Made by a program: the position numbers and the translations under genes. Shown here in pieces: positions 1 through 64,000 of a DNA stretch of 64,000 nt (the first letter of the stretch is position 1; every line of letters starts with the position of its first letter). The stretch covers positions 124,001 through 188,000 of the forward strand of contig JAGYJZ010000002.1 of NCBI GenBank assembly GCA_018401875.1, read 5' to 3'. Source of the stretch: Salibacteraceae bacterium (GTDB taxonomy: Bacteria; Bacteroidota; Bacteroidia; Flavobacteriales_G; Salibacteraceae). The notes beneath the pieces are model-generated. The model did no database searches and was not told where the DNA came from. It saw nothing but the letters and a program-made list of their open reading frames with translations.

Positions 1-200
1 TCAATCACCCATCGAAGAATACGCGTTATGCAATGTCAAAAGGAGTGTTTTTTAAGTATGAGTTGAATCAGTTTCAATCGGATTACTTTAGAAACATGAA
101 CACGCCCAATCCAATTTTCTTAAAACGATTGGATGAAGTCATCTTCCAATTCTTGTTTAATTGGAGCGACATCAAAGAAAACTATCGTATTTCTAGCTAG
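1..200 (+). CDS. C-terminal end of an unrecognised protein (5' truncated by window)
   Basis: Reading frame 3 is open from the window edge to a TAG at 198-200 and gives about 65 residues, rich in Phe, Asn and Tyr (it contains FFKYELNQFQSDYF and ends YRISS). The start lies outside the window. I do not recognise a family from this piece. Its stop shares the tetranucleotide CTAG with the stop of the convergent lhgO gene, so the two genes end on each other. That it is coding rests on the open frame and this tight convergent arrangement. Confidence 0.6.
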   Translation, partial: NHPSKNTRYAMSKGVFFKYELNQFQSDYFRNMNTPNPIFLKRLDEVIFQFLFNWSDIKENYRISS

Positions 201-1414
201 GCGAGTTTAAAATAATCTGAAGCCATTTTTCTCACTTCTTCGCCAATGGCCAAACAAGCTGTTGCGGCTGGACTTGGCGCATTCAAAACATGGATGCAAT
301 TGTCTTTGTATTCAATTTTGAAATCATCGATCATGTCGCCTGTTTCACTCAAGGCCATCGCTCGCACACCCGCGCGTTCTTCTGCCAAATCTTCCATTTT
401 AAGGTCTGAAATCAAACGTTGTAAGGTGCCCAAAAACAATCTTTTTGAGAAGGCTCTTCGGTACTCTTCCAATCCATACTTCCAATGCTTTGCGAAGAAT
501 TTCCAAGTTCCGAAATATTGAAGTGCATCCAATGTGTCTTTAAAATTGAAGTTTGTTTTTTTGTATCCTTCACGCTTAAACACAAACACTGCGTTTGGCC
601 CACATTCCACATCTCCATCTACCATTCGGGTAAAATGCACCCCAAGAAATGGGAATTTAGGATTCGGCACGGGATAAATCAAGTGCTTTACTTTGTGCTT
701 TGCCTTTTCAGACAGTACGTAATAATCGCCTCGAAAACCAAGAACGGTCATATCTAACTTCACGTCTGCTTTCTTCGCTAATCGATCTGCTTGCAAACCA
801 CCGCAAAAGATGATATACTTCGCCCTTATATCACCTTGACTGGTTCTAAGCAGTGTTGTGCCATGTTCGTGAACTATACTTGTGACTTCGTGATTGAGCA
901 GTATTTTACTTTTTGGCTGTTGTTTTTCGAGCAATTCACCGAGCTTTTCCGTGGTTGCACGGTAATCAATAATGCCTGTGCACGCTACTCTAATACCAGC
1001 GATGCCTTTGCAATGTGGCTCGATCTCGGTGATTTGTTCGGCTGTAATGCGCTCAACTCCTTCTACTCCATTTTGTATTCCACGGTCATAAATGAAATCG
1101 AGGTGCGGTAATTCGCTTGGATCAGTGGCCACCACAATCTTTCCGCAAATGTCGTGGGCAATGCTATGTTCTTTGGCAAAAGCAACCAATTCACGTCTTC
1201 CGTTGACGCACAATTGTGCCTTATACGAACCGGGTTTATAGTAAATTCCTGAATGGATGACCCCTGAGTTATTGCCTGTTTGGTGGTTTGCTAGCTTAGA
1301 TTCTTTCTCAATTAACGCCAAACTGGCTTGAGGATATGCTTGTTGAAGTTTATATGCTGTTGCGGCTCCAACGATGCCACCACCAACGATAGCTATGTCA
1401 AATTCTGTGATCAC
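197..1414 (-). CDS. lhgO: L-2-hydroxyglutarate oxidase
   Basis: FAD-dependent oxidoreductase of the DAO superfamily that oxidises L-2-hydroxyglutarate to 2-oxoglutarate, passing electrons to the membrane quinone pool in characterised homologues. The 405-residue protein has the N-terminal dinucleotide-binding motif VGGGIVGAATA (about residues 10-20) and the family signature NHQTGNNSGVIHSGIYY (about 43-59). The C-terminal stretch with EERAGVRA and NAPSPAATACLAIG is also typical. Length matches the family. Start is GTG at 1414; the flavin motif follows at once, so a longer form is unlikely. It lies 10 bp after the UMF1-type transporter gene and is probably its operon partner. Confidence 0.93.
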   Translation of the reverse strand: MITEFDIAIVGGGIVGAATAYKLQQAYPQASLALIEKESKLANHQTGNNSGVIHSGIYYKPGSYKAQLCVNGRRELVAFAKEHSIAHDICGKIVVATDPSELPHLDFIYDRGIQNGVEGVERITAEQITEIEPHCKGIAGIRVACTGIIDYRATTEKLGELLEKQQPKSKILLNHEVTSIVHEHGTTLLRTSQGDIRAKYIIFCGGLQADRLAKKADVKLDMTVLGFRGDYYVLSEKAKHKVKHLIYPVPNPKFPFLGVHFTRMVDGDVECGPNAVFVFKREGYKKTNFNFKDTLDALQYFGTWKFFAKHWKYGLEEYRRAFSKRLFLGTLQRLISDLKMEDLAEERAGVRAMALSETGDMIDDFKIEYKDNCIHVLNAPSPAATACLAIGEEVRKMASDYFKLA

Positions 1415-1424
1415 GTAATTTCTA

Positions 1425-2726
1425 TTAATCTGTTATTGGTGAAATACTCTTCTGAGGTTTAATCATAAATAAAAGCAAGAGCCCGATGATAAAAAACACC
1501 ATGAGCACCAATGCGGCATTCCTCATGCTTGATGTTGCTCCTTCGATGAAACCAAAAAGGAAGGTTCCGACCACGATACCCAGTTTTTCGAGAACATCGT
1601 AAAAGCTGAAGTAGGAGGCATGGTCTTGGGTTTCTGGCAACATCTTCGAATAGGTTGAACGCGATAAGGCTTGAATCCCACCCATTACAAGCCCCACTAG
1701 CGATGCTAGGAGGTAGAAATGAACGGGTGTTTTAATAAAATAGGCCGCAAAGCATATAAACACCCAAATCACCAATGCTGTTCCGATCACCTTGATATTT
1801 CCTAACTTTTTAGACAACGATGCAAAGGCGTAGGCACCAAACACGGCTATAAACTGGATAATGAGCACACTTATAATCAACCCTGATTCTCCATGATCGC
1901 CCCATTCAACTTCTTTGTTTGCAAAAACCACGGCCATAATTACAACCGTTTGCACACCCATACTGTAGACAAAAAACGAGCGGAGGAATCTACGAAGGTT
2001 GACTTGATCGGCCAACTCAAACCACACTTTCCTCAATTCTTCATATCCCTTCCAAATCAAACCTTTTTCTTTTGGATGTCGATCGTAGACATTATCGGGT
2101 AAATAATGATAGGTAATTTGTGCAAATCCAGCCCACCAAATTGCTACTAATGGGAAAGCGAATTTCGCGGGCATTACACCTGTTTGAATAAGGATTAACA
2201 GCGCGATCAATAAGATAGAACTTCCAACATAGCCATAAGCAAAGCCTTGCGCAGAGATTTTGTCATGATGAACGTGGTCAGCAATTTCGGGCAAGAATGC
2301 ATTGTAAAACACAAGGCTGCCCCAAAATCCAACGCTAGCAATGACGATAAACAGCATGGAAAGTTCAAGGTAATCGACACTGAAGAAAAACAAGAGCGCA
2401 CACCCCAAAGCACCTAGATAGCAGAAGAATTTCAAAAATGATTTTTTACTTCCCGAATAATCCGCAATTCCTGATAAAATTGGAGAAATGGCGCTGACGA
2501 TTAAAAATGAAAACGAGACAACATAACTGTAGATTTCGGTATTGATAAACTCCGTTCCGAAAAACCGAACTTTCTCATGGGTAATGCCATTGGCATCTAC
2601 CGAAGATGTCATTTTTTGATAAAAAATCGGGAAAATAGCAGTGGTGATAACAAGGTTGTAAGCTGAGTTTGCCCAATCGTAAAAGGCCCAAGCTCTAATC
2701 GTTTGTTTATCGTTTTTCTTTATCAT
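1425..2726 (-). CDS. MFS transporter, UMF1 / Atg22-like family
   Basis: Polytopic inner-membrane protein of 433 residues with about 12 hydrophobic segments. The opening motif RAWAFYDWANSAYNLVITT (about residues 10-28) is the signature of the UMF1 (Atg22-like) group of the major facilitator superfamily. The loop with SGIADYSGSKK and the segment GGIQALSRSTYSKMLP are also characteristic. Substrates of bacterial members are not established; yeast Atg22 exports amino acids from the vacuole. A terminator separates it from the upstream ompA-like gene, so it probably has its own promoter and is followed 10 bp later by lhgO. Confidence 0.85.
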   Translation of the reverse strand: MIKKNDKQTIRAWAFYDWANSAYNLVITTAIFPIFYQKMTSSVDANGITHEKVRFFGTEFINTEIYSYVVSFSFLIVSAISPILSGIADYSGSKKSFLKFFCYLGALGCALLFFFSVDYLELSMLFIVIASVGFWGSLVFYNAFLPEIADHVHHDKISAQGFAYGYVGSSILLIALLILIQTGVMPAKFAFPLVAIWWAGFAQITYHYLPDNVYDRHPKEKGLIWKGYEELRKVWFELADQVNLRRFLRSFFVYSMGVQTVVIMAVVFANKEVEWGDHGESGLIISVLIIQFIAVFGAYAFASLSKKLGNIKVIGTALVIWVFICFAAYFIKTPVHFYLLASLVGLVMGGIQALSRSTYSKMLPETQDHASYFSFYDVLEKLGIVVGTFLFGFIEGATSSMRNAALVLMVFFIIGLLLLFMIKPQKSISPITD

Positions 2727-2745
2727 TAAATCTTAGCGAAAATAG

Positions 2746-2771
2746 AAAAGCCCCGATCTCTCGAGGCTTTT
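2746..2771 (-). terminator. Rho-independent terminator downstream of the OmpA-family gene
   Basis: Inverted repeat: AAAAGCC (2746-2752) pairs with GGCTTTT (2765-2771), and inner CGA/TCG closes a four-base loop. On the minus strand the stem runs into a T-rich tract. It sits between the stop of the OmpA-like gene and the start of the transporter gene, which fits termination of the former. Confidence 0.6.
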
Positions 2772-2792
2772 TCTTTTTATTTATTCTCGGAA

Positions 2793-3935
2793 TTATTCTT
2801 TACTGATGACCTCGAATACTACACGTCTATTTTGTGCTTGCCCTGCTACGGAAGCATCATCAGTGGCAGGATTAAAATCTTGCACACCAACTACCAGAAG
2901 CTTGTTTTCATATGCACCTAATTTTACCAATTGATCTTTTACTGCCTGGGCTCGTTGCAAAGAAACATCACCTGTAACCTTTACCTCTTCCACAGGATCA
3001 GTGTGACCCGTAATCTTCACTTTGTATTTTGGGTGTTCCTTCAATAAAGTAGCAACCTTTTGCATATCAGTTTTTGCATCCTCTTTAATCACCGCGCTTT
3101 TCTCGTCAAAATAAATTCTGGTCATTTCGATATCCTCAGAGACATCGAGCTGCATGTCTGAGCTTACTTCTTTCGAATATTTCACCTGAAGTGAACTTCC
3201 GCTTGCATCAACTTCGCAATCGCACGCGTCAACACCGGCCATATTCTTCACTGACACATCATCAATGTAGTAATAACCTGTGCGTGCTTGGGTACCTAAA
3301 ATCCCTTTCGGCTTCTTGACTTTCTCTTCTTGAGTTTCATCTGAAAGGGCGAAGTTTCCGATGGTTAAAAACTTCTCACCTCCATTCGCGATATATGTAT
3401 GGCAAATATCTTCCCAATCGAATTGCTCTGTGAATATCTTATTTTGAGAGTGAATAATCTGTGGAGTAATTGAACCTGCCTCCAATGCTTCCATGTCCAT
3501 TGGTTTTTCGCTCAAGTACATTCCAATATTGTTACACGCATATTTAGACAGCAACGCCAGCATAACGCTCATTTTTACGCAGTATACTTTTTCTTCTTCA
3601 AGGCCCGATGAAAGTTTAATCTGTAAGTAGGTTCTTGGCTCTGCATCTTTGTAGGAATACATGACCACACCAGCATAACCTTCCCCGTCCTTTGGGTCAG
3701 CATCTCCATATAAATTCATTGGCGCGCCCCAATCTTCACCCTTTGCACGAGGATTAAATAGGTCTGCTTTCGCTTCTGTGGCTGATGTCCAAGGCAAAGC
3801 CAATTCAATTGAGCCACCTTCTTTAATCTTTTTAGTGACCGATTCAAAACTTCCGTTTTGGACTAAATTGCCTTGAGCGAATGTCATTGCTGAAACCGCT
3901 GTGATTAATGTGCTAAATGAAAATATTCGCTTCAT
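2793..3935 (-). CDS. OmpA-family outer-membrane/peptidoglycan-binding protein
   Basis: Exported protein of 380 residues. A signal peptide (MKRIFSFSTLITAVSAMTFAQ) is followed by an N-terminal domain opening GNLVQNGSFE, a beta-sandwich start common in Bacteroidota surface proteins. The C-terminal OmpA/MotB domain (about residues 270-380) has IYFDEKSAVI, KITGHTDP and QNRRVVFEV, the usual peptidoglycan-binding elements. A short Cys-containing linker (ACDCEV) precedes it. Likely role: anchoring the outer membrane to peptidoglycan. It lies 10 bp after hemE, so it may be cotranscribed with acnA and hemE despite the unrelated function. Confidence 0.85.
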   Translation of the reverse strand: MKRIFSFSTLITAVSAMTFAQGNLVQNGSFESVTKKIKEGGSIELALPWTSATEAKADLFNPRAKGEDWGAPMNLYGDADPKDGEGYAGVVMYSYKDAEPRTYLQIKLSSGLEEEKVYCVKMSVMLALLSKYACNNIGMYLSEKPMDMEALEAGSITPQIIHSQNKIFTEQFDWEDICHTYIANGGEKFLTIGNFALSDETQEEKVKKPKGILGTQARTGYYYIDDVSVKNMAGVDACDCEVDASGSSLQVKYSKEVSSDMQLDVSEDIEMTRIYFDEKSAVIKEDAKTDMQKVATLLKEHPKYKVKITGHTDPVEEVKVTGDVSLQRAQAVKDQLVKLGAYENKLLVVGVQDFNPATDDASVAGQAQNRRVVFEVISKE

Positions 3936-3945
3936 TATTATGATT

Positions 3946-4962
3946 TTAATTCTTGCTTGATTTGATAGTATCGATGAACAATTTTACCTTCTTCCAATCG
4001 GTATCAGGATAAACACCGTGGCCTAAATTAGCGATGTGACCTCCTCCAGCGAAGGAACTTAACATCTCATTAGTCTTTTGAACCACCACATCATCACTTG
4101 CATAAAGTACAGTGGGGTCGAGGTTTCCTTGAAGGACTTTACTTGGATTCATCGAACGAACTTGCTTTGGAATGTGGCTCCAATCAAGGCCAACTGCATT
4201 GAATGAGCTAGACATGAGGTCATTCATCGCAAAGTAAGCGCCTTTTGCGAAAACAATATTTGGAACAGAATTCACTTCCTCAGCAATGCGGTTGAGGTAA
4301 GGCATGCAAAACTCACGGTAAAGCTCTTCACTGAGCACTCCAGCCCATGAATCGAATACCTGATACAACGAAACGCCTGCTTCTATTTGAAGTTTCAAAT
4401 AATTGATGGTTGAAGTGGTAATCTTTTCCAAAAGTTGATGTGATTCTTTGGGATAAGCATGCAACCATTTGCGAGCGTTAGAAAACGTTTTACTTCCCTG
4501 CCCTTCGATCATGTAGCACAAAATCGTAAATGGAGCACCGGCAAATCCGATAACGGGAACTCTTCCATTCAATCGTTTCACAGTTTCCTTGATGGCATCG
4601 TAAACGTAAGTAAGCTCCTCGCCATTTATTACATTCAACTTATCGATGTCGGAGGCGCTTTTCACAACCTGCGGAAAGTAAGGGCCTTTTCCTTTGATCA
4701 TTTCATAAGGCAGGCCCATTGCATCGGGTATAACCAAGATGTCAGAGAATATAATGGCGGCATCTACGCCAAGAATATCAACCGGCTGCACTGTCACTTC
4801 AGCTGCTAGATCTGGTGTTTCCACTAACTCTTTGAAGCCTGAAAGACTTGCTCTCAATGCACGGTATTCAGGAAGAATACGCCCCGCTTGTCGCATCACC
4901 CAAACTGGGCTGCGCTCGGTCTTTTCGCCTCGAGCGGCTCGAATAATTAAATCGTTTTGCAC
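3946..4962 (-). CDS. hemE: Uroporphyrinogen decarboxylase
   Basis: Cytosolic haem-pathway enzyme that removes four acetate carboxyls from uroporphyrinogen III to give coproporphyrinogen III. The 338 residues match the usual length. Seen: the N-terminal signature [19 protein letters not shown] (about 20-38), the active-site segment [16 protein letters not shown], the second signature [16 protein letters not shown] and the C-terminal [11 protein letters not shown]. It follows the aconitase gene by 26 bp and precedes the OmpA-like gene by 10 bp. Confidence 0.97.
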
Positions 4963-4988
4963 TAAGTGTTGAATATCAAAAATCGTGA

Positions 4989-7259
4989 TTAATTGGAAGC
5001 TGCTTGGGTCTTAATTAAGTTCAATGCACTTCCCGCTATAAACCAATCAATTTGAGCTTGATTATAGGTGTGAGCTAATGGAATGAGGTCTTTTGATCCA
5101 TCAGCATGAACAGCCTCAAGGGTCAAGTTCTTTTCTGGAGCAAAGTGTTCAAGATCGATAAAGTTGAAGGTATCGTCCTCCAAAACTTTGTCGTAATCTG
5201 CTTCATTCACAAATGTTAAACCTAGCATTCCTTGCTTTTTCAAATTAGTTTCATGAATGCGTGCGAATGACTTCACGATCACAGCTCTTACCCCGAGATG
5301 TCTAGGCTCCATAGCGGCATGCTCGCGCGAAGAACCTTCTCCGTAATTGTGATCGCCCACAACAATAGAGGGAACATTCGCTGCTTTGTATGCTCTAGCG
5401 GAAGCCGGAACTTCCATTTTTTCGCCTGTCAATTGATTCACTACTTCATTCGTAGCACCACCGAAAGCATTCACAGCTCCGATCAGCAAGTTATTTGAGA
5501 TATTATCCAAGTGACCGCGGTATCTCAACCACGGACCAGCCATAGAAATATGATCTGTTGTGCACTTTCCGAATGCTTTAATTAAAAGCTTTGCTCCAGT
5601 TATATTCTGACCATTCCAGGGCGCAAAAGGATCAAGCAGTTGAAGACGAGAAGAATCTGGATTCACTTTCACTTCAATTCCACTTCCGTCTTGAGCAGGA
5701 GCTTGATAACCTGGATCTTCCACATCGAAGCCTTTTGGAGGAAGTTCAAACCCTGTTGGGTCGTCAAACTTAACCGCTTCGCCTTTGTCGTTAATCAAGG
5801 TATCTGTAATTGGGTTAAAATCGAGCTTTCCGCTAATCGCGATGGCCGCAACCATTTCTGGCGAGGTAACAAATGCGTGTGTATTTGGGTTACCATCTGC
5901 GCGTTTGGAGAAGTTTCTATTGAAGGAATGTACGATGGTATTTTTCTTTTCCTCGCTTGCCCCAGCTCTGTCCCACTGACCAATGCATGGTCCGCAGGCA
6001 TTGGTAAACACCATTGCACCGAGGTCTTCAAATATTTCGATGAATCCATCACGAGCGATCGTGAAACGCACTTGCTCAGACCCGGGATTAATGCCGAATT
6101 CAGCTTTTGGTTTTAAGCCTTTATCAATGGCTTGTTTCGCGATGGAAGCTGCTCTGCTAATATCTTCATACGAACTGTTGGTGCACGAACCGATCAACCC
6201 CCATTCTACATCCTTTGGCCAATCTTTTCCCTTGAGCACTTCTTTCATTTTGGAAACTGGAGTAGCGAGATCCGGGGTGAATGGACCGTTGATGTGCGGT
6301 TCGAGTTCATCCAGGTTAATTTCGATTACTTGATCGAAGTACTTCTCAGGATGTGCATACACTTCATCGTCACCGGTTAGATGATCGGCAATTTGATCCG
6401 CCAACTCAACTACTTCCTTTCGTCCTGTGGCAGTGAGGTATCTGCGCATGCTATCGTCATATCCAAAGGTTGATGTTGTTGCGCCAATTTCAGCGCCCAT
6501 GTTGCAAATCGTACCTTTTCCAGTGCACGAAAGTGATTTCGCTCCTTCTCCAAAATATTCCACGATGCTTCCTGTTCCGCCTTTTACAGTAAGAATGCCT
6601 GCTACTTTTAGTATGATATCTTTCGGAGCAGTCCATCCACTCAATTTTCCGGTCAACTTCACTCCGATCAATTTAGGAAACTTCAATTCCCAAGCCATTC
6701 CTGCCATAACGTCAACAGCGTCAGCACCGCCAACCCCTATGGCTACCATGCCCAAACCACCAGCGTTCACAGTGTGACTATCGGTACCGATCATCATTCC
6801 ACCAGGGAATGCATAGTTTTCTAGAACAACTTGATGGATGATCCCAGCACCCGGCTTCCAAAATCCAATTCCATATTTACTTGAAACAGAAGATAAGAAA
6901 TTGAAAACCTCGTTATTCTTATTTATTGCTTCTTGAAGATCTTTATCAGCACCAATTCGGGCTTGAATGAGGTGATCGGCATGCACGGTAGACGGCACTG
7001 CTGCTGTTGGTTTACCAGCTTGCATAAACTGCAAAAGCGCCATTTGTGCTGTTGCATCTTGCATTGCCACGCGATCAGGAGCAAAATCAACGTAGCTTTT
7101 GCCTCTTGTAAATACTTCTTGAGCCTCCCCGTCCCAAAGGTGAGCATAGAGGATTTTCTCAGAAAGCGTTAGGGGTTTATTTAATAGTTTTCTCGCAGCT
7201 GCAATACGTTCTGGGTATTTTGCATACACTGCTTTAATCATGTCCAAATCAAAGATCAT
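4989..7259 (-). CDS. acnA: Aconitate hydratase (mitochondrial-type AcnA)
   Basis: Citric-acid-cycle enzyme that isomerises citrate to isocitrate using a [4Fe-4S] cluster. The 756 residues match the mitochondrial-type family found in Bacteroidota. Cluster ligands lie in [10 protein letters not shown] (about 358) and [12 protein letters not shown] (about 420-431). The substrate-binding segment [13 protein letters not shown] (about 157-169) and the C-terminal swivel-domain motif [15 protein letters not shown] (about 637-651) are present. The start [12 protein letters not shown] is typical of the group. This window also carries icd, the enzyme for the next step. Confidence 0.96.
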
Positions 7260-7327
7260 ATCTATTTCTATTTAGATTAGCAATATTAATGGTTAGAAAG
7301 CTTTTACAGCGCCCAATTCCAACAAAA

Positions 7328-7352
7328 AAAGGGAAGCCAACGACTTCCCTTT
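7328..7352 (-). terminator. Terminator of the rpsF-rpsR-rplI operon
   Basis: The hairpin AAAGGGAAG / CTTCCCTTT (7328-7336 with 7344-7352) has a 7-nt loop. It sits 25 bp past the rplI stop, between rplI and acnA. On the minus strand the hairpin runs into a T-run (complement of the A-run at 7324-7330). Confidence 0.75.
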
Positions 7353-7376
7353 AATTCTATGTGTGTGAAGAATCAA

Positions 7377-7823
7377 TTATTCTCCGACTACTTCAAATGT
7401 GATGGTTTCAACCACATCTCTGTGGAATGCAACCTCAGCTTCATATTTACCAACTGTCTTAATCGTCTCGCCTTTGATTTTGATATTCTTTCTATCTATT
7501 TCAAAGCCAAGTTTAGTGATTTCGTCAGCCAATTGAATATTGTTTACGGAACCGAAAATCTTTCCAGACTCGCCCACTTTCGCACCTACGGTGATGGTCA
7601 TGTCCTTCATTTTGTCAGCCATTTTCTGCGCGGCTGCTCTAACTTTCTCGATTTTCTTAGCTCTTTGTCGAACTGTTTCAGCGTGCACTTTCTTTGCCGA
7701 TACAGTTGCTAAAATGGCGTGGCCTTGCGGTATAAGAAAATTACGACCGAAACCATCTTTCACTTCCACCAGGTCATCTTTGTAACCTAGCTTCTCAATG
7801 TCTGTTTTTAATATAACTTCCAT
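7377..7823 (-). CDS. rplI: 50S ribosomal protein bL9
   Basis: Large-subunit ribosomal protein that binds 23S rRNA near the L1 stalk. The 148 residues include the N-terminal signature ILKTDIEKLGYKDDLVEVKD with GFGRNFLIPQGHA (about residues 4-37), the connecting alpha-helix, and a C-terminal domain with FGSVNNIQLADEI. It is the third gene of a compact S6-S18-L9 operon, 12 bp after rpsR, and is followed by a terminator. Confidence 0.98.
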   Translation of the reverse strand: MEVILKTDIEKLGYKDDLVEVKDGFGRNFLIPQGHAILATVSAKKVHAETVRQRAKKIEKVRAAAQKMADKMKDMTITVGAKVGESGKIFGSVNNIQLADEITKLGFEIDRKNIKIKGETIKTVGKYEAEVAFHRDVVETITFEVVGE

Positions 7824-7835
7824 GTCGATCTATAA

Positions 7836-8096
7836 TTATTTCATCATATCAGTCACATAAGGCATTAACGCCAAATGCCTTGATCTCTTTACTGCTTGAG
7901 ACACTTTTCTTTGGTACTTCACTGAAGTTCCTGTAATCCTTCTTGGAAGAAGTTTACCTTGTTCGTTTACAAATCGCAACAAGAAATCCGCATCCTTGTA
8001 ATCTACGTATTTGATACCCGCTTTCTTAAACCAGCAAAATTTCTCTTTCTGGGTTTCAATAAGAATCGGGGTTAAATATCTGATATCATCAGCCAT
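7836..8096 (-). CDS. rpsR: 30S ribosomal protein bS18
   Basis: Small-subunit protein that forms a dimer with bS6 on the platform. The 86 residues contain KYVDYKDADFLLRFVNEQGK, the core LPRRITGTSVKYQRKVSQA and the C-terminal RHLALMPYVTD, all diagnostic. It lies between rpsF (11 bp upstream) and rplI in the usual order. Confidence 0.98.
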   Translation of the reverse strand: MADDIRYLTPILIETQKEKFCWFKKAGIKYVDYKDADFLLRFVNEQGKLLPRRITGTSVKYQRKVSQAVKRSRHLALMPYVTDMMK

Positions 8097-8107
8097 CTTT
8101 TCTCTAA

Positions 8108-8455
8108 TTAAGCGTTAGCAGTTTTCTTTGACTTATCTCTTCTACCTTCAGCAAATGCGATGTGGTCTTTATCCATCTTCACGGTCAAGAAACGCATTAT
8201 TCTTTCGTCACGGATAAATTCCGTTTCAAGGGGTCTGATGAATTCAGGGCTAACCTCAAATTCAACCAAATAGTAGAATCCAGTGGACTTTTTCTGGATA
8301 GGATAGGCCAATTTTTTTAGGCCCCAGTTTTCCTCGTGGGTGATTTTAGCACCACCATCTTTGAGGAAAGCCATAAATTTCTTCACTGTTTCCTTTGTCT
8401 GGTCCTCAGACAAAACGGGAGTTAAGATGAAAACAGTTTCATAACGATTTGTCAT
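8108..8455 (-). CDS. rpsF: 30S ribosomal protein bS6
   Basis: First gene of the rpsF-rpsR-rplI operon. The 115 residues open [19 protein letters not shown] and contain [19 protein letters not shown] and the Arg-containing [12 protein letters not shown] of the S6 fold. The C-terminal tail is short and basic (RRDKSKK). A promoter with a good TAnnTTTG box lies just upstream, in the gap shared with the divergent dnaX gene. Confidence 0.98.
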
Positions 8456-8487
8456 AAACTTTCTAATTACTTTTTAAAAATGGGGCG

Positions 8488-8517
8488 CAAAGATACAAAC
8501 TTGTTCTTTGATTGCAA
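8488..8517 (-). promoter_or_regulatory. Bacteroidota-type promoter of the rpsF operon
   Basis: On the minus strand, TATCTTTG (8495 to 8488) matches the Bacteroidota -7 consensus TAnnTTTG, and TTGCAA (8517-8512) is a plausible -33 element, slightly closer than ideal. The predicted transcript start would be about 25 nt before the rpsF ATG. Inferred from consensus match and position only. Confidence 0.5.
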
Positions 8518-8568
8518 GCGATAAAACCCTGTTGAAATTTAACTCGTTTACGATTTCATCAAGAAATA

Positions 8569-8576
8569 TACTTTTG
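8569..8576 (+). promoter_or_regulatory. Candidate -7 box just before dnaX
   Basis: TACTTTTG (8569-8576) fits TAnnTTTG but ends only 5 nt before the dnaX ATG at 8582. If used, transcription would begin at or next to the start codon, giving a leaderless or near-leaderless mRNA. I see no equally good box further upstream and no clear -33 element. Confidence 0.3.
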
Positions 8577-8581
8577 ACCCG

Positions 8582-10417
8582 ATGTCAACGAGTCAAGAAA
8601 AATTTATTGTTTCTGCCAGGAAGTACCGACCTGAAAACTGGAAAGAAGTAATCGGTCAAGGATCGATCACTGAAACTTTGATGAATTCGATCGAACAAGA
8701 CCACATGGCGCATGCTTATTTGTTTTGTGGTCCGAGAGGAGTTGGAAAAACTACGTGCGCTCGAATTTTCGCCAAAGAGATCAACCGAAGTGACGATCAC
8801 AGTGAAGACGAAGATTTCTCATTTAACATATTTGAAATGGATGCCGCGTCAAATAATGGCGTGGATGAAATGCGTTCGTTGACCGACCAAGTGCGCATCC
8901 CACCGCAAGTTGGGAAATACAAAGTCTATATTATTGATGAGGTGCACATGCTTTCAAAACAAGCCTTTAATGCTTTTTTGAAGACTTTAGAAGAACCGCC
9001 AAAGCACGCTATCTTCATTTTAGCTACTACTGAAAAACACAAGGTTATTCCGACCATTCTGAGCCGTTGTCAGATTTATGACTTCAACCGAATTGGCATC
9101 GAAGACATCGTAAATCAACTCAAGAGCATCGCGAAGAAGGAGGACATAAAATACGAAGAAGAAGCGTTGCATGTGGTCGCTCAAAAAGCAGATGGAGCTA
9201 TGCGCGATGCGCTTTCAATCTTTGATCAGCTATCGAGTTTTACAAATGAAAACCTGACGTATGATGCCGTTTTAAAGAACTTACACGTTCTTGATTACGA
9301 ATACTACTTCAAAATCACTGACGCTTTATACCAAGCAGATTTTGCAGATGCTTTGGTCATCCTCGACTCGATATTAAAACAAGGGTTTGACGGCAGTCAC
9401 TTCATAAGTGGGTTGGCCAGCCATTTTAGAGATTTGCTCGTATGCAAAGACCCGCGAACGCTCGGGCTTTTAGAAGTAGGCGATTCGGTGCGTGCAAAAT
9501 ACAATGACCAAGCGCAAAAAATTGAAAGCGAATGGATATTATCGGCTCTTTCTTTGGCAGCTGAGTCCGATTTTAAATTCCGAAACACCAGCAATCAGAG
9601 GCTCCTACTAGAAACTTCATTACTAAGCATTGCCTCGATAGAGCTCGAAAAAAAAAACACTAAACCTGAGGTAAACGTTCTTCGAGCCCCGAGCGAAAAG
9701 AAAAAGCTGGAACCCTTGCCCGAAAAGCAAATGCGTGAGGAAGCAACACTTGATGAACCGTTAAAGGAAGCCATTAAAAATGCAGTTCCAGAAAAAGAAA
9801 CTGAATCATCCACCGCTTCCAGTTCACATCAAGAAGAAATCATTCAACCTGAGGTTCCTTCTAATGGAAAAGTTGAAGAGGCGCCTGTCTCTCCAATTCA
9901 CGAAAATGCAGCTACTTCTCGCAGAACCAAGCGAAAGCCAAGTACAGTCTCGCTCAAGTTAGAAAACACAGTTGAAGAGAAGGCACCTGCCGTGAAGGAT
10001 TTGGTTGAAGAACAGGTGCAATCGATCAAAGCGGAAGAGCCGAGCAGTGATGAAGCTTCATTGGACATCGAATCAGCGTGGAAAAAACTCAGCACAGAAT
10101 CGTTTGACGAAGGCAAAAGCGCCTTGTACAGCATCATGGCAAAGCAAAAGCCAACAGATCAAATGGATGAAAATACGCTGACAATAATTCTTTCACACGA
10201 AGTGGATCAAGAGGAGTTTGTTCAGCACAGCGCAAGCGTTTTGTCGAAGCTGCGTGCATTGATTCAAAACCCAACTTTAGGTCTAAAAATATTGGTTCAA
10301 GAAACAAAACATGAAACCAAATTATTCACAGCTCAAGATAAATTTGAATATTTAGCCGGTCAAAATCCTACATTGAGGAAACTGAAACAGGATCTAGACC
10401 TTGATATTTCACATTAA
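8582..10417 (+). CDS. dnaX: DNA polymerase III subunit gamma/tau (clamp loader)
   Basis: AAA+ ATPase of the replicative clamp loader, 611 residues. N-terminal motifs: RPENWKEVIGQ, Walker A GPRGVGKTTCAR (about residues 50-61), Walker B YIIDEVHMLS, sensor 1 region FILATTEKHKV and SRC arginine finger region. The zinc-binding cysteine cluster usual between Walker A and B is replaced by an acidic stretch (SDDHSEDEDFSFNIF), which I believe is common in flavobacterial DnaX. A long Glu/Pro/Lys-rich linker (about 365-490) leads to a C-terminal tau-like domain. The gene is divergent from rpsF and 16 bp ahead of the M16 peptidase. Confidence 0.95.
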   Translation: MSTSQEKFIVSARKYRPENWKEVIGQGSITETLMNSIEQDHMAHAYLFCGPRGVGKTTCARIFAKEINRSDDHSEDEDFSFNIFEMDAASNNGVDEMRSLTDQVRIPPQVGKYKVYIIDEVHMLSKQAFNAFLKTLEEPPKHAIFILATTEKHKVIPTILSRCQIYDFNRIGIEDIVNQLKSIAKKEDIKYEEEALHVVAQKADGAMRDALSIFDQLSSFTNENLTYDAVLKNLHVLDYEYYFKITDALYQADFADALVILDSILKQGFDGSHFISGLASHFRDLLVCKDPRTLGLLEVGDSVRAKYNDQAQKIESEWILSALSLAAESDFKFRNTSNQRLLLETSLLSIASIELEKKNTKPEVNVLRAPSEKKKLEPLPEKQMREEATLDEPLKEAIKNAVPEKETESSTASSSHQEEIIQPEVPSNGKVEEAPVSPIHENAATSRRTKRKPSTVSLKLENTVEEKAPAVKDLVEEQVQSIKAEEPSSDEASLDIESAWKKLSTESFDEGKSALYSIMAKQKPTDQMDENTLTIILSHEVDQEEFVQHSASVLSKLRALIQNPTLGLKILVQETKHETKLFTAQDKFEYLAGQNPTLRKLKQDLDLDISH

Positions 10418-10433
10418 CACAACTCAATTAACT

Positions 10434-13364
10434 ATGAACTTTAAGACATTCATTTTGGTGCTCGGCATGGCATCAATCGCCCTCACATCATGCTCTGATT
10501 CAGGAAATGAGTCGGCAAAAGAAACTTCAAAATACAGCTACGAGTCTGTAGAAAACGATCCTTTTGGGTTGCGTATTTACACCTTAGACAATGGATTAAA
10601 AGTCTACATATCAGAGAATCACGCTGAACCACGTATCCAAACAAACATCGCGGTAAGAACCGGTAGCAAGCAAGACCCAAAAGACGCCACCGGTTTAGCG
10701 CACTACCTCGAGCATATGCTATTCAAAGGCACTTCAAACATTGGCTCACTCAATTGGGAAGAAGAGAAAAAGTTTTTGCAGATGATTTCTGACCTTTATG
10801 AGGAGCATCGCAATACAGACGATATGGAAGCGCGCAAAACTATCTATGCACGCATCGATAGTTTATCGCAAATCGCGGCCACTTTCGTTGCTACCAACGA
10901 ATACGACAAGATGATTAGCGGATTGGGCGCACAAGGAACAAACGCATACACGAGCAACGAACGCACTGTTTATATCAACGACATTCCAAGTACTGAACTA
11001 GAAAAATGGCTCATGATCGAATCTGAGCGATTCAACGAATTGGTATTGCGACTTTTCCACACCGAGTTAGAAGCGGTGTACGAAGAGTTTAACCGCGCAC
11101 AAGACAGCGACCGCAGACAGGCCTACTACAAATCACTCGACCTACTTTTCCCTAATCACCCATACGGTCAACAAACAACGATCGGAACAGGTGAGCACTT
11201 GAAAAGCCCGAGCATGGAAAAAATTCACGACTACTTTAAAAGACGATATGTGCCTAACAACATGGCCATTGTGCTTGCTGGCGATTTAGATCCAGAAAAA
11301 ACCATAGCGATGATCGACAAGCACTTTGGCGACATGAAATCGCAGCCGTTAGAAGATATTCAAATGCCTACAGAATCTCCGATCACCGAACCCATCATTG
11401 AAGACGTAATGGGAAGCGAAGCAGCGTTTGAAATGGTATCGTTTCGATTGGGCGGTGTGCATACCAAAGATGCCATGTATGCCGAATTGCTTGACGGTGT
11501 TTTAAGCAACGGAAACGCAGGCCTAATTGACCTCAACCTCAACCAAAAGCAAAAAGTGTTGCGCGCCTATTCTTCATCATCGGTCAACGAAGATTACTCT
11601 TGGTTTATGTTTACGGGGTATGCCCGTGATGGACAAAACTTGGAAGAAGTGCGCGATCTATTGCTTGCACAACTCGACAGTGTGAAAAATGGAAACTTTG
11701 AAGATTGGATGATCGATGCTGTTGTGCGCTCAAAGAAAAAAGACTTGATGAGCCAAATGGAAGCGAATTGGATCAGAGCCTACCTGATCTCTGATGCCTT
11801 CATTATGAATAAAGATTGGCAAGAAGAGGTAACCAAGTATGACGACATGGCGAAGATTACCAAAGACGAGTTGATCGCGTGGACAAAAGAAACATTCGAC
11901 AACAATTACGTTGCTGTAAATAAGCGCATTGGCGAAAAAGACATTCACAAGGTTGACAAACCACAAATCACTCCTGTAACCATCAACCGCGAAGAAAGCT
12001 CAGCGTTTTTCACCATGATCGATACTATGGAGTCGATGCGTTTAGAGCCACAATTCATCGATTTTTCTTCGGCCATTCAAAAGGCAAGCATCGCTAACAA
12101 AGTGCCTTTGCTTTATGTGAAAAACGAGGTGAATGAACTTTACACGATGAACTACTTGCTTGATATGGGTAAGAATCACGACAAAAAAGTTGCGCTGGCA
12201 GTTGACTATTTACCGTATTTGGGAACAAATGACATGTCGCCTGCAGAGGTGCAAAAAGAGCTATTCAAGTTAGGTGTGAGCTTTGACGTGTATACTTCTA
12301 GCGATCAATCCTACATAACACTTACTGGACTTGAGGAAACATTTGAAGAAGGCGTTCAACTTTTTGAGAAGATCTTATCCTCTGTAGTAGCTGACGAAAA
12401 CAGCTATAAAGAAATGGTGATGGGCGAATTGAAAAAGCGTTCTGACAAGAAACTCGACAAGGGACAAATTCTATTTAGAGGAATGGCTGACTATGCCAAA
12501 TATGGAGCCAAAAACCCATTTAACGATGTGCTTTGCACCGATGAATTGATGAATATCGATCCAAATGAACTGACCGACATCTTACATCAATTAACAAGCT
12601 ACGAGCATCGAATTTTATTCTATGGACCTCAAGAAATCAACGCGGTAAGCAGCGTGTTAGAATCGCATCACACAATGCCTGAAACGATGGTGGCTTTGCC
12701 CGCAGAAATGGAGTTCCCCGAGTTGGCAACCGATAAAAATGTGGTCTATTTCTGTGAATACGACATGGTGCAAACAGAGCTCATGATGTATCACCGCGGT
12801 GGAGTATTTGATGAAAGTATCTTGCCTGAAACGCGCATCTTCAACGAATATTTTGGAAGTGGACTTTCTTCGATCGTTTTCCAAGAAATCAGAGAATCAA
12901 AGGCGTTGGCTTACTCGGCCTATGCAGGGTTCAGCACGCCATCAGAAGCTGACAAGCACAACTATGTGCGCGGATACATTGGCACACAAGCCAATAAATT
13001 GAGTGACGCAACCAACGCTTTACTCGATTTGATGAGCAACATACCACGGGCCGACAATCAATTTGAAGGAGCTAAACTCAGTGCGATGAAACAAATTGAA
13101 ACCAATCGAACCAAAGGAAGCAGTATTCTATGGGGTTACGAGCGAGCTCAAAAACTTGGCGTTGACTACGATCTCAATCAAAAAATCTATCCTCAACTTA
13201 ATGACGTTACTTTCGATAAGCTACAAGCCTTTTTTGACCAAAATGTAAAAGGTAAAACGTATACCTACGTGATGATTGGCAAGAAAAGCGAAACTGATTT
13301 TGAAGCACTCAAAAAGCTCGGCCCAGTGAAAGAACTCACATTGAAAGAGGTATTCGGATACTAA
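10434..13364 (+). CDS. M16 family (insulinase-like) zinc peptidase, lipoprotein
   Basis: Envelope metallopeptidase of 976 residues. I chose the ATG at 10434 because it opens a clean lipoprotein signal (MNFKTFILVLGMASIALTSC, lipid-modified Cys20); an upstream TTG would add 11 residues inside the dnaX end. The inverted zinc motif HYLEH is at residues 90-94, with downstream Glu in LEAVYEEF. Two M16 halves are present; the second keeps the R/Y region (RESKALAYSAYAGF) but lacks its own HxxEH, as usual for a two-domain M16 protein. Probably degrades peptides at the cell surface or in the periplasm. It ends at a strong terminator. Confidence 0.9.
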   Translation: MNFKTFILVLGMASIALTSCSDSGNESAKETSKYSYESVENDPFGLRIYTLDNGLKVYISENHAEPRIQTNIAVRTGSKQDPKDATGLAHYLEHMLFKGTSNIGSLNWEEEKKFLQMISDLYEEHRNTDDMEARKTIYARIDSLSQIAATFVATNEYDKMISGLGAQGTNAYTSNERTVYINDIPSTELEKWLMIESERFNELVLRLFHTELEAVYEEFNRAQDSDRRQAYYKSLDLLFPNHPYGQQTTIGTGEHLKSPSMEKIHDYFKRRYVPNNMAIVLAGDLDPEKTIAMIDKHFGDMKSQPLEDIQMPTESPITEPIIEDVMGSEAAFEMVSFRLGGVHTKDAMYAELLDGVLSNGNAGLIDLNLNQKQKVLRAYSSSSVNEDYSWFMFTGYARDGQNLEEVRDLLLAQLDSVKNGNFEDWMIDAVVRSKKKDLMSQMEANWIRAYLISDAFIMNKDWQEEVTKYDDMAKITKDELIAWTKETFDNNYVAVNKRIGEKDIHKVDKPQITPVTINREESSAFFTMIDTMESMRLEPQFIDFSSAIQKASIANKVPLLYVKNEVNELYTMNYLLDMGKNHDKKVALAVDYLPYLGTNDMSPAEVQKELFKLGVSFDVYTSSDQSYITLTGLEETFEEGVQLFEKILSSVVADENSYKEMVMGELKKRSDKKLDKGQILFRGMADYAKYGAKNPFNDVLCTDELMNIDPNELTDILHQLTSYEHRILFYGPQEINAVSSVLESHHTMPETMVALPAEMEFPELATDKNVVYFCEYDMVQTELMMYHRGGVFDESILPETRIFNEYFGSGLSSIVFQEIRESKALAYSAYAGFSTPSEADKHNYVRGYIGTQANKLSDATNALLDLMSNIPRADNQFEGAKLSAMKQIETNRTKGSSILWGYERAQKLGVDYDLNQKIYPQLNDVTFDKLQAFFDQNVKGKTYTYVMIGKKSETDFEALKKLGPVKELTLKEVFGY

Positions 13365-15695
<2,331 letters not shown>

Positions 15696-15713
15696 AATCA
15701 ACATATCTAAAAC

Positions 15714-15748
15714 AAAAATGCCGCTGAGCCTGGCTCAGCGGCATTTTT
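15714..15748. terminator. Strong bidirectional terminator between icd and the DUF4168 pair
   Basis: A near-perfect palindrome, AAAAATGCCGCTGAGCC and its complement around a single T, with A-run before and T-run after. It serves icd on the plus strand and the convergent DUF4168 genes on the minus strand. In practice the central CCTGG would form the loop. Confidence 0.92.
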
Positions 15749-15784
15749 GTTACTCTTAGGAGTATTCTTAATCCGTCAAGAAGA

Positions 15785-16231
15785 CTATCCTTTTAAATAT
15801 TCTTGAACCTTTTGTTGCAATTCTGGACTTGACTGAATGGCACTTGCTAATTCTTGATAACGCGGAACTGTCAATCCTTCTTCAACAATTTTAACTTGCA
15901 TATTTTCTTGCGCTTTCACTTGAATCTCGGATAACTCCCCTGATACAGATTCAAATAATTCAACTTCTTCTGGTGCAGCTTCCAAAACTTGATCTGGATT
16001 CTGTTGAATTTGCTGAATCTCATTGAATCGCTCAACCGCAAGACCTTTCTCTTCAATGGTTTGAACCATTTCTTGTTGTGCTAGCTGTTCAAGGTTTTGA
16101 ACTTGCAGAAATGCTGACGCAAATTGTTCTAATTCAGCTTCAGTTACTTTGTCTTGAGCATAAACAAAAGCTCCAAGAGTCATAAGTAAGGTTAGGATAA
16201 AAATTGACTTGTTGTTTTTCATAAAACGCAT
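15785..16231 (-). CDS. DUF4168 domain protein, exported
   Basis: Small secreted or periplasmic protein of 148 residues. A signal peptide (ending about FVYAQ, residue 26) is followed by a Gln/Glu-rich, almost wholly helical domain. It has an internal near-repeat: IEEKGLAVERFNEIQQIQQ resembles IVEEGLTVPRYQELASAIQ, the DUF4168 pattern. Function unknown. It lies 34 bp after a paralogue with the same domain, evidently a tandem duplication. Confidence 0.75.
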   Translation of the reverse strand: MRFMKNNKSIFILTLLMTLGAFVYAQDKVTEAELEQFASAFLQVQNLEQLAQQEMVQTIEEKGLAVERFNEIQQIQQNPDQVLEAAPEEVELFESVSGELSEIQVKAQENMQVKIVEEGLTVPRYQELASAIQSSPELQQKVQEYLKG

Positions 16232-16265
16232 AATAAATTGATTTTAAATTAAAATGATGACGATT

Positions 16266-16820
16266 CTAGTTGCGCTGTTGCTGAATCGCCTGAAACTTTT
16301 CGAGCAAAACTGGATCGCTTTGCAGTGTTTGTGCTATTTCTTGATATCGAGTTAATGAAAGATCGCCTTCATTGATCTTCTTTTCCATAACACTCTCAGC
16401 ATCCATCTGAATTCCTTGAAATTCTTGAGTTGAGGCTTCATAAGTTTCTAATTCCTCAGCCGAAACTTCCATTTCCAGTTGCGGATTCTGTTGGGCTTGT
16501 TGAATTTGACTAAAGCGCTCCACATCCATACCTTTAGACTCAACTACCTGAATCATCTTTTGCTGCGCGGCTTGATTAATGAGTTGAACTTCCTGCGCGA
16601 TGGCGGCAAATTTTGATAATTCGTTATCACTCACCTCCTTCAACTCAGGTTGTTGAATGGATTCTAAACTGGGATTTGTCTGACTTGACGCCTGATTCGA
16701 ATGGGTTTGAGATTCTTTATTTTCGGAATTCTCTTGTTGATCATTTTGATTATTCTGGTTACAACTTGCAGAAGCTAGTAAAATCAAACTCGATGTAACA
16801 AATAGGGTAATTATTCTCAT
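16266..16820 (-). CDS. DUF4168 domain lipoprotein
   Basis: 184 residues, paralogue of the following gene. The lipoprotein signal ends LLASASC (Cys19). A linker of Asn, Gln, Ser and Glu follows, then the helical DUF4168 domain with VESKGMDVERFSQIQQ and INEGDLSLTRYQEIAQ. The two paralogues differ in anchoring: this one carries a lipobox, its neighbour a cleavable signal peptide. Function unknown. A hairpin lies in the leader about 37 bp upstream. Confidence 0.75.
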   Translation of the reverse strand: MRIITLFVTSSLILLASASCNQNNQNDQQENSENKESQTHSNQASSQTNPSLESIQQPELKEVSDNELSKFAAIAQEVQLINQAAQQKMIQVVESKGMDVERFSQIQQAQQNPQLEMEVSAEELETYEASTQEFQGIQMDAESVMEKKINEGDLSLTRYQEIAQTLQSDPVLLEKFQAIQQQRN

Positions 16821-16856
16821 TTCTAAGTTAATTTATTGAGTAAAAAAAATGGAAAG

Positions 16857-16877
16857 ACCGTCCAGAATTTGGACGGT
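16857..16877. other. Hairpin upstream of the DUF4168 pair
   Basis: ACCGTCCA (16857-16864) and TGGACGGT (16870-16877) form a perfect 8-bp stem with loop GAATT. There is no T-run on either side, so it does not look like a terminator. It lies 37 bp before the start of the minus-strand lipoprotein gene, in its likely leader or promoter. It could be an operator or RNA element. The rest of the 248-bp gap up to 17068 shows nothing I recognise. Confidence 0.35.
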
Positions 16878-17068
16878 TAGACCAATTCAACGAATCGATT
16901 TCTAATTTATTGCCTCGCTTTAAAAACCTCAAGAGTTGACTCGGTTAAACGCTATAAGAATTAGTGTTCTGCTTAATTCAAAGTCAAGTATGCCAACTAT
17001 TCATACATTTAATTCAATTTATTAAACCCAATGTAGCGCGCTAACAACCTAAAAAAACCCCGCAAAAT

Positions 17069-17389
17069 ATGATAACCGTTGCCCTTTTGTTCATTGTTTT
17101 AGGACTACTAGTCAAACACGCCAAAATGCACTTTCTGATCGCGGGATACAACATGATGTCGAAAGAGGAAAAAGCGAAGTATGACATCGAAGGCATTGCT
17201 ACTTTGTTTAGAAACACCTTGTTTGCCATGGCGGCCCTCCTATTGATTGGAAGCATTGCCATTTACTGGTTTGAAATTTCAAGTGTCGAGCACTTAATTT
17301 TGATTCCGACCATCATAATTGGTGTGATTTATTTGTTGGTCCGCTCAAATTCCTCAAGATTCAAGATCAACACTAACCAAGGCGATTAA
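17069..17389 (+). CDS. Small membrane protein, DUF3784-like
   Basis: 106 residues with three hydrophobic segments (about 1-14, 51-68, 73-91). The loop HAKMHFLIAGYNMMSKEEKAKYDIE (residues about 17-41) is the pattern of DUF3784 proteins: a Lys/Glu-rich cytoplasmic loop carrying AGYN-M--EEK. Function unknown. It is upstream of the DUF6056 gene, with a 48-bp gap. Confidence 0.65.
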   Translation: MITVALLFIVLGLLVKHAKMHFLIAGYNMMSKEEKAKYDIEGIATLFRNTLFAMAALLLIGSIAIYWFEISSVEHLILIPTIIIGVIYLLVRSNSSRFKINTNQGD

Positions 17390-17437
17390 TTGGTGAATTT
17401 ACAATATGCTTAAATTCACTCCTTCAATCTTCATCGC

Positions 17438-18772
17438 TTGAGCAAAAGAGAACGCCTCTTCATCGCCATAACGGGCATTATAGTATTGGGAAGCTATGTT
17501 TTTGCGAGTGTGTATTGTCATCCCAGTGGTGATGATTTCACGTATGCAGCAAAGGCTCGTGGTGGTGAGATATTACAACTCGTTTTAAACGAGCGATACG
17601 AAACCAATGGCCGCTACGCGAGTAACTTTCTCATGCTTTCGAGCCCGCTCAACTGGGGCGGAATAACCGCATACAAGCTCATGCCAGTGATACTGATTGG
17701 AAGCTTTTTTGCAGGATTGCTGCTATTCTTCCGATTGATTGTAAATCAACATCTATTGTTAATCACTACGGTGAGTGCGCTCATTGCACTCAGCATTATG
17801 CCCGACATTACTGAAGGCATTTATTGGTACACCGGTGCTTACACCTACACACTTTCAGCCCTTTTGCTTTTATTGGCAACAGCCATCTTGGTAAGGAATC
17901 AAACTTACATCAAACTCAAATCACACGCATGCGCTGTCGGGCTCATCATCATAGCAAGTGGTTTTAACGAAACCATTCTTCTATATGGAATGGCGGCCTC
18001 AGGGTTAATGGCTGTAAGAGCGCGATTTTCAAAACTCTCACTCGCTTATGTTCTGCTTTTCTCGCTCTTACTGATTTATGTTTTTACTGCGCCCGGAAAT
18101 GCGGTGAGGGCATCACAATTCAGTGAAAGTCATCAACTGCTCCACTCGTTCGCTATGAGCTTGGTGTACAGCGCTCGATTTATTGGCGAATGGCTTCTCA
18201 ATCCAGCATTTCTTCTTTGGGCTATAGTCTTGCTTAAGCTCAATTTAAAAGATAATGCCAGTGCGCGGTTGCAGTTCTTGCGCAATCCCATTGCAGTAGT
18301 ATTGGTGTTGATTCTGCCCATCATGATCAGCAGTTTCGGGCCACTTTATAGCACAGGAATGCTCGGGCAATATCGCACAGCAAACTTGGCGAGCATTCTA
18401 TTTGCGCCATCATTTACTTTGATTATCCTAGCGAATAAAGATTTCCTATTGCCAAAACTGCGATCAACATTGCTTCAAAAATTAGCATTTCCACTATTGC
18501 TTTTATGCTTACTCACGTGGAAGAATCAATTCTATTTGTTCAAAGAACTTATTTCAGGAGACATGGCACACTTTGATGCAGAAATGCATGATCGCTATGA
18601 GCGCATTCAGCGTTGCGAAGAAAACTTTTGTTACTTGCCCGAATTGGTGCATCAACCCAAAACATTGTTCGTTTATGCACTAAGCGATGACCCCGAACAT
18701 TGGCGGAACAAGTCTTACCAACTTTACTTTAATTCAGCTGAAATAGGAAAAATGGATGCCACAGATGAATAG
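17438..18772 (+). CDS. Polytopic membrane protein, DUF6056-like
   Basis: 444 residues with about ten membrane spans. The periplasmic loop after the first span has HPSGDDFTYAAKA and NGRYASNFLM, and a later loop has DITEGIYWYTGAYTYTLSA. This layout, with acidic GDDF after span 1, is that of DUF6056 and related GT-C-like membrane proteins (glycosyltransferase-type fold), but no activity is known. The start is TTG at 17438: an in-frame TAA lies at 17411-17413 and there is no ATG or GTG between, while the first span begins just after. Confidence 0.65.
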   Translation: MSKRERLFIAITGIIVLGSYVFASVYCHPSGDDFTYAAKARGGEILQLVLNERYETNGRYASNFLMLSSPLNWGGITAYKLMPVILIGSFFAGLLLFFRLIVNQHLLLITTVSALIALSIMPDITEGIYWYTGAYTYTLSALLLLLATAILVRNQTYIKLKSHACAVGLIIIASGFNETILLYGMAASGLMAVRARFSKLSLAYVLLFSLLLIYVFTAPGNAVRASQFSESHQLLHSFAMSLVYSARFIGEWLLNPAFLLWAIVLLKLNLKDNASARLQFLRNPIAVVLVLILPIMISSFGPLYSTGMLGQYRTANLASILFAPSFTLIILANKDFLLPKLRSTLLQKLAFPLLLLCLLTWKNQFYLFKELISGDMAHFDAEMHDRYERIQRCEENFCYLPELVHQPKTLFVYALSDDPEHWRNKSYQLYFNSAEIGKMDATDE

Positions 18773-18853
18773 TCAATCTTCCAAATTTCTAGAGGCACAT
18801 CTTTGCATGATGAAAAGATGACAACTTAAATCTGAATCATTTGAAAATCGAAC

Positions 18854-19264
18854 ATGAAGAAGAACATGCGAAAAACGAGAAGTTTAGACCTGAAAAGCAC
18901 AGTCTCATTTATGTTTCTATGTTTGTCTATCATGATGCTTTCATGCACACAACAGTCTAGTCTACCCGACCCATTGGAAGCGGGATGGAACGGAGATGAT
19001 ATTTGTGTAGTTCTCGAAGAAAATGAAATGATTCGTTCATTGAAATGTACTTTTCCGCCTGGAATTGGACACGAACGTCACTACCACAGCGCACATTTCG
19101 GGTACACGCTGCAAGGGAGTAAATTTCAAATTACTGACACAAACGGAACCAAAGAAATTGATGTGCCTACAGGAAGCAGTTTCTATAACGAACATATTGA
19201 ATGGCACGAAGTTTTGAACATTGGAACTGACACCGCTGTCTTTTTAATCATAGAACCGAAGTAA
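18854..19264 (+). CDS. Cupin-domain lipoprotein
   Basis: 136 residues. The lipoprotein signal ends IMMLSC (Cys at about 31); the start could also be the ATG four codons on (18866). The rest is one cupin barrel: GHERHYHSAHFGYTLQGS is the first cupin motif with metal-binding His residues, and the second motif carries FYNEHIEWHEVLNIG. Small envelope cupins are often metal-binding, but the substrate here is unknown. Confidence 0.7.
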   Translation: MKKNMRKTRSLDLKSTVSFMFLCLSIMMLSCTQQSSLPDPLEAGWNGDDICVVLEENEMIRSLKCTFPPGIGHERHYHSAHFGYTLQGSKFQITDTNGTKEIDVPTGSSFYNEHIEWHEVLNIGTDTAVFLIIEPK

Positions 19265-19332
19265 AAAATCACCAATTGAGTTGGAGAAGTGCACTTCGCC
19301 TTGTCAGAAAGAAAAAGTAATTTGCCAACCAA

Positions 19333-20094
19333 ATGGAAAAATCAGATCGAAAAATAGGCTTAGCGCTTGGCGGAGGAGCAGTGCTGGGCGCGGCACACGT
19401 TGGAGTGTTGAAAGCCGTGCATGAATCGGGCATCAAAATCGATTACATCGCAGGGACGAGCATTGGAGCGTTTGTGGGAGCGTTCTTCGCCTTCGGAAAG
19501 TCGTGCGATGAAATTGAAGAAATCGCATTGAAACTGAACTGGATTGACATTGCAGAACTCTCTTTGTCGCGGTATGGGTTGTTGTCAAACGAAAAAATGG
19601 GTAAACTTTTGCATCAACACATCGGTAATGCAAAAATCGAAGAGAGCGACATCCCACTAGCAATGGTTGCTACCGATGCGGCAAGTGGAGAAAAAGTAGT
19701 AATAAACAGTGGCTCAGTTACTGATGGAATAAAGGCAAGCACCTGTATTCCAGGAATTTTCAATCCCATCGAAATCGATGAAAAAATGTTGCTTGATGGC
19801 GGAATTGTGGAAAATGTACCCATACAAACGGTGCGAAACATGGGCGCTGATTATGTTATTGGTGTTGACCTAAACGCCCAATTCAAATATGAAAAACCTC
19901 AACACATATTTGATGTATTGTTGAACAGTTTTCATTTCACTATGCTCACTTCGTCAAGACTGCAATCCAGGGAAGCCGACCTATTGATAAAGCCCAACCT
20001 TTCTAACTACAGCAGATCAAATATGGACCATTTGAAGGATTTAATGCAGCAAGGCTATGATGATGCTAAAAAGGCCCTTGAAGACTTCGAGTAA
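19333..20094 (+). CDS. Patatin-like phospholipase, RssA type
   Basis: 253-residue serine hydrolase. Oxyanion hole GGGAVLGAAHVGVL (about 13-26), nucleophile elbow GTSIGA (Ser at about 43) and catalytic Asp in DGGIVENVP (about 156-164) are all present, so the Ser-Asp dyad is intact. No signal peptide, so it is probably cytosolic and acts on membrane lipids. It is followed 33 bp later by the YdcF-like gene. Confidence 0.88.
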   Translation: MEKSDRKIGLALGGGAVLGAAHVGVLKAVHESGIKIDYIAGTSIGAFVGAFFAFGKSCDEIEEIALKLNWIDIAELSLSRYGLLSNEKMGKLLHQHIGNAKIEESDIPLAMVATDAASGEKVVINSGSVTDGIKASTCIPGIFNPIEIDEKMLLDGGIVENVPIQTVRNMGADYVIGVDLNAQFKYEKPQHIFDVLLNSFHFTMLTSSRLQSREADLLIKPNLSNYSRSNMDHLKDLMQQGYDDAKKALEDFE

Positions 20095-20127
20095 TTTGTT
20101 TCTGAGATTCGATTAAAGGAAAACACG

Positions 20128-20832
20128 TTGAATAATAAATCTAAAAAACTGGCACTCATTGGGAAATTCGTAAAACGGGTTCTGATCGCAGTTGGAATAG
20201 TGTTTAGCTTAATGATCGTCTTAGCCTTCACCGATCTTCCTTTTTATGCCTATGCTGATTTAGGCACGGTAGAATCAAACTACACACAATCGCCCGAAAC
20301 AATCATTTTATTGGGAGGAGAAGGAATGCCAAGTGCTGATGGATTAATGCGCTGTTACATCACTGCCGAAAAAGCACTCTACTATACTGAAACAGAAATT
20401 GTCATTGCGTTGCCGAAAAATCCCGGTGAGAAAAATCCGATGGTAGCTTCAGAACTCATGGCCAAAGAATTAATAATGCGAGGAGTAGAGGCAACACGCA
20501 TACATTTTGAATCGACTGGAACGAATACCCACGAGCAAGCGCAAATTTTATCACAAAAACTACAACAATCCAAACGACTATTGATCGTAACTTCTCCTGA
20601 ACACATGACACGAGCCGTGGCTTGCTTTTATGCTGAAGGATTCGAATTTGTGGGCGGATCTCCAGCATTTGAATTCGACCTAAATCCCGAAAGTTTAAAG
20701 AATAACAAGAATGAATTGTTCGCACCTAGTTTAGCATGGCGTTATAACTTGTGGAGTTATTTACAATATGAAATTCGGGTTGGCCGAGAATACACTGCAC
20801 TGGCGTATTACAAACTAAGAGGTTGGATATGA
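20128..20832 (+). CDS. YdcF/SanA/ElyC-type DUF218 protein
   Basis: 234 residues. One N-terminal span (about 16-36) is followed by a DUF218 Rossmann-like domain: ETIILLGGEGMPSADGL, ASELMAKELIMRGVEATRI, the conserved ESTGTNTHEQA and LLIVTSPEHMTRA. Related proteins (SanA, ElyC) affect envelope integrity and peptidoglycan precursor metabolism. The start appears to be TTG at 20128, preceded by AAAGGA, a rare Shine-Dalgarno-like site here; no in-frame ATG exists before the span. Confidence 0.78.
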   Translation: MNNKSKKLALIGKFVKRVLIAVGIVFSLMIVLAFTDLPFYAYADLGTVESNYTQSPETIILLGGEGMPSADGLMRCYITAEKALYYTETEIVIALPKNPGEKNPMVASELMAKELIMRGVEATRIHFESTGTNTHEQAQILSQKLQQSKRLLIVTSPEHMTRAVACFYAEGFEFVGGSPAFEFDLNPESLKNNKNELFAPSLAWRYNLWSYLQYEIRVGREYTALAYYKLRGWI

Positions 20833-20884
20833 ACCAATTTAAACATTGACCATGGATGCGTTGTTACTTATTGAAACAACTATA

Positions 20885-21496
20885 ATGAAACCCACCACCA
20901 TCGCAATCCTCGTTGCGGGAATTCTTTTAATCGTCTTTATAATCTTACAAGCATTCGTGAGCAACTCAACCACCAAAACGGAAACAATTTCATACCAAGT
21001 ACTGAAAGAATACAAAGACTTTGAAATCCGTCTCTATCCAGACGTCAATTTCTCGGTTGTAACCATGCCAAAAAAATCATATAAAGAAGTTTCAGGTTCG
21101 GGATTCAGAGTGCTGGCCAGTTATATTTTTGGTGGAAACGAAGACAAGAAATCCATCGCAATGACTACACCGGTATCGATGGAAATGGGCGACACCATGC
21201 GCATGAAATTCATGATTCCTGAAGCTTATGAAATCAAAGATTTGCCCAAACCAAACGACAGTACTATTCAATTCGAAACTCAATCACAACGCATTCTAGC
21301 GGCACTGCGTTTTGGAGGATGGGCCAATGATGAAAAACTGGCTGAAAAACAGCAAGAATTGAGCGATCTTTTGGCGAAAGAAGGAATCAAGCACACGGGC
21401 AAGTTCACCTTCCTCGGCTATAATCCTCCGTTTGAGGTGATAAACAGGCGAAATGAAATGACGGTAGAAGTGGTCGATTACGTCATCGAAAATTAA
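20885..21496 (+). CDS. SOUL haem-binding family protein
   Basis: With the ATG at 20885 the protein is 203 residues; earlier in-frame TTG (20846) and ATG (20852) would add polar residues before the span. An N-terminal anchor (about 5-22) is followed by a SOUL/HBP domain: YKDFEIRLYPDVNFSVV, GSGFRVLASYIFGGN, SIAMTTPVSME, LRFGGWANDEK and FTFLGYNPP. Family members bind haem or are haem-pathway associated; activity here is unknown. Its last 96 bp are the left part of a direct repeat whose second copy is a SOUL remnant at 26.9 kb. Confidence 0.85.
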   Translation: MKPTTIAILVAGILLIVFIILQAFVSNSTTKTETISYQVLKEYKDFEIRLYPDVNFSVVTMPKKSYKEVSGSGFRVLASYIFGGNEDKKSIAMTTPVSMEMGDTMRMKFMIPEAYEIKDLPKPNDSTIQFETQSQRILAALRFGGWANDEKLAEKQQELSDLLAKEGIKHTGKFTFLGYNPPFEVINRRNEMTVEVVDYVIEN

Positions 21497-21594
21497 ACGC
21501 GCTAGAAGTATTTCATCAAGAACGAGATCAGCTTTTGCTTCCAATTGGCACAAGGCGGACTGAGAATCTCGAGGCTACTTGTCATTTTTTGACC
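21401..21594 (+). repeat. Left copy of the SOUL-3'/ALDH-3' junction repeat
   Basis: These 194 nt align over their whole length with 26881-27075, in the same orientation, including the short spacer between two convergent stop codons. The left part is the end of the intact SOUL gene; the right part is a stump of an aldehyde dehydrogenase. The encoded peptides are strongly conserved (about 20 of the 24 residues in KFTF...MTVE and 21 of 30 dehydrogenase residues), while silent positions differ, so the duplication is old. Confidence 0.8.
21502..21594 (-). pseudogene. 3' stump of an aldehyde dehydrogenase paralogue
   Basis: Read on the minus strand this is 30 codons plus TAG, ending LISFLMKYF and containing ILSPP. 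The complete aldehyde dehydrogenase at 26983-28431 ends with FLSPP and the identical LISFLMKYF; 21 of 30 residues agree. Nothing upstream of the 31st codon resembles the enzyme; instead the DNA passes straight into a REP-like hairpin and a decayed transposase. It cannot encode an enzyme. Confidence 0.8.
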
Positions 21595-21602
21595 CGCTCT
21601 CG

Positions 21603-21617
21603 CGGACTTGCAGTCCG
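21603..21617. repeat. REP-like hairpin
   Basis: CGGACT-TGC-AGTCCG, a perfect 6-bp stem with a three-base loop, flanked by GCTCTCG and TGCGCC. It lies 6 bp from the end of the transposase remnant and 8 bp from the dehydrogenase stump. Position and form fit a REP element recognised by a REP-associated tyrosine transposase. Confidence 0.6.
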
Positions 21618-21623
21618 TGCGCC

Positions 21624-21764
21624 TCACCTTATCGTCTTCCACCTTCTTGATATCAATTCTATATCCATGAGAGCACTTCGCTCGGCATAATTCCTAGCTG
21701 AGCTATACATGTAATCTTAAGGAAACTCAACCAATCCATCTTTCACTGGATTTTGATGGAGGCA
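21624..21764 (-). pseudogene. Remnant of a REP-associated tyrosine transposase (RAYT, Y1 family)
   Basis: On the minus strand the DNA reads HQNPVKDGLVEFP, then an in-frame TAA, then DYMYSSARNYAERSALMDIELI and a closing TGA. This is the C-terminal region of RAYT/TnpA_REP proteins, whose usual form is HxNPVxxGLVxxPEDYxYSSA. The catalytic HuH and Tyr parts are missing and the stop breaks the frame, so it is dead. It is the only transposase trace I found in the window. Confidence 0.75.
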
Positions 21765-21863
21765 ACCAACACCACCACACCCTAAAATGTTAATTTCAAG
21801 TACTTTGCAATTTTTTAAATTATCTTGTGCTACAATCTACACAACTAAACCTACTTTCTAGCT

Positions 21864-22772
21864 ATGAAAAAAATGTTGTTTCTTTTGATATTACTGGTTT
21901 GCGTGGAGCTTTCTTGGGCGCAAGAACCTTTAACTGTGAATGCTGGATCTGACACAAATTTTTGTGGAAGTTTAGAACTTCAAAATGAATTTACACCCTT
22001 TCATTTGAATGCAAGTGTTGAGGGGGGCACACCTCCTTATGAAATCGAATGGACAATGCTGAATCCCGTTTTCTTTGACGGACAATACTGGGATGAACAC
22101 CATTTTCTCGATTCGAATTCCGTTTTGAATCCATTGGTAAAGACGAATATGGTTTTGTCTAATAATGTTTACCATGATGCACCTGTTTTAAAATTTGCTC
22201 TGACAGCTACAGATAGTACCGGAATCTCAGTCTCCGACTCTGTCAAAGTGTCGAGCAGTTATTTTACTTGGTCACTGTCGAATTTGTTCAAAATAATCTA
22301 TCAAGGGGATTCTGCGATCTTGTTTGAACCTAATATCTGGGGTGGTATACCGCCTTTGAAATATCATTGGGAGCCATCCGAAAACATGTCTGACAGTACT
22401 TCGATCACACCAACTGTGCTAACCTTAGAAACGGTCAATTATAATGTGACAATTACTGATGCAGAGGGTTGCTCGGAAGTCGAATTCGGAAGCCACAACA
22501 CTATTTACGTCATACCAACAGGGGTAGATGAACCTGTAGTACGGGAAGGTGAGGATTGCATTCAGGTTGTTGAGCGTGAACTATTACTAAAAGCAGGTTG
22601 CGAGCATTCTAACGAAGGGTTTGAGCTCAACATCTTCAATATTAGCGGAGCCAAGGTGTTACGCACCGACTTTGAACGTTCAATTGCTATTTCCATGTTG
22701 CCCTCGGGGGCGTATGTCGTTCGTTTATCAAACTCAAACCACGTTTACACCAAAAAAATCGTACTACCATGA
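21864..22772 (+). CDS. Exported protein with PKD-like domains and T9SS type A sorting domain
   Basis: 302 residues. A signal peptide (ends SWAQ, about residue 20) is followed by two beta-sandwich segments resembling PKD/SprB-repeat modules (GGTPPYEIEW at about 54 and GGIPPLKYHWEPSENM at about 164). The C-terminal sorting-like domain has LNIFNISGAKVL, LPSGAYVVRLSN and TKKIVLP. Likely exported by the type IX system. The last four bases ATGA overlap the start of the subtilisin gene, so the two are translationally coupled. The 367-bp gap upstream holds the dehydrogenase stump, REP hairpin and RAYT remnant. Confidence 0.75.
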   Translation: MKKMLFLLILLVCVELSWAQEPLTVNAGSDTNFCGSLELQNEFTPFHLNASVEGGTPPYEIEWTMLNPVFFDGQYWDEHHFLDSNSVLNPLVKTNMVLSNNVYHDAPVLKFALTATDSTGISVSDSVKVSSSYFTWSLSNLFKIIYQGDSAILFEPNIWGGIPPLKYHWEPSENMSDSTSITPTVLTLETVNYNVTITDAEGCSEVEFGSHNTIYVIPTGVDEPVVREGEDCIQVVERELLLKAGCEHSNEGFELNIFNISGAKVLRTDFERSIAISMLPSGAYVVRLSNSNHVYTKKIVLP

Positions 22773-24388
22773 GAACTTTTACTGTCATAATCATCATTTG
22801 CTTCCTATTGAGCCAGAATGGATTATCACAACACCCCGATGCCACAGTGTCGGACACGGCCATGTGGTTAAAAATTGAACCTGAAGCACTAAATACGGAT
22901 GGCTCTTTCAAGAACATTACAATTGATTCAATTTTCACTGGTTTGGATAGCCAGAGGGTCAGACCTGTATTTGATTTCATTGACAATCCATATTACAACA
23001 GTTTTTATTCTATCAGCTTTCCCTCAACAAACGTTGATTCGCTCAAATCGATTATAGAGCTATTGGACAGCAACGTAAAGGTTGTTCTACTTGAGTATGA
23101 CGAAGCCAAGCCCATGCATGACCCAAGTGATTATTTCTGGAGCCAAACAACTGGGGTGAGTGGGCCATACCACTGGGCACTCAAGCGAATTGACGCTGAA
23201 TATGCTTGGGATATTACCAAGGGTAGTCCCGACATTAAAATTGCCATTTTGGACACGGACTTTGACGTTACCCATCCTGACCTCGCTTCAAAAATATCAC
23301 CCTACAACGATCCTTGGTCGGGTATCCCCCTGGGTTCGGATTTCCACGGAACTGCAGTTGCTGGCCATGCTGCTGCAGAAACAGCGGAAAACGGAGCTAC
23401 CGCTGACGGGAACTATGCATCCATTGGTTTCAAGACAAAGCTTATCTGCTATCATGGTGCGGTTCAAGGAGCAGGGGAAAGAGCAAACTATATGGCAAGA
23501 GTGCTGCATGCAGCAACCGTAATGGATGCAGATATTATTACTTCATCAATACACCGAGGTTGTAATATCCCGAATGATCCAATAATAGCCGATCTCGAAG
23601 AAAGAATTGTGCAAGACGTATTAGACATGGGAATCCCAATAGTTTATCCGTCTGGTAATGGTTATCAGGGCTCCAATTGCGGTAGTTCGGCTAACGGTTG
23701 GGAGCCGATCTATCCCTTTCATCCAGATTATGATGAACGAGTTATCATTGTTGGAGGAACCACTAAAGATGATAACCATTACTTTGAGGAGGGAAGCACT
23801 ATTAAAACACATTCAGACTTTCCTCAAATAGACCTATGTGCCCCTTCCTATGAAATGTTTCACTGCACACCATATGATAATGGTCAGAATCCGTTTCCAT
23901 ATGTAACTGGAGGTCATGGCACTTCATTTGCTGCACCGATGGTGGCTGGTACTGTAGCTCTACTCATGGCCCTAAACCCATGTCTTACTCCAGCAGCCAT
24001 TCAAGATATTTTAATATCAACAACAGATCCAATTGTGGATGCCTCGAGTTACACTTTCAATGGCGTCAGTCATGTTGGTACAGGAAGAGTCAATGCTTAT
24101 GCAGCCGTTCAAGCTGTGTCTAGTTATGGTACAAGTCAAGCACCTATTAGCACTTCTTCTTTATGGAATGATAGAAGGTTTTTTTCGCAGGATGTAATTG
24201 TAAATAGCGGTAGCACCCTAACACTCGGCAGCAGCGCAGAATTATGGTTCAGTGAAGGAAATAGGCACATTGTAGAAAAAGGTGCTAAGCTCATTATCGA
24301 TGGAGCGCGGCTCACAAGCAGATGCTTATGGGGTGGAATCGAGATAGAAGGAGATGGCACAGAAAGTCAGTATTATTCAGGAACATAA
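22769..24388 (+). CDS. Subtilisin-like (S8) serine protease, N-terminal part of a gene split by an in-frame stop
   Basis: 539 residues to a TAA at 24386-24388. Signal peptide to about residue 21, propeptide-like region to about 125, then a peptidase S8 domain with the full triad: Asp162 in AILDTDFD, His193 in FHGTAVAGH, Ser386 in GHGTSFAAPMVAG, plus oxyanion Asn297 in PSGNG. After residue 450 the chain enters a region with LWGGIEIEGDGT, which begins a right-handed beta-helix. The same frame continues past the TAA without another stop to 26812. This product alone would be a catalytically complete protease without the T9SS tail, so it would probably stay in the periplasm. Confidence 0.85.
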   Translation: MRTFTVIIIICFLLSQNGLSQHPDATVSDTAMWLKIEPEALNTDGSFKNITIDSIFTGLDSQRVRPVFDFIDNPYYNSFYSISFPSTNVDSLKSIIELLDSNVKVVLLEYDEAKPMHDPSDYFWSQTTGVSGPYHWALKRIDAEYAWDITKGSPDIKIAILDTDFDVTHPDLASKISPYNDPWSGIPLGSDFHGTAVAGHAAAETAENGATADGNYASIGFKTKLICYHGAVQGAGERANYMARVLHAATVMDADIITSSIHRGCNIPNDPIIADLEERIVQDVLDMGIPIVYPSGNGYQGSNCGSSANGWEPIYPFHPDYDERVIIVGGTTKDDNHYFEEGSTIKTHSDFPQIDLCAPSYEMFHCTPYDNGQNPFPYVTGGHGTSFAAPMVAGTVALLMALNPCLTPAAIQDILISTTDPIVDASSYTFNGVSHVGTGRVNAYAAVQAVSSYGTSQAPISTSSLWNDRRFFSQDVIVNSGSTLTLGSSAELWFSEGNRHIVEKGAKLIIDGARLTSRCLWGGIEIEGDGTESQYYSGT

Positions 24389-24451
24389 AATCCCGATCAA
24401 GGCATTATAGAAATAATAAATGATGCTGTTATTGAGCAAGCGAATTATGGC

Positions 24452-26812
24452 GTGTATGTAAAATCGGGAGGTATTCTAAAAGTTACTGATGCTACTTTCA
24501 GAAACAATTACAGAGGCGTGCATTTTGCTCCTTACGTTTTTAACATTCCAAACACACAGGCATTTGCACCCAATCTTTCGCGTTTTAAAAATTCAACATT
24601 CATCACCGATGACGAAATTGGCCCACACCAAGCTCAAGAATATCACCTTGGAATGAGCTATGTTCATGGTATACAAATAAATGGATGCACATTCGAAAAC
24701 ACTAGACCAGTAGATACTTATGAAAGAGGCATTGGTATTTCTGCTCAAGCTTCTGGATACAATGTCACTGGTATTTGCTCTGCCATCACACAAGGAACTT
24801 GCCCTACTCAGTTTCTGCAAAAATCAAGATTTGAGGGTCTCGAATACGGTATATCGCACTTAGACTGGGGAGGCATACCATTTAAACCCGATGTAAGAGA
24901 TACTGAATTTAAATGCCGATACGGTATGTATGTCTCAGGTGATGATTATACTAAAGTAGCAAGATGTGATTTCGATTTATCTGATGGATATACGCTTGAG
25001 TCAAATCCAGAGCGCTATGGCCTTTATTTAGACGGATGCTCCAAGTACAGCATCTATGACAACGATTTTTCAAATGGTGAGGAGCCAAGTTCAGAATTAA
25101 CCGTGGGTATTATTGTAAATAATAGTGGCCCAGAACACAACTCTGTATTGGGTAATAGGTTTACAGCACTATATCATGGTATTGAAGCCTTGGGCAACAA
25201 CGTTGGTCAATATGCAACAACCGAAGGTTTTCAGTTTTATTGCAACGAATTTTCATCTACACGACATGATGTGCTTGTTCATTGTGGAACTTCATTTGGC
25301 GGACAACCTATCGAACCTGCGCCCTGTGGCATCGGATCATATATCGGAGTCTCTCATCCTTCATCCATCATTCAGCCTGCAGGTAATGAATTTACACATA
25401 GTTGTAGTTCTCAGAAGGCATATTTTGATGTGATTGATGATTTTATGCCCTGTCAATACGATATACTCAATCAGTCGCAGAATCATATCACCTATTTCCA
25501 TCACGACCCAGCGCAAAATGCAAATGTTGAACCATTGTATAATCCGTCTCAACCCATTTCTCTGGTTAACACCTCAACCGTTTGGGGCTCATGTGCGGTT
25601 AAAATTCCAGGTTCGTATCCTGTTGAACAACATGCTCGCGAATCAGGCTCAGGAATTATAGGTGTTCCAGGAGAAACTGATCTACGGTCTTCCTTACAAA
25701 GTGCTAATTCAAACCTAGCTACTTTAGAGCAAAACTATTCTAGTAAACTTGATAACGGAAACACAACTCAAATGCTAAGTGATGCCATTGCATTAACCTC
25801 GCAAAATGCAAGTGCGTTTCATGCTAACTTGATGAACCTAGCTCCGTTTGTCTCTAATGATGTGGTCGTTGCATTAATAGAAAATGAATCAAATTATTCA
25901 GAAACATACCTTCTTCAATTACTCGATAGCAACTCTAGTTCTATGCACAATTTAGAAGTAATTGAAGCATTGAACAATCGTACAACTCGACTATCAACCT
26001 CAGACATAGAAGACCTTACAGAAAAAGATTTGTTAACCCTAGATGAAAGAGAAGAGCTCGAATCTGGAATGGCACATTACAGGTCAATTCAAAAGGTTGC
26101 GGTAAATAATCTTGTAAGTATATTCTTAAGCGATACGGTGGATTATGACCAAACGATGGATAGTGTAATTGCACTATTGGGGCGTCAAAATTGTCCTTTA
26201 CAACAGTTTACGTTGGCCGAATTGCAAATGATGCATGGAAGTAATTCTGACGCAGCAAGTGCACTTGCTGTTTCTCAAACTATGAATCTTTCTGAATATC
26301 TCGATAATTATCATGATGACTTAGAAGACTGGTTTCAAATATTATCTGACACTTCCCTCAGTTTTGAAGACACGCTAACGACCGCACAATTAAGCGCCAT
26401 AACCACATTGTATAATTCATCTCAATCATATCGGGTCATGGCTTATACACGAGCAATAATGATGGCCTTTGGAGAAGAAGAATATTCTGAACCAGTTTAT
26501 TTTATTAATTCTGAAAATCCTGCAAAAGGTAGTACTGAATCAAAAAATGAAGATTTGATTCCGACAGATGAATTGCAGATGTATCCAAACCCTGTAGATG
26601 GTTTTATTACATTCCAGTTCAATGGACGAAAAAACATCTCTTTATCTCAGTATGAGTTCATAAATGTCATGGGGCAAACCATTGCAAAGGGTTCTATGAA
26701 AAGTGGGTCGAATGTTTATACATTGGCAATTGATCTTCCAGTTGGAGTGTATCATGCGGTAGTCACACTTTCAAATCAAGAAAAGATCATACGACCTTTT
26801 GTAGTAAACTAA
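24452..26812 (+). CDS. C-terminal part of the split S8 protease: beta-helix, helical region and T9SS sorting domain
   Basis: The frame is open from 24389, directly after the TAA that ends the protease half; GTG at 24452 is only the first possible start, and there is no signal peptide. From 24389 the translation reads NPDQGIIEIINDAVIEQANYGVYV, a natural continuation of the beta-helix begun upstream. Repeats of beta-helix type run to about residue 380, then a mostly helical segment (about 410-690), then a type A sorting domain with MYPNPVDG, INVMGQTI and LPVGVYHAVV. Without readthrough this half would not be exported. Best viewed as the second half of one gene, 22769-26812 (1,348 codons including stops). 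Confidence 0.75.
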   Translation: MYVKSGGILKVTDATFRNNYRGVHFAPYVFNIPNTQAFAPNLSRFKNSTFITDDEIGPHQAQEYHLGMSYVHGIQINGCTFENTRPVDTYERGIGISAQASGYNVTGICSAITQGTCPTQFLQKSRFEGLEYGISHLDWGGIPFKPDVRDTEFKCRYGMYVSGDDYTKVARCDFDLSDGYTLESNPERYGLYLDGCSKYSIYDNDFSNGEEPSSELTVGIIVNNSGPEHNSVLGNRFTALYHGIEALGNNVGQYATTEGFQFYCNEFSSTRHDVLVHCGTSFGGQPIEPAPCGIGSYIGVSHPSSIIQPAGNEFTHSCSSQKAYFDVIDDFMPCQYDILNQSQNHITYFHHDPAQNANVEPLYNPSQPISLVNTSTVWGSCAVKIPGSYPVEQHARESGSGIIGVPGETDLRSSLQSANSNLATLEQNYSSKLDNGNTTQMLSDAIALTSQNASAFHANLMNLAPFVSNDVVVALIENESNYSETYLLQLLDSNSSSMHNLEVIEALNNRTTRLSTSDIEDLTEKDLLTLDEREELESGMAHYRSIQKVAVNNLVSIFLSDTVDYDQTMDSVIALLGRQNCPLQQFTLAELQMMHGSNSDAASALAVSQTMNLSEYLDNYHDDLEDWFQILSDTSLSFEDTLTTAQLSAITTLYNSSQSYRVMAYTRAIMMAFGEEEYSEPVYFINSENPAKGSTESKNEDLIPTDELQMYPNPVDGFITFQFNGRKNISLSQYEFINVMGQTIAKGSMKSGSNVYTLAIDLPVGVYHAVVTLSNQEKIIRPFVVN

Positions 26813-26835
26813 GCACCTAAAGCTCATTCTTCTTT

Positions 26836-26970
26836 CAGTATGGTATCCGCTACCACGTGCTTCACAGCCTGTTGGAAGAGAAATTCACCTTCTTAGGCTA
26901 CAATCCACCCTACCAAATGACCAACCGAAGGAATGAGATGACGGTTGAACTGGTCAACAATAGGGGTTGA
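26836..26970 (+). pseudogene. 3' remnant of a SOUL-family gene
   Basis: 44 codons plus TGA. From 26881 the peptide KFTFLGYNPPYQMTNRRNEM closely follows the end of the intact SOUL protein (KFTFLGYNPPFEVINRRNEM); the preceding 15 codons are only weakly similar. No start or haem-binding part is present. Together with the adjoining complete dehydrogenase it forms the right-hand copy of the junction repeat. Confidence 0.78.
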
Positions 26971-27075
26971 TGCTTATTCAGTTTAAAAGTATTTCATGAG
27001 GAAGGAAATCAGCTTCTGCTTGCCACTTGTATATGGTGGACTGAGAAACCCCAATCCACTCTTCATCTTCTGGTC
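26881..27075 (+). repeat. Right copy of the SOUL-3'/ALDH-3' junction repeat
   Basis: 195 nt matching 21401-21594 in direct orientation. Here the SOUL side is a remnant and the dehydrogenase side is the end of the complete gene, the mirror situation of the left copy. The start points are 5,480 bp apart. Confidence 0.8.
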
Positions 27076-28431
27076 CATTATAGCACGTTGATTCGAAAAT
27101 TCCATAAAACCATAATGCCCTCTAGATTTACCGATACCACTGTTATTCACTCCTCCAAAGGGAAGATTCGAGTTTCCGATGTGTGCAGCTGAAATATTGA
27201 TTCCTACACCTCCAGAAGTAGTGTGATCGAGAAAATACGCGATGTTTTTCTTGCTTTTGCTGTAAACATAAAGTGCAAGTGGCTTTTCTTTCGATAGAAT
27301 TAAATCTACCGCTTCTTCCTTGTGTTCGAACGTCAAAATTGGTAAAATAGGCCCAAAAATCTCCTGCTTCATCATCTCACTTTCCAGCGGCACATGCTCG
27401 ATTAGGGTCGGTGAAATTATGCGATCAGTAGTGTTTGAAACTCCGCTGTAAATAACGTTTGCCCCTCCATCAACAGCGCTTTTGATCATATTCGACAGGC
27501 GGTCGAAATGCCTTTGATTGATAATGCTCGCCAGATCGTTAGAGTCTGCCGGCTGCGCGCCATAATTCTTCTCGATTCGTGTAATCATCTTCTCTATAAA
27601 AGCATCCTTTTGGGAGGCATGAATAAGCACGTAATCTGGCGCAATGCACGTTTGTCCAGCATTGATAAACTTCGCCCACGCAATGCGCGAAACCGCAGCG
27701 TTTAAATCGGCCGTTTCATCAATAATAGTAGGTGATTTACCCCCCAACTCGAGCGTTACACTCGTTAAATGCTTCGCGGCAGCAGCCATCACCACTTTGC
27801 CAATCTCGGGCGAACCGGTGAAAAATATATGATCAAACTTCAATTTCAATAATTCTGTAGAGACGTCTACCCCACCTTCAACAATGGCAACTTCATTCGC
27901 ATCAAAACATTCATCAATGATTTGTTTCATTACTTTCAGCGTGTGTGGCCTAGATTCAGAAGGTTTCAACACTGCCGTGCAGCCGGCAGCAATGGCCGAC
28001 ACCAATGGCGCAAAAAGAAGGTGAAACGGATAATTCCAAGGCGAAATAATGAGCGATGTGCCTTTCGGTTCAACGCGAATATTTGACTTCGCGCCAAACA
28101 AACTGATCGGAGTGGCCACTGGCTCGTCTCTCATCCAGTCTGGCAGATTCTTTATGGCAAATCGAATTTCCAATAAAACAGGATAAATTTCAGTGAGGTC
28201 AACCTCTGTGGACGACTTTCTAAAATCGCGCCACATGCCTTCACAAATTTCATCGCGGTATTTGAGGATGGATTGTTCTAACCTCCTCAGCTTGACCTTT
28301 CTTTCTGCGGAATTGGATAACGCAATTTTCCTAGACTTCGATTTATGTTCGTTAAAGCGCTCCGAAATACTCGACTCACCTTCGCCAAACTTCTTCTTAT
28401 CTGTTTCAATCATATTCTTTTGTGGGATCAA
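26983..28431 (-). CDS. NAD(P)-dependent aldehyde dehydrogenase
   Basis: 482-residue member of the ALDH superfamily, which oxidises aldehydes to acids. Seen: [22 protein letters not shown] (cofactor and substrate entry, about 131), [12 protein letters not shown], catalytic Glu in TLELGGKSP (about 229-237), catalytic Cys in [12 protein letters not shown] (about 266), EIFGPILPI and the C-terminal [16 protein letters not shown]. The form without an N-terminal extension and with a hydrophobic tail (ISFLMKYF) is like the fatty-aldehyde/class 3 subgroup. It is divergent from the VF530 gene. Confidence 0.93.
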
Positions 28432-28553
28432 TATTAAGTCAAGATAACACTATAAGTAAGATTTATGTTCTGATGCCAAAAGGTTGCTCAAAATCAAAAA
28501 CCAGTGCATCCATTCAAATCAACCCTACCTTTGGCTTCAGTTATCCAAACTCA

Positions 28554-28778
28554 ATGGCGGCAAACCCACAACCCAAAAATCCTCTTCACGGCATCAAACT
28601 GGCAGATATCGTAGAATATTTAGTGGCTGAATATGGCTGGGAAGAATTGGGAGCGCGCATCAATATTCGATGTTTTAACGAGAACCCTTCTGTAAAATCA
28701 AGTCTAACTTTCTTAAGACGGACACCTTGGGCGCGAGAAAAAGTAGAACGCCTTTATTTGAATACAATCCCGCGATAA
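28554..28778 (+). CDS. VF530-type DNA-binding protein (DUF2132)
   Basis: 74 residues from the ATG at 28554. The frame is open further upstream, but the VF530 family is about 70-75 residues long and begins near NPLHG, so I chose the short form; ATG 28473 is the alternative and would add a Lys/Ser-rich head. Signature: [47 protein letters not shown]. Small helical protein reported to bind DNA; role unknown. It is followed 40 bp later by rluF. Confidence 0.8.
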
Positions 28779-28818
28779 AACAATACTTTCAGCGCAAATT
28801 CGCACAGCGTTCAAATTC

Positions 28819-29721
28819 ATGAGCACCAACGACAAAGTAGGCACACGCATCAATAAATACCTCAGCGAAATCGGTTTTTGCTCTCGCAGAGAAGCCGACC
28901 GCATGATTGAACACGGCAGAGTCACGCTCAATGGCAGAAAACCTGTAATTGGTGATAAGGTGGGAAGGCGCGACAAGGTGCATGTAGATGGCCACTTGGT
29001 TTCTGAAAACGCAGAAGACGATATCTACCTTGTTTTCAATAAACCAACCGGAATCGTAACCACCACCGACACCGCTGGCGAACGGGACAACATCATTGAC
29101 TATATCAACTACCCAAAGCGCATTTTTCCAATTGGCAGGTTAGACAAAGCCAGCGAAGGATTGATTTTCATGACCAATAATGGCGACATCGTCAATAAAA
29201 TTTTACGCGCCCACAACAATCACGAAAAGGAATACGAAGTAAGCGTTGATAAACCCATTACAGCTGACTTCATTCAAAAGATGGGCAATGGAGTGCCGAT
29301 AATGGGCACCATGACACGAAAATGCAAGGTGGAGCAAACCAGTCCTTTTAGTTTTAGAATCATATTGACACAAGGCCTGAATCGCCAAATTAGAAGAATG
29401 TGCGAGCACTTTGGCTACGAAGTGCAAAAGTTGAAACGCACGCGGATCATGAATATTAAGTTGGATGTTCCGTCAGGTCAATTTCGCGATTTTACTGAAA
29501 CTGAGCTCAGTGAATTACACCTGCTTTTAGCAGAATCAAGTAAAACGCAAAAGCCGAGTCCAAATCCACCTAAAAAACAAGCTTCACAACCAAAGCGGCC
29601 GACTCAAAGCGCGAAGAAAAAACCAAAACCAACCGGAAAACCACGTCCACATGTGAAGTCAAGCTCGAAAAATCCTAAGTCTAAGTTGAGAAACACCTCG
29701 GGTGGTCGTAAACGAAAGTAG
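28819..29721 (+). CDS. rluF: 23S rRNA pseudouridine synthase, RluF/RluB type
   Basis: Isomerises a uridine of 23S rRNA. The 300 residues hold an N-terminal S4 RNA-binding domain ([21 protein letters not shown], about 8-28), the catalytic motif [18 protein letters not shown] with Asp at about 114, and the C-terminal catalytic segment [17 protein letters not shown]. The pattern fits RluF (target U2604 in E. coli) better than RluB. The last 60 residues are a Lys/Pro/Ser-rich basic tail of a kind often seen in Bacteroidota homologues, probably a non-specific RNA contact. Confidence 0.88.
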
Positions 29722-29724
29722 CGT

Positions 29725-30276
29725 TTAAAAAACAGGATTAAAGCCCTCAGGATTACCGGCCGTCTTGTTGGCAAAAAAGGCTTCGAACACTTTTTTGTCT
29801 TCCTGCCAATTTCCGGTCGGATAAAACGGAGGATGCGTTGTAAATTCCTTTTTTGCGTAATCGATGCCGTGCATCACGATAGGCAGCCCGGTATCAATCG
29901 CGACATAATAGAACCCTGTTTTCCATTTATCTACGCGTTTGCGCGTGCCTTCAGGAGTAAAGACAATTTGAAGTTTCTTACCTGATTTAAGCATCGCTTT
30001 AAGTCGGTCTGTGAGGTCTGTTTTTTCATTTCGATTAACAGGAATTCCACCCGTCCATCTAAAAAACCATCCAATCCCCGGCTTAAAAAATGAATCCTTA
30101 ATCAGGTAACGCGCCTTGAGCTTGTAAACATTGCGCGCTAAAATACCCCACACGAAATCCCAGTTGCTGGTATGCGGAGCGACTACGATGATGCAATTTC
30201 TAAGATCATCTTCATACAACCCTTTCACCTTCCACCCGAACAGCGCCAAAAACCACTTTGAAACGAATGCTTTCAT
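29725..30276 (-). CDS. 1-acyl-glycerol-3-phosphate acyltransferase-like protein (PlsC family)
   Basis: 183 residues from the ATG at 30276; a longer frame from 30381 overlaps the helicase gene and adds a Cys-rich head without support. The acyltransferase motif HTSNWD (HX4D, about residue 33), the substrate motif GGIPVNR and FTPEGTRKR (about 105) are all present. The family transfers an acyl chain to lysophosphatidate or related lipids on the cytoplasmic membrane face. The small size is typical of the Bacteroidota subgroup, whose exact acceptor is not known. It is 17 bp after the RecD-like gene. Confidence 0.82.
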   Translation of the reverse strand: MKAFVSKWFLALFGWKVKGLYEDDLRNCIIVVAPHTSNWDFVWGILARNVYKLKARYLIKDSFFKPGIGWFFRWTGGIPVNRNEKTDLTDRLKAMLKSGKKLQIVFTPEGTRKRVDKWKTGFYYVAIDTGLPIVMHGIDYAKKEFTTHPPFYPTGNWQEDKKVFEAFFANKTAGNPEGFNPVF

Positions 30277-30293
30277 AACACAATAATGCAAGT

Positions 30294-31718
30294 TTAAGTT
30301 GGTAAGGTAACAACAAGTTCTGAATGAAAGTTGATTAAATATACATGAGACGTTGCCCGCGTAATTGCTGTATAGAGCCATCTGAAGTATGATCGATCAA
30401 GCATTTCCTCTTTAAAATAACCTTGATAAATGAGCACATTTTTCCACTGTCCGCCCTGCGACTTATGACATGTAATCGCATACGCATGCTTCACCTGCAC
30501 GGCATGAAAATATGGATTTTGAAAAAACTTTTCGTAGGCTTCATCCTCAGCAATTTCGCCTGAATCGATCAGATCATTTCGAAGTTTCAGAATCTCTTTA
30601 CTCGGTAATGATGGCCCCTCAAAATCTAAGGCATTCAGCATAAGTATCAGATCAAAAGACGTGTCGGGATCATCAGAAAAATAGACCTGCGCCTCAGCAA
30701 ATCGAAACGACCCAAATTCGCGAATGGAATGCACTCGCTCTACCGTTACCATGTCGCCATTAGCGAGAAAGTTTTGTCGCTTTCCGGGTAATTTCCAGTG
30801 GTAATTGTTCTTTACAATCATCAACCGATCGCCTGCTTCTAATTCACTTTCGCGCATCAATATGCGCGCTCTAATCTGTTGGTTAAACTGGTTGGCATCT
30901 TTATTTGACCGGCAAATGATTACGCTTTGGTGTGCTGCATCACCGTAAAAAAACTGAGAAAGACGATCCTCCAAATCATACGGGTCAACAGACGAAACAT
31001 CTTCGTGAGGAGATTCTTTTAATTGAAGCACTGTAAAATCTCCATGTGAAATTTGTGTTCTTATTTCTGTCGCGTTCTTTAAGATCAATGATTCGAGCTG
31101 CTGGCGCACAACGTGGGTCAACACGCAGCCAAAAACGGATGAATGCGTGATGGACGCCAACCGCTTTTTATCGAGCGCAGGACTCAAATCCATACCAACG
31201 GGCGGCAACTGCGCGTCATCGCCAATTAATATCAACCTGCAGCGCTCGCCAGAATAAACGAAGGCAAATAGATCTTCGAGCAGCGATCGAGCAGCCATTC
31301 CGTCTTCAGAATTCGCTTCGCCAATCATGGAGGCTTCGTCAACTATAAAAATGGTTTTTCCTGATTTGTTCTGCAGCAATTGCAATTGAGGCTTACCGTT
31401 TTCATTCTCCTTTACCGCGTAAATTCTTCTATGAATAGTCGATGCAGGATAACCCGAATGCGAGGCGAGCACTTTTGCCGACCGCCCAGTGGGAGCCATC
31501 AAAACAGTTTTGCGATTCACTTGATGAAACCAACGAATCAAACCGCCCATCAGCGTGGTCTTTCCTGTACCCGCATAACCGCGCAGTATAAACACTGATT
31601 GAGGACCACCGAAGAACAAAAACTCATACACTGACTTCAACGCAGCAATTTGATCTTCTTTCAATTGGACGTCAATCAACTCCGAAACCTCCTCAATAAA
31701 TGCACTTTCCTGCTTCAT
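30294..31718 (-). CDS. RecD-like superfamily 1 helicase
   Basis: 474 residues with Walker A GYAGTGKTTL (about 47-56), motif Ia APTGRSAKVL, Walker B IFIVDEASMIGE (about 128-139), motif III LILIGDDAQLPPVG, and the C-terminal UvrD/RecD-type motif YAITCHKSQGGQWKN. This is the short RecD2-like helicase common in Bacteroidota, without the N-terminal extension of E. coli RecD. Likely 5'-3' DNA translocase in repair; not shown for this group. It is divergent from the 31821 gene. Confidence 0.83.
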   Translation of the reverse strand: MKQESAFIEEVSELIDVQLKEDQIAALKSVYEFLFFGGPQSVFILRGYAGTGKTTLMGGLIRWFHQVNRKTVLMAPTGRSAKVLASHSGYPASTIHRRIYAVKENENGKPQLQLLQNKSGKTIFIVDEASMIGEANSEDGMAARSLLEDLFAFVYSGERCRLILIGDDAQLPPVGMDLSPALDKKRLASITHSSVFGCVLTHVVRQQLESLILKNATEIRTQISHGDFTVLQLKESPHEDVSSVDPYDLEDRLSQFFYGDAAHQSVIICRSNKDANQFNQQIRARILMRESELEAGDRLMIVKNNYHWKLPGKRQNFLANGDMVTVERVHSIREFGSFRFAEAQVYFSDDPDTSFDLILMLNALDFEGPSLPSKEILKLRNDLIDSGEIAEDEAYEKFFQNPYFHAVQVKHAYAITCHKSQGGQWKNVLIYQGYFKEEMLDRSYFRWLYTAITRATSHVYLINFHSELVVTLPT

Positions 31719-31783
31719 TTCGCCCGAAAAATAGACTTAATCTAATGCTAACAAACAAGTATTTTTTAAGATTGGAAAAATTG

Positions 31784-31791
31784 TAGATTTG
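31784..31791 (+). promoter_or_regulatory. Bacteroidota -7 promoter box upstream of the 31821 gene
   Basis: TAGATTTG matches TAnnTTTG and lies 30 nt before the ATG at 31821. A possible -33 TTGG at 31772 is too close, so only the -7 box is claimed. Confidence 0.4.
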
Positions 31792-31820
31792 CCCATCTTT
31801 TATTCACTGTATCCAGAATT

Positions 31821-32567
31821 ATGAGCGACTACAAAAAGTATATTTTCCCAGCCGTTTTTACATTGATCGGCCTTCTAGCCGTGGTAAATGGTTTTACATC
31901 TCACCAAAATGGAACGTTTATGCTTGGCGCCTTCGGCATTTTGCTAGCTGGAGCAATTAGCTTGGTGGCAACAATGGTGCAATTGAGCAAAAACCTAAGG
32001 CTAATTATTAGTGTTGGGTTAGCTTTAATCGTGAGTGGCTTGGCGTACTCAAATTATATGTCGATTAAAATACCCATCGAGTTTCAAAAAGAAAAAGTAA
32101 GACGCTATGCGCACGTTGTTGAGCATTTAAAGGACATAAGAACTGCTCAGTTGGCCTACAAAGCTAAGTATCAAAAATTTCAAGGAAATGCAGATTCGCT
32201 GGTGGCTTTCGTTAAAACCGACTCGATTCCTTTTATTAAAGCCTTCGGTGAGGTGCCTGACACCATGAGCTTGGAAGATGCAATTAAAAATGGCATTGTA
32301 ACTCGAGATACGGTGCATGTAAGTGTGTTAGACAGCTTTTTCCTCGGAAACAAAACGGAAGCCCGATTGGAGCCATTTAACCCTGACTCCATGGTTGTTA
32401 TTCCTTTTACAGGTGGAGCGAAATTCGACATACAAGCTGGCAAAGTTGAGCGATCTGGAGTTAAAGTACCAGTCTTTCAAGCTACAGACAGCAAGCCGTT
32501 TGATCCGAGAGACCCAAAGCAAGTAGGCTCTATGAGCGACCCGAAGACCAACGGTAACTGGGAATAA
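31821..32567 (+). CDS. Membrane protein of unknown function
   Basis: 248 residues. Three hydrophobic segments (about 9-25, 32-51, 59-77) are followed by a soluble part of about 170 residues that begins with the helix FQKEKVRRYAHVVEHLKDIR and then QLAYKAKYQKFQGNADSLVAFV. I recognise no family. The helix after the spans, with KDIRTAQLAYK, resembles those of small Bacteroidota envelope proteins. It is the first gene of a run: DUF3822 starts 4 bp later, then rsmD and coaD, so it is probably cotranscribed with them. Confidence 0.6.
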   Translation: MSDYKKYIFPAVFTLIGLLAVVNGFTSHQNGTFMLGAFGILLAGAISLVATMVQLSKNLRLIISVGLALIVSGLAYSNYMSIKIPIEFQKEKVRRYAHVVEHLKDIRTAQLAYKAKYQKFQGNADSLVAFVKTDSIPFIKAFGEVPDTMSLEDAIKNGIVTRDTVHVSVLDSFFLGNKTEARLEPFNPDSMVVIPFTGGAKFDIQAGKVERSGVKVPVFQATDSKPFDPRDPKQVGSMSDPKTNGNWE

Positions 32568-32571
32568 TATT

Positions 32572-33417
32572 TTGGCGACCCTCGCATCAGAAAAAGAAGA
32601 ATTTTTTGACCTGACGTATTCCAATGAACCAGCGTCATACTACTATCTAATTTTAGAAGTAGAATCACAGCAAGTTAAGGCTGCATGGTTTCACTCAACG
32701 AAAAATTTATTTACAGGGTTTGCGTCCTATCCGTTTAGTGGCAGTTTTAAATCATTGATCGAAAATCATCCTTTTCTAGCATCTGAATTTAAAGAAGTGT
32801 TGGTTTGTGTGTCAACGGCCAACTACCTTGTAAGTCCAAAAAACATTTTGGACGGCACTGCACATGATCTTTTCCAATTATCTAACGCCTTTGATCGCGA
32901 AAATCAAGTTTTAAGAACCACTGGCTTGGTCAATATTAAAAGTGAGGTGATTCATCCAATTGCCATGGAACTGGAATCAGAAATCGCATCCTCATTCAAG
33001 CACGTGAAAATTCTTTCGCACATCGCTCCGCGAATCGAGCACGAAATGAATACGATGCGCACACTTCAGGCCAGCAGCGCAGTATATGCGCATGTTTCGG
33101 CAGAATTCATCGACATACGCATTTACGCTAATGGCAAGCTCCATTTAGCCAACGCATTTTATCAAACTGGTGAAGAAGACATTGCCTATTACCTGCTTTA
33201 CAGCGCAGAAGTGATGGAGATTAACGCTGAAAAAACAAGCCTGGTTTTGAGCGGAAATGTTAAAATTGGCGATGCCTCATGGAATTTGCTTTCGAAGTAC
33301 TGGAAGAATCTATCCCTTGTAAAACCACTTTCGAGAATTGAGATTAGTGAGAAATTGAGCGGCAATAATGCAGCCCCCTACTTTCATTTAACGCATGCAT
33401 TGCTGTGCGCATCATAA
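32572..33417 (+). CDS. DUF3822 family protein
   Basis: 281 residues. Start is TTG at 32572, 4 bp after the previous stop. Seen: YYLILEVESQQVKAAWF (about 23), FKEVLVCVSTANYLVSP (about 80), ASSAVYAHVSAEFIDIRIYANGKLHLANAF and YYLLYSAEVM, which match the DUF3822 layout of two actin-like (RNase H-like) halves. Function unknown; the gene is routinely found ahead of rsmD in Bacteroidota. Its end overlaps the start of rsmD by 13 bp. Confidence 0.75.
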   Translation: MATLASEKEEFFDLTYSNEPASYYYLILEVESQQVKAAWFHSTKNLFTGFASYPFSGSFKSLIENHPFLASEFKEVLVCVSTANYLVSPKNILDGTAHDLFQLSNAFDRENQVLRTTGLVNIKSEVIHPIAMELESEIASSFKHVKILSHIAPRIEHEMNTMRTLQASSAVYAHVSAEFIDIRIYANGKLHLANAFYQTGEEDIAYYLLYSAEVMEINAEKTSLVLSGNVKIGDASWNLLSKYWKNLSLVKPLSRIEISEKLSGNNAAPYFHLTHALLCAS

Positions 33418-33944
33418 GTGGGAAATTTAAAGGCCGAAGGTTAATCGCACCCAAGTCGATTCCCGCTAGACCAACCACTGATTACGCCAAAGAATCGCTA
33501 TTCAACATTCTCAATAACGAACTTGATTGGCCAAACACCACCATGCTCGATCTTTTTTCAGGAATTGGAAGCATAAGTGTTGAGGCTGCATCGCGTGGTG
33601 CCAAAGAAGTAACTTCAGTTGACATAAACCACAATGCCGTGCGCTGGTTGTCTCAGCTCAAAAATGAATTGAATATTAGCAATCTTATCGCTGTGAGAGC
33701 TGACGCGCTGAAATGGATTGGTAAAACGGACAAACGATTTGATTTAGTGTTTGCCGACCCACCCTATGAATACGATCAATATGATCAATTGATCTCGAGT
33801 GCAATCGAAAATGCCATGATGAACGAAGGTTTGTTCATACTTGAACACCGACAAAATATTAGTTTCGAAGAACATGCGAACTTTGCAGAAGATCGCAAGT
33901 ATGGCGAAGTTAAGTTTACCTTCTTCAGAAATATTGAACTATGA
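33405..33944 (+). CDS. rsmD: 16S rRNA (guanine-966-N2)-methyltransferase
   Basis: 179-residue SAM-dependent methyltransferase. Start is GTG at 33405, giving the family start MRIISGKFKGRRL. SAM-binding motif MLDLFSGIGSISVEAASRGA (about 47-66) and catalytic motif FADPPYEYDQY (about 117-127) are complete. It overlaps both neighbours: 13 bp with DUF3822 and 4 bp (ATGA) with coaD. Target G966 is inferred from E. coli RsmD. Confidence 0.92.
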   Translation: MRIISGKFKGRRLIAPKSIPARPTTDYAKESLFNILNNELDWPNTTMLDLFSGIGSISVEAASRGAKEVTSVDINHNAVRWLSQLKNELNISNLIAVRADALKWIGKTDKRFDLVFADPPYEYDQYDQLISSAIENAMMNEGLFILEHRQNISFEEHANFAEDRKYGEVKFTFFRNIEL

Positions 33945-34402
33945 AAACAGCCATTTTTCCTGGATCGTTTGATCCATTTACGCTAGGGCACGAATCAATT
34001 GTTAGAAAAGCCCTTCCATTATTCGATCGCATCATCATCGCCATTGGGGCAAACACAAAGAAGAATAGCACCTTTGAACTGGAAAAACGCACCCAATGGA
34101 TCAAGGCAACCTTTAATGACAATTCAGCCATTGAAGTCCTTCCTTTTAAAGGCTTAACCGTAGATTTTTGTCAGGCACAAAACGCACAATTCATACTGAG
34201 AGGCTTGAGAAACCCCAACGACTACCAATACGAAAGCGCAATAGCTCAAATGAATCAGGCATTGAATGAAGAAATAACTTCTGTTTTTTTGATTTGCGAT
34301 CCGGCTTTTGCAGCAATAAGTTCGAGCATTGTGCGTGAGATCTATTTGAATGGTGGCGATGTAGCCCAATTTCTTCCTAAAGCAATGAAACTCGATGCGT
34401 AG
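33941..34402 (+). CDS. coaD: Phosphopantetheine adenylyltransferase
   Basis: Penultimate step of coenzyme A synthesis, ATP + 4'-phosphopantetheine to dephospho-CoA. The 153 residues contain the nucleotidyltransferase motif IFPGSFDPFTLGHESIV (TLGH in place of the more usual T-x-G-H), RGLRNPNDYQYE and the ISSSIVREI ATP-binding loop. Hexameric cytosolic enzyme. Its start overlaps rsmD by 4 bp, and the next gene begins 8 bp before its stop. Confidence 0.95.
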   Translation: MKTAIFPGSFDPFTLGHESIVRKALPLFDRIIIAIGANTKKNSTFELEKRTQWIKATFNDNSAIEVLPFKGLTVDFCQAQNAQFILRGLRNPNDYQYESAIAQMNQALNEEITSVFLICDPAFAAISSSIVREIYLNGGDVAQFLPKAMKLDA

Positions 34403-35876
34403 AAAAATTCAATTCTCACTTCTTTCATTTGGTCTTTTCTTATTCGCCATAAACACCTTCGCAGAGCAAACCAGCATTCAAGGCAATGCATTTTTCTATC
34501 GAGGGAAAATGATAGAAATTCGGCAGTACTTAGATCTTTTTACGTTCAAGTCATTGCTTTTAGAAAAGATGGAAATCCAGCCTGATGGGAGTTTTAAATT
34601 TCAATTTAATGCAGATGAAACGGGGCTCTACCTCCTAAAAATTGGTAGAATCAACACCCATCTATTCATTGAACCGGGCAATGAATACACCTTGGTTTTT
34701 GACGAACCCGAGGGAGAGGAACGATATGACCTCGCCAAAGACATTTTCGTGATGCCTGATATTTTCGAAGCAAAAGGAAAACTAAACACGCACATTACAG
34801 AAATTGAAAAATCGATCAATCAATTTTTAATTGACAACTCAAAATACTACGGGCGCGGAGTAAGCCAAGAAATCATCCCAAAAGCAGACTCATTGGTGAT
34901 TCTGTTGAATGAATTGTATGCCGACAGCAAAAGCGAATACCTCAGAACTCATCTTCATTTTCGTCTTGCTACACTGGAGCTGCAAACAAACCACGGAAGA
35001 CAAAAAGTGTACGACAAATACTTCAAAGAACACGAGCCAGCTTATGCGCACTTAAGCTTTTCAACCGCTTTCGAACTCTTATTTCAAGAATACTTCACCT
35101 ATCTCAATCCAAGCGCAGAACATCGTTTTCAAGCAACAGCAGATTCGGCCATTAAAACTGCCAATTATCAATTACTGTATTCGTGCATGAAGGCTGACCC
35201 TTTCTTGGAAAAGCGAACATTTAGAGAATTGTTAATCGCCTCAGAACTTTATGAGTTGGGCGCAGAGCAAAAAGCCGATTTAAAAAATGTGTTAGCGCTT
35301 CTCGATTCGCTGATTATGAATGCGCAAGACGATGCGTGCAGATTAATTGCGGCAAATGCAGAACAACTCCTCACTCGGTTTTCACCCGGTGCACTGGCTG
35401 CTGATTTTGAGTTTGCTGATGCACTTGGCAATACCTATCGCATGTTTGAATACAAAGGGCGCTATGTGTACATTCAATTCTTCGATAAATTCACAGCCGA
35501 GACCTTGAAAGAAATGAGCTTAATGAAAATCTTAAAAGAGGGGTATGGAGCCGATATTGCAATGTTCAGTATCTCGACAACAGAACCACCAAGCCGATTA
35601 AAATACTTCACTGATAAGTATGACTTTAATTGGATTTTCGGCACAGCGCAATCATCGGAAGCCATTTTATCTAACTATGATTTAAGGTCGTTGCCGACAT
35701 ATTTCTACCTAGACAAAGATTTGAGGTTTATCAAAGTGCCTTCACCCCCACCCGGAAGTCGAATTGAAAAGCTTTTTGCAAAATCATGGAACGAAGAACA
35801 CCCCAACAAGCCTTTGCTCTTTAAGCTGCAGCCACCTGAGGTTACGGATGACCCCATTCTGCCTCACGATAATTAA
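34395..35876 (+). CDS. TlpA-like thioredoxin-fold protein without redox cysteines
   Basis: 493 residues. A signal peptide (ends NTFAEQ, about residue 24) is followed by a beta-rich DUF4369-like domain (SIQGNAFFYRG to about 110), a helical region, and a C-terminal thioredoxin-like fold (about 335-460) with VYIQFFDKFTAETLKEM and the cis-proline loop LRSLPTYFYLDKD. In active TlpA proteins the helix start reads W-C-x-x-C; here both Cys positions are Thr (TAET). It is therefore probably not an oxidoreductase. Exported or periplasmic. It overlaps coaD by 8 bp and ends on the stop of the NUDIX gene. Confidence 0.7.
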   Translation: MRRKIQFSLLSFGLFLFAINTFAEQTSIQGNAFFYRGKMIEIRQYLDLFTFKSLLLEKMEIQPDGSFKFQFNADETGLYLLKIGRINTHLFIEPGNEYTLVFDEPEGEERYDLAKDIFVMPDIFEAKGKLNTHITEIEKSINQFLIDNSKYYGRGVSQEIIPKADSLVILLNELYADSKSEYLRTHLHFRLATLELQTNHGRQKVYDKYFKEHEPAYAHLSFSTAFELLFQEYFTYLNPSAEHRFQATADSAIKTANYQLLYSCMKADPFLEKRTFRELLIASELYELGAEQKADLKNVLALLDSLIMNAQDDACRLIAANAEQLLTRFSPGALAADFEFADALGNTYRMFEYKGRYVYIQFFDKFTAETLKEMSLMKILKEGYGADIAMFSISTTEPPSRLKYFTDKYDFNWIFGTAQSSEAILSNYDLRSLPTYFYLDKDLRFIKVPSPPPGSRIEKLFAKSWNEEHPNKPLLFKLQPPEVTDDPILPHDN

Positions 35877-36460
35877 GCAAAGTGATCGAGCACTTCGCGA
35901 ATCGATAAATACGCACCATTTATTATTGGCATTGGAATCGGTTGCTCTACCCAACGCGCTTCTTCTATGTCTTCTTCCGTTTGAGGGGTGAGTGATCGAT
36001 CGTCTGTCGTGTGCATCTTAAACCAAACCGACTCTTTCACAACAAGCCTTCCGTCCTCCTTATACAGGTGAAACGTAGAAAATGGTGGTGAAGTTATCGA
36101 CAACCCTGCTATCCCGCATTCTTCCTCCACTTCGCGCAATGCGCATTGCTCAATGCTTTCTCCAAGATCAAGCTTACCTTTAGGAAGATCCCAAAAACCT
36201 CTTCTAAAAATCATCAGCAATTGACCGTGTCCATTCAGCACGTATCCGCCTCCTGCTTTTATAAACAATAACTTCGACCTTAGGAGCTGTATGAAAGACG
36301 TCAAGTCGTTTAATTCCACCACACTATCTTCAGACAATTCAAGATTCAGCAGGCGATCAATCCAATAGTTTGTTAATTGTAGATTATTTTCTTGCTTTTC
36401 CGCTGACTGGCGGAAGGTGACGGCATTCGTCTTGATGAAAAACTTATACTTTTGGTTCAT
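35873..36460 (-). CDS. NUDIX hydrolase
   Basis: 195 residues. An N-terminal half of about 65 residues is followed by a NUDIX domain with the box GKLDLGESIEQCALREVEEECGI (GX5EX7REUXEEXGU, complete; about residues 98-120). Preceding RGFWDLPKGK is the usual entry. Cleaves nucleoside diphosphates linked to some moiety; substrate unknown. Its stop shares TTAA with the convergent gene and its ATG shares CATG with the divergent pyrE start. Confidence 0.85.
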   Translation of the reverse strand: MNQKYKFFIKTNAVTFRQSAEKQENNLQLTNYWIDRLLNLELSEDSVVELNDLTSFIQLLRSKLLFIKAGGGYVLNGHGQLLMIFRRGFWDLPKGKLDLGESIEQCALREVEEECGIAGLSITSPPFSTFHLYKEDGRLVVKESVWFKMHTTDDRSLTPQTEEDIEEARWVEQPIPMPIINGAYLSIREVLDHFA

Positions 36461-37109
36461 GAATTACAGCTTCAATTCTACGCACAAAGTAGCAGAGTTT
36501 TTGCTTCAGATTAAATCAATCTCGTTGCGCCCTGATAATCCTTTTGAATGGGCCTCAGGATGGAAGTCACCGATCTATTGTGATAATAGAAAAACCTTGT
36601 CTTACCCGCGCATTCGCACGTTTATTCGTCAAGAAATTGTAAAGGCCATCGATGAGAATTTTGGGCGCCCCGATTTAATCGCTGGTGTGGCCACGGGCGG
36701 AATTGCTCAAGCTGCATTAGTGGCTCAAGAATTTGGTCTTCCGCTTATTTATGTTCGGCCGAGCGCTAAAGCCCACGGAACACAAAGTCAAATTGAGGGA
36801 GTGGTTGAATCGGGCCAATCCGTTATTGTAATAGAAGATTTAGTATCAACAGGTAATTCGAGCTTAGTTGCTGTTGATGCGTTGAGGGCAGCTGGATGCA
36901 CAGTAAAAGGCATGGTGGCTATTTTTAGTTACAATTTTGATTTGGCCAAGAAGAATTTTCTAGAACACAAGTGCCCGCTTGTAACGCTTACAGATTATGA
37001 AGCTGTGTTAGAAAAAGCCATTGAAAGCAATTACATACAGGAATCTGATCTTGAATCTTTGAAAGAATGGCGCGCCAACCCAAGTACATGGAACCCTCAA
37101 ACTGCATAA
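36459..37109 (+). CDS. pyrE: Orotate phosphoribosyltransferase
   Basis: Pyrimidine biosynthesis: orotate + PRPP to OMP. From the ATG at 36459 it is 216 residues; upstream in-frame ATGs (36417, 36435) would read into the NUDIX gene and add hydrophobic residues absent from PyrE. Motifs: NPFEWASGWKSPIYCDNR (about 23-40), GVATGGIAQAA, and the PRPP loop VIVIEDLVSTGNS (about 121-133). The gene 1 bp downstream (SRPBCC) is cotranscribed. Confidence 0.93.
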   Translation: MNYSFNSTHKVAEFLLQIKSISLRPDNPFEWASGWKSPIYCDNRKTLSYPRIRTFIRQEIVKAIDENFGRPDLIAGVATGGIAQAALVAQEFGLPLIYVRPSAKAHGTQSQIEGVVESGQSVIVIEDLVSTGNSSLVAVDALRAAGCTVKGMVAIFSYNFDLAKKNFLEHKCPLVTLTDYEAVLEKAIESNYIQESDLESLKEWRANPSTWNPQTA

Positions 37110-37110
37110 T

Positions 37111-37509
37111 GTGACTACATTCAACAGCGATTCTTACCCGATTTCAGCCACGCCCAACGAAATTTCTACATTCTTGGCTCAACCGGCAAATTTGCGCGAA
37201 ATATTACCACAGGACAGGATCGAAAACTGGAAGGTTGATGGCGATCAATGCTCATTTAAAATCAAAGGTTTGGCAGATATTGCACTTAAATTAGAAAGTG
37301 CTGACGATTATAAAGTAACGTATGTTTCCACTTCTGAGAAGCCTTTTGCATTCAAGTTGATTGTTGACCTCAACACTAAAGATGATGGCGCAGCCATCAG
37401 TGCAAAATTCGATGCTGATGTAAATAGCTTTATGGGCATGATGCTGAAGTCGCCTTTGACTAATTTTCTTAACTCGTTAGGCGAAGCGCTTAACCGAAAG
37501 TATTCTTGA
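37111..37509 (+). CDS. SRPBCC-fold (START/Bet v 1-like) protein
   Basis: 132 residues, start GTG at 37111, one base after pyrE. Layout fits a small SRPBCC ligand-binding fold: first strand SYPISATPNEISTFLAQPANLREIL, central antiparallel strands, and a long C-terminal helix (SPLTNFLNSLGEALNRKY). No catalytic motif; ligand unknown. Homologues next to pyrE are frequent in Bacteroidota. Its end overlaps convergent birA by 20 bp. Confidence 0.7.
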   Translation: MTTFNSDSYPISATPNEISTFLAQPANLREILPQDRIENWKVDGDQCSFKIKGLADIALKLESADDYKVTYVSTSEKPFAFKLIVDLNTKDDGAAISAKFDADVNSFMGMMLKSPLTNFLNSLGEALNRKYS

Positions 37510-38230
37510 GCGTAATCTCGCCATTGCTGTAAGCTTTTATCCCTTCTTTTTCGCTCAACAATAATTGACCATCTGTGGTTACAGCCCGCACAACACCTTG
37601 TATTACCTCATCATTCTGCAAGAATGTAACAACCTCACCCTGGCAATATAAATGTTCGTTCAAAGATTCTACGATTTGACGACCATCTTTTTCGGCCTCT
37701 TTCATCCGCTCTTTCAATCGTAAAATAAATGCCTCAAGAATCACTGCACGATCAAATGAAATTTGTGAAGCCGTCTCTAACTTCAACGATGTGGCTGGCC
37801 AACGAAACGAATTAAAATGTACTTGATTGATATTCAAACCGACTCCTATTACCGAAGACTCTACAATGCTCCCTTTCAATTGATTCTCAATAAGTAAACC
37901 CGCTATTTTATGATCATTGACAATAATGTCGTTGGGCCATTTAATACAAGCTTGGCATCCATAATCATCGAGTAAATCAAGGATCGACAAACTCACTGCT
38001 GCTGAAATACAATACTGATCAGCAACCCTAATTCGTGGTTTGATAAAGACACTAAATGTGAGGTTCTCTCCCGCCTCGCTTTCCCATGTTCTTCCGCGTT
38101 GTCCTTTTCCTCCAGATTGAAAATCAGCTGAAACAATTGTCCATGGTTCAATGCCAGAATGGCTCAATAATTCTGTGGTATATAAATTGGTTGATACCAC
38201 TACCGATAAATGAAATCTTTTACCGCTCAT
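37490..38230 (-). CDS. birA: Biotin--[acetyl-CoA-carboxylase] ligase
   Basis: Attaches biotin to the carboxyl-carrier protein. From the ATG at 38230 it is 246 residues; a TTG at 38251 is the alternative. Motifs: GGKGQRGRTWES (biotinyl-AMP loop, about 41-52), CIKWPNDIIV and KIAGLLIE. It lacks the N-terminal helix-turn-helix of E. coli BirA, so it is a class I enzyme without the DNA-binding regulator role. The gene is divergent from rsfS. Confidence 0.92.
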   Translation of the reverse strand: MSGKRFHLSVVVSTNLYTTELLSHSGIEPWTIVSADFQSGGKGQRGRTWESEAGENLTFSVFIKPRIRVADQYCISAAVSLSILDLLDDYGCQACIKWPNDIIVNDHKIAGLLIENQLKGSIVESSVIGVGLNINQVHFNSFRWPATSLKLETASQISFDRAVILEAFILRLKERMKEAEKDGRQIVESLNEHLYCQGEVVTFLQNDEVIQGVVRAVTTDGQLLLSEKEGIKAYSNGEITLKNTFG

Positions 38231-38311
38231 AGCGCTTGATATACAAGACAAATAATAGCTCCAAAGGACGACATTTGAATCGTTAAATTTGACACCCGTT
38301 TGATATACAAC

Positions 38312-38683
38312 ATGACAAATAAAAATAAGCTTTCAAATTCGGAAATATTGGCAGCCCAAATCATTGAAGGCATCAAGGATAAGAAAGGATTGAACATCGT
38401 AAAAATAGATTTGAGAAAAATTGGAAATTCCATTTCTGATTTTTTCATCGTTTGCCATGGAAGTTCAAACAGACAGGTTGACTCCATTGCCGAATCAGTG
38501 ATCGATGTGGTTCGAGAATCAATCGGGGACAGACCAAATTCAGTGGAAGGCCGAACCAATGCCGAGTGGATTTTGTTAGATTACGTAGATGTGGTCGTTC
38601 ATGTGTTCCAAGAAAAAATGAGAGAGATGTATTCATTGGAAGAATTATGGGCAGATGCACCATTAGAAAAAATAAAGGATTAA
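38312..38683 (+). CDS. rsfS: Ribosomal silencing factor
   Basis: Binds bL14 and blocks subunit joining when nutrients are low. From the ATG at 38312 the protein is 123 residues; a TTG at 38300 would add four. DUF143 features: ILAAQIIEGIKDKKGLNIVK, SISDFFIVCHGSSNRQVDSI and NAEWILLDYVDVVVHVFQ. First gene of a run with ftsH, DUF2007, cdsA and psd (30 bp to ftsH). Confidence 0.93.
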   Translation: MTNKNKLSNSEILAAQIIEGIKDKKGLNIVKIDLRKIGNSISDFFIVCHGSSNRQVDSIAESVIDVVRESIGDRPNSVEGRTNAEWILLDYVDVVVHVFQEKMREMYSLEELWADAPLEKIKD

Positions 38684-38712
38684 TTGACGTTAGTGTATAA
38701 GAGAAAGAATAG

Positions 38713-40854
38713 ATGAGCGAAATAAACAAGCAAGATCAGGTTTCAGGGCAAAGTTCAAAAGACCCGAAAAACAAAAAGAAGAAGCCATTGGCAAATAGGC
38801 CGTTTAATCCATATTGGATTTATGTGGTAATTGCTGTGATATTAATTTCACAACTGCTCTTTAGTTTCAGTTCAGGAACGAAGACGGTTGAGTGGAAAGA
38901 GTTCGTAAACGAAATGCTACTCGAAGGAGATGTTTCTAGAGTTGTTGTCGTGCGTTACGAAAATCTGGCTGAAATATATATTGACCCAAGTGCACTCTCA
39001 AAAGAAAAGTATGCTGAGGTGAAAAAGAAAACGTTCGGTCAGGTCAACAATTTAGGACCTCACTACGTGCTCACGATCAGCACTGTTGAGCGTTTCAGTG
39101 AAGAGTTGGAGAACGCACAAGCCGACCTTCCGGCTGACGAAAGAATAAAAGAAGAATATGACAACCGAAAGAATTGGGGTGGTGAAGCGTTAAGCTGGTT
39201 GATTCCACTTGCATTGATGGTAGGATTGTGGATATTCATTATGCGAAGAATGAGCGGACCAGGCGGTGGCGGAGGTCAAATATTCAATATTGGAAAATCG
39301 AAGGCTGTACTCTTCGATAAAAACACTCAAGTCAAAGTAACATTTAAGGATGTTGCCGGCCAGGATGAGGCAAAGGAAGAAATCGAAGAAATTGTTGACT
39401 TCTTAAAAAATCCTGATAGGTACACCGCCCTTGGAGCACACATCCCGAAAGGAGTGCTGCTGGTAGGACCTCCAGGAACTGGTAAAACATTGCTTGCAAA
39501 AGCCGTGGCTGGTGAAGCACAAGTGCCGTTCTTCTCGCTGTCAGGATCAGATTTCGTGGAGATGTTTGTTGGTGTTGGAGCGTCACGAGTGCGTGACTTA
39601 TTCAAGCAAGCAAAAGAAAAAGCGCCTTCGATTATATTTATCGATGAGATCGATGCTATAGGCCGAGCACGAGGAAGAAACGCAGCGCAAGGTTCGAATG
39701 ACGAACGTGAAAACACGCTCAATCAGCTCCTCACTGAGATGGATGGTTTTGGAACCAACAGTGGTGTAATCTTGATGGCGGCTACAAACAGAGCCGATAT
39801 TCTCGATAGAGCATTATTGCGCCCGGGAAGGTTTGACAGACAGATTCATGTCGATATGCCTGACCTCAACGAACGAAAAGAAATATTCAAAGTTCATTTA
39901 AAGCCACTCAAGCTTGACGATAAAGTGGATGTCGAATTCCTTGCAAAGCAAACTCCCGGATTCTCAGGTGCTGATATCGCAAATATTTGTAATGAGGCTG
40001 CCTTAATAGCTGCTCGAAAGCACAAAAAAATGGTCGAAAAGCAAGACTTTATCGATGCTGTTGACCGCGTAGTTGCAGGACTTGAGAAGAAAAGTAGAAT
40101 CATAACTCCGAAAGAGAAAAAAACCATCGCCTACCACGAAGCAGGTCATGCGTCTGTGAGCTGGTTAACCGAACATGCTTCACCGCTGATCAAAGTGACC
40201 ATCGTTCCGAGAGGAAGATCATTGGGTGCCGCTTGGTACCTGCCCGAAGAGCGTCAAATCACAACACCGGTGCAAATGATCGATGAAATGTGCGCTGCCT
40301 TAGGAGGAAGAGCCGCTGAGGAAATTGTGTTTGGAGAAATATCAACCGGTGCACTCTCTGACCTTGAAAAAATCACCAAGCAAGCCTATAACATGGTGAG
40401 TATTTACGGTTTAAATGACAAAATAGGCAATGTAAGCTTCTACGATAGCAGCGGACAAAGTGATTACTCGTTCCATAAACCGTACAGCGAAAAAACGGCA
40501 GAAACAATTGACGCTGAAGCGAAGAGCATCATAGACCAAGCTTACATCAGAACAAAAAAGATTCTTGTTGAAAACCGAGACAAACTCAATGAATTAGCTG
40601 AGCTATTGCTTGAAAAAGAAGTTATCTTTAAAGAGGATATGGAACGCATATTCGGTAAGAGACCATTCATTAAAGATGAAGCGCCTCTCATCCATAATGA
40701 TGATGACAAAAAATCTCAGAATGGTGCTAACGCAGAATCGAAAAATGAATCTTTAAACGAAGAAAAAGACGCTACAGTGAATGCTGAAGCTCCAAAATCT
40801 GAGCAAGAAATAGCGCCCGAAAACAACGAAAAAAAGGATGAATCAACCAGCTGA
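38713..40854 (+). CDS. ftsH: ATP-dependent zinc metalloprotease FtsH
   Basis: Membrane-anchored AAA+ protease, 713 residues. Two spans (about 32-50 and 157-174) flank a small periplasmic domain. AAA domain: Walker A GPPGTGKT (252-259), Walker [13 protein letters not shown], second region of homology [20 protein letters not shown]. Zinc site HEAGH (475-479) with the later Asp in the peptidase domain. The last 60 residues are acidic, Asn/Glu-rich and probably unstructured. The next gene (DUF2007) starts 17 bp before its stop. Confidence 0.97.
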
Positions 40855-41065
40855 TAATTGGGTTATTGTGTTTAAGTCAACTTCTGAATATGAATTGACG
40901 ATCGTGCAGGCCATGCTTCTCGAAAATGAAATCACTTCCGAAATGATCTCGCATCAAGACCATGTGTTTAATGCATTGACACAAAATCAAGAATCAGCGT
41001 TGTATGTTCACAAAGACCAACTGGATGAGGCCACCCGCATAATCAAAGCCTCTGAACATGAGTAA
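40838..41065 (+). CDS. Small DUF2007-type protein
   Basis: 75 residues. Begins NWVIVFKSTSEYELTIVQAMLLENEI and ends LYVHKDQLDEATRIIKASE, the layout of DUF2007 (a small ferredoxin-like putative signal-transducing domain). Function unknown. Overlaps ftsH by 17 bp and cdsA by 8 bp, so translation is probably coupled to both. The start is preceded by an AAAAAGG stretch. Confidence 0.72.
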   Translation: MNQPADNWVIVFKSTSEYELTIVQAMLLENEITSEMISHQDHVFNALTQNQESALYVHKDQLDEATRIIKASEHE

Positions 41066-41885
41066 CCTCGTAAAGAGAATTCTTTCATCAATAGTGTTTG
41101 TGGCACTGATCATTGGGCCACTTTTCTTGAGCTCTCGAATCGCTTATTCACTTTACGCACTGCTCGGAATCTTCACGTTAAACGAAGTCTTGAACCTTGT
41201 TAAGAAAACAGGTTCGTCTCCGCTTAAAACTATCAGCTTCATTTTTTACGGGGTGATCGTGGCATTGGTGTATGAATGGATCTTTCACGAAAGTGATAAC
41301 ACTCATGGATTAATCCTGACGCTCGTAGCCTTAGTGCTCGTAGCTTTTTTCAGTGAAATATTCAGACAAAACAAGAAACCGCTCGAAAGCATTGCTACTG
41401 CACTGGTAACACCGGTATTCATTGCGCTCTCATTCTTGGGTATTGCCTATTTTTTCGTCTATCGCATTGACCTTCCCTCGCCTTGGATTACCATAAGTGT
41501 ATTTGCACTCATTTGGATCAATGATTCAGCCGCTTATTTAATCGGGAGGAAAATCGGCAAGACGAAGTTATTTGAGCGTCTTTCACCAAATAAAACACGA
41601 GAAGGAAGCTTTGCTGGATTGGTTTTTTCAATGCTCGCAGGCTTTGGATTAAGCTACATTCCAGGTATGCCTCATTGGAGCATAATGATCTCTTTTTCTT
41701 TAGTTTGTGTGCTATCAGGATCACTTGGAGATTTGTTTGAATCACGCATGAAAAGGGCTTCAGGAGTAAAAGACTCAGGCATTTTTCTTCCGGGGCATGG
41801 AGGTTTTTTTGATCGATTTGATGCAATGATGATCGCCATTCCAACTGCTATTCTTTTCTTTGAAGCTTTTCTGCCTAAGCACTAA
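41058..41885 (+). CDS. cdsA: Phosphatidate cytidylyltransferase
   Basis: Makes CDP-diacylglycerol from phosphatidate and CTP in the inner membrane. The 275 residues have about eight spans and the complete signature SRMKRASGVKDSGIFLPGHG plus GFFDRFDAM near the C-terminus (about 230-258). It is directly followed by psd, giving two phosphatidylethanolamine-pathway steps in one operon; the intermediate step (pssA) is not in the window. Confidence 0.95.
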   Translation: MSNLVKRILSSIVFVALIIGPLFLSSRIAYSLYALLGIFTLNEVLNLVKKTGSSPLKTISFIFYGVIVALVYEWIFHESDNTHGLILTLVALVLVAFFSEIFRQNKKPLESIATALVTPVFIALSFLGIAYFFVYRIDLPSPWITISVFALIWINDSAAYLIGRKIGKTKLFERLSPNKTREGSFAGLVFSMLAGFGLSYIPGMPHWSIMISFSLVCVLSGSLGDLFESRMKRASGVKDSGIFLPGHGGFFDRFDAMMIAIPTAILFFEAFLPKH

Positions 41886-41888
41886 CAC

Positions 41889-42551
41889 ATGAAGTTTCAC
41901 CGCGAAGGACGTATGTCCATCCTTATTGCAACAGTGGTTTCAATCGGAATCATCTTGCTTGCTTACTTGGTTTTTGCCGATGAACAAGCTTTTCAGCCCA
42001 TCGCGCTTGCTCTATCCACCTTGCTTATGATTGCCATTCTGCAGTTCTTTCGTCATCCCAGAAGACGAATGCTGCAAATGGATGACGCCATCATAGCACC
42101 AGCCGATGGAAAGGTGGTTGTGATCGAAGAGGTAGAAGACTCGGAATATTTCAATGGAAAAGTGAGGCAAGTAAGCATCTTCATGTCTCCAACTAATGTG
42201 CACATCAATTGGTATCCCGTGTCAGGCGAAGTTGTCTATTCAAAATATCATCCCGGCAAATACCTCGTGGCTTGGCACCCAAAATCATCTACTGACAACG
42301 AACGGCATTCTGTCGTTGTGCGTCATCCTAAATATGGCGAAGTACTGTCCAAACAAATTGCAGGGGCAATGGCCCGAAGAATCGTTAATTATTCAGCACA
42401 AGGCAGAATAATCGAACAAGGCGAGGAAATGGGATTCATCAAATTTGGAAGTCGAGTCGATCTGTTGTTCCCTTTAGACGCGAAAATTGAAGTTAACCTC
42501 GAACAAAAAACAGTTGGAGGTCAAACTATCATTGCGTCATTTAAGAAGTAA
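41889..42551 (+). CDS. psd: Phosphatidylserine decarboxylase
   Basis: Converts phosphatidylserine to phosphatidylethanolamine. The 220-residue form is the short (archaeal-type) proenzyme. Two N-terminal spans (about 9-27 and 34-50), then IIAPADGKVV and MSPTNVHINWYPVSGEV, and the self-cleavage site in IKFGSRVDLLFP, where Ser becomes the pyruvoyl group (about 183). It follows cdsA by 3 bp and overlaps convergent yjjG by 15 bp. Confidence 0.92.
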   Translation: MKFHREGRMSILIATVVSIGIILLAYLVFADEQAFQPIALALSTLLMIAILQFFRHPRRRMLQMDDAIIAPADGKVVVIEEVEDSEYFNGKVRQVSIFMSPTNVHINWYPVSGEVVYSKYHPGKYLVAWHPKSSTDNERHSVVVRHPKYGEVLSKQIAGAMARRIVNYSAQGRIIEQGEEMGFIKFGSRVDLLFPLDAKIEVNLEQKTVGGQTIIASFKK

Positions 42552-43232
42552 TGCAGGTATTTCGAGAAGTGATTTAACAGATTTATGGTCGTGCTTTTCA
42601 TCATGAATGTTATAATGAATGGCATCCCAACCGTAATTTATTGCCCCCAAAACATCGATCTCAAGATTATCTCCAATCATCATTGACTCTTTGGGCTGGG
42701 CTCCTGTTTGCACTTGTGCGAAATCATACACTCTGCTATGTGGTTTCTTTGCCGCGGCTCGCTCAGAAGTAATAACTTGTTTGAAATAATGAGACAATCC
42801 GCTTTGCTCTAGCTTAATGAGTTGGGTTTCGTGAAAACCATTAGACAAAATATGTAAGATGTATTTATCCTTTAGAATCTCTAAAACCTCGATTGCACCT
42901 TCATTCAACTTTGACTTCCGCGGACAAATATCAAGGTAGGCATCGCCAAGGTCTTTCGAAAGTTTCTTATCCTCTATGCGCATGTCGCGCAAAGCATATT
43001 CAAACCTCGATTTTCGAAGTCGTGATTTACTGATCTTATCATTACGATACATCTCCCACATGCGTTCGTTGTGAAAAACATACCTATCGATAAAATGATT
43101 GGCGTCAAACTTCGGAGCCCTTTCGTCTAAATGGAAGATAGAATAGAGCTCGCCTAGTGTTTCAACACTGTTTGAATGGAAATCCCAAAGTGTGTGGTCA
43201 AGGTCAAAAAAAATGTGCTTTACTTTAGTCAA
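42537..43232 (-). CDS. yjjG: HAD-family nucleotidase, YjjG type
   Basis: 231-residue HAD phosphatase with catalytic DLDHTLWD (motif I, about 11-18), ILSNGFHETQL (motif II), KPHSRVYD (motif III) and MIGDNLEIDVLGA (motif IV). YjjG proteins act on non-canonical pyrimidine nucleotides. Last of a minus-strand run headed by radC; start overlaps the preceding membrane protein gene by 8 bp. Confidence 0.85.
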   Translation of the reverse strand: MTKVKHIFFDLDHTLWDFHSNSVETLGELYSIFHLDERAPKFDANHFIDRYVFHNERMWEMYRNDKISKSRLRKSRFEYALRDMRIEDKKLSKDLGDAYLDICPRKSKLNEGAIEVLEILKDKYILHILSNGFHETQLIKLEQSGLSHYFKQVITSERAAAKKPHSRVYDFAQVQTGAQPKESMMIGDNLEIDVLGAINYGWDAIHYNIHDEKHDHKSVKSLLEIPALLLK

Positions 43233-43671
43233 ATAAGGGGCCCACGAGGGCGGTTAAGGATGTTAATACTAAAGACCAGAAAATAACCGAGCTCAAAAGT
43301 AAAGGGATTGTTCTTCGATCATTCCTAAAATACCTCGAAGCCAAGAGACAACCGAGAGGAATTGAGATCAGCGTTGGACTTATAATCGCCAAGCCAATAA
43401 GTCCCCAAGACTTTTTCACCTTAATAATGAAGCGGTTCTTTTTATTGAATGACTTTTTTGGTCTAGCCTTATAAAAACGATCACCTATAAACTTAAAAAT
43501 AGCGCTGCCCGTATAGAAAAACACAAGCACTCCGAGCACTCCGCCCGTAATGCTAATTGCAATGGTTTCGAAGAAAGAATATCCAGAAAGATATATCGCG
43601 GAAGGCGCAAAAAAGAACTTCACACTGCTAAATAACACCAAGCCAATTATTTGAAAAACTTCAATATACAT
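43225..43671 (-). CDS. Small membrane protein of unknown function
   Basis: 148 residues from the ATG at 43671 (a longer frame begins inside upp). Four hydrophobic segments; a Lys/Arg-rich loop (YKARPKKSFNKKNRF) after the second. The last part, WGLIGLAIISPTLISIPLGC, resembles small putative exporters of the DedA/SNARE-associated or YqaA type, but the signature is too weak to assign. It sits between upp and yjjG. Confidence 0.6.
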   Translation of the reverse strand: MYIEVFQIIGLVLFSSVKFFFAPSAIYLSGYSFFETIAISITGGVLGVLVFFYTGSAIFKFIGDRFYKARPKKSFNKKNRFIIKVKKSWGLIGLAIISPTLISIPLGCLLASRYFRNDRRTIPLLLSSVIFWSLVLTSLTALVGPLFD

Positions 43672-43675
43672 GGGT

Positions 43676-44332
43676 TCAACCTTGAACTTTTGTTCCAAAT
43701 GCCAAATCTCCAGCGTCACCTAATCCTGGAACAATGTATTTCTGTTCGTTGAGGTCAGGGTCAATAGCGGCAACCCATAAATCAAACGAGTCGAGCGCCT
43801 CTTTCTTAATAAATTCAATGCCTTCTTTACTGGAAATTACTGCAGCAAGCACAACACGCTTCGGTTTTCCATAAGTCAATAATGCCTTCCATGCATTGAT
43901 AAACGACTGGCCTGTGGCCAACATCGGATCATTCAAAATCAATACTTTCCCCTCAATTGACGGGCATGCCACATACTCTACTTCAATGACAAAGTCGTCA
44001 GCGCTGTGTTTCCTGTAGGCAGAAATAAAACCATTTTCAGCGTGCGGAAAAACATCCAATATACCTTGATGTAAAGGAAGTCCAGCACGTAAAATAGTTA
44101 CGACAACTATGTCATCTCCTACCACTTGCTGAACGTGCTCCTTGAGTGGTGTTTTCACAGTCATTTGCTCGTAAGCAAGTGTCTTGCTAATCTCAAACCC
44201 TATGGCCCGTCCAATTTTCTGAATATTGTTGCGAAACTTCTCCTTATCACCTTGAATTTTAACACTTCGCAATTCAAGCATGTAATTATTTACTGCACTT
44301 GGAACGTCTGAGAGATTGTGAATTTGCGTCAC
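43676..44332 (-). CDS. upp: Uracil phosphoribosyltransferase
   Basis: Pyrimidine salvage: uracil + PRPP to UMP. 218 residues, start GTG at 44332. Contains VVTILRAGLPLHQGIL (about 78-93), the PRPP-binding loop VLILNDPMLATGQS (about 132-145) and the C-terminal YIVPGLGDAGDLAFGT. Overlaps the preceding gene by 4 bp. Confidence 0.95.
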   Translation of the reverse strand: MTQIHNLSDVPSAVNNYMLELRSVKIQGDKEKFRNNIQKIGRAIGFEISKTLAYEQMTVKTPLKEHVQQVVGDDIVVVTILRAGLPLHQGILDVFPHAENGFISAYRKHSADDFVIEVEYVACPSIEGKVLILNDPMLATGQSFINAWKALLTYGKPKRVVLAAVISSKEGIEFIKKEALDSFDLWVAAIDPDLNEQKYIVPGLGDAGDLAFGTKVQG

Positions 44333-45237
44333 TTTAAAAGTCTGTTAAGAGGCCATTTTAACCTCGATTCGGTGAGCTGCAAATATACCTTTTGCTCAGC
44401 TCCAAACCCACTATAGAAATAAGCAAGTCCATCGTCATTGCTTCCTTCAAAATCTAAAATCTGAGCGTGCTCTGAATAGGATTTTATCATTTCATCAACG
44501 ATGGCGTGCATTGCACCGCATTGTTTGCCTTCATCACTCGCAGCACTAAAAAGAAACAATAACCGTTGATTTGAGTTGAGGATCAGAGCCTGGGCGATTT
44601 TGACTTCTTTCAACTCAGCTGTGTAGCAAACTGCCGAATTGCGTTTAGCAAATGCACCATAGATCGCTTCAACCTGCGCGTAATATTTGCTGTCGAGTAC
44701 TTTAATGTGTTTTCCTTTCGATGTTTTAAAGGTGTTAATACACCAAGGATCAAACTCTTTGCTGGCACGAACCTGTAGTGATGCTTTTTCCGCCTTTTTC
44801 AAATTTGACTGTACCGTGCGATTGTATCGTTTCAAAGAGTACGGAAATGCAAGGTCAAGTTCAAAGTTTTGATGTTTTTCCACTTTACCTTTTGCTCGAT
44901 CAAGAGCGAAGTGATCGTTAAATTTTATTCGAATGTGAGTAAAGTGACTTTTCAAAAAATCAACTCCCGCATCGATCACATCTTGATTTATATTCTCCCC
45001 ATAAGGTCCGAGTTGCTGAATCATTAAGGGTTGATATACACGTTTAACGGGAAATCGCTTGATAGGAATAGGCCACACCCAAGAATAATCTTCATTTACT
45101 AAACCCATCCAATAATCGCATGCGGCATCTAAATAATATGTCAATGCATAATGGCGAAAAAGTGGACTAGCGAGAACAGCGTGATTCCATTTTTCATCAT
45201 CGATTTGGCTCCGTTCTATAAAATGCATTTTACTCAT
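44329..45237 (-). CDS. GNAT/FemAB-like putative acyltransferase
   Basis: 302 residues without signal peptide or spans. N-terminal half has WPIPIKRFPVKRVYQPLMIQ and QQLGPYGENI; the second half has RYNRTVQSNLKKAEKA, then KQCGAMHAIVD and ILDFEGSNDDGLAYFYSGFGAEQKVY. The repeated GNAT-like layout and the F-E-G-S---GLAYFY-GFGA ending resemble FemAB/GNAT proteins that modify envelope components. No direct identification. It overlaps the deacetylase-like gene by 8 bp, suggesting a shared job. Confidence 0.6.
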   Translation of the reverse strand: MSKMHFIERSQIDDEKWNHAVLASPLFRHYALTYYLDAACDYWMGLVNEDYSWVWPIPIKRFPVKRVYQPLMIQQLGPYGENINQDVIDAGVDFLKSHFTHIRIKFNDHFALDRAKGKVEKHQNFELDLAFPYSLKRYNRTVQSNLKKAEKASLQVRASKEFDPWCINTFKTSKGKHIKVLDSKYYAQVEAIYGAFAKRNSAVCYTAELKEVKIAQALILNSNQRLLFLFSAASDEGKQCGAMHAIVDEMIKSYSEHAQILDFEGSNDDGLAYFYSGFGAEQKVYLQLTESRLKWPLNRLLK

Positions 45238-46522
45238 GCGCTAAAAACTGCTCGAGCAATTCAAATGAAGACCAAGCTCCTATTTGCCCAGTAAGCACTT
45301 CTGCATGCCATGTTGTTATCATCTGACCGCCTACCTCTGTAACAGATTGTTTCAATGCCAACATTTCATCGAGCGCATCTCCAACCGATTGATGCTGTTT
45401 TAATGCACACGTATCCATGGTTGCCATCGGATGGATTGTAATAGGAAGCACTTCGTCTCGTTCGAGGTCAAAAAATCGAAATGGCTTGCACGTTGCTGCA
45501 CGAAATCCATTGGAATCTGTAAACCCAATACTATAGTCTTCTGCAATTCCCAATTCGCTGAGATCCCTATAAGTTCTTGGAATTTGATACCTTAAATAAT
45601 GCTGTCTACTCGATTTTACCGCCATACTCATAATCGATCGCAAACGATCGACTTCAGTCTCCATTTTCTCATTATCATCTGACGAAAAATAACTTGGATG
45701 AATGCCCACCTCAGCAGACAGTGCAATTTCGTTAATTCGCTGCTTTACCTCATTCAAGTGAGGTGGATTATTGATGTCAAAACGACTGTTTTCGCCCACT
45801 TGCATGAAAAAAATAAGAGGTATATGTTTTGATTCACACAGTTCAATAATCTTTGAATAAATTTCATTCGGATCAGGAGTTTTCCCAATAATAATACGAA
45901 TTCTCGTCAGTAATTTTCCTCGAAAAAAATCAGCTGCTAAACCCAAAATTGAGCGCGCTAAACCCTTCGCTTTAACGGCAAATAACTGATCAACATCAAT
46001 GGTAACACAAACGCTAGAAGAAGTTGTTCCAAGAGACAAACTTGGATAATAAGACTGCAACCACTCACCAACTAAACGCGCATAATGCTCAACCAAAGGC
46101 AATTGATGTACGTTATTCTTTACCGTAATTCGATCAGCTTGCGAAAACCTTCCATGGTCATCATTTCGATGAGGAAGATAATCTTCATGCATACTCAAAA
46201 AGTAAAATGCAGCTGCAATTGGATCAAAACCCAGCTGATTTAATGGATTTGAATACAGCTTGAACATCGAGTCATGGCTTATTTCTAACTCTTGATTTTG
46301 GATCCTTTTTTCGAAGATCAATTTTGCGGGAATGATTTGCGGCACTCCTTCAAAAAATTGTTCAGAATAATTCAACCTCGGGCCTTCAGTATGTTCAAAT
46401 TGCTCACGATTGATGACAATCTCTACATTCAACCCAATTCTTCGTTCAAAAAGCTCCGCAATGATATAATTAAGGCGATGATTGCGCTTGACAGAATAAA
46501 TAAAAAGCTGATTCGTATGCAT
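45230..46522 (-). CDS. DUF7033 / polysaccharide deacetylase-like protein
   Basis: 430 residues. The N-terminal part (to about 120) fits DUF7033: LNYIIAELFERRIGLNVEI, then PIAAAFYFLSMHEDY. The remainder resembles the NodB-type deacetylase fold: CVTIDVDQLFAV (first Asp motif, about 187), PLIFFMQVGENSRFD, AEVGIHPSYFSS (His motif), RQHYLRYQIPRTYRDLSELG and TITIHPMATMDT. The catalytic Asp-His-His pattern seems partly preserved (DVD and H-x-x-Y). Likely cytosolic or peripheral, possibly acting on a polysaccharide precursor. Confidence 0.7.
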   Translation of the reverse strand: MHTNQLFIYSVKRNHRLNYIIAELFERRIGLNVEIVINREQFEHTEGPRLNYSEQFFEGVPQIIPAKLIFEKRIQNQELEISHDSMFKLYSNPLNQLGFDPIAAAFYFLSMHEDYLPHRNDDHGRFSQADRITVKNNVHQLPLVEHYARLVGEWLQSYYPSLSLGTTSSSVCVTIDVDQLFAVKAKGLARSILGLAADFFRGKLLTRIRIIIGKTPDPNEIYSKIIELCESKHIPLIFFMQVGENSRFDINNPPHLNEVKQRINEIALSAEVGIHPSYFSSDDNEKMETEVDRLRSIMSMAVKSSRQHYLRYQIPRTYRDLSELGIAEDYSIGFTDSNGFRAATCKPFRFFDLERDEVLPITIHPMATMDTCALKQHQSVGDALDEMLALKQSVTEVGGQMITTWHAEVLTGQIGAWSSFELLEQFLAHE

Positions 46523-47233
46523 TTACATCATTCCTTGGTCAGAAAAACTGAAATACGCATCATTTGCCACGATAATATGATCCAGGACATTTATGTCTAG
46601 TAACAGGCCTGCCTCCTTTAATTTTCTTGTAAGTGTTATATCCGCTTGACTTGGCTTCAGATTGCCAGAAGGATGATTATGCGCTAATATAATTCCCGAA
46701 GCCAATTTTTCGACAGCTGCTTTAAAGATCAATTTTGCGTCTGCGACCGTTCCTGTTACTCCACCTTGACTGATCTTTACAACATCAATAACAGTGTTGC
46801 TGCGATTCAGAAGGATGGTATAAAACTGCTCGTGATCCAAGTCAGCAAGGTAAGGGTATAATTGATCGTATGCCGACTGACTTGATTCGATCTTTGCAGC
46901 CTTGTTATCTGAAATTGTTTTCCGCCTTCTGCCAAGCTCCAAAGCCGCGATTATGCTGATGGCCTTCGCTTCTCCTATTCCATGAAACTTCATCAAATCA
47001 CTTAACGATAGCTGACCAAGTTTATTGATATTATTGCCAACAGAAGCCAAAATTCTTTTGGAAAGCTCCACAGCCGATTCATTCCTGTTGCCAGATCCGA
47101 TAAGTATCGCAACGAGCTCAGCATCTGACAGCACAGAACGACCTTTGCTCATCAGCTTCTCTCTTGGGCGGTCGTCTTCCGCCCAAAACTTGATTCCGAT
47201 GTTGTTATTTTTAGAGAATTCCTTTTCGCTCAT
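46523..47233 (-). CDS. radC: RadC family JAMM/MPN protein
   Basis: 236 residues from the ATG at 47233. An upstream in-frame start at 47281 would run through the rpsT terminator, so I rejected it. N-terminal helix-hairpin-helix (LMKFHGIGEAKAISIIAALELG, about 70-91), then a complete JAMM metal site: E in EQFYTILLN, HNHPSGNLKPSQAD (about 184-197). RadC's role in repair is disputed; JAMM proteins are zinc hydrolases. The downstream DUF7033 gene starts with no gap. Confidence 0.9.
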   Translation of the reverse strand: MSEKEFSKNNNIGIKFWAEDDRPREKLMSKGRSVLSDAELVAILIGSGNRNESAVELSKRILASVGNNINKLGQLSLSDLMKFHGIGEAKAISIIAALELGRRRKTISDNKAAKIESSQSAYDQLYPYLADLDHEQFYTILLNRSNTVIDVVKISQGGVTGTVADAKLIFKAAVEKLASGIILAHNHPSGNLKPSQADITLTRKLKEAGLLLDINVLDHIIVANDAYFSFSDQGMM

Positions 47234-47248
47234 CACCTCCGAAAATAA

Positions 47249-47276
47249 AAAAGGCCCTTCTAATGAAGAGCCTTTT
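47249..47276 (-). terminator. Terminator between rpsT and radC
   Basis: AAAAGGC-C-CTTC and GAAG-A-GCCTTTT form an 11-bp stem with loop TAAT and a single C-A mismatch. It is 22 bp past the rpsT stop and just before the chosen radC ATG, marking the end of the tRNA-Glu-rpsT transcript. Confidence 0.8.
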
Positions 47277-47297
47277 CTCAAAAATATTACAACTTAA

Positions 47298-47549
47298 TTA
47301 TAGCGTAGCTACATGCTTTGTTAAGCTCGACTTCAAGTTGGCCGCTTTATTCTTGTGAATAATATTGTTTTTTGCCAGCTTATCTAGCATAGAAACAACT
47401 TGCGGAAGAAGATCGTTTGCTTCCTTTTTATCACTCAGCCCACGAAGCTTTCTAACTGCATTTCGTGTTGTTTTGTGATAATAGGCATTCCGGTCTCTTC
47501 GAACCGAATTTTGTCTTATTCTCTTTAGCGCTGACTTATGATTTGCCAT
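47298..47549 (-). CDS. rpsT: 30S ribosomal protein bS20
   Basis: 83 residues, Lys/Arg-rich. Starts [21 protein letters not shown] and has [20 protein letters not shown], both standard for S20. It begins 14 nt after the tRNA-Glu gene and ends 22 bp before a terminator, so it is read from the tRNA promoter unless a second promoter hides in the tRNA. Confidence 0.97.
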
Positions 47550-47563
47550 AATTTATTCTATTG

Positions 47564-47635
47564 TAGCCCGTAGGGGAATCGAACCCCTGTTACCAGAATG
47601 AAAATCTGGCGTCCTAACCCCTAGACGAACGGGCC
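47564..47635 (-). tRNA. tRNA-Glu (anticodon TTC)
   Basis: Minus-strand cloverleaf, 72 nt. Acceptor stem GGCCCGT pairs with ACGGGCT (first pair G-T), discriminator A, CCA not encoded. Anticodon stem CCAGA/TCTGG carries loop TTTTCAT, anticodon TTC, decoding GAA/GAG. T-loop GTTCGATTC with stem AGGGG/CCCCT. A good promoter lies 19 nt upstream. Confidence 0.96.
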
Positions 47636-47653
47636 GTCTTTTAAAAAGGACTG

Positions 47654-47683
47654 CAAATGTAATTATATCTTCAATTGACACAA
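47654..47683 (-). promoter_or_regulatory. Promoter of tRNA-Glu and rpsT
   Basis: On the minus strand TTG (47683-47681), 19 nt spacer, then TACATTTG (47661-47654): a full match to the Bacteroidota -33/-7 pattern. Predicted transcript start about 12 nt before the mature tRNA 5' end. Confidence 0.7.
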
Positions 47684-47700
47684 TAGATATGTGAATTATT

Positions 47701-48402
47701 TCAAAAGTCGATATCATTCTCCTGCTCAGACTGGAATCGGAACCCTAATCTTTTGGATGTTTGGAGTTTCAAACTCTGTGTTAATTCCTGAATATCGCTA
47801 ACTTTTATTTCGTTGAAAGCCGAGAATGGCGGGGTATACAACTCAAAATTAAGGATATACTTTAAACAAAGTTCCAGCACCTTCCGAAGTTCATCTTTGG
47901 TAAGTTGAGCAGTAGAAAAATCGTTAAACATGTATCCGAGCTGTTGCTTTCCTTCAACAAAAAAGTGCCTTTCTCGATTTACAAATATTCTTGCGATTAA
48001 ATATCCACTATCATTCACGCGCTGATAGCGAAAAGAATCTGTCAGAAAATTGAACACATTGATCACTCCGCAGTAACCGTTTTTAGGCTCATTGATTACA
48101 TACGGGCTTTTGTGAATCATGTGCGAAGGAGGAAAAACAAAAACATTCGTGTGCATCTGAAAAACAGTCGTATCGCCAGCAAGCGTCATTTGACTCTCAA
48201 AATCACCGGTAGCAGTTAGTTTAACACTAATTCTAGAATCTGATTTTGATGCAAACGCCTCCAATTCATCGGTAATTTCACCCATCACGGTTTTCAAATC
48301 CGAAAACACATCCTTTGTCACAGCGAATACATCTTGTTTTATGCAAGATTTTGAAACAATAAGTTCCTTCAACTCTGAGATTCCACTTTTTGGCTTTTTC
48401 AT
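47701..48402 (-). CDS. Conserved-looking protein of unknown function
   Basis: 233 residues, no signal peptide or spans. Segments: TGDFESQMTLAGDTTVFQMH, VFVFPPSHMIHKSPYV, GYCGVINVFNFLTDSFRYQR, LIARIFVNRERHFFVEG and GYMFNDFSTAQLT. I cannot name a family, though the strand-rich middle looks like a single soluble alpha/beta domain. It starts exactly where proS ends (no gap) and is probably its operon partner; the tRNA-Glu promoter lies just past its stop. Confidence 0.65.
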   Translation of the reverse strand: MKKPKSGISELKELIVSKSCIKQDVFAVTKDVFSDLKTVMGEITDELEAFASKSDSRISVKLTATGDFESQMTLAGDTTVFQMHTNVFVFPPSHMIHKSPYVINEPKNGYCGVINVFNFLTDSFRYQRVNDSGYLIARIFVNRERHFFVEGKQQLGYMFNDFSTAQLTKDELRKVLELCLKYILNFELYTPPFSAFNEIKVSDIQELTQSLKLQTSKRLGFRFQSEQENDIDF

Positions 48403-49875
48403 TTAATATGCTTTTGCAAAAACCACTCGACCATTTGAAGGCTTTCCAGTTTTAATACACACCCCCGGATCATCATATCGGTCTAACGGGATACATCTGA
48501 TGGTAGCTTTTGTTTCTTGTTTAATTTGCTCTTCTGTTTCTGCAGTTCCATCCCAATGAGCATAAACAAAACCTCCTTCGTTTGCAATGATGCGCTTAAA
48601 CTCATCGTATGAATCAACACGGTGCGAATTATCTTCTCGATGCTTCAACGCTTTATCATAGATGTTCTTTTGAATAACATCCATCAACCCAAAAATATAT
48701 TCTACCGCTTCACCTTGTGCTATGGAAGACTTTTCAAGGGTGTCTCTTCGGGCCACCTCAACAGAACCGTTCTCAAGATCCTTTGGTCCAATAGCAACTC
48801 GAACAGGAACACCTTTCATTTCGTATTCAGCAAACTTAAATCCTGGCTTGTGTGTGTCGCGATCGTCATACTTCACGATCAAACCTCTAATCTGCAGTTG
48901 TTCTTTCAATCTCAGTGCATAATCTGAAATAGATTGCAGTTGTTCTTCGCCTTTGTAAATGGGAACAATTACCACATGAATAGGAGCTAATTTCGGAGGT
49001 ATCACTAACCCGAAATCATCAGAATGAGTCATGATTAAAGCCCCCATAAGTCGTGTAGAAACACCCCAACTTGTAGCCCACACATACTCTTGTGTACCTT
49101 CTTTCGTGGCAAACTTCACATCAAATGCTTTTGCAAAATTTTGTCCAAGAAAATGACTCGTTCCTGCTTGAAGCGCCTTTCCATCTTGCATTAATGCTTC
49201 AATGCAATATGTCTCTAATGCGCCAGCAAATCGCTCACTGGCAGTTTTCAATCCTTTTATCACAGGCATCGCCATAAATTCTTGTGCGAAAGTGGCATAC
49301 ACATCGAGCATTTGTTCAGCCTCTTTCACCGCCTCGTCCTTTGTGGAATGAGCTGTATGCCCTTCTTGCCATAAAAATTCTGCAGTACGCAAGAATAACC
49401 TTGTTCTCATTTCCCAGCGCACCACATTGGCCCATTGATTTAAAAGGATTGGCAAATCACGGTATGATTGAATCCAGTTTTTGTAGCTATTCCAGATAAT
49501 CGTTTCTGAAGTTGGACGGATAATCAACTCCTCTTCAAGTTTTGCATCTGGATCGACAATTAGGCCTGATCCATCCTCAGCTGCCTTTAACCGATAATGC
49601 GTAACTACCGCACACTCTTTGGCAAATCCTTCTACGTGATCTGCCTCTTTACTCAAATAAGATTTTGGAATAAACAATGGGAAATACGCATTTGAATGTC
49701 CTGTCTGTTTAAACATCCTATCAAGCTCGGCCTGCATCTGCTCCCATATTGAATAGCCATAAGGTTTGATTATCATACAACCCCTTACATCACTATTCTC
49801 TGCTAAATCTGCCTTAGCCACTATTTCATTATACCACTGAGAATAATTCTCAGCTCTACTCGTCAACTTTGCCAT
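48403..49875 (-). CDS. proS: Prolyl-tRNA synthetase, eukaryote/archaeal type
   Basis: Charges tRNA-Pro. From the ATG at 49875 it is 490 residues (a longer frame to 49914 would add 13 unrelated residues). This is the short form without the bacterial editing insertion, as usual in Bacteroidota. Motifs: [37 protein letters not shown] (class II motif 1 region), [30 protein letters not shown] (motif 2) and [21 protein letters not shown] (motif 3). Confidence 0.96.
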
Positions 49876-50085
49876 TTTAAACGTCATTTTATTTGACGCG
49901 ACAAAAATAGCCATACACTATTCGTTGTTCGTTAGAAAATTGAAATCTAAAAATCAACCCTTCCTTCACAGGAAAAATTAGAACCGAATGGTTGCGATCT
50001 TGTTATTTATCTTTAACAACTTATTCAATCAAATTCACTATACTTATATTTAGAAAACTCAATAAGATTTAAACGCTAACAGAGT

Positions 50086-50102
50086 TTGGCACGATCTTAG
50101 GA
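50086..50102 (+). promoter_or_regulatory. Candidate sigma-54 promoter upstream of the W/G-rich lipoprotein gene
   Basis: TTGGCACG (50086-50093) is a near-perfect sigma-54 -24 element, followed after ATC by TTAGGA, a degenerate -12 element: GG-N10-GG where GG-N10-GC is usual. The ATG is 24 bp further on. The rest of the 210-bp gap shows no TAnnTTTG box I would trust. Confidence 0.4.
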
Positions 50103-50125
50103 TTGAGTAAAGAAATTTAGAAGCC

Positions 50126-51799
50126 ATGAAATCAATCAAATTTTTATCCATCGTCATTTTTGTAATGGTTGCAGCATCTTGCACCAACCAAAAATATGTT
50201 TCGTCTGAAACGGATGATTTATACTATTCCTCTTCCGATCGTTTTGCATCCTCAAAAAACGAATTTAGTGTGGTTGAAGAAACCGATGCTAGCAACTATG
50301 CCACACAAGATGACTACAAGAAAGAGAGTAATGGTTATTTTTTTAAAGGCTCATCAGCCCAACAAACCGATCAAAACCCAAATGCAGCGAATGCATACGC
50401 AAATAATTCACAACAAGCTCCGCCAAGTGAATTCGAAGAAAGCCGTGAAAGCACCTCCACCGATGGAGCGACTGTAAACAACTACTACGGCAATACCACT
50501 GTTTATGGTAACGACTACTACGACACTGATTATGCTGCGCGCATGAGAAGATTCAATTCAGGATACGCACCAGGTTATTCTTATTTCGACCCATTTTTTG
50601 TTGACCCATACTGGAATTACGGTTGGTCGGCATGGAACCCTTACCAAATGGGTGGGTGGAATGTTGGCTGGAATAGTTGGTCGGGTTGGAACGTAGGTTA
50701 CGGGTTTGGTTACTCACCTTTTTATGGAAACGCATGGGGAGCAGGTGGCTTATGGGGAAATAACTGCTGGAATGCTTGGAACTGCAACCGTTTCGGATTC
50801 GGAAACCCATACGGTTGGGGCGGTAATTACTGGGGCTGGGGTGGCAACAACTGGGGCTGGGGTGGCAATGCCTTCAACAACGGTTACTACAATGGCTTTT
50901 ATGATGGTTTTTACGCCAACAATGATAGAAGGAACTCTGGACGAGGAACCTTCAACGGCAGACGCGATTTATCAAATAACACAGGTATTGTTGGTTCTAA
51001 TCGAAATGACGGCAATCCGAACTCTACCACTAGAAATCGATCGGCTAGTTCCACCCAATCAGAAAAAAACGGATTATCATCATCGCCTAACGGAACAGAT
51101 GTTAGAAAATCTGAGCGCATGGCTTCTTCGTCAAGTATTTATCAAGTGTCACCCGCAAAGTCACCCAATAATACCATTCGGAATGAAGTGACTAAATCAG
51201 AGTTGGTCAATCCAAACTCTAAAACTTCTTCAGCACGTTATGAGTCAAATAGAACACAACCTGCTGTAAATACTCGAACCAAGTATGAAGCTAGCACCTT
51301 GTCGAGAGCAGAAAGCGCAAGCAGACGTTATCAGGCTCCAGTAAGATCTAGCAATGTAAGCTCAACGCCAGCACCTTCAAGGAATTCAAATGCCGTGAAG
51401 GGCACCGAGAGGCAATCTACTTCACCTGTGAGAAGCACAAGTCCGAATGTGAGATCTTCATCTGGAAAGAGTTATAACACTACAACGCCTGCGAGATCGT
51501 CTTCTGAGCGTTATTATCAGCAAAACCAAACGCGAACAGCTCCGAGTAACACTCAAACAAGGCGTTACTCTAACCCGCAGCGCACCTCACCAAACGTTGC
51601 GCCAAGCCGCTCGTCTTCTCAGTCTAATTCTGTGAGAGGCGGAAATAGTTCAAGAAGCAACTTCAGCGCCCCGAGCGGCCAATCTTCATCAGGAAGAATG
51701 TCTGCGCCATCCAGAAGCAGCTCGCCATCTGTAAGAAGCTCATCGCCATCGAGCAGTCCGAGAAGTTCATCACCTAACCGTGGCGGTGGAAGAAGGTAA
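50126..51799 (+). CDS. Low-complexity surface lipoprotein, Trp/Gly/Asn/Tyr-rich then Ser/Arg-rich
   Basis: 557 residues. Lipobox VAASC gives Cys19. Residues about 20-120 are acidic and polar; about 125-270 are an aromatic region where W, Y, G and N dominate (YWNYGWSAWNPYQMGGWNV, NYWGWGGNNWGWGG); about 280-557 are dominated by Ser, Arg, Asn and Pro (SSPSSSPRSSSPNRGGGRR). No enzyme motif. The strong charge split and aromatic block suggest an adhesive or matrix role, but that is inference. The FadL-like gene starts 11 bp later, so the two are likely cotranscribed. Confidence 0.7.
   Translation: MKSIKFLSIVIFVMVAASCTNQKYVSSETDDLYYSSSDRFASSKNEFSVVEETDASNYATQDDYKKESNGYFFKGSSAQQTDQNPNAANAYANNSQQAPPSEFEESRESTSTDGATVNNYYGNTTVYGNDYYDTDYAARMRRFNSGYAPGYSYFDPFFVDPYWNYGWSAWNPYQMGGWNVGWNSWSGWNVGYGFGYSPFYGNAWGAGGLWGNNCWNAWNCNRFGFGNPYGWGGNYWGWGGNNWGWGGNAFNNGYYNGFYDGFYANNDRRNSGRGTFNGRRDLSNNTGIVGSNRNDGNPNSTTRNRSASSTQSEKNGLSSSPNGTDVRKSERMASSSSIYQVSPAKSPNNTIRNEVTKSELVNPNSKTSSARYESNRTQPAVNTRTKYEASTLSRAESASRRYQAPVRSSNVSSTPAPSRNSNAVKGTERQSTSPVRSTSPNVRSSSGKSYNTTTPARSSSERYYQQNQTRTAPSNTQTRRYSNPQRTSPNVAPSRSSSQSNSVRGGNSSRSNFSAPSGQSSSGRMSAPSRSSSPSVRSSSPSSSPRSSSPNRGGGRR
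50831..50872 (+). repeat. 21-bp tandem repeat, two units
   Basis: TGGGGCTGGGGTGGCAA plus CAAC or TGCC: 17 of 21 bp identical at the unit start. Encodes two WGWGGN blocks in the aromatic region of the lipoprotein; upstream GGTTGGGGCGG is a third, decayed unit. Likely to change length by slippage. Confidence 0.6.
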
Positions 51800-51810
51800 T
51801 TCGAAAATTC

Positions 51811-53292
51811 ATGAAATTAAGATCTCTATTTTTTACTATAGGACTGGTGGTCTACGCACTTTCAGCAGCAGCTCAAAATGAAGTGGACGCATTAAACCTC
51901 TCGCGAGAAGAAGTAACTGGCTCTGCTCGAACCATAGCCATGGGTGGCGCTTTCACGGCACTTGGGGGTGATTTCTCAGCGATTGAGATTAACCCCGCGG
52001 GAATTGGAGTTTTGCGTTCAAACGAGTTTTCGATCACACCAGCCTATCACACCAATATTTCAAATAGTCTTTACTACAACCAAACCTCTATCGACTCAAA
52101 ATCCAATTTTAATATTGGGTCTGTAGGCATAGTTGGGGTGAAAAACATAAATGGAGTTGGAAAATGGCGGTCAAGTTCTATCGCTTTTGGAATGAATCGC
52201 TCGTTATCTTTTCACCGAGCGTATAACTTCAAAAGTAATAACGCGCCAAGTTCGTTGATTGATTCATACCAAAACACTTTGATTCAAAATGGATTGGGAC
52301 CCGAAGACTTAGACGTTATTAATCAACCATTTGGCTTTGATATTGCACTGGCTTGGAATAATTATTTGTTAGACTATCCAATATTTCAATCAGACGCGGT
52401 ATTCTACAATGCCACGGGGGTGCTGCCCATAAATCAATCGTATTCAGTAACAAAAAGCGGTTCTAAAAGAGAGACATTTCTTGCATTTGGCGGAAACTAT
52501 GACGACAAACTTTACGTTGGTGGTAGCGTGCGCTTCTCAAGAATTAATTACAACAATGACTACATTATCAGTGAAAGTATTGATCCATCTGATACAACCA
52601 CTACTTTGAATGAATACTCGTTCGGGTTCAGTGAAAACATTTCCGGTTTAGGAGTGGGCCTGAACTTAGGCGTCATCTACCGACCAACAAATCAGTTGCG
52701 CGTTGGCGCATCGCTAAAAACTCCAACCGTCTACTCCCTGAATATTGAATACGAAAGCGAAAACACAGCCATATTTGACGATTTTGATCCTTTTTACTCT
52801 GAATCACCCACTGGTGACTATGACTTTAGATTGACTTCTCCACTTCAAACTTCTTTCGGAGTAGCTTATGTTTTTGGGAAGCACGGGCTAATCAGTGCCG
52901 ATGTTGAATACGTAAACTACACAGGAATTAGAATGCAAGGAATTAGTGATAGTTATAGTTTTTCCTCTGAAGAAGACGCCATTAAAACCTTTCTCACACC
53001 TACCGTAAATCTAAAATTCGGTGGTGAGTATAGAATCACACAATTTGTAAGTGCCAGAGCTGGGTATGCCCAATATGGAAACCCATACAACAATTCGGCT
53101 GACAATTTTGGAGGGTTTAATTTATACAGCCTAGGTTTAGGCTACCGAAATGATGAATACTTTTTAGACGCCAGCTACCAGTTAAAAAACTCAGAAAACA
53201 AAGAGTACATATATGATCCCGCACGAATTGACGCTGGTACGACTGATTTCACAGATCACCGAATTGCAGTAACCTTCGGATATAGATTTTAG
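51811..53292 (+). CDS. FadL/TodX-like outer-membrane transport protein (OMPP1 family)
   Basis: 493 residues. Signal peptide (ends SAAAQ, about residue 22). N-terminal GSARTIAMGGAFTALGGDFSAIEINPAGIGVLR (about 37-69) is the FadL-family plug signature with NPAG. The rest alternates short strands and ends in an aromatic strand (HRIAVTFGYRF), a C-terminal Phe as expected for a barrel inserted by BamA. Probably takes up hydrophobic compounds; substrate unknown. Confidence 0.85.
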   Translation: MKLRSLFFTIGLVVYALSAAAQNEVDALNLSREEVTGSARTIAMGGAFTALGGDFSAIEINPAGIGVLRSNEFSITPAYHTNISNSLYYNQTSIDSKSNFNIGSVGIVGVKNINGVGKWRSSSIAFGMNRSLSFHRAYNFKSNNAPSSLIDSYQNTLIQNGLGPEDLDVINQPFGFDIALAWNNYLLDYPIFQSDAVFYNATGVLPINQSYSVTKSGSKRETFLAFGGNYDDKLYVGGSVRFSRINYNNDYIISESIDPSDTTTTLNEYSFGFSENISGLGVGLNLGVIYRPTNQLRVGASLKTPTVYSLNIEYESENTAIFDDFDPFYSESPTGDYDFRLTSPLQTSFGVAYVFGKHGLISADVEYVNYTGIRMQGISDSYSFSSEEDAIKTFLTPTVNLKFGGEYRITQFVSARAGYAQYGNPYNNSADNFGGFNLYSLGLGYRNDEYFLDASYQLKNSENKEYIYDPARIDAGTTDFTDHRIAVTFGYRF

Positions 53293-53294
53293 AC

Positions 53295-55688
53295 CTATTT
53301 CTGAAAAACGAGTTTTCCTTTGTCGATCACTTGTTGGTCATCATTGAGCAATTCGTAAAGGTAAATACCCGATGATTTAATCTCCACTTGAATTTGATCG
53401 GCACCTTTTTCTAAACTGGTCTCTGTAACCAGTTTGCCATCCATCGAAAAAATCCTTACCCTTCGAATTTCGCCATCCTCATTCACAATGGTTACTTGTC
53501 CTTTTGTTGGATTTGGGAATACCCTGTAGTCGTCTCGTCCTTTTACCAAAGGTGCACTCAACACAGACTGATCTGCATTAGCGAACACATACTCCCCAGG
53601 AAGAACCTTACTCAACTCAACATAACCAGAGGCATTGTTGGGGTCACCTAGAATATTCTTTTCATAGAATTCATATTCATTCCAGTCGTCACGAGAACTT
53701 GCTCTGTGCAATAGAACCAAGCTATCTTCTGTTTCAGAGACCAAAGAAACATCCAAGAAGCCTGTGCTTCCCTGAGTTTTGCCGTTATAAAAAATAATGG
53801 CAGACATTTCTGCATTCTCAACGTCAATTCCCGAAACCTTCCAATACCTATTATCATTCATTCTGTAGGGTTTGTTTCGCCAATCTTTGATTGGATCAGG
53901 AACGGTCCAAAGCTGATCAAACCACACCCAAGCAGAATCGGAAAGGCTATTCACATTCACTTGCCATAGCATATGGTCGAGCGCCAAAAAGCCAGTATTT
54001 GTAATAGATCGAAATTCAGATGTTCTTGCTTGAGCCAATTCATTCTTTGGATTTATCACCACCAAGACTGGCTCGAACGCAGTAGGAAACTCAATTTCCG
54101 CAAATTTGCCAGACATTGAACCCACTCCATTCAATTCATTTCGGTTCTGATCATACATTTTGTAATACACCGGAACATTATCGTGAAATTGATCAACCCC
54201 ACGCAACTTTTGTTGCAAGAACAGGGTAGTTGAACCTAACCCATTATACTTAAACGAATCCAGCACAATCACATTATAGCCACCATGAAACACCCAATCG
54301 CGGAAGAAAAAACTTAAATCAACCCCACTTTCTTGAGTGAAAAACTGCTGGAGTGTATCGGAGCTTACGGGCTTGAATTGGTATTGATCCATGAATTTTT
54401 CGATGGTACTAAAAAACAGCTCATCACCTAAATAGCCTCTTAGGTTATGGGCGACTAAAGCTCCCTTTTTATAAACGTGATCTCCGTAAACATACTCGTG
54501 CGGTTGGCCTGAAACAGCCCTGAATCCTTCTTCGTAATGATGGCCATACCTTAGCATGTATGCCAAATCTTCAAGCATCGCTTCCTCGTAAGCTTTTCTC
54601 CCATACACTTCCTCAAAAAACAAGTAAACAGAGAACGATGCCCATCCTTCATTAATCCACATATCGCCATCGGTTTGACAAGTGATGTTGTCGCCCCACC
54701 ACATATGTGCAAGTTCGTGTGCCATCAAACCTTCGCTGCCAAGACCGCCATTGGCGGCTGAAATAGGGTAAGTAATGTTCGTTGCATGTTCCATTGCTCC
54801 ACCATTGAATGGAACCAAACTGTAACCCACTTTATTGAATTTATAATCACCGTAAGCGTGCTCAAATGCTACTATAGCATCTTTTAAGTGAATAAATGAA
54901 GACTTAAGGTTGTTTGTATCGCCTGCCCTAGCATACAGCTGGATTGGTATTACACCATTTTCACCCGTCACCTGATCATTCACCACTTCGTAAGTTCCTA
55001 TTGCCACGCAAGTGAGGTAAGAAGGAATTGGCTGATCCAATTTCCAATGAAACAATCGCGTGCTATCTTGATTAAGGGTTTCTGAGATCAACGCTCCGTT
55101 GCTTGATGCTCGTTTATCATTCGCTGTAGTGATAAAAAATTCAAATGTTGAACGCTCAATAAAATTATCAAAGCAAGGAAACCAAACCCGACCGTAGCTG
55201 TGTGGGTCGGCTGCAAAGCCAACGCCAAGATTAAAAATGAAACTGCCCGAAAAATAAAAACCGCCCCAACTTGACGCATCCCTAATCGGTGTTCCATGAT
55301 AAAAAACGGTAAGCTCATAGCTCTGATTTAAGCCTAGTTCTGATGAAAAATTGACCAGAAGTATCGAATCCTGATGGTCAAAAGATGCAACTCCAAGACC
55401 AACTACACTATCAACATTCAAACCCTCGAAATCGAGACGAATGCGTTCGATTCCGTCCAATTTTGGCTGAATCAACAGCCTTGTGTTTCCTACAAGACTT
55501 TGCCCTGAAACCGCAGAAAAATCAGCAGAGATGACCGTATGAATAATATCAATCGAATCACTCCTAAAATCATCAATAACGGTTCGTTCTCCTATATGGA
55601 CTCCCTGATGACTGCACGTAAAACTTGGCTCTTGGCTCAAGACTGCATTGCATACCAAAAAAAAGACAAAAGAGTAAAGGAGCTTCAT
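53295..55688 (-). CDS. M1 family zinc metallopeptidase with T9SS sorting domain
   Basis: 797 residues. Signal peptide (ends VLSQ). Peptidase M1 domain: exopeptidase-type region GGAMEHATNITYP (about 293-305), zinc motif HELAHMWWGD with the second Glu in NEGWASF (about 324-350); HExxH-x18-E is intact. Catalytic-domain Tyr in YKKGALVAHNLR is also present. C-terminal sorting domain: VFPNPTKGQVTI, IFSMDGKLV and SGIYLYELL. Probably a secreted aminopeptidase. It ends 2 bp from the stop of the FadL-like gene. Confidence 0.9.
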   Translation of the reverse strand: MKLLYSFVFFLVCNAVLSQEPSFTCSHQGVHIGERTVIDDFRSDSIDIIHTVISADFSAVSGQSLVGNTRLLIQPKLDGIERIRLDFEGLNVDSVVGLGVASFDHQDSILLVNFSSELGLNQSYELTVFYHGTPIRDASSWGGFYFSGSFIFNLGVGFAADPHSYGRVWFPCFDNFIERSTFEFFITTANDKRASSNGALISETLNQDSTRLFHWKLDQPIPSYLTCVAIGTYEVVNDQVTGENGVIPIQLYARAGDTNNLKSSFIHLKDAIVAFEHAYGDYKFNKVGYSLVPFNGGAMEHATNITYPISAANGGLGSEGLMAHELAHMWWGDNITCQTDGDMWINEGWASFSVYLFFEEVYGRKAYEEAMLEDLAYMLRYGHHYEEGFRAVSGQPHEYVYGDHVYKKGALVAHNLRGYLGDELFFSTIEKFMDQYQFKPVSSDTLQQFFTQESGVDLSFFFRDWVFHGGYNVIVLDSFKYNGLGSTTLFLQQKLRGVDQFHDNVPVYYKMYDQNRNELNGVGSMSGKFAEIEFPTAFEPVLVVINPKNELAQARTSEFRSITNTGFLALDHMLWQVNVNSLSDSAWVWFDQLWTVPDPIKDWRNKPYRMNDNRYWKVSGIDVENAEMSAIIFYNGKTQGSTGFLDVSLVSETEDSLVLLHRASSRDDWNEYEFYEKNILGDPNNASGYVELSKVLPGEYVFANADQSVLSAPLVKGRDDYRVFPNPTKGQVTIVNEDGEIRRVRIFSMDGKLVTETSLEKGADQIQVEIKSSGIYLYELLNDDQQVIDKGKLVFQK

Positions 55689-55880
55689 GACGCACGATTT
55701 CGGTCAAAATTACACTATCACGACCGAAATCTTAAGCAACTTGAGATTTCAAGCATGTTTGACGAATTAAACAGCCATTAAGTCTAAAAATGTTTGGATT
55801 CTTACCTGACCTTATTTTCTTTAGAAACGTCTATTTATAACTATTAAGATTCAGTACTGTTTGAAAAGCCAAGATTAATT

Positions 55881-57440
55881 ATGAAGCCATCCCATGAACT
55901 GTTCCGTTTGATTAGGTCTTTGAGCAAATCTGAAAAACGTTTTTTCAAATTGATGTCATCACTGCAGTCGGGCGAAAAGAACTATATCAAGCTTTTTGAT
56001 GCCATTGAAAAACAAACTGAATATGACGAAGAGTCCATAAAGTATCAGTTTCGAAATGAAACATTTATCAAACATCTTCCTTCTGAAAAGAATCACTTAT
56101 ACAAGCTTGTTCTGAAAAGCTTGAGGCTTTTTTACTCTGAAAACAGTATTTCAGCCATCCTCGCTGAACACATCCAAAGCATTGAAATATTATACAATAA
56201 GGCACTCTACAGCGAGTGCACTAAACTCGTTTCAAAGGCTAAAAAAATTGCTGAATCACACGAGCGGTTCTACTATCTTTTTGAGCTGATGAAGTGGGAA
56301 AAGACTCTTTTAGAAGAAGAATTTCAATCTGGAAAATTTGACCGAGACCTGAATACATTGATCAAGGAAGAGCAACTGGTAATTAAGCGATTGAGAAACT
56401 TGGCTGAGTATCAAATCTTGTATTCTAAAATAAATTACGTATTCAGACAAGGCGGCTATGTAAGAAATGAGCAAGAGCGTCAGATTGTAAATGAGATTCA
56501 GTCGCACGAATTGATTAAAGGAAAAAACACGGCATTGTCTAAGCGGGCTGCGGCAACGTGTTATTATGTGAAAGGATTATGTGCTATTACGAACAACGAT
56601 ATTGAAGACTCATTTGAGAACTTCAGTAAAGTAGTCCGAATATTTGAGGAAAATCCAAACTTGATTCAAGACATTCCAAAACAATACATAAAGTCACTCG
56701 GAAACTTATTCTACTATTATCTTGGAAACGATGATTTCAAAAAGCTTTTTGAATTGATTGATAAAATGAGATCACTGAAAGCCCAACTTGGTTTCAATCG
56801 AATTGATATTGAAATCAGAATCTTCATTTCAACCACCTATTTTGAAATGCTGGCCTACGAGCGCAAGGGTGAGTATGACAAAGCCTTAGAGATGATTATT
56901 CCTCTCAAAGCAAAGCTTCGTGAATTCGGTGAAAAGGTGACCAAGGAAGACGAAATCGTTTTTGGACACATCATTGCCAACATATATTTTGGTGCTCAAC
57001 AATACCGAGAATCGCTAAGGCAGCTGAATCTGGTGTTAAACGACAACGAAAACAATCTCCGCCAAGACATCTACAGCTTTTCTAAGCTTTTCAGCTTGGT
57101 AATTCACTATGAATTGGGCAACTATGATCTACTTGATTACCTCATTAAATCAACCGAAAGGTACTTTAATAAGCGGAGTAAAACCCTTAAACTAGGCTAT
57201 GAGTTTGAAGCGGCTTTCGTTGGGCATTTCAAGAAACTTTCGAAAGCGCTGAGGCAAGGAGAGCGAACATCTCAGATTTTCAAGGATATGAAGATTGACT
57301 TAGCAGCACTTTTGATGAATCGAAATGAAAAAGTAGCCTTAGAATACTTCGACTACTTGACATGGATCGAGGCTCAAATCCAATCGACACCCTATGGAGT
57401 GCTGAAAAAACACAATTACAATTCCGCTTTTGGAAAATAA
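55881..57440 (+). CDS. Large helical protein of unknown function
   Basis: 519 residues, no signal peptide or spans. Starts with a Lys/Ser-rich helical domain (LIRSLSKSEKRFFKLMSS, about 8-25) and continues as alpha-helical pairs that look like degenerate TPR repeats (LYNKALYSECTKLVSKAKKI, KGEYDKALEMIIPLKAKL, YFGAQQYRESLRQLNLVL). Very rich in Lys, Glu, Leu and Tyr. No catalytic motif. Probably a cytosolic scaffold. The 192-bp gap before it is shared with the divergent M1 gene. It overlaps convergent rlmB by 25 bp. Confidence 0.7.
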   Translation: MKPSHELFRLIRSLSKSEKRFFKLMSSLQSGEKNYIKLFDAIEKQTEYDEESIKYQFRNETFIKHLPSEKNHLYKLVLKSLRLFYSENSISAILAEHIQSIEILYNKALYSECTKLVSKAKKIAESHERFYYLFELMKWEKTLLEEEFQSGKFDRDLNTLIKEEQLVIKRLRNLAEYQILYSKINYVFRQGGYVRNEQERQIVNEIQSHELIKGKNTALSKRAAATCYYVKGLCAITNNDIEDSFENFSKVVRIFEENPNLIQDIPKQYIKSLGNLFYYYLGNDDFKKLFELIDKMRSLKAQLGFNRIDIEIRIFISTTYFEMLAYERKGEYDKALEMIIPLKAKLREFGEKVTKEDEIVFGHIIANIYFGAQQYRESLRQLNLVLNDNENNLRQDIYSFSKLFSLVIHYELGNYDLLDYLIKSTERYFNKRSKTLKLGYEFEAAFVGHFKKLSKALRQGERTSQIFKDMKIDLAALLMNRNEKVALEYFDYLTWIEAQIQSTPYGVLKKHNYNSAFGK

Positions 57441-58174
57441 TCACGCTGGCGCACCACTTCGTATAAACACACCGCGCAGGCAACCGCAACATTCAACGAC
57501 CCTACCTGCCCTTTCATTGGAATCATGGCTTCTTCCTGCGCCATTCTTAGTAAATGCGGGTCAATTCCCTCACCCTCATTGCCAAACAGCAAGTTGATTG
57601 GCCGCTCCAAGTCAGAATGAAAGATGGTTTGATCAGTCTTTTCACTGCAAGCCACCGTGGCAATTCCAGAAGCTCGCATCAATTGAATGGTATCGCCAAG
57701 CGAAAAAACCTTGCAGACTGGGATATGATACAATGCACCGGCTGAAGTTTTGACAGATTCTTCATTAATTGCCGATGATCCTTTGTGTGGGATAATGATG
57801 GCGTGGCACCCTACTGACAAAGCAGAACGGGCAATCGAGCCAAAATTGCGCACATCACTCACCTTGTCCAGCATCAAAAACAGTGGGTTCTCACTCCGCT
57901 CATAGACGCTTTGAATAATCTCTTCTATGTTTCCAAACTCCACTGGCGCAGTAAAAGCCACCACACCTTGATGATTCTTTCTGCAAAGCTTATTCAGCTT
58001 CTCCTTTGGTGCTTTGATCACAGAAACGCCAAGATTTCTAGCCAATTCCTTCAGCTCTTTTAATTGATCATTTTTAATGTCTTCTTGAATAAAAATCTTA
58101 TCCAATGAATTTCCTGAAAGCATCGCCTCCATCACGGGATGCATCCCATAAATCTGATTATTTTCTTTTTTCAT
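57416..58174 (-). CDS. rlmB: 23S rRNA (guanosine-2251-2'-O)-methyltransferase
   Basis: SpoU-family (SPOUT) methyltransferase, 252 residues. N-terminal substrate-binding domain (IYGMHPVMEAML, about 8-19) and three SPOUT motifs: LDKVSDVRNFGSIARSA, LFGNEGEGIDPHLL and VGSLNVAVACAVCLYEVVRQ at the C-terminus. Target G2251 is inferred from E. coli RlmB. Starts directly at the stop of the GWxTD gene. Confidence 0.93.
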   Translation of the reverse strand: MKKENNQIYGMHPVMEAMLSGNSLDKIFIQEDIKNDQLKELKELARNLGVSVIKAPKEKLNKLCRKNHQGVVAFTAPVEFGNIEEIIQSVYERSENPLFLMLDKVSDVRNFGSIARSALSVGCHAIIIPHKGSSAINEESVKTSAGALYHIPVCKVFSLGDTIQLMRASGIATVACSEKTDQTIFHSDLERPINLLFGNEGEGIDPHLLRMAQEEAMIPMKGQVGSLNVAVACAVCLYEVVRQRDYFPKAEL

Positions 58175-59449
58175 CTATCTGTATGTCAGCACCCGGCCTT
58201 GCCGCCAATATTCAACAGCACGATACCAAGAAGTTTTGAGCGACCCCGACCTATTTAATCGGTAGTCATTGATTGTAAAAGGATTTACCACCCTCGTGAA
58301 TGTAAGGCTAAGAGAATTATAATTTCCTTCTTCACCATAAATCCACGTTTCAGTAGCGGTGGATCTATACACTATATCTGGTGGCCCATATACAATGTAA
58401 CACATACCTCGATCAGATTTCCATCCTTCTAAATAGGAGGTGAAATAAGTGTTGGCGTACTGCACTCGGCTGTAAAAAGCACGGATCAATTCGCGCGCTC
58501 GTTGTGGATTATCTCCCACCTTGAGCCAATACGCATCTACGCTTTTTTTCAAGTTTTCACTTGAAATGATTTCATCATATTCATCATTGGTCGTTACATA
58601 ACGCAACGGATTTACGAGGTCGAGTAATGTTTTGGCTTCAGGGTATGAAACACCAAAATAGTAAATGGTGCCCCCGGTTTTTCGATTGGTATCATCCGTG
58701 ATCTGATAAAACCCTGGACGAGATACAAAAAATCTAAAATGCACTTCGTCAATGCGTTGAAGCTCGGTAACTGCATCAGGCGTAAAATCAAACGGACGTG
58801 GAGCTACGGTAGAAAAAGGAGGAGAGGCCACTGGGAAATCACGGGAATAATACTTCGCAAACAGATTCTGCTTGGGCACATCAACTTCAATCGTATAGCT
58901 ATCTGCGGAGGTAACAAAATCAGTAAAAACTAATTCATTTGACGAATTAAACATCCGCATCGATTGGGAATTGAATCGTAGCGAGCGATTGATGTCGATC
59001 AGTTGCGTATTTCGTTGACTGCTATTGAGGTCATTGATTGCGCATTCTAACAGATAATTTCGCCCCAAAACTGACTCAATTTTGATGCTGTCATAAATGA
59101 AATCATCGCCAAAATAGGGAACTCCTTTTCGAATCAACTTGCCACTATCTAGAACAAGCGAAGAGGAGTAATTTTCATACACCTTATACCTTACGCTGTA
59201 ACTTAACACCTCAGTTCCTTGCTCAGATTTTGACTTGCCAAAATCAGAAGCCCGAAATTTCAAAAGGACGGTACTCTTTGTCTCCCTATTTAAAATGCTT
59301 GTTTGGGCCAACAGTTTTGGAACTTCCTCTTTGTATAAGAAACTAATATTCTTACCTGAAACACTCTTCTCAATGGTGCACTGATGCATTGCCAGCGTCA
59401 ATGAGCCTAGAAGCAAAGCAATGAAGAATCTATAAATCCGTTGTTCCAA
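58175..59449 (-). CDS. GWxTD domain protein
   Basis: 424 residues, start TTG at 59449. A hydrophobic N-terminus (about 8-21, with a Cys at 24 not in a good lipobox) precedes a long beta-rich region. The C-terminal domain carries LEGWKSDRGMCYIVYGPPD (about 338-356), the GWxTD motif with Lys-Ser in place of x-T, followed by TETWIYGEEG. Function of GWxTD proteins is unknown; they occur widely in Bacteroidota envelopes. Lies between the BamA-like gene and rlmB. Confidence 0.75.
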   Translation of the reverse strand: MEQRIYRFFIALLLGSLTLAMHQCTIEKSVSGKNISFLYKEEVPKLLAQTSILNRETKSTVLLKFRASDFGKSKSEQGTEVLSYSVRYKVYENYSSSLVLDSGKLIRKGVPYFGDDFIYDSIKIESVLGRNYLLECAINDLNSSQRNTQLIDINRSLRFNSQSMRMFNSSNELVFTDFVTSADSYTIEVDVPKQNLFAKYYSRDFPVASPPFSTVAPRPFDFTPDAVTELQRIDEVHFRFFVSRPGFYQITDDTNRKTGGTIYYFGVSYPEAKTLLDLVNPLRYVTTNDEYDEIISSENLKKSVDAYWLKVGDNPQRARELIRAFYSRVQYANTYFTSYLEGWKSDRGMCYIVYGPPDIVYRSTATETWIYGEEGNYNSLSLTFTRVVNPFTINDYRLNRSGSLKTSWYRAVEYWRQGRVLTYR

Positions 59450-59524
59450 ATCAATTCAAACTTATAACATGCAAAGAAATGACTTCAAAATCCAAAATGG
59501 ACTTTTAATCTCAACTCAATCAAC

Positions 59525-61279
59525 TTAAAACAAGCTTAAAAATCCAAAATGAATTTTAGCCGCTCGGATAAGCACTGGATTGCCTTGTTGACTGCCAAGC
59601 GCGTAGGACAAACTAAAAAGACCTGCCCGTGTACTAAACGTAATACCTGCGCCAAAACCAAAGGGAAGATCTCTTCGCTGGCCGATGTGATTCAAAGACA
59701 TATTTTCATAGTAAGCGCCATCAAAAAAACCAAAGAAATATCCGTCCTTATCCATTTGATACCTGAGTTCAGACCGTAGGATTAAATAGCTTGACGCGAA
59801 TATTGATTCTTCGTCAAAGCCGCGCAGTGTTTTAAGCCCACCAATTCTGTAAGCCTCATTATTAAAAAGCTGCTCATTGACCAATGCAGCTCCTAGTAAG
59901 CGCTGGTGCCAAATCAATCGGGGTACTACAGGGAAATAGTAAGCCGTATTTAACGTTGCTCTTAATTGCAAGCTCCTCAAGGTTAACGAATCGTAGATAA
60001 CTTCTGGCAGTTTTTGATTCTTAGTGATCGTTTTCGCTCCTGCAGAGGCTTCAGGAATAAACTCAATTCCTTTTGAGGGATTCAACCTGTAATCAACATT
60101 GATAATGCTCAGGCCGACACCATATCCCGTGATTGATCGATCTAAAAACGGAGGCTGTGAAGTGAAATTAGCATACTGATTGGTTGAAATTAACGATGTG
60201 GTTTGCCGTTCTACGAATAGACGAAGGAAATCTGCATTTCCAAATACAAACCGAGCACCTAACTGCTGAAAAACATCCGTAAAAAGTGTATCTCTTCTGT
60301 AAATTTTCAGATTTCCATCCAAGCTAAATGGCGAGTTTAGGATAAATGGGCTGATCAATTCAAGGTTCAATTCTTGTGTATTGGTTTGCAGCTTTCGCCA
60401 ATTCAAATCGACTACCTCTCCTTGCTTCAGTGCGTTTTCTAGATGCAACTTCACATCGCCTGTGATAAGGATGTCACCGGATATATTATCGGGCAAAAAC
60501 CCAATGATGCCGTCAAAACTGCTTGCTTGACGTTTATTGAGATACATTACAACCTTTGTAATATCGTCTTGAAACGTAACAGTCGGAGTTTTGATTTGAT
60601 TGACGAATCGAATTGACTCGAGCTTTTCGGGAATTTTCCGAATGGATCGTTCATTGTAAAGACTTCCTTCTTTAAGGTTTAAAAAATTGGTCAAGTAAGA
60701 CTCTCGCACCTTAAGATCACCTGCAATTTCTACACTATCGATTCGCACAAGCCTTCCCTTGTCAAGCATGAGCACTCCAGAGACTTTGCTCGACTCAAAC
60801 GTTAGGCTGTCAAATTCGAATCTAGCAAAAGGGAAACCATTATTTTCGAGGTGAGTCAGTCCTTTTTCAAGGCTCGATTCGATGCGAACAGGTGATATTG
60901 CCTTGGACTTTAAGCGATTCACATTTACGCCAGCTTTTCGAAAAACAGCCTCAATTTCATCGCTCAGTTTAAGCTGAGACCAAAAATATTGGGGCCCACA
61001 GTTTACGGTTACAAGAAGAGTATCATTTGCAACCACTTCTTGTTCGAAGTGAGATATAAAACCATTAGCGATTAAACCATTCTCCAACTCGGATTCAATA
61101 TTAAGTGCATAACGATCGTACTTAAACACCTTATCGTTGTATCGTTTTTGAATACTCTTTGCGCCCCCAACTACATCTATTCTTACAATGTTTATAGAAT
61201 CAAAAACCTGAGAATACAAGTTGCTTGTCAGGCACACTCCAATGAACAGGATCGATGCGGTGCTCAACGAGGTAAGCAT
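59525..61279 (-). CDS. BamA/TamA-like outer-membrane barrel with POTRA domains
   Basis: 584 residues from the ATG at 61279, which opens a signal peptide (ends NLYSQ). Two POTRA-like domains follow (VEKGLTHLENNGFPFARFEF and RESYLTNFLNLKEGSLYNE with IRFVNQIKTP), then a barrel whose late part has YRIGGLKTLRGFDEESIFAS, the surface-antigen loop containing the RGF motif of BamA/TamA/FhaC-type proteins. The end strand is FGFLSLF. Shorter than BamA, so a paralogue rather than the essential insertase. Its start lies within ung (80-bp overlap). Confidence 0.8.
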   Translation of the reverse strand: MLTSLSTASILFIGVCLTSNLYSQVFDSINIVRIDVVGGAKSIQKRYNDKVFKYDRYALNIESELENGLIANGFISHFEQEVVANDTLLVTVNCGPQYFWSQLKLSDEIEAVFRKAGVNVNRLKSKAISPVRIESSLEKGLTHLENNGFPFARFEFDSLTFESSKVSGVLMLDKGRLVRIDSVEIAGDLKVRESYLTNFLNLKEGSLYNERSIRKIPEKLESIRFVNQIKTPTVTFQDDITKVVMYLNKRQASSFDGIIGFLPDNISGDILITGDVKLHLENALKQGEVVDLNWRKLQTNTQELNLELISPFILNSPFSLDGNLKIYRRDTLFTDVFQQLGARFVFGNADFLRLFVERQTTSLISTNQYANFTSQPPFLDRSITGYGVGLSIINVDYRLNPSKGIEFIPEASAGAKTITKNQKLPEVIYDSLTLRSLQLRATLNTAYYFPVVPRLIWHQRLLGAALVNEQLFNNEAYRIGGLKTLRGFDEESIFASSYLILRSELRYQMDKDGYFFGFFDGAYYENMSLNHIGQRRDLPFGFGAGITFSTRAGLFSLSYALGSQQGNPVLIRAAKIHFGFLSLF

Positions 61280-61901
61280 TGGTTTTACTAAAATGCCGAC
61301 AGCCAAAGAAGCCTTTATGTGCAGAGAACGGAGATGGATGTGGTGCTTCGAGGACAAGGTGTTTCGATGAATTAATTAGGCTTTTCTTTGATTGCGCATA
61401 GTTACCCCAAAGTAAGAAAACTAAATGCTCTCTTTTTTCAGATAATAAAGCAATTGTTGCATCAGTAAACGTCTCCCATCCCATTTTCTGATGCGAGTTA
61501 GGCGATTTGTGACGCACTGTTAAAACTGAATTTATAAGAAACACACCTTGCTTTGCCCAACTGGTTAAATTCCCTCCGCCTAAATTGATGCCCGGCAAAT
61601 CAGACTTCAATTCTTTATAAATGTTCTTCAGTGATGGCGGAATAGAGACACCTTCGAGCACTGAGAAGGATAAGCCGTGTGCCTGCCCAATACCGTGATA
61701 CGGATCTTGACCCACTATAACGACTTTAACATTGCTGAACGAGGTCAATTTATACGCTTCATAAACCATTGAATGTGGCGGCAAAATAATGCAACGAGAA
61801 CGTTCGTCAGTTATATTATGATGCAACTCGGAGAAGTAAGGTTTTTCGAGCTCATCCTTCATCAGTTCAAACCATTCTCTGCTTATGTCAGGGGTTAGCA
61901 T
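61200..61901 (-). CDS. ung: Uracil-DNA glycosylase
   Basis: Removes uracil from DNA. From the ATG at 61901 it is 233 residues; a TTG at 61925 would add 8. Motifs: catalytic water-activating loop VIVGQDPYHGIGQAHGLSF (about 57-75), LLLWGNYAQ-type LVFLLWGNYAQSKK (about 160) and APHPSPFSAHKGF (Ser/His loop, about 184-196). About 9 residues beyond the usual end (PDKQLVFSGF) overlap the signal peptide of the next gene in another frame. Confidence 0.95.
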   Translation of the reverse strand: MLTPDISREWFELMKDELEKPYFSELHHNITDERSRCIILPPHSMVYEAYKLTSFSNVKVVIVGQDPYHGIGQAHGLSFSVLEGVSIPPSLKNIYKELKSDLPGINLGGGNLTSWAKQGVFLINSVLTVRHKSPNSHQKMGWETFTDATIALLSEKREHLVFLLWGNYAQSKKSLINSSKHLVLEAPHPSPFSAHKGFFGCRHFSKTNAYLVEHRIDPVHWSVPDKQLVFSGF

Positions 61902-62039
61902 ATCGTTAATTCTGTATTTATTCAACGCGATGTTAAAACTTTATGGCAAATGCATTACTGAATTAAACCAAACCAATCAATGAATCGTTTAACTTTGAAA
62001 AATCTTCGAAATCTTTTTGATTTCTTCAACATTGATCAA

Positions 62040-62171
62040 ATGAAAAAAGTTATAGTTATTGCATTCGCTACCTTGATTTTGGCAGCCGTTGTTAGTTCTT
62101 GCAAGACACACGAAAGATGCCCTGCCTACGGTTCGGTTGACTCGTCTGTGAATGCAGATGTTAACGCTTAA
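62040..62171 (+). CDS. Small conserved lipoprotein
   Basis: 43 residues from the ATG at 62040 (an ATG at 61980 would add a leader before the signal). The signal ends AAVVSSC, a good lipobox with Cys21. The mature part has THERCPAYGSVDSS, with a second Cys in the RCPAY motif I associate with tiny Bacteroidota lipoproteins. Function unknown. The 112-bp gap after it holds nothing I recognise. Confidence 0.65.
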   Translation: MKKVIVIAFATLILAAVVSSCKTHERCPAYGSVDSSVNADVNA

Positions 62172-62283
62172 AGACAGATTCTTATCATTGTCGATTTTGT
62201 TGGCTTAACAAAAAGGCTCTGCTATTTTGATATCACTTTAAACATGGTGCCATTGCCTGTGTTTATTTGATATTTTTGAACTG

Positions 62284-63033
62284 ATGCCATATCCGCTGAA
62301 ATACGTTCTGATTGCTTGGCTTCTCGCCTTAATGGGAGGTACCTCATCGCTATTTGCCCAAAAAGATGCAGGCAACCCGATCGAAAAGCGCGGTTTCTAC
62401 AGAACAATGAATATGTATGGCGGCTATGTTCATACGCGAGGTTACGGAGTTTATTACAGACGCGGCTGGCGGCAGACGGGCTTCACAAACAAAATCTACA
62501 ATGTAGAATTACTAAATGTAAATCACCCTAAACAGTATAAGATTGACAACGGAACTCAATCATATTTCGAAGGAAAAATCAACTCTGTATTCTTTTTAAG
62601 GAATTCATTTGGTTGGCAAAAAACATTGTATGATAAGGAAGTAAAAAGAGGCGTTCGCGTGAGTTACTTCTTTCTTTTCGGACCAACTCTTGCGTTTGCA
62701 AAACCCATTTATATTAACGTTTTATACAACGACCCGTCTGGAACTCAGGCTACAGAGCGTTATGACTATGACAAGCATAGCACCCAAACTTTTATTTACG
62801 GAAGGGCGTCACACTTATTGGGTGTAGATGAAACAAGAATTTACCCGGGCTTGCACACCAAATTCGCCTTCAATTTTGAATACTCGGGAAATGATGAGGA
62901 CATTAAAAGCTTAGAAATAGGATCAACCTTTGACGCTTTTGGTAAGGCAATTCCAATTTTAGCCAAGACTTACAATGATCAATTTTTCGTTACGCTCTAT
63001 TTATCTTTCCATTTTGGACGAAGATTCCTTTGA
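62284..63033 (+). CDS. Exported outer-membrane protein of unknown function
   Basis: 249 residues. Signal peptide (ends SSLFAQ, about residue 26). The mature part alternates short strands, rich in Tyr, Phe, Lys and Gly (GGYVHTRGYGVYYRRGWRQT), and ends in aromatic strands: TLYLSFHFGRRFL. Likely a small beta-barrel. No named family. Confidence 0.65.
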   Translation: MPYPLKYVLIAWLLALMGGTSSLFAQKDAGNPIEKRGFYRTMNMYGGYVHTRGYGVYYRRGWRQTGFTNKIYNVELLNVNHPKQYKIDNGTQSYFEGKINSVFFLRNSFGWQKTLYDKEVKRGVRVSYFFLFGPTLAFAKPIYINVLYNDPSGTQATERYDYDKHSTQTFIYGRASHLLGVDETRIYPGLHTKFAFNFEYSGNDEDIKSLEIGSTFDAFGKAIPILAKTYNDQFFVTLYLSFHFGRRFL

Positions 63034-63165
63034 GAAGGGCTCCGCAAAATATTGATAATTAACCATTTTCTAATTTGAACACTCTTTGGTTTAAATTGTC
63101 TTAACCGAGGCTTGTTTTTTATATAAATTGCACCTCGATTTCAGAAACAGAGAAATACCATTAAC

Positions 63166-64000
63166 ATGATTAAAAAAATACTCCTCCCAAGCTTAGTAGC
63201 GATTGTTGGAATAGCCTTAATTTCAGGTCTATATCGCACTTCTGAGAAACAATATTTATCTCGTACGGCTACCAATAATGAATCAGAACCTTATATAATG
63301 AGATGGGCTCAGGTTGATGTGAACACCGGTGAATACAACCCTACGGCTCGCAACGAAGCCATGGTTATGGTTACTCAGCGTGCATCGAGATCTGGCGAGT
63401 TAGACCTTCAACTAGGCATGCGAGGTCCTGACAATGTTGGCGGAAGAACACGAGCTGTCATCGAGCTTATTGGTAAGCCAGACACGCTTTATACAGGAGG
63501 TGTGTCAGGTGGTTTATGGGTAAGTTACAATGGCGGTGGAAACTGGCAGCCTCATGATCAATTTAATAACTTGGACTCATCTTCTGCCATGATTTCCAGC
63601 ATTCATCAAGATACGATTTCGAAAAAAATATATGTGGGAACTGGATGCAGTTTTGACTCATATGCAAACAGTGCTGAAATTCCTTGGCCGGGCTTTGGAA
63701 TGTACGTTTCAGACGATGAAGGCTTAACTTTTCGCCACTTAACGAGCACTACTCCTAACAATCGCTTCACGAAAAATGGAGAGTCATGGTTGGCTGTAAA
63801 TCGTATTCGAACGACAATCGATGGAAATATTTATGCTGCGACCGAAAGGGGCTTAATGTACTCCGAAGATGATGGAGCTAGTTGGGAAAACCCTGTATAT
63901 GCAGATCCAGCGCAAACGTTCAATATCAATGACAAATGCGCTGATGTGGCTATCACTAAAGATGGGAAAGTAGTGGTAACCTATTACGGTTCGCGAGTTT
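63166..64000 (+). CDS. Sortilin/VPS10-like beta-propeller protein, 3' truncated by window
   Basis: The frame is open from ATG 63166 to the window edge (278 codons). Signal anchor (about 2-20), then RGPDNVGGRTRAVI and repeated blades of BNR/sortilin type: LYTGGVSGGLWVSYNGGGNW, KIYVGTGCSFDS, MYVSDDEGLTFRHL and LMYSEDDGASWEN, with Asp/Ser-D-D-G-x-x-W loops. These proteins are commonly exported by T9SS, but the C-terminus is outside the window. Function unknown. Confidence 0.75.
   Translation, partial: MIKKILLPSLVAIVGIALISGLYRTSEKQYLSRTATNNESEPYIMRWAQVDVNTGEYNPTARNEAMVMVTQRASRSGELDLQLGMRGPDNVGGRTRAVIELIGKPDTLYTGGVSGGLWVSYNGGGNWQPHDQFNNLDSSSAMISSIHQDTISKKIYVGTGCSFDSYANSAEIPWPGFGMYVSDDEGLTFRHLTSTTPNNRFTKNGESWLAVNRIRTTIDGNIYAATERGLMYSEDDGASWENPVYADPAQTFNINDKCADVAITKDGKVVVTYYGSRV

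Follow-up and report, generated by a model that had tools for sequence, protein, structure and literature searches.

Two divergent copies of a SOUL/ALDH junction

Two T9SS cargo genes in the window (the whole stretch of 64,000 nucleotides that was analysed, from genome G000) are flanked by two direct copies of the junction between a SOUL gene and an aldehyde dehydrogenase (ALDH) gene, at 21401-21591 and 26881-27072 with about 73% identity, which raises the question of how these genes came to stand inside the junction. At a probability of roughly 45%, our best reading is homology-facilitated illegitimate recombination (HFIR), by which a divergent allele of the locus carrying the island may have been imported.

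The same-direction duplication of the junction had been proposed in the first-pass annotation, and it was borne out by a repeat finder and a sliding comparison. The repeat finder returned two gap-free blocks of 73% identity each (21401-21475 with 26881-26955, and 21503-21591 with 26984-27072), summing to 120 of 164 identical positions. When the right tails were slid along the forward strand of the window, the left copy matched at 65/89 and 55/75 positions, against 42/89 and 36/75 for the next-best placements. The reciprocal damage reported for the two copies was also recovered. On the left, the SOUL heme-binding family gene (SOUL_L, 20846-21496, forward strand; PF04832, E 5.7e-45) is intact, and the ALDH gene is a stump of 29 codons plus a TAG stop (ALDH_L, 21502-21591, reverse strand), whose reading frame is free of internal stops and whose peptide aligns with the C-terminus of ALDH_R and of the ALDH proteins of congeners G011 and G006. 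On the right, the SOUL gene is a 3' remnant of 29 codons plus a TGA stop (SOUL_R, 26881-26970, forward strand), and the ALDH gene (ALDH_R, 26983-28431, reverse strand; PF00171, E 8.6e-91) is intact. The near-equal length of the copies, noted earlier, carries no information, since each copy's own truncation bounds the shared stretch. The suggestion that the copies could still recombine and delete the T9SS genes is poorly supported as well: their longest exact match is 11 nt, so such a deletion is unlikely.

Cargo genes between the junctions

Gene 1 (21864-22772, forward strand; 302 aa) encodes a T9SS type A sorting domain (PF18962, TIGR04183) and overlaps gene 2 at ATGA. The first part of gene 2 (22769-24388, forward strand) carries an S8 (subtilisin-like) peptidase domain (PF00082, E 2e-23) and runs to an in-frame TAA at 24386; the rest, in the same frame (24389-26812, forward strand), has profile matches to a beta-helix-like region, slightly below the Pfam cut-off, and to a T9SS type A sorting domain. 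Both gene 1 and the later part of gene 2 have TIGR04183 scores above the NCBI cut-off, and the earlier description of two T9SS genes stands in this respect; it has to be amended for gene 2, which is interrupted by the TAA and has its sorting domain behind this stop.

The beta-helix half of gene 2 was found in none of the 12 congeners, apart from a match to the sorting tail in G006, and it has matches in seven genomes from other genera of the same family. Gene 1 gave weak partial matches only, in 4 of the 12 congeners. Plasmid carriage of the beta-helix part was rejected, as a search of 72,556 plasmid records gave no match, and site-specific integration was rejected because none of the three main ORFs that the junctions enclose has an integrase domain. 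Base composition was likewise set aside as a mark of a foreign island, the GC of the island windows (0.38-0.45) lying inside the range of the surroundings (0.37-0.48); the second part of gene 2 has a lowered GC3, of 0.29.

The island edges and a REP/RAYT element

The left edge of the island is not random. A REP palindrome with a truncated RAYT (IS200-like) element of about 175 bp (21592-21770) adjoins the ALDH stump, which ends within about 5 nt of the palindrome, so that the edge coincides with the REP/RAYT end; the upstream region of gene 1 (21771-21863, forward strand) follows. The segment that starts at the REP, takes in the truncated RAYT and reaches into gene 1, this upstream region included, is present twice in the genome, at 21592 inside the ALDH gene and at C12:36278 (site B), 109 kb from the window copy and beside a full RAYT. 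Both copies begin at the same REP edge in unrelated genomic places, and the site B segment extends to the inverted REP of the full RAYT; a perfect repeat of 140 nt, once within gene 1 and once at C12:36 kb, has both copies on one contig and in direct orientation. The full RAYT (C12, about 36.7-37.4 kb) scored 110.4 bits against NF047646 (cut-off 80), also matched PF01797, and is bounded by inverted exact REPs at C12:36728 (+) and 37360 (-); a RAYT copy in G005 is likewise bounded by inverted REPs, of variant sequence. Genome-wide, the REP has six matches at up to 3 mismatches, four of them exact, and the reversed control has 0. The REP/RAYT edge and its second genomic copy are new points beyond the first-pass annotation.

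RAYT elements are usually discussed for their REPs alone. The occurrence of the same REP-edged segment in two unrelated places counts for a further, rather doubtful reading, in which a RAYT moves neighbouring host genes and the island would be a passenger segment with a REP end; if this were true, RAYTs would be carriers of secreted-protein genes. The full copy at site B resembles RAYT elements, as characterised in NCBIfam NF047646 and in passages of PMC2817692, in having a transposase above the cut-off and inverted REPs, and the element at the island's left edge is its truncated relative. Unlike the systems described in those passages, where RAYT-associated REPs have GT(A/G)G heads, the site B element has no such head by eye, and none was seen beside the palindrome at the REP ends. 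This genome has 4 exact REPs; a table of the same source lists 37 to 427 for Stenotrophomonas and 9 in a Citrobacter row.

At the right edge, 68 nucleotides (26813-26880) separate gene 2 from the SOUL remnant. A search for the REP at this edge found none, and no second copy of the stretch was found in the genome or the fetched loci. SOUL_R lacks its first part, as would follow from a non-homologous right join with loss of resident sequence.

An empty site in a congener

An empty site, which the first-pass annotation had proposed looking for in relatives, exists in G011: SOUL lies directly beside ALDH, tail to tail and 12 nt apart, with a single junction. Among congeners, the neighbourhood was seen in G011 and G006 only, and SOUL adjoins ALDH in one of the 41 fetched ALDH loci, that of G011 (the window loci are not among the 41). 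A SOUL search of the 12 congeners (E up to 1e-5) gave one match in 11 of them and never two; the congener without a match, G002, has a genome that is 78% complete.

The gene order of both outer flanks is that of G011, except for a methyltransferase gene between cupin and patatin in G011. Left of the island, identity to G011 is 72% for cupin, 73% for DUF218, 68% for SOUL and 79% for patatin; to the right, it is 71% for ALDH. In a search of 34 other genomes of the family, the SOUL closest to SOUL_L was again that of G011, and SOUL_L is a divergent allele in its syntenic place, with no crossover point visible to its left. Residue distances among G000, G011 and G006 pair G011 with G006 for S4, acyltransferase and helicase, place G000 nearest G011 for cupin (barely) and DUF218, and give a near three-way tie for ALDH (0.71, 0.69, 0.69); at fourfold sites, 6 of the 7 compared genes have G011 and G006 as the closest pair, the exception being SOUL. 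Recombination at the locus may lie behind these gene-to-gene differences, as may uneven rates or a shared composition.

Residues and silent sites of the gene tails

Judged by its peptide, the SOUL remnant on the right groups with G011, with the intact left SOUL outside. Residue identity over the 26 compared positions of the SOUL tail is 25/26 between SOUL_R and G011, 20/26 between the left and right tails and 19/26 between SOUL_L and G011, and the YQMT of the SOUL_R tail is common to G011 only among the 11 congener tails read. The SOUL tree joins SOUL_R and G011 with an ultrafast bootstrap of 95 and places SOUL_L immediately outside. With the residues of the SOUL tail (5 rows), an AU test rejected the grouping of left with right (p 0.009); this grouping was not rejected with nucleotides (p 0.12 and 0.28) or with the amino acids of both tails (p 0.07). 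The ALDH tails (30 codons, 29 plus the stop) agree at 27 codons between right and G011, 23 between left and G011 and 22 between left and right, and the stop-to-stop gap between SOUL and ALDH is 12 nt in the right copy and in G011 and 5 nt in the left copy.

Silent sites leave the grouping undecided. Fourfold-site matches are 6/12 between left and right, 1/15 between right and G011 and 1/12 between left and G011. The sharing between left and right may be partly compositional: third-position G or C amounts to 15/25 and 18/29 in the left SOUL and ALDH tails, 16/25 and 17/29 in the right tails, and 10/25 and 12/29 in G011. Since the two copies are alike in composition, their shared silent sites weigh less as evidence of duplication; the equal composition may also fit a long residence of both in one genome. 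SOUL_R was probably truncated recently, because its dead tail differs from G011 in 1 of 26 residues and has changed in 15 silent codons. The living SOUL_L tail differs from G011 in 7 residues.

Origin of the island

Under HFIR, the ancestral locus would have resembled that of G011, with convergent SOUL and ALDH and a single junction. A segment from a related, unsampled lineage would have displaced the left part of the locus, bringing its own SOUL (now SOUL_L), an ALDH 3' stump cut at the REP/RAYT end and the two T9SS cargo genes. The left join would have formed by homology, at or upstream of SOUL, and the right join without homology, inside the resident SOUL gene, leaving the last 29 codons of the latter beside the resident ALDH.

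Such an import is favoured by the empty site of G011, by the SOUL tree and the residues of the SOUL and ALDH tails, by the 12-nt gap that the right copy shares with G011, by the single SOUL matches of the congeners and by the failure to find the beta-helix half of gene 2 in them beyond its sorting tail; counting against it are the lack of a clear similarity break to G011 left of the island, the fourfold sites, which favour left with right, and the lack of a donor in the SOUL search of the 34 genomes. Of the two histories offered earlier, recombination between divergent homologues is the one towards which the evidence leans, through the peptide affinity of SOUL_R to G011 and the lack of a second SOUL in the 12 congeners. 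The other, an old tandem duplication, is quite possible and comes close to our best reading. The SOUL-ALDH pair would have been duplicated before the G011 split and both pairs kept under selection, until a recent insertion of the REP-ended island in ALDH_L and a deletion into SOUL_R removed the inner halves. It needs no unseen donor and explains why the genes on the two sides agree in kind, order and direction; it also accounts for the shared silent-site states and third-position composition, and for a stump and a remnant that are still open-frame to the stop. The direct orientation of paralogous ends around unrelated genes is what a tandem duplication with internal deletion would leave, but the two-pair intermediate was not found in any relative: no congener has a second SOUL match, the only SOUL beside ALDH among the fetched loci is that of G011, and the pair would have to survive for long, seen nowhere else, and be lost in G011, with an insertion and a deletion still to follow.

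The direct copies around the insert and the single junction of G011 might also suggest that the island entered a single junction and duplicated a target of about 194 bp, the copies diverging later. This is very improbable, because decay is expected in the dead copy, yet it is the dead SOUL_R tail that has been conserved, standing nearer to G011 than the living SOUL_L. In addition, larger target duplications are not made by IS200/IS605 elements according to PMC2817692, and a REP end marks the left edge but not the right. A chimera joining two strains' versions of the locus is conceivable in a draft assembly that is 82% complete in 36 contigs, with the 140-nt perfect repeat of gene 1 recurring elsewhere; we regard it as improbable, as both outer flanks keep the G011 order save for the methyltransferase gene, a search of the right join found no repeat able to misdirect an assembler, and crossing between the 140-nt copies would, we infer, split off a 109-kb circle.

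HFIR is defined, with a proposed natural case displacing 3' ends, in PMC3240628 and PMC5361080, the latter for the displacement of effector modules in Vibrio T6SS loci. As described there, a homologous join on one side and a non-homologous join on the other leave the resident 3' end downstream of new cargo, as would be the case here. The present locus departs from the Vibrio case in that a SOUL gene would have been displaced, T9SS genes form the cargo and the donor side would also have brought an ALDH stump cut at a REP; neither donor nor left crossover is seen. The locus represents a genome rearrangement of an ordinary kind, unusually legible here; most likely, a piece of a relative's chromosome was joined in with only one of its ends guided by matching sequence. 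The locus offers a readable example of how secreted-protein genes could enter a conserved locus without an integrase, the divergent allele serving as anchor, the other side joining freely and the stranded 3' end bearing witness. The argument that a recent cut explains why a dead remnant has kept its residues better than the living gene can be applied to other loci edged by half-genes.

Layout of the locus and its counterparts in congeners

The window spans G000:C12:124001-188000, and its host genome is a draft of 2,621,890 bases in 36 contigs, 82.1% complete. Within the window, an intact SOUL gene (SOUL_L, 20846-21496, forward strand) is followed after 5 nt, on the opposite strand, by an aldehyde dehydrogenase (ALDH) stump consisting of the stop and last 29 codons (ALDH_L, 21502-21591). 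A REP palindrome and a truncated, IS200-like REP-associated tyrosine transposase (RAYT) element, of which about 175 bp remain, separate this stump from gene 1 (21864-22772) and gene 2 (22769-26812). Beyond a further 68 nt, a second SOUL gene survives only as its 29 3'-terminal codons (SOUL_R, 26881-26970); 12 nt on lies an intact ALDH on the reverse strand (ALDH_R, 26983-28431). The two junction copies, L (21401-21591) and R (26881-27072), are identical at 120 of 164 ungapped positions, and the next best forward-strand placements in the window score far below this match. The first-pass annotation held that these repeats could still recombine and delete the T9SS genes. Repeat recombination usually needs some 20 or more identical bases; since the longest exact match between the copies is only 11 nt, such a deletion would be unlikely at present.

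The same annotation proposed looking for an empty site in related genomes, and we found one in the congener G011, where SOUL lies directly beside ALDH at a single junction with a stop-to-stop distance of 12 nt. The gene order there (locus L062) is cupin, methyltransferase, patatin, DUF218, SOUL, ALDH, VF530 and S4 pseudouridine synthase; the window has this order minus the methyltransferase. In the congener G006 (locus L063), ALDH is faced directly by the DUF218 gene and the SOUL gene is placed before the cupin (L063:6708-9016). SOUL matches (E up to 1e-5) were obtained in 11 of 12 congeners, one apiece, whereas the host genome alone gave two, one being the SOUL_R remnant. A close ALDH (E cut-off 1e-100) occurs in 2 of the 12. 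SOUL adjoins ALDH in one of 41 fetched ALDH loci, that of G011, although 28 of these loci span only 3.0 to 4.4 kb and a more distant SOUL, as in G006, would escape.

Left of SOUL we saw no break in similarity to G011, and a left crossover was thus not located. When residues of window 18854-31718 were compared with both loci, the S4, acyltransferase and helicase genes paired G011 with G006, and in cupin and DUF218 the host was nearest G011; fourfold sites paired G011 with G006 in six of seven genes. By eye, L063 at about 7750-8150 resembles a decayed version of the methyltransferase intact in G011. The G011 patatin gene (L062:11562-12316) matches as two pieces with a one-base overlap, as if frameshifted.

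Edges of the island

The left edge of the island is a REP/RAYT end: ALDH homology ends at 21591-21594 and the REP starts at 21592-21596. This REP is rare, with 6 matches in the whole genome at up to 3 mismatches (4 exact) and none for the reversed control. The right edge showed no REP, and the 68 nt there have no second copy in the host genome or the fetched loci. The segment 21592-22033 is repeated in the same direction, with 93% identity, at 36278-36720 of the same contig (site B, 109 kb away), beginning at the same REP edge amid unrelated flanking DNA. At site B it leads into a complete element, bounded by exact inverted REPs, whose 169-aa protein scores above the NCBI RAYT cut-off (110.4 vs 80 bits). 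The whole stretch (L083:8279-9394, or G000:C12:36278-37393) is a composite: the truncated REP/RAYT is followed by roughly 57 codons from the start of gene 1 and then by the full RAYT.

The two segment copies in the host genome differ at 32 of the first 303 aligned positions and are identical over the final 140 (Fisher p 4.4e-6), so part of the segment has recently been copied or converted. The identical 140 nt form the last stretch before the RAYT at site B; the preceding part is about 90% identical to the window. Only 2 of 13 genus genomes have RAYT matches (E up to 1e-10), the host and G005. The latter carries a full RAYT (protein 76% identical) between inverted variant palindromes (L111), a partial one with variant palindromes nearby (L113), and a match at 36% identity without palindromes (L112).

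Ancestry of the junctions and timing of truncation

Of 26 SOUL tail residues, 25 are identical in R and G011, whose codons show 15 silent differences; L agrees with R at 20 and with G011 at 19, and the G003 tail is intermediate (22/26 with R, 21/26 with L). Over 30 ALDH codons (29 plus stop), R and G011 share 27, L and G011 23, and L and R 22. The SOUL protein tree, remnant included, groups R with G011 (ultrafast bootstrap 95) and places L just outside. An AU test rejected the L+R grouping on SOUL tail residues (p 0.009), did not quite reject it on the residues of both tails (p 0.074) and did not reject it on nucleotides (p 0.12 and 0.28). Fourfold sites speak against the R-G011 grouping: L and R share 6 of 12, and their matches with G011 are only 1/12 and 1/15. 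Third positions are G or C at 15 to 18 of 25 to 29 in the four window tails and at 10/25 and 12/29 in those of G011, and this higher content may account for part of the L-R sharing. Resting on 25 to 54 residues, the evidence leans, genuinely but modestly, towards different histories for the two junctions.

The SOUL_R remnant could hardly function as a SOUL protein, and though cut it is nearer to G011 than L is. We modelled decay with three quarters of random changes altering the residue and with assumed numbers of own changes: had SOUL_R been dead through 8 own codon changes, the chance of at most one residue change would be about 0.0004, and through 5, 0.016. From these odds and the closeness to G011, we infer that SOUL_R was intact until recently. 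Directly assignable changes in the SOUL tails (residue/silent) are 0/2 for R, 1/5 for G011 and 5/3 for L, a small count. In the ALDH tails, own residue changes number 6 in the L stump, 2 in R and 1 in G011; because the living SOUL_L tail itself has 5, the 6 may only mark L as an outside lineage and not necessarily an earlier cut.

Origin of the island

We tentatively favour import of a related allele carrying the island by homology-facilitated illegitimate recombination (HFIR), with a probability of roughly 0.45. The incoming allele would have comprised SOUL_L and an ALDH previously cut by a REP-ended insertion, with the two cargo genes; the left join would have formed by homology and the right join without it, within the resident SOUL. 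An account of HFIR is given in PMC3240628, and PMC5361080 proposes that it produced displaced genes and 3' ends in Vibrio; each paper treats the process as rare or low-frequency. Among titles returned for HFIR, or REP-associated tyrosine transposase, paired with Bacteroidetes, none concerned such a locus.

An old tandem SOUL-ALDH pair that lost its inner halves would better account for the silent-site sharing of L and R, but it requires a two-pair arrangement seen in no congener, and we regard it as somewhat less likely than the import; in the version where the inner halves died early, the direction of decay also opposes it. That same direction disfavours a target duplication at insertion of the island.

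Cargo genes

T9SS type A sorting domains were found in gene 1 and in the downstream part of gene 2; they point to a host organism among the Bacteroidetes. The sole in-frame stop of gene 2, a TAA at 24386, divides its upstream S8 peptidase domain from a beta-helix and sorting part. This latter part had no match in 12 congeners (E up to 1e-5) except a weak sorting-tail match in G006, and the beta-helix part had none in the plasmid records searched. Relatives (E up to 1e-6) occur in seven family genomes of other genera, besides the host (35 searched), and frames at the 14 listed matches run to 835 to 1742 codons with no internal stop. At least this beta-helix and sorting half, missing from the congeners yet with relatives in other genera, was thus either acquired by the lineage to which the window belongs or lost from the others; the congener search for gene 2 covered this half.

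For gene 1, weak and partial matches turned up in 4 of 12 congeners; three further places in the host genome also match it, two of them adjacent on contig C35. These neighbouring paralogues are L084:7608-8516 (302 aa), with a Pfam sorting domain, and L084:9417-10346 (309 aa), in which none was found. The gene 1 stop and gene 2 start overlap in an ATGA at 22769-22772, which suggests that both genes lie on one transcript.
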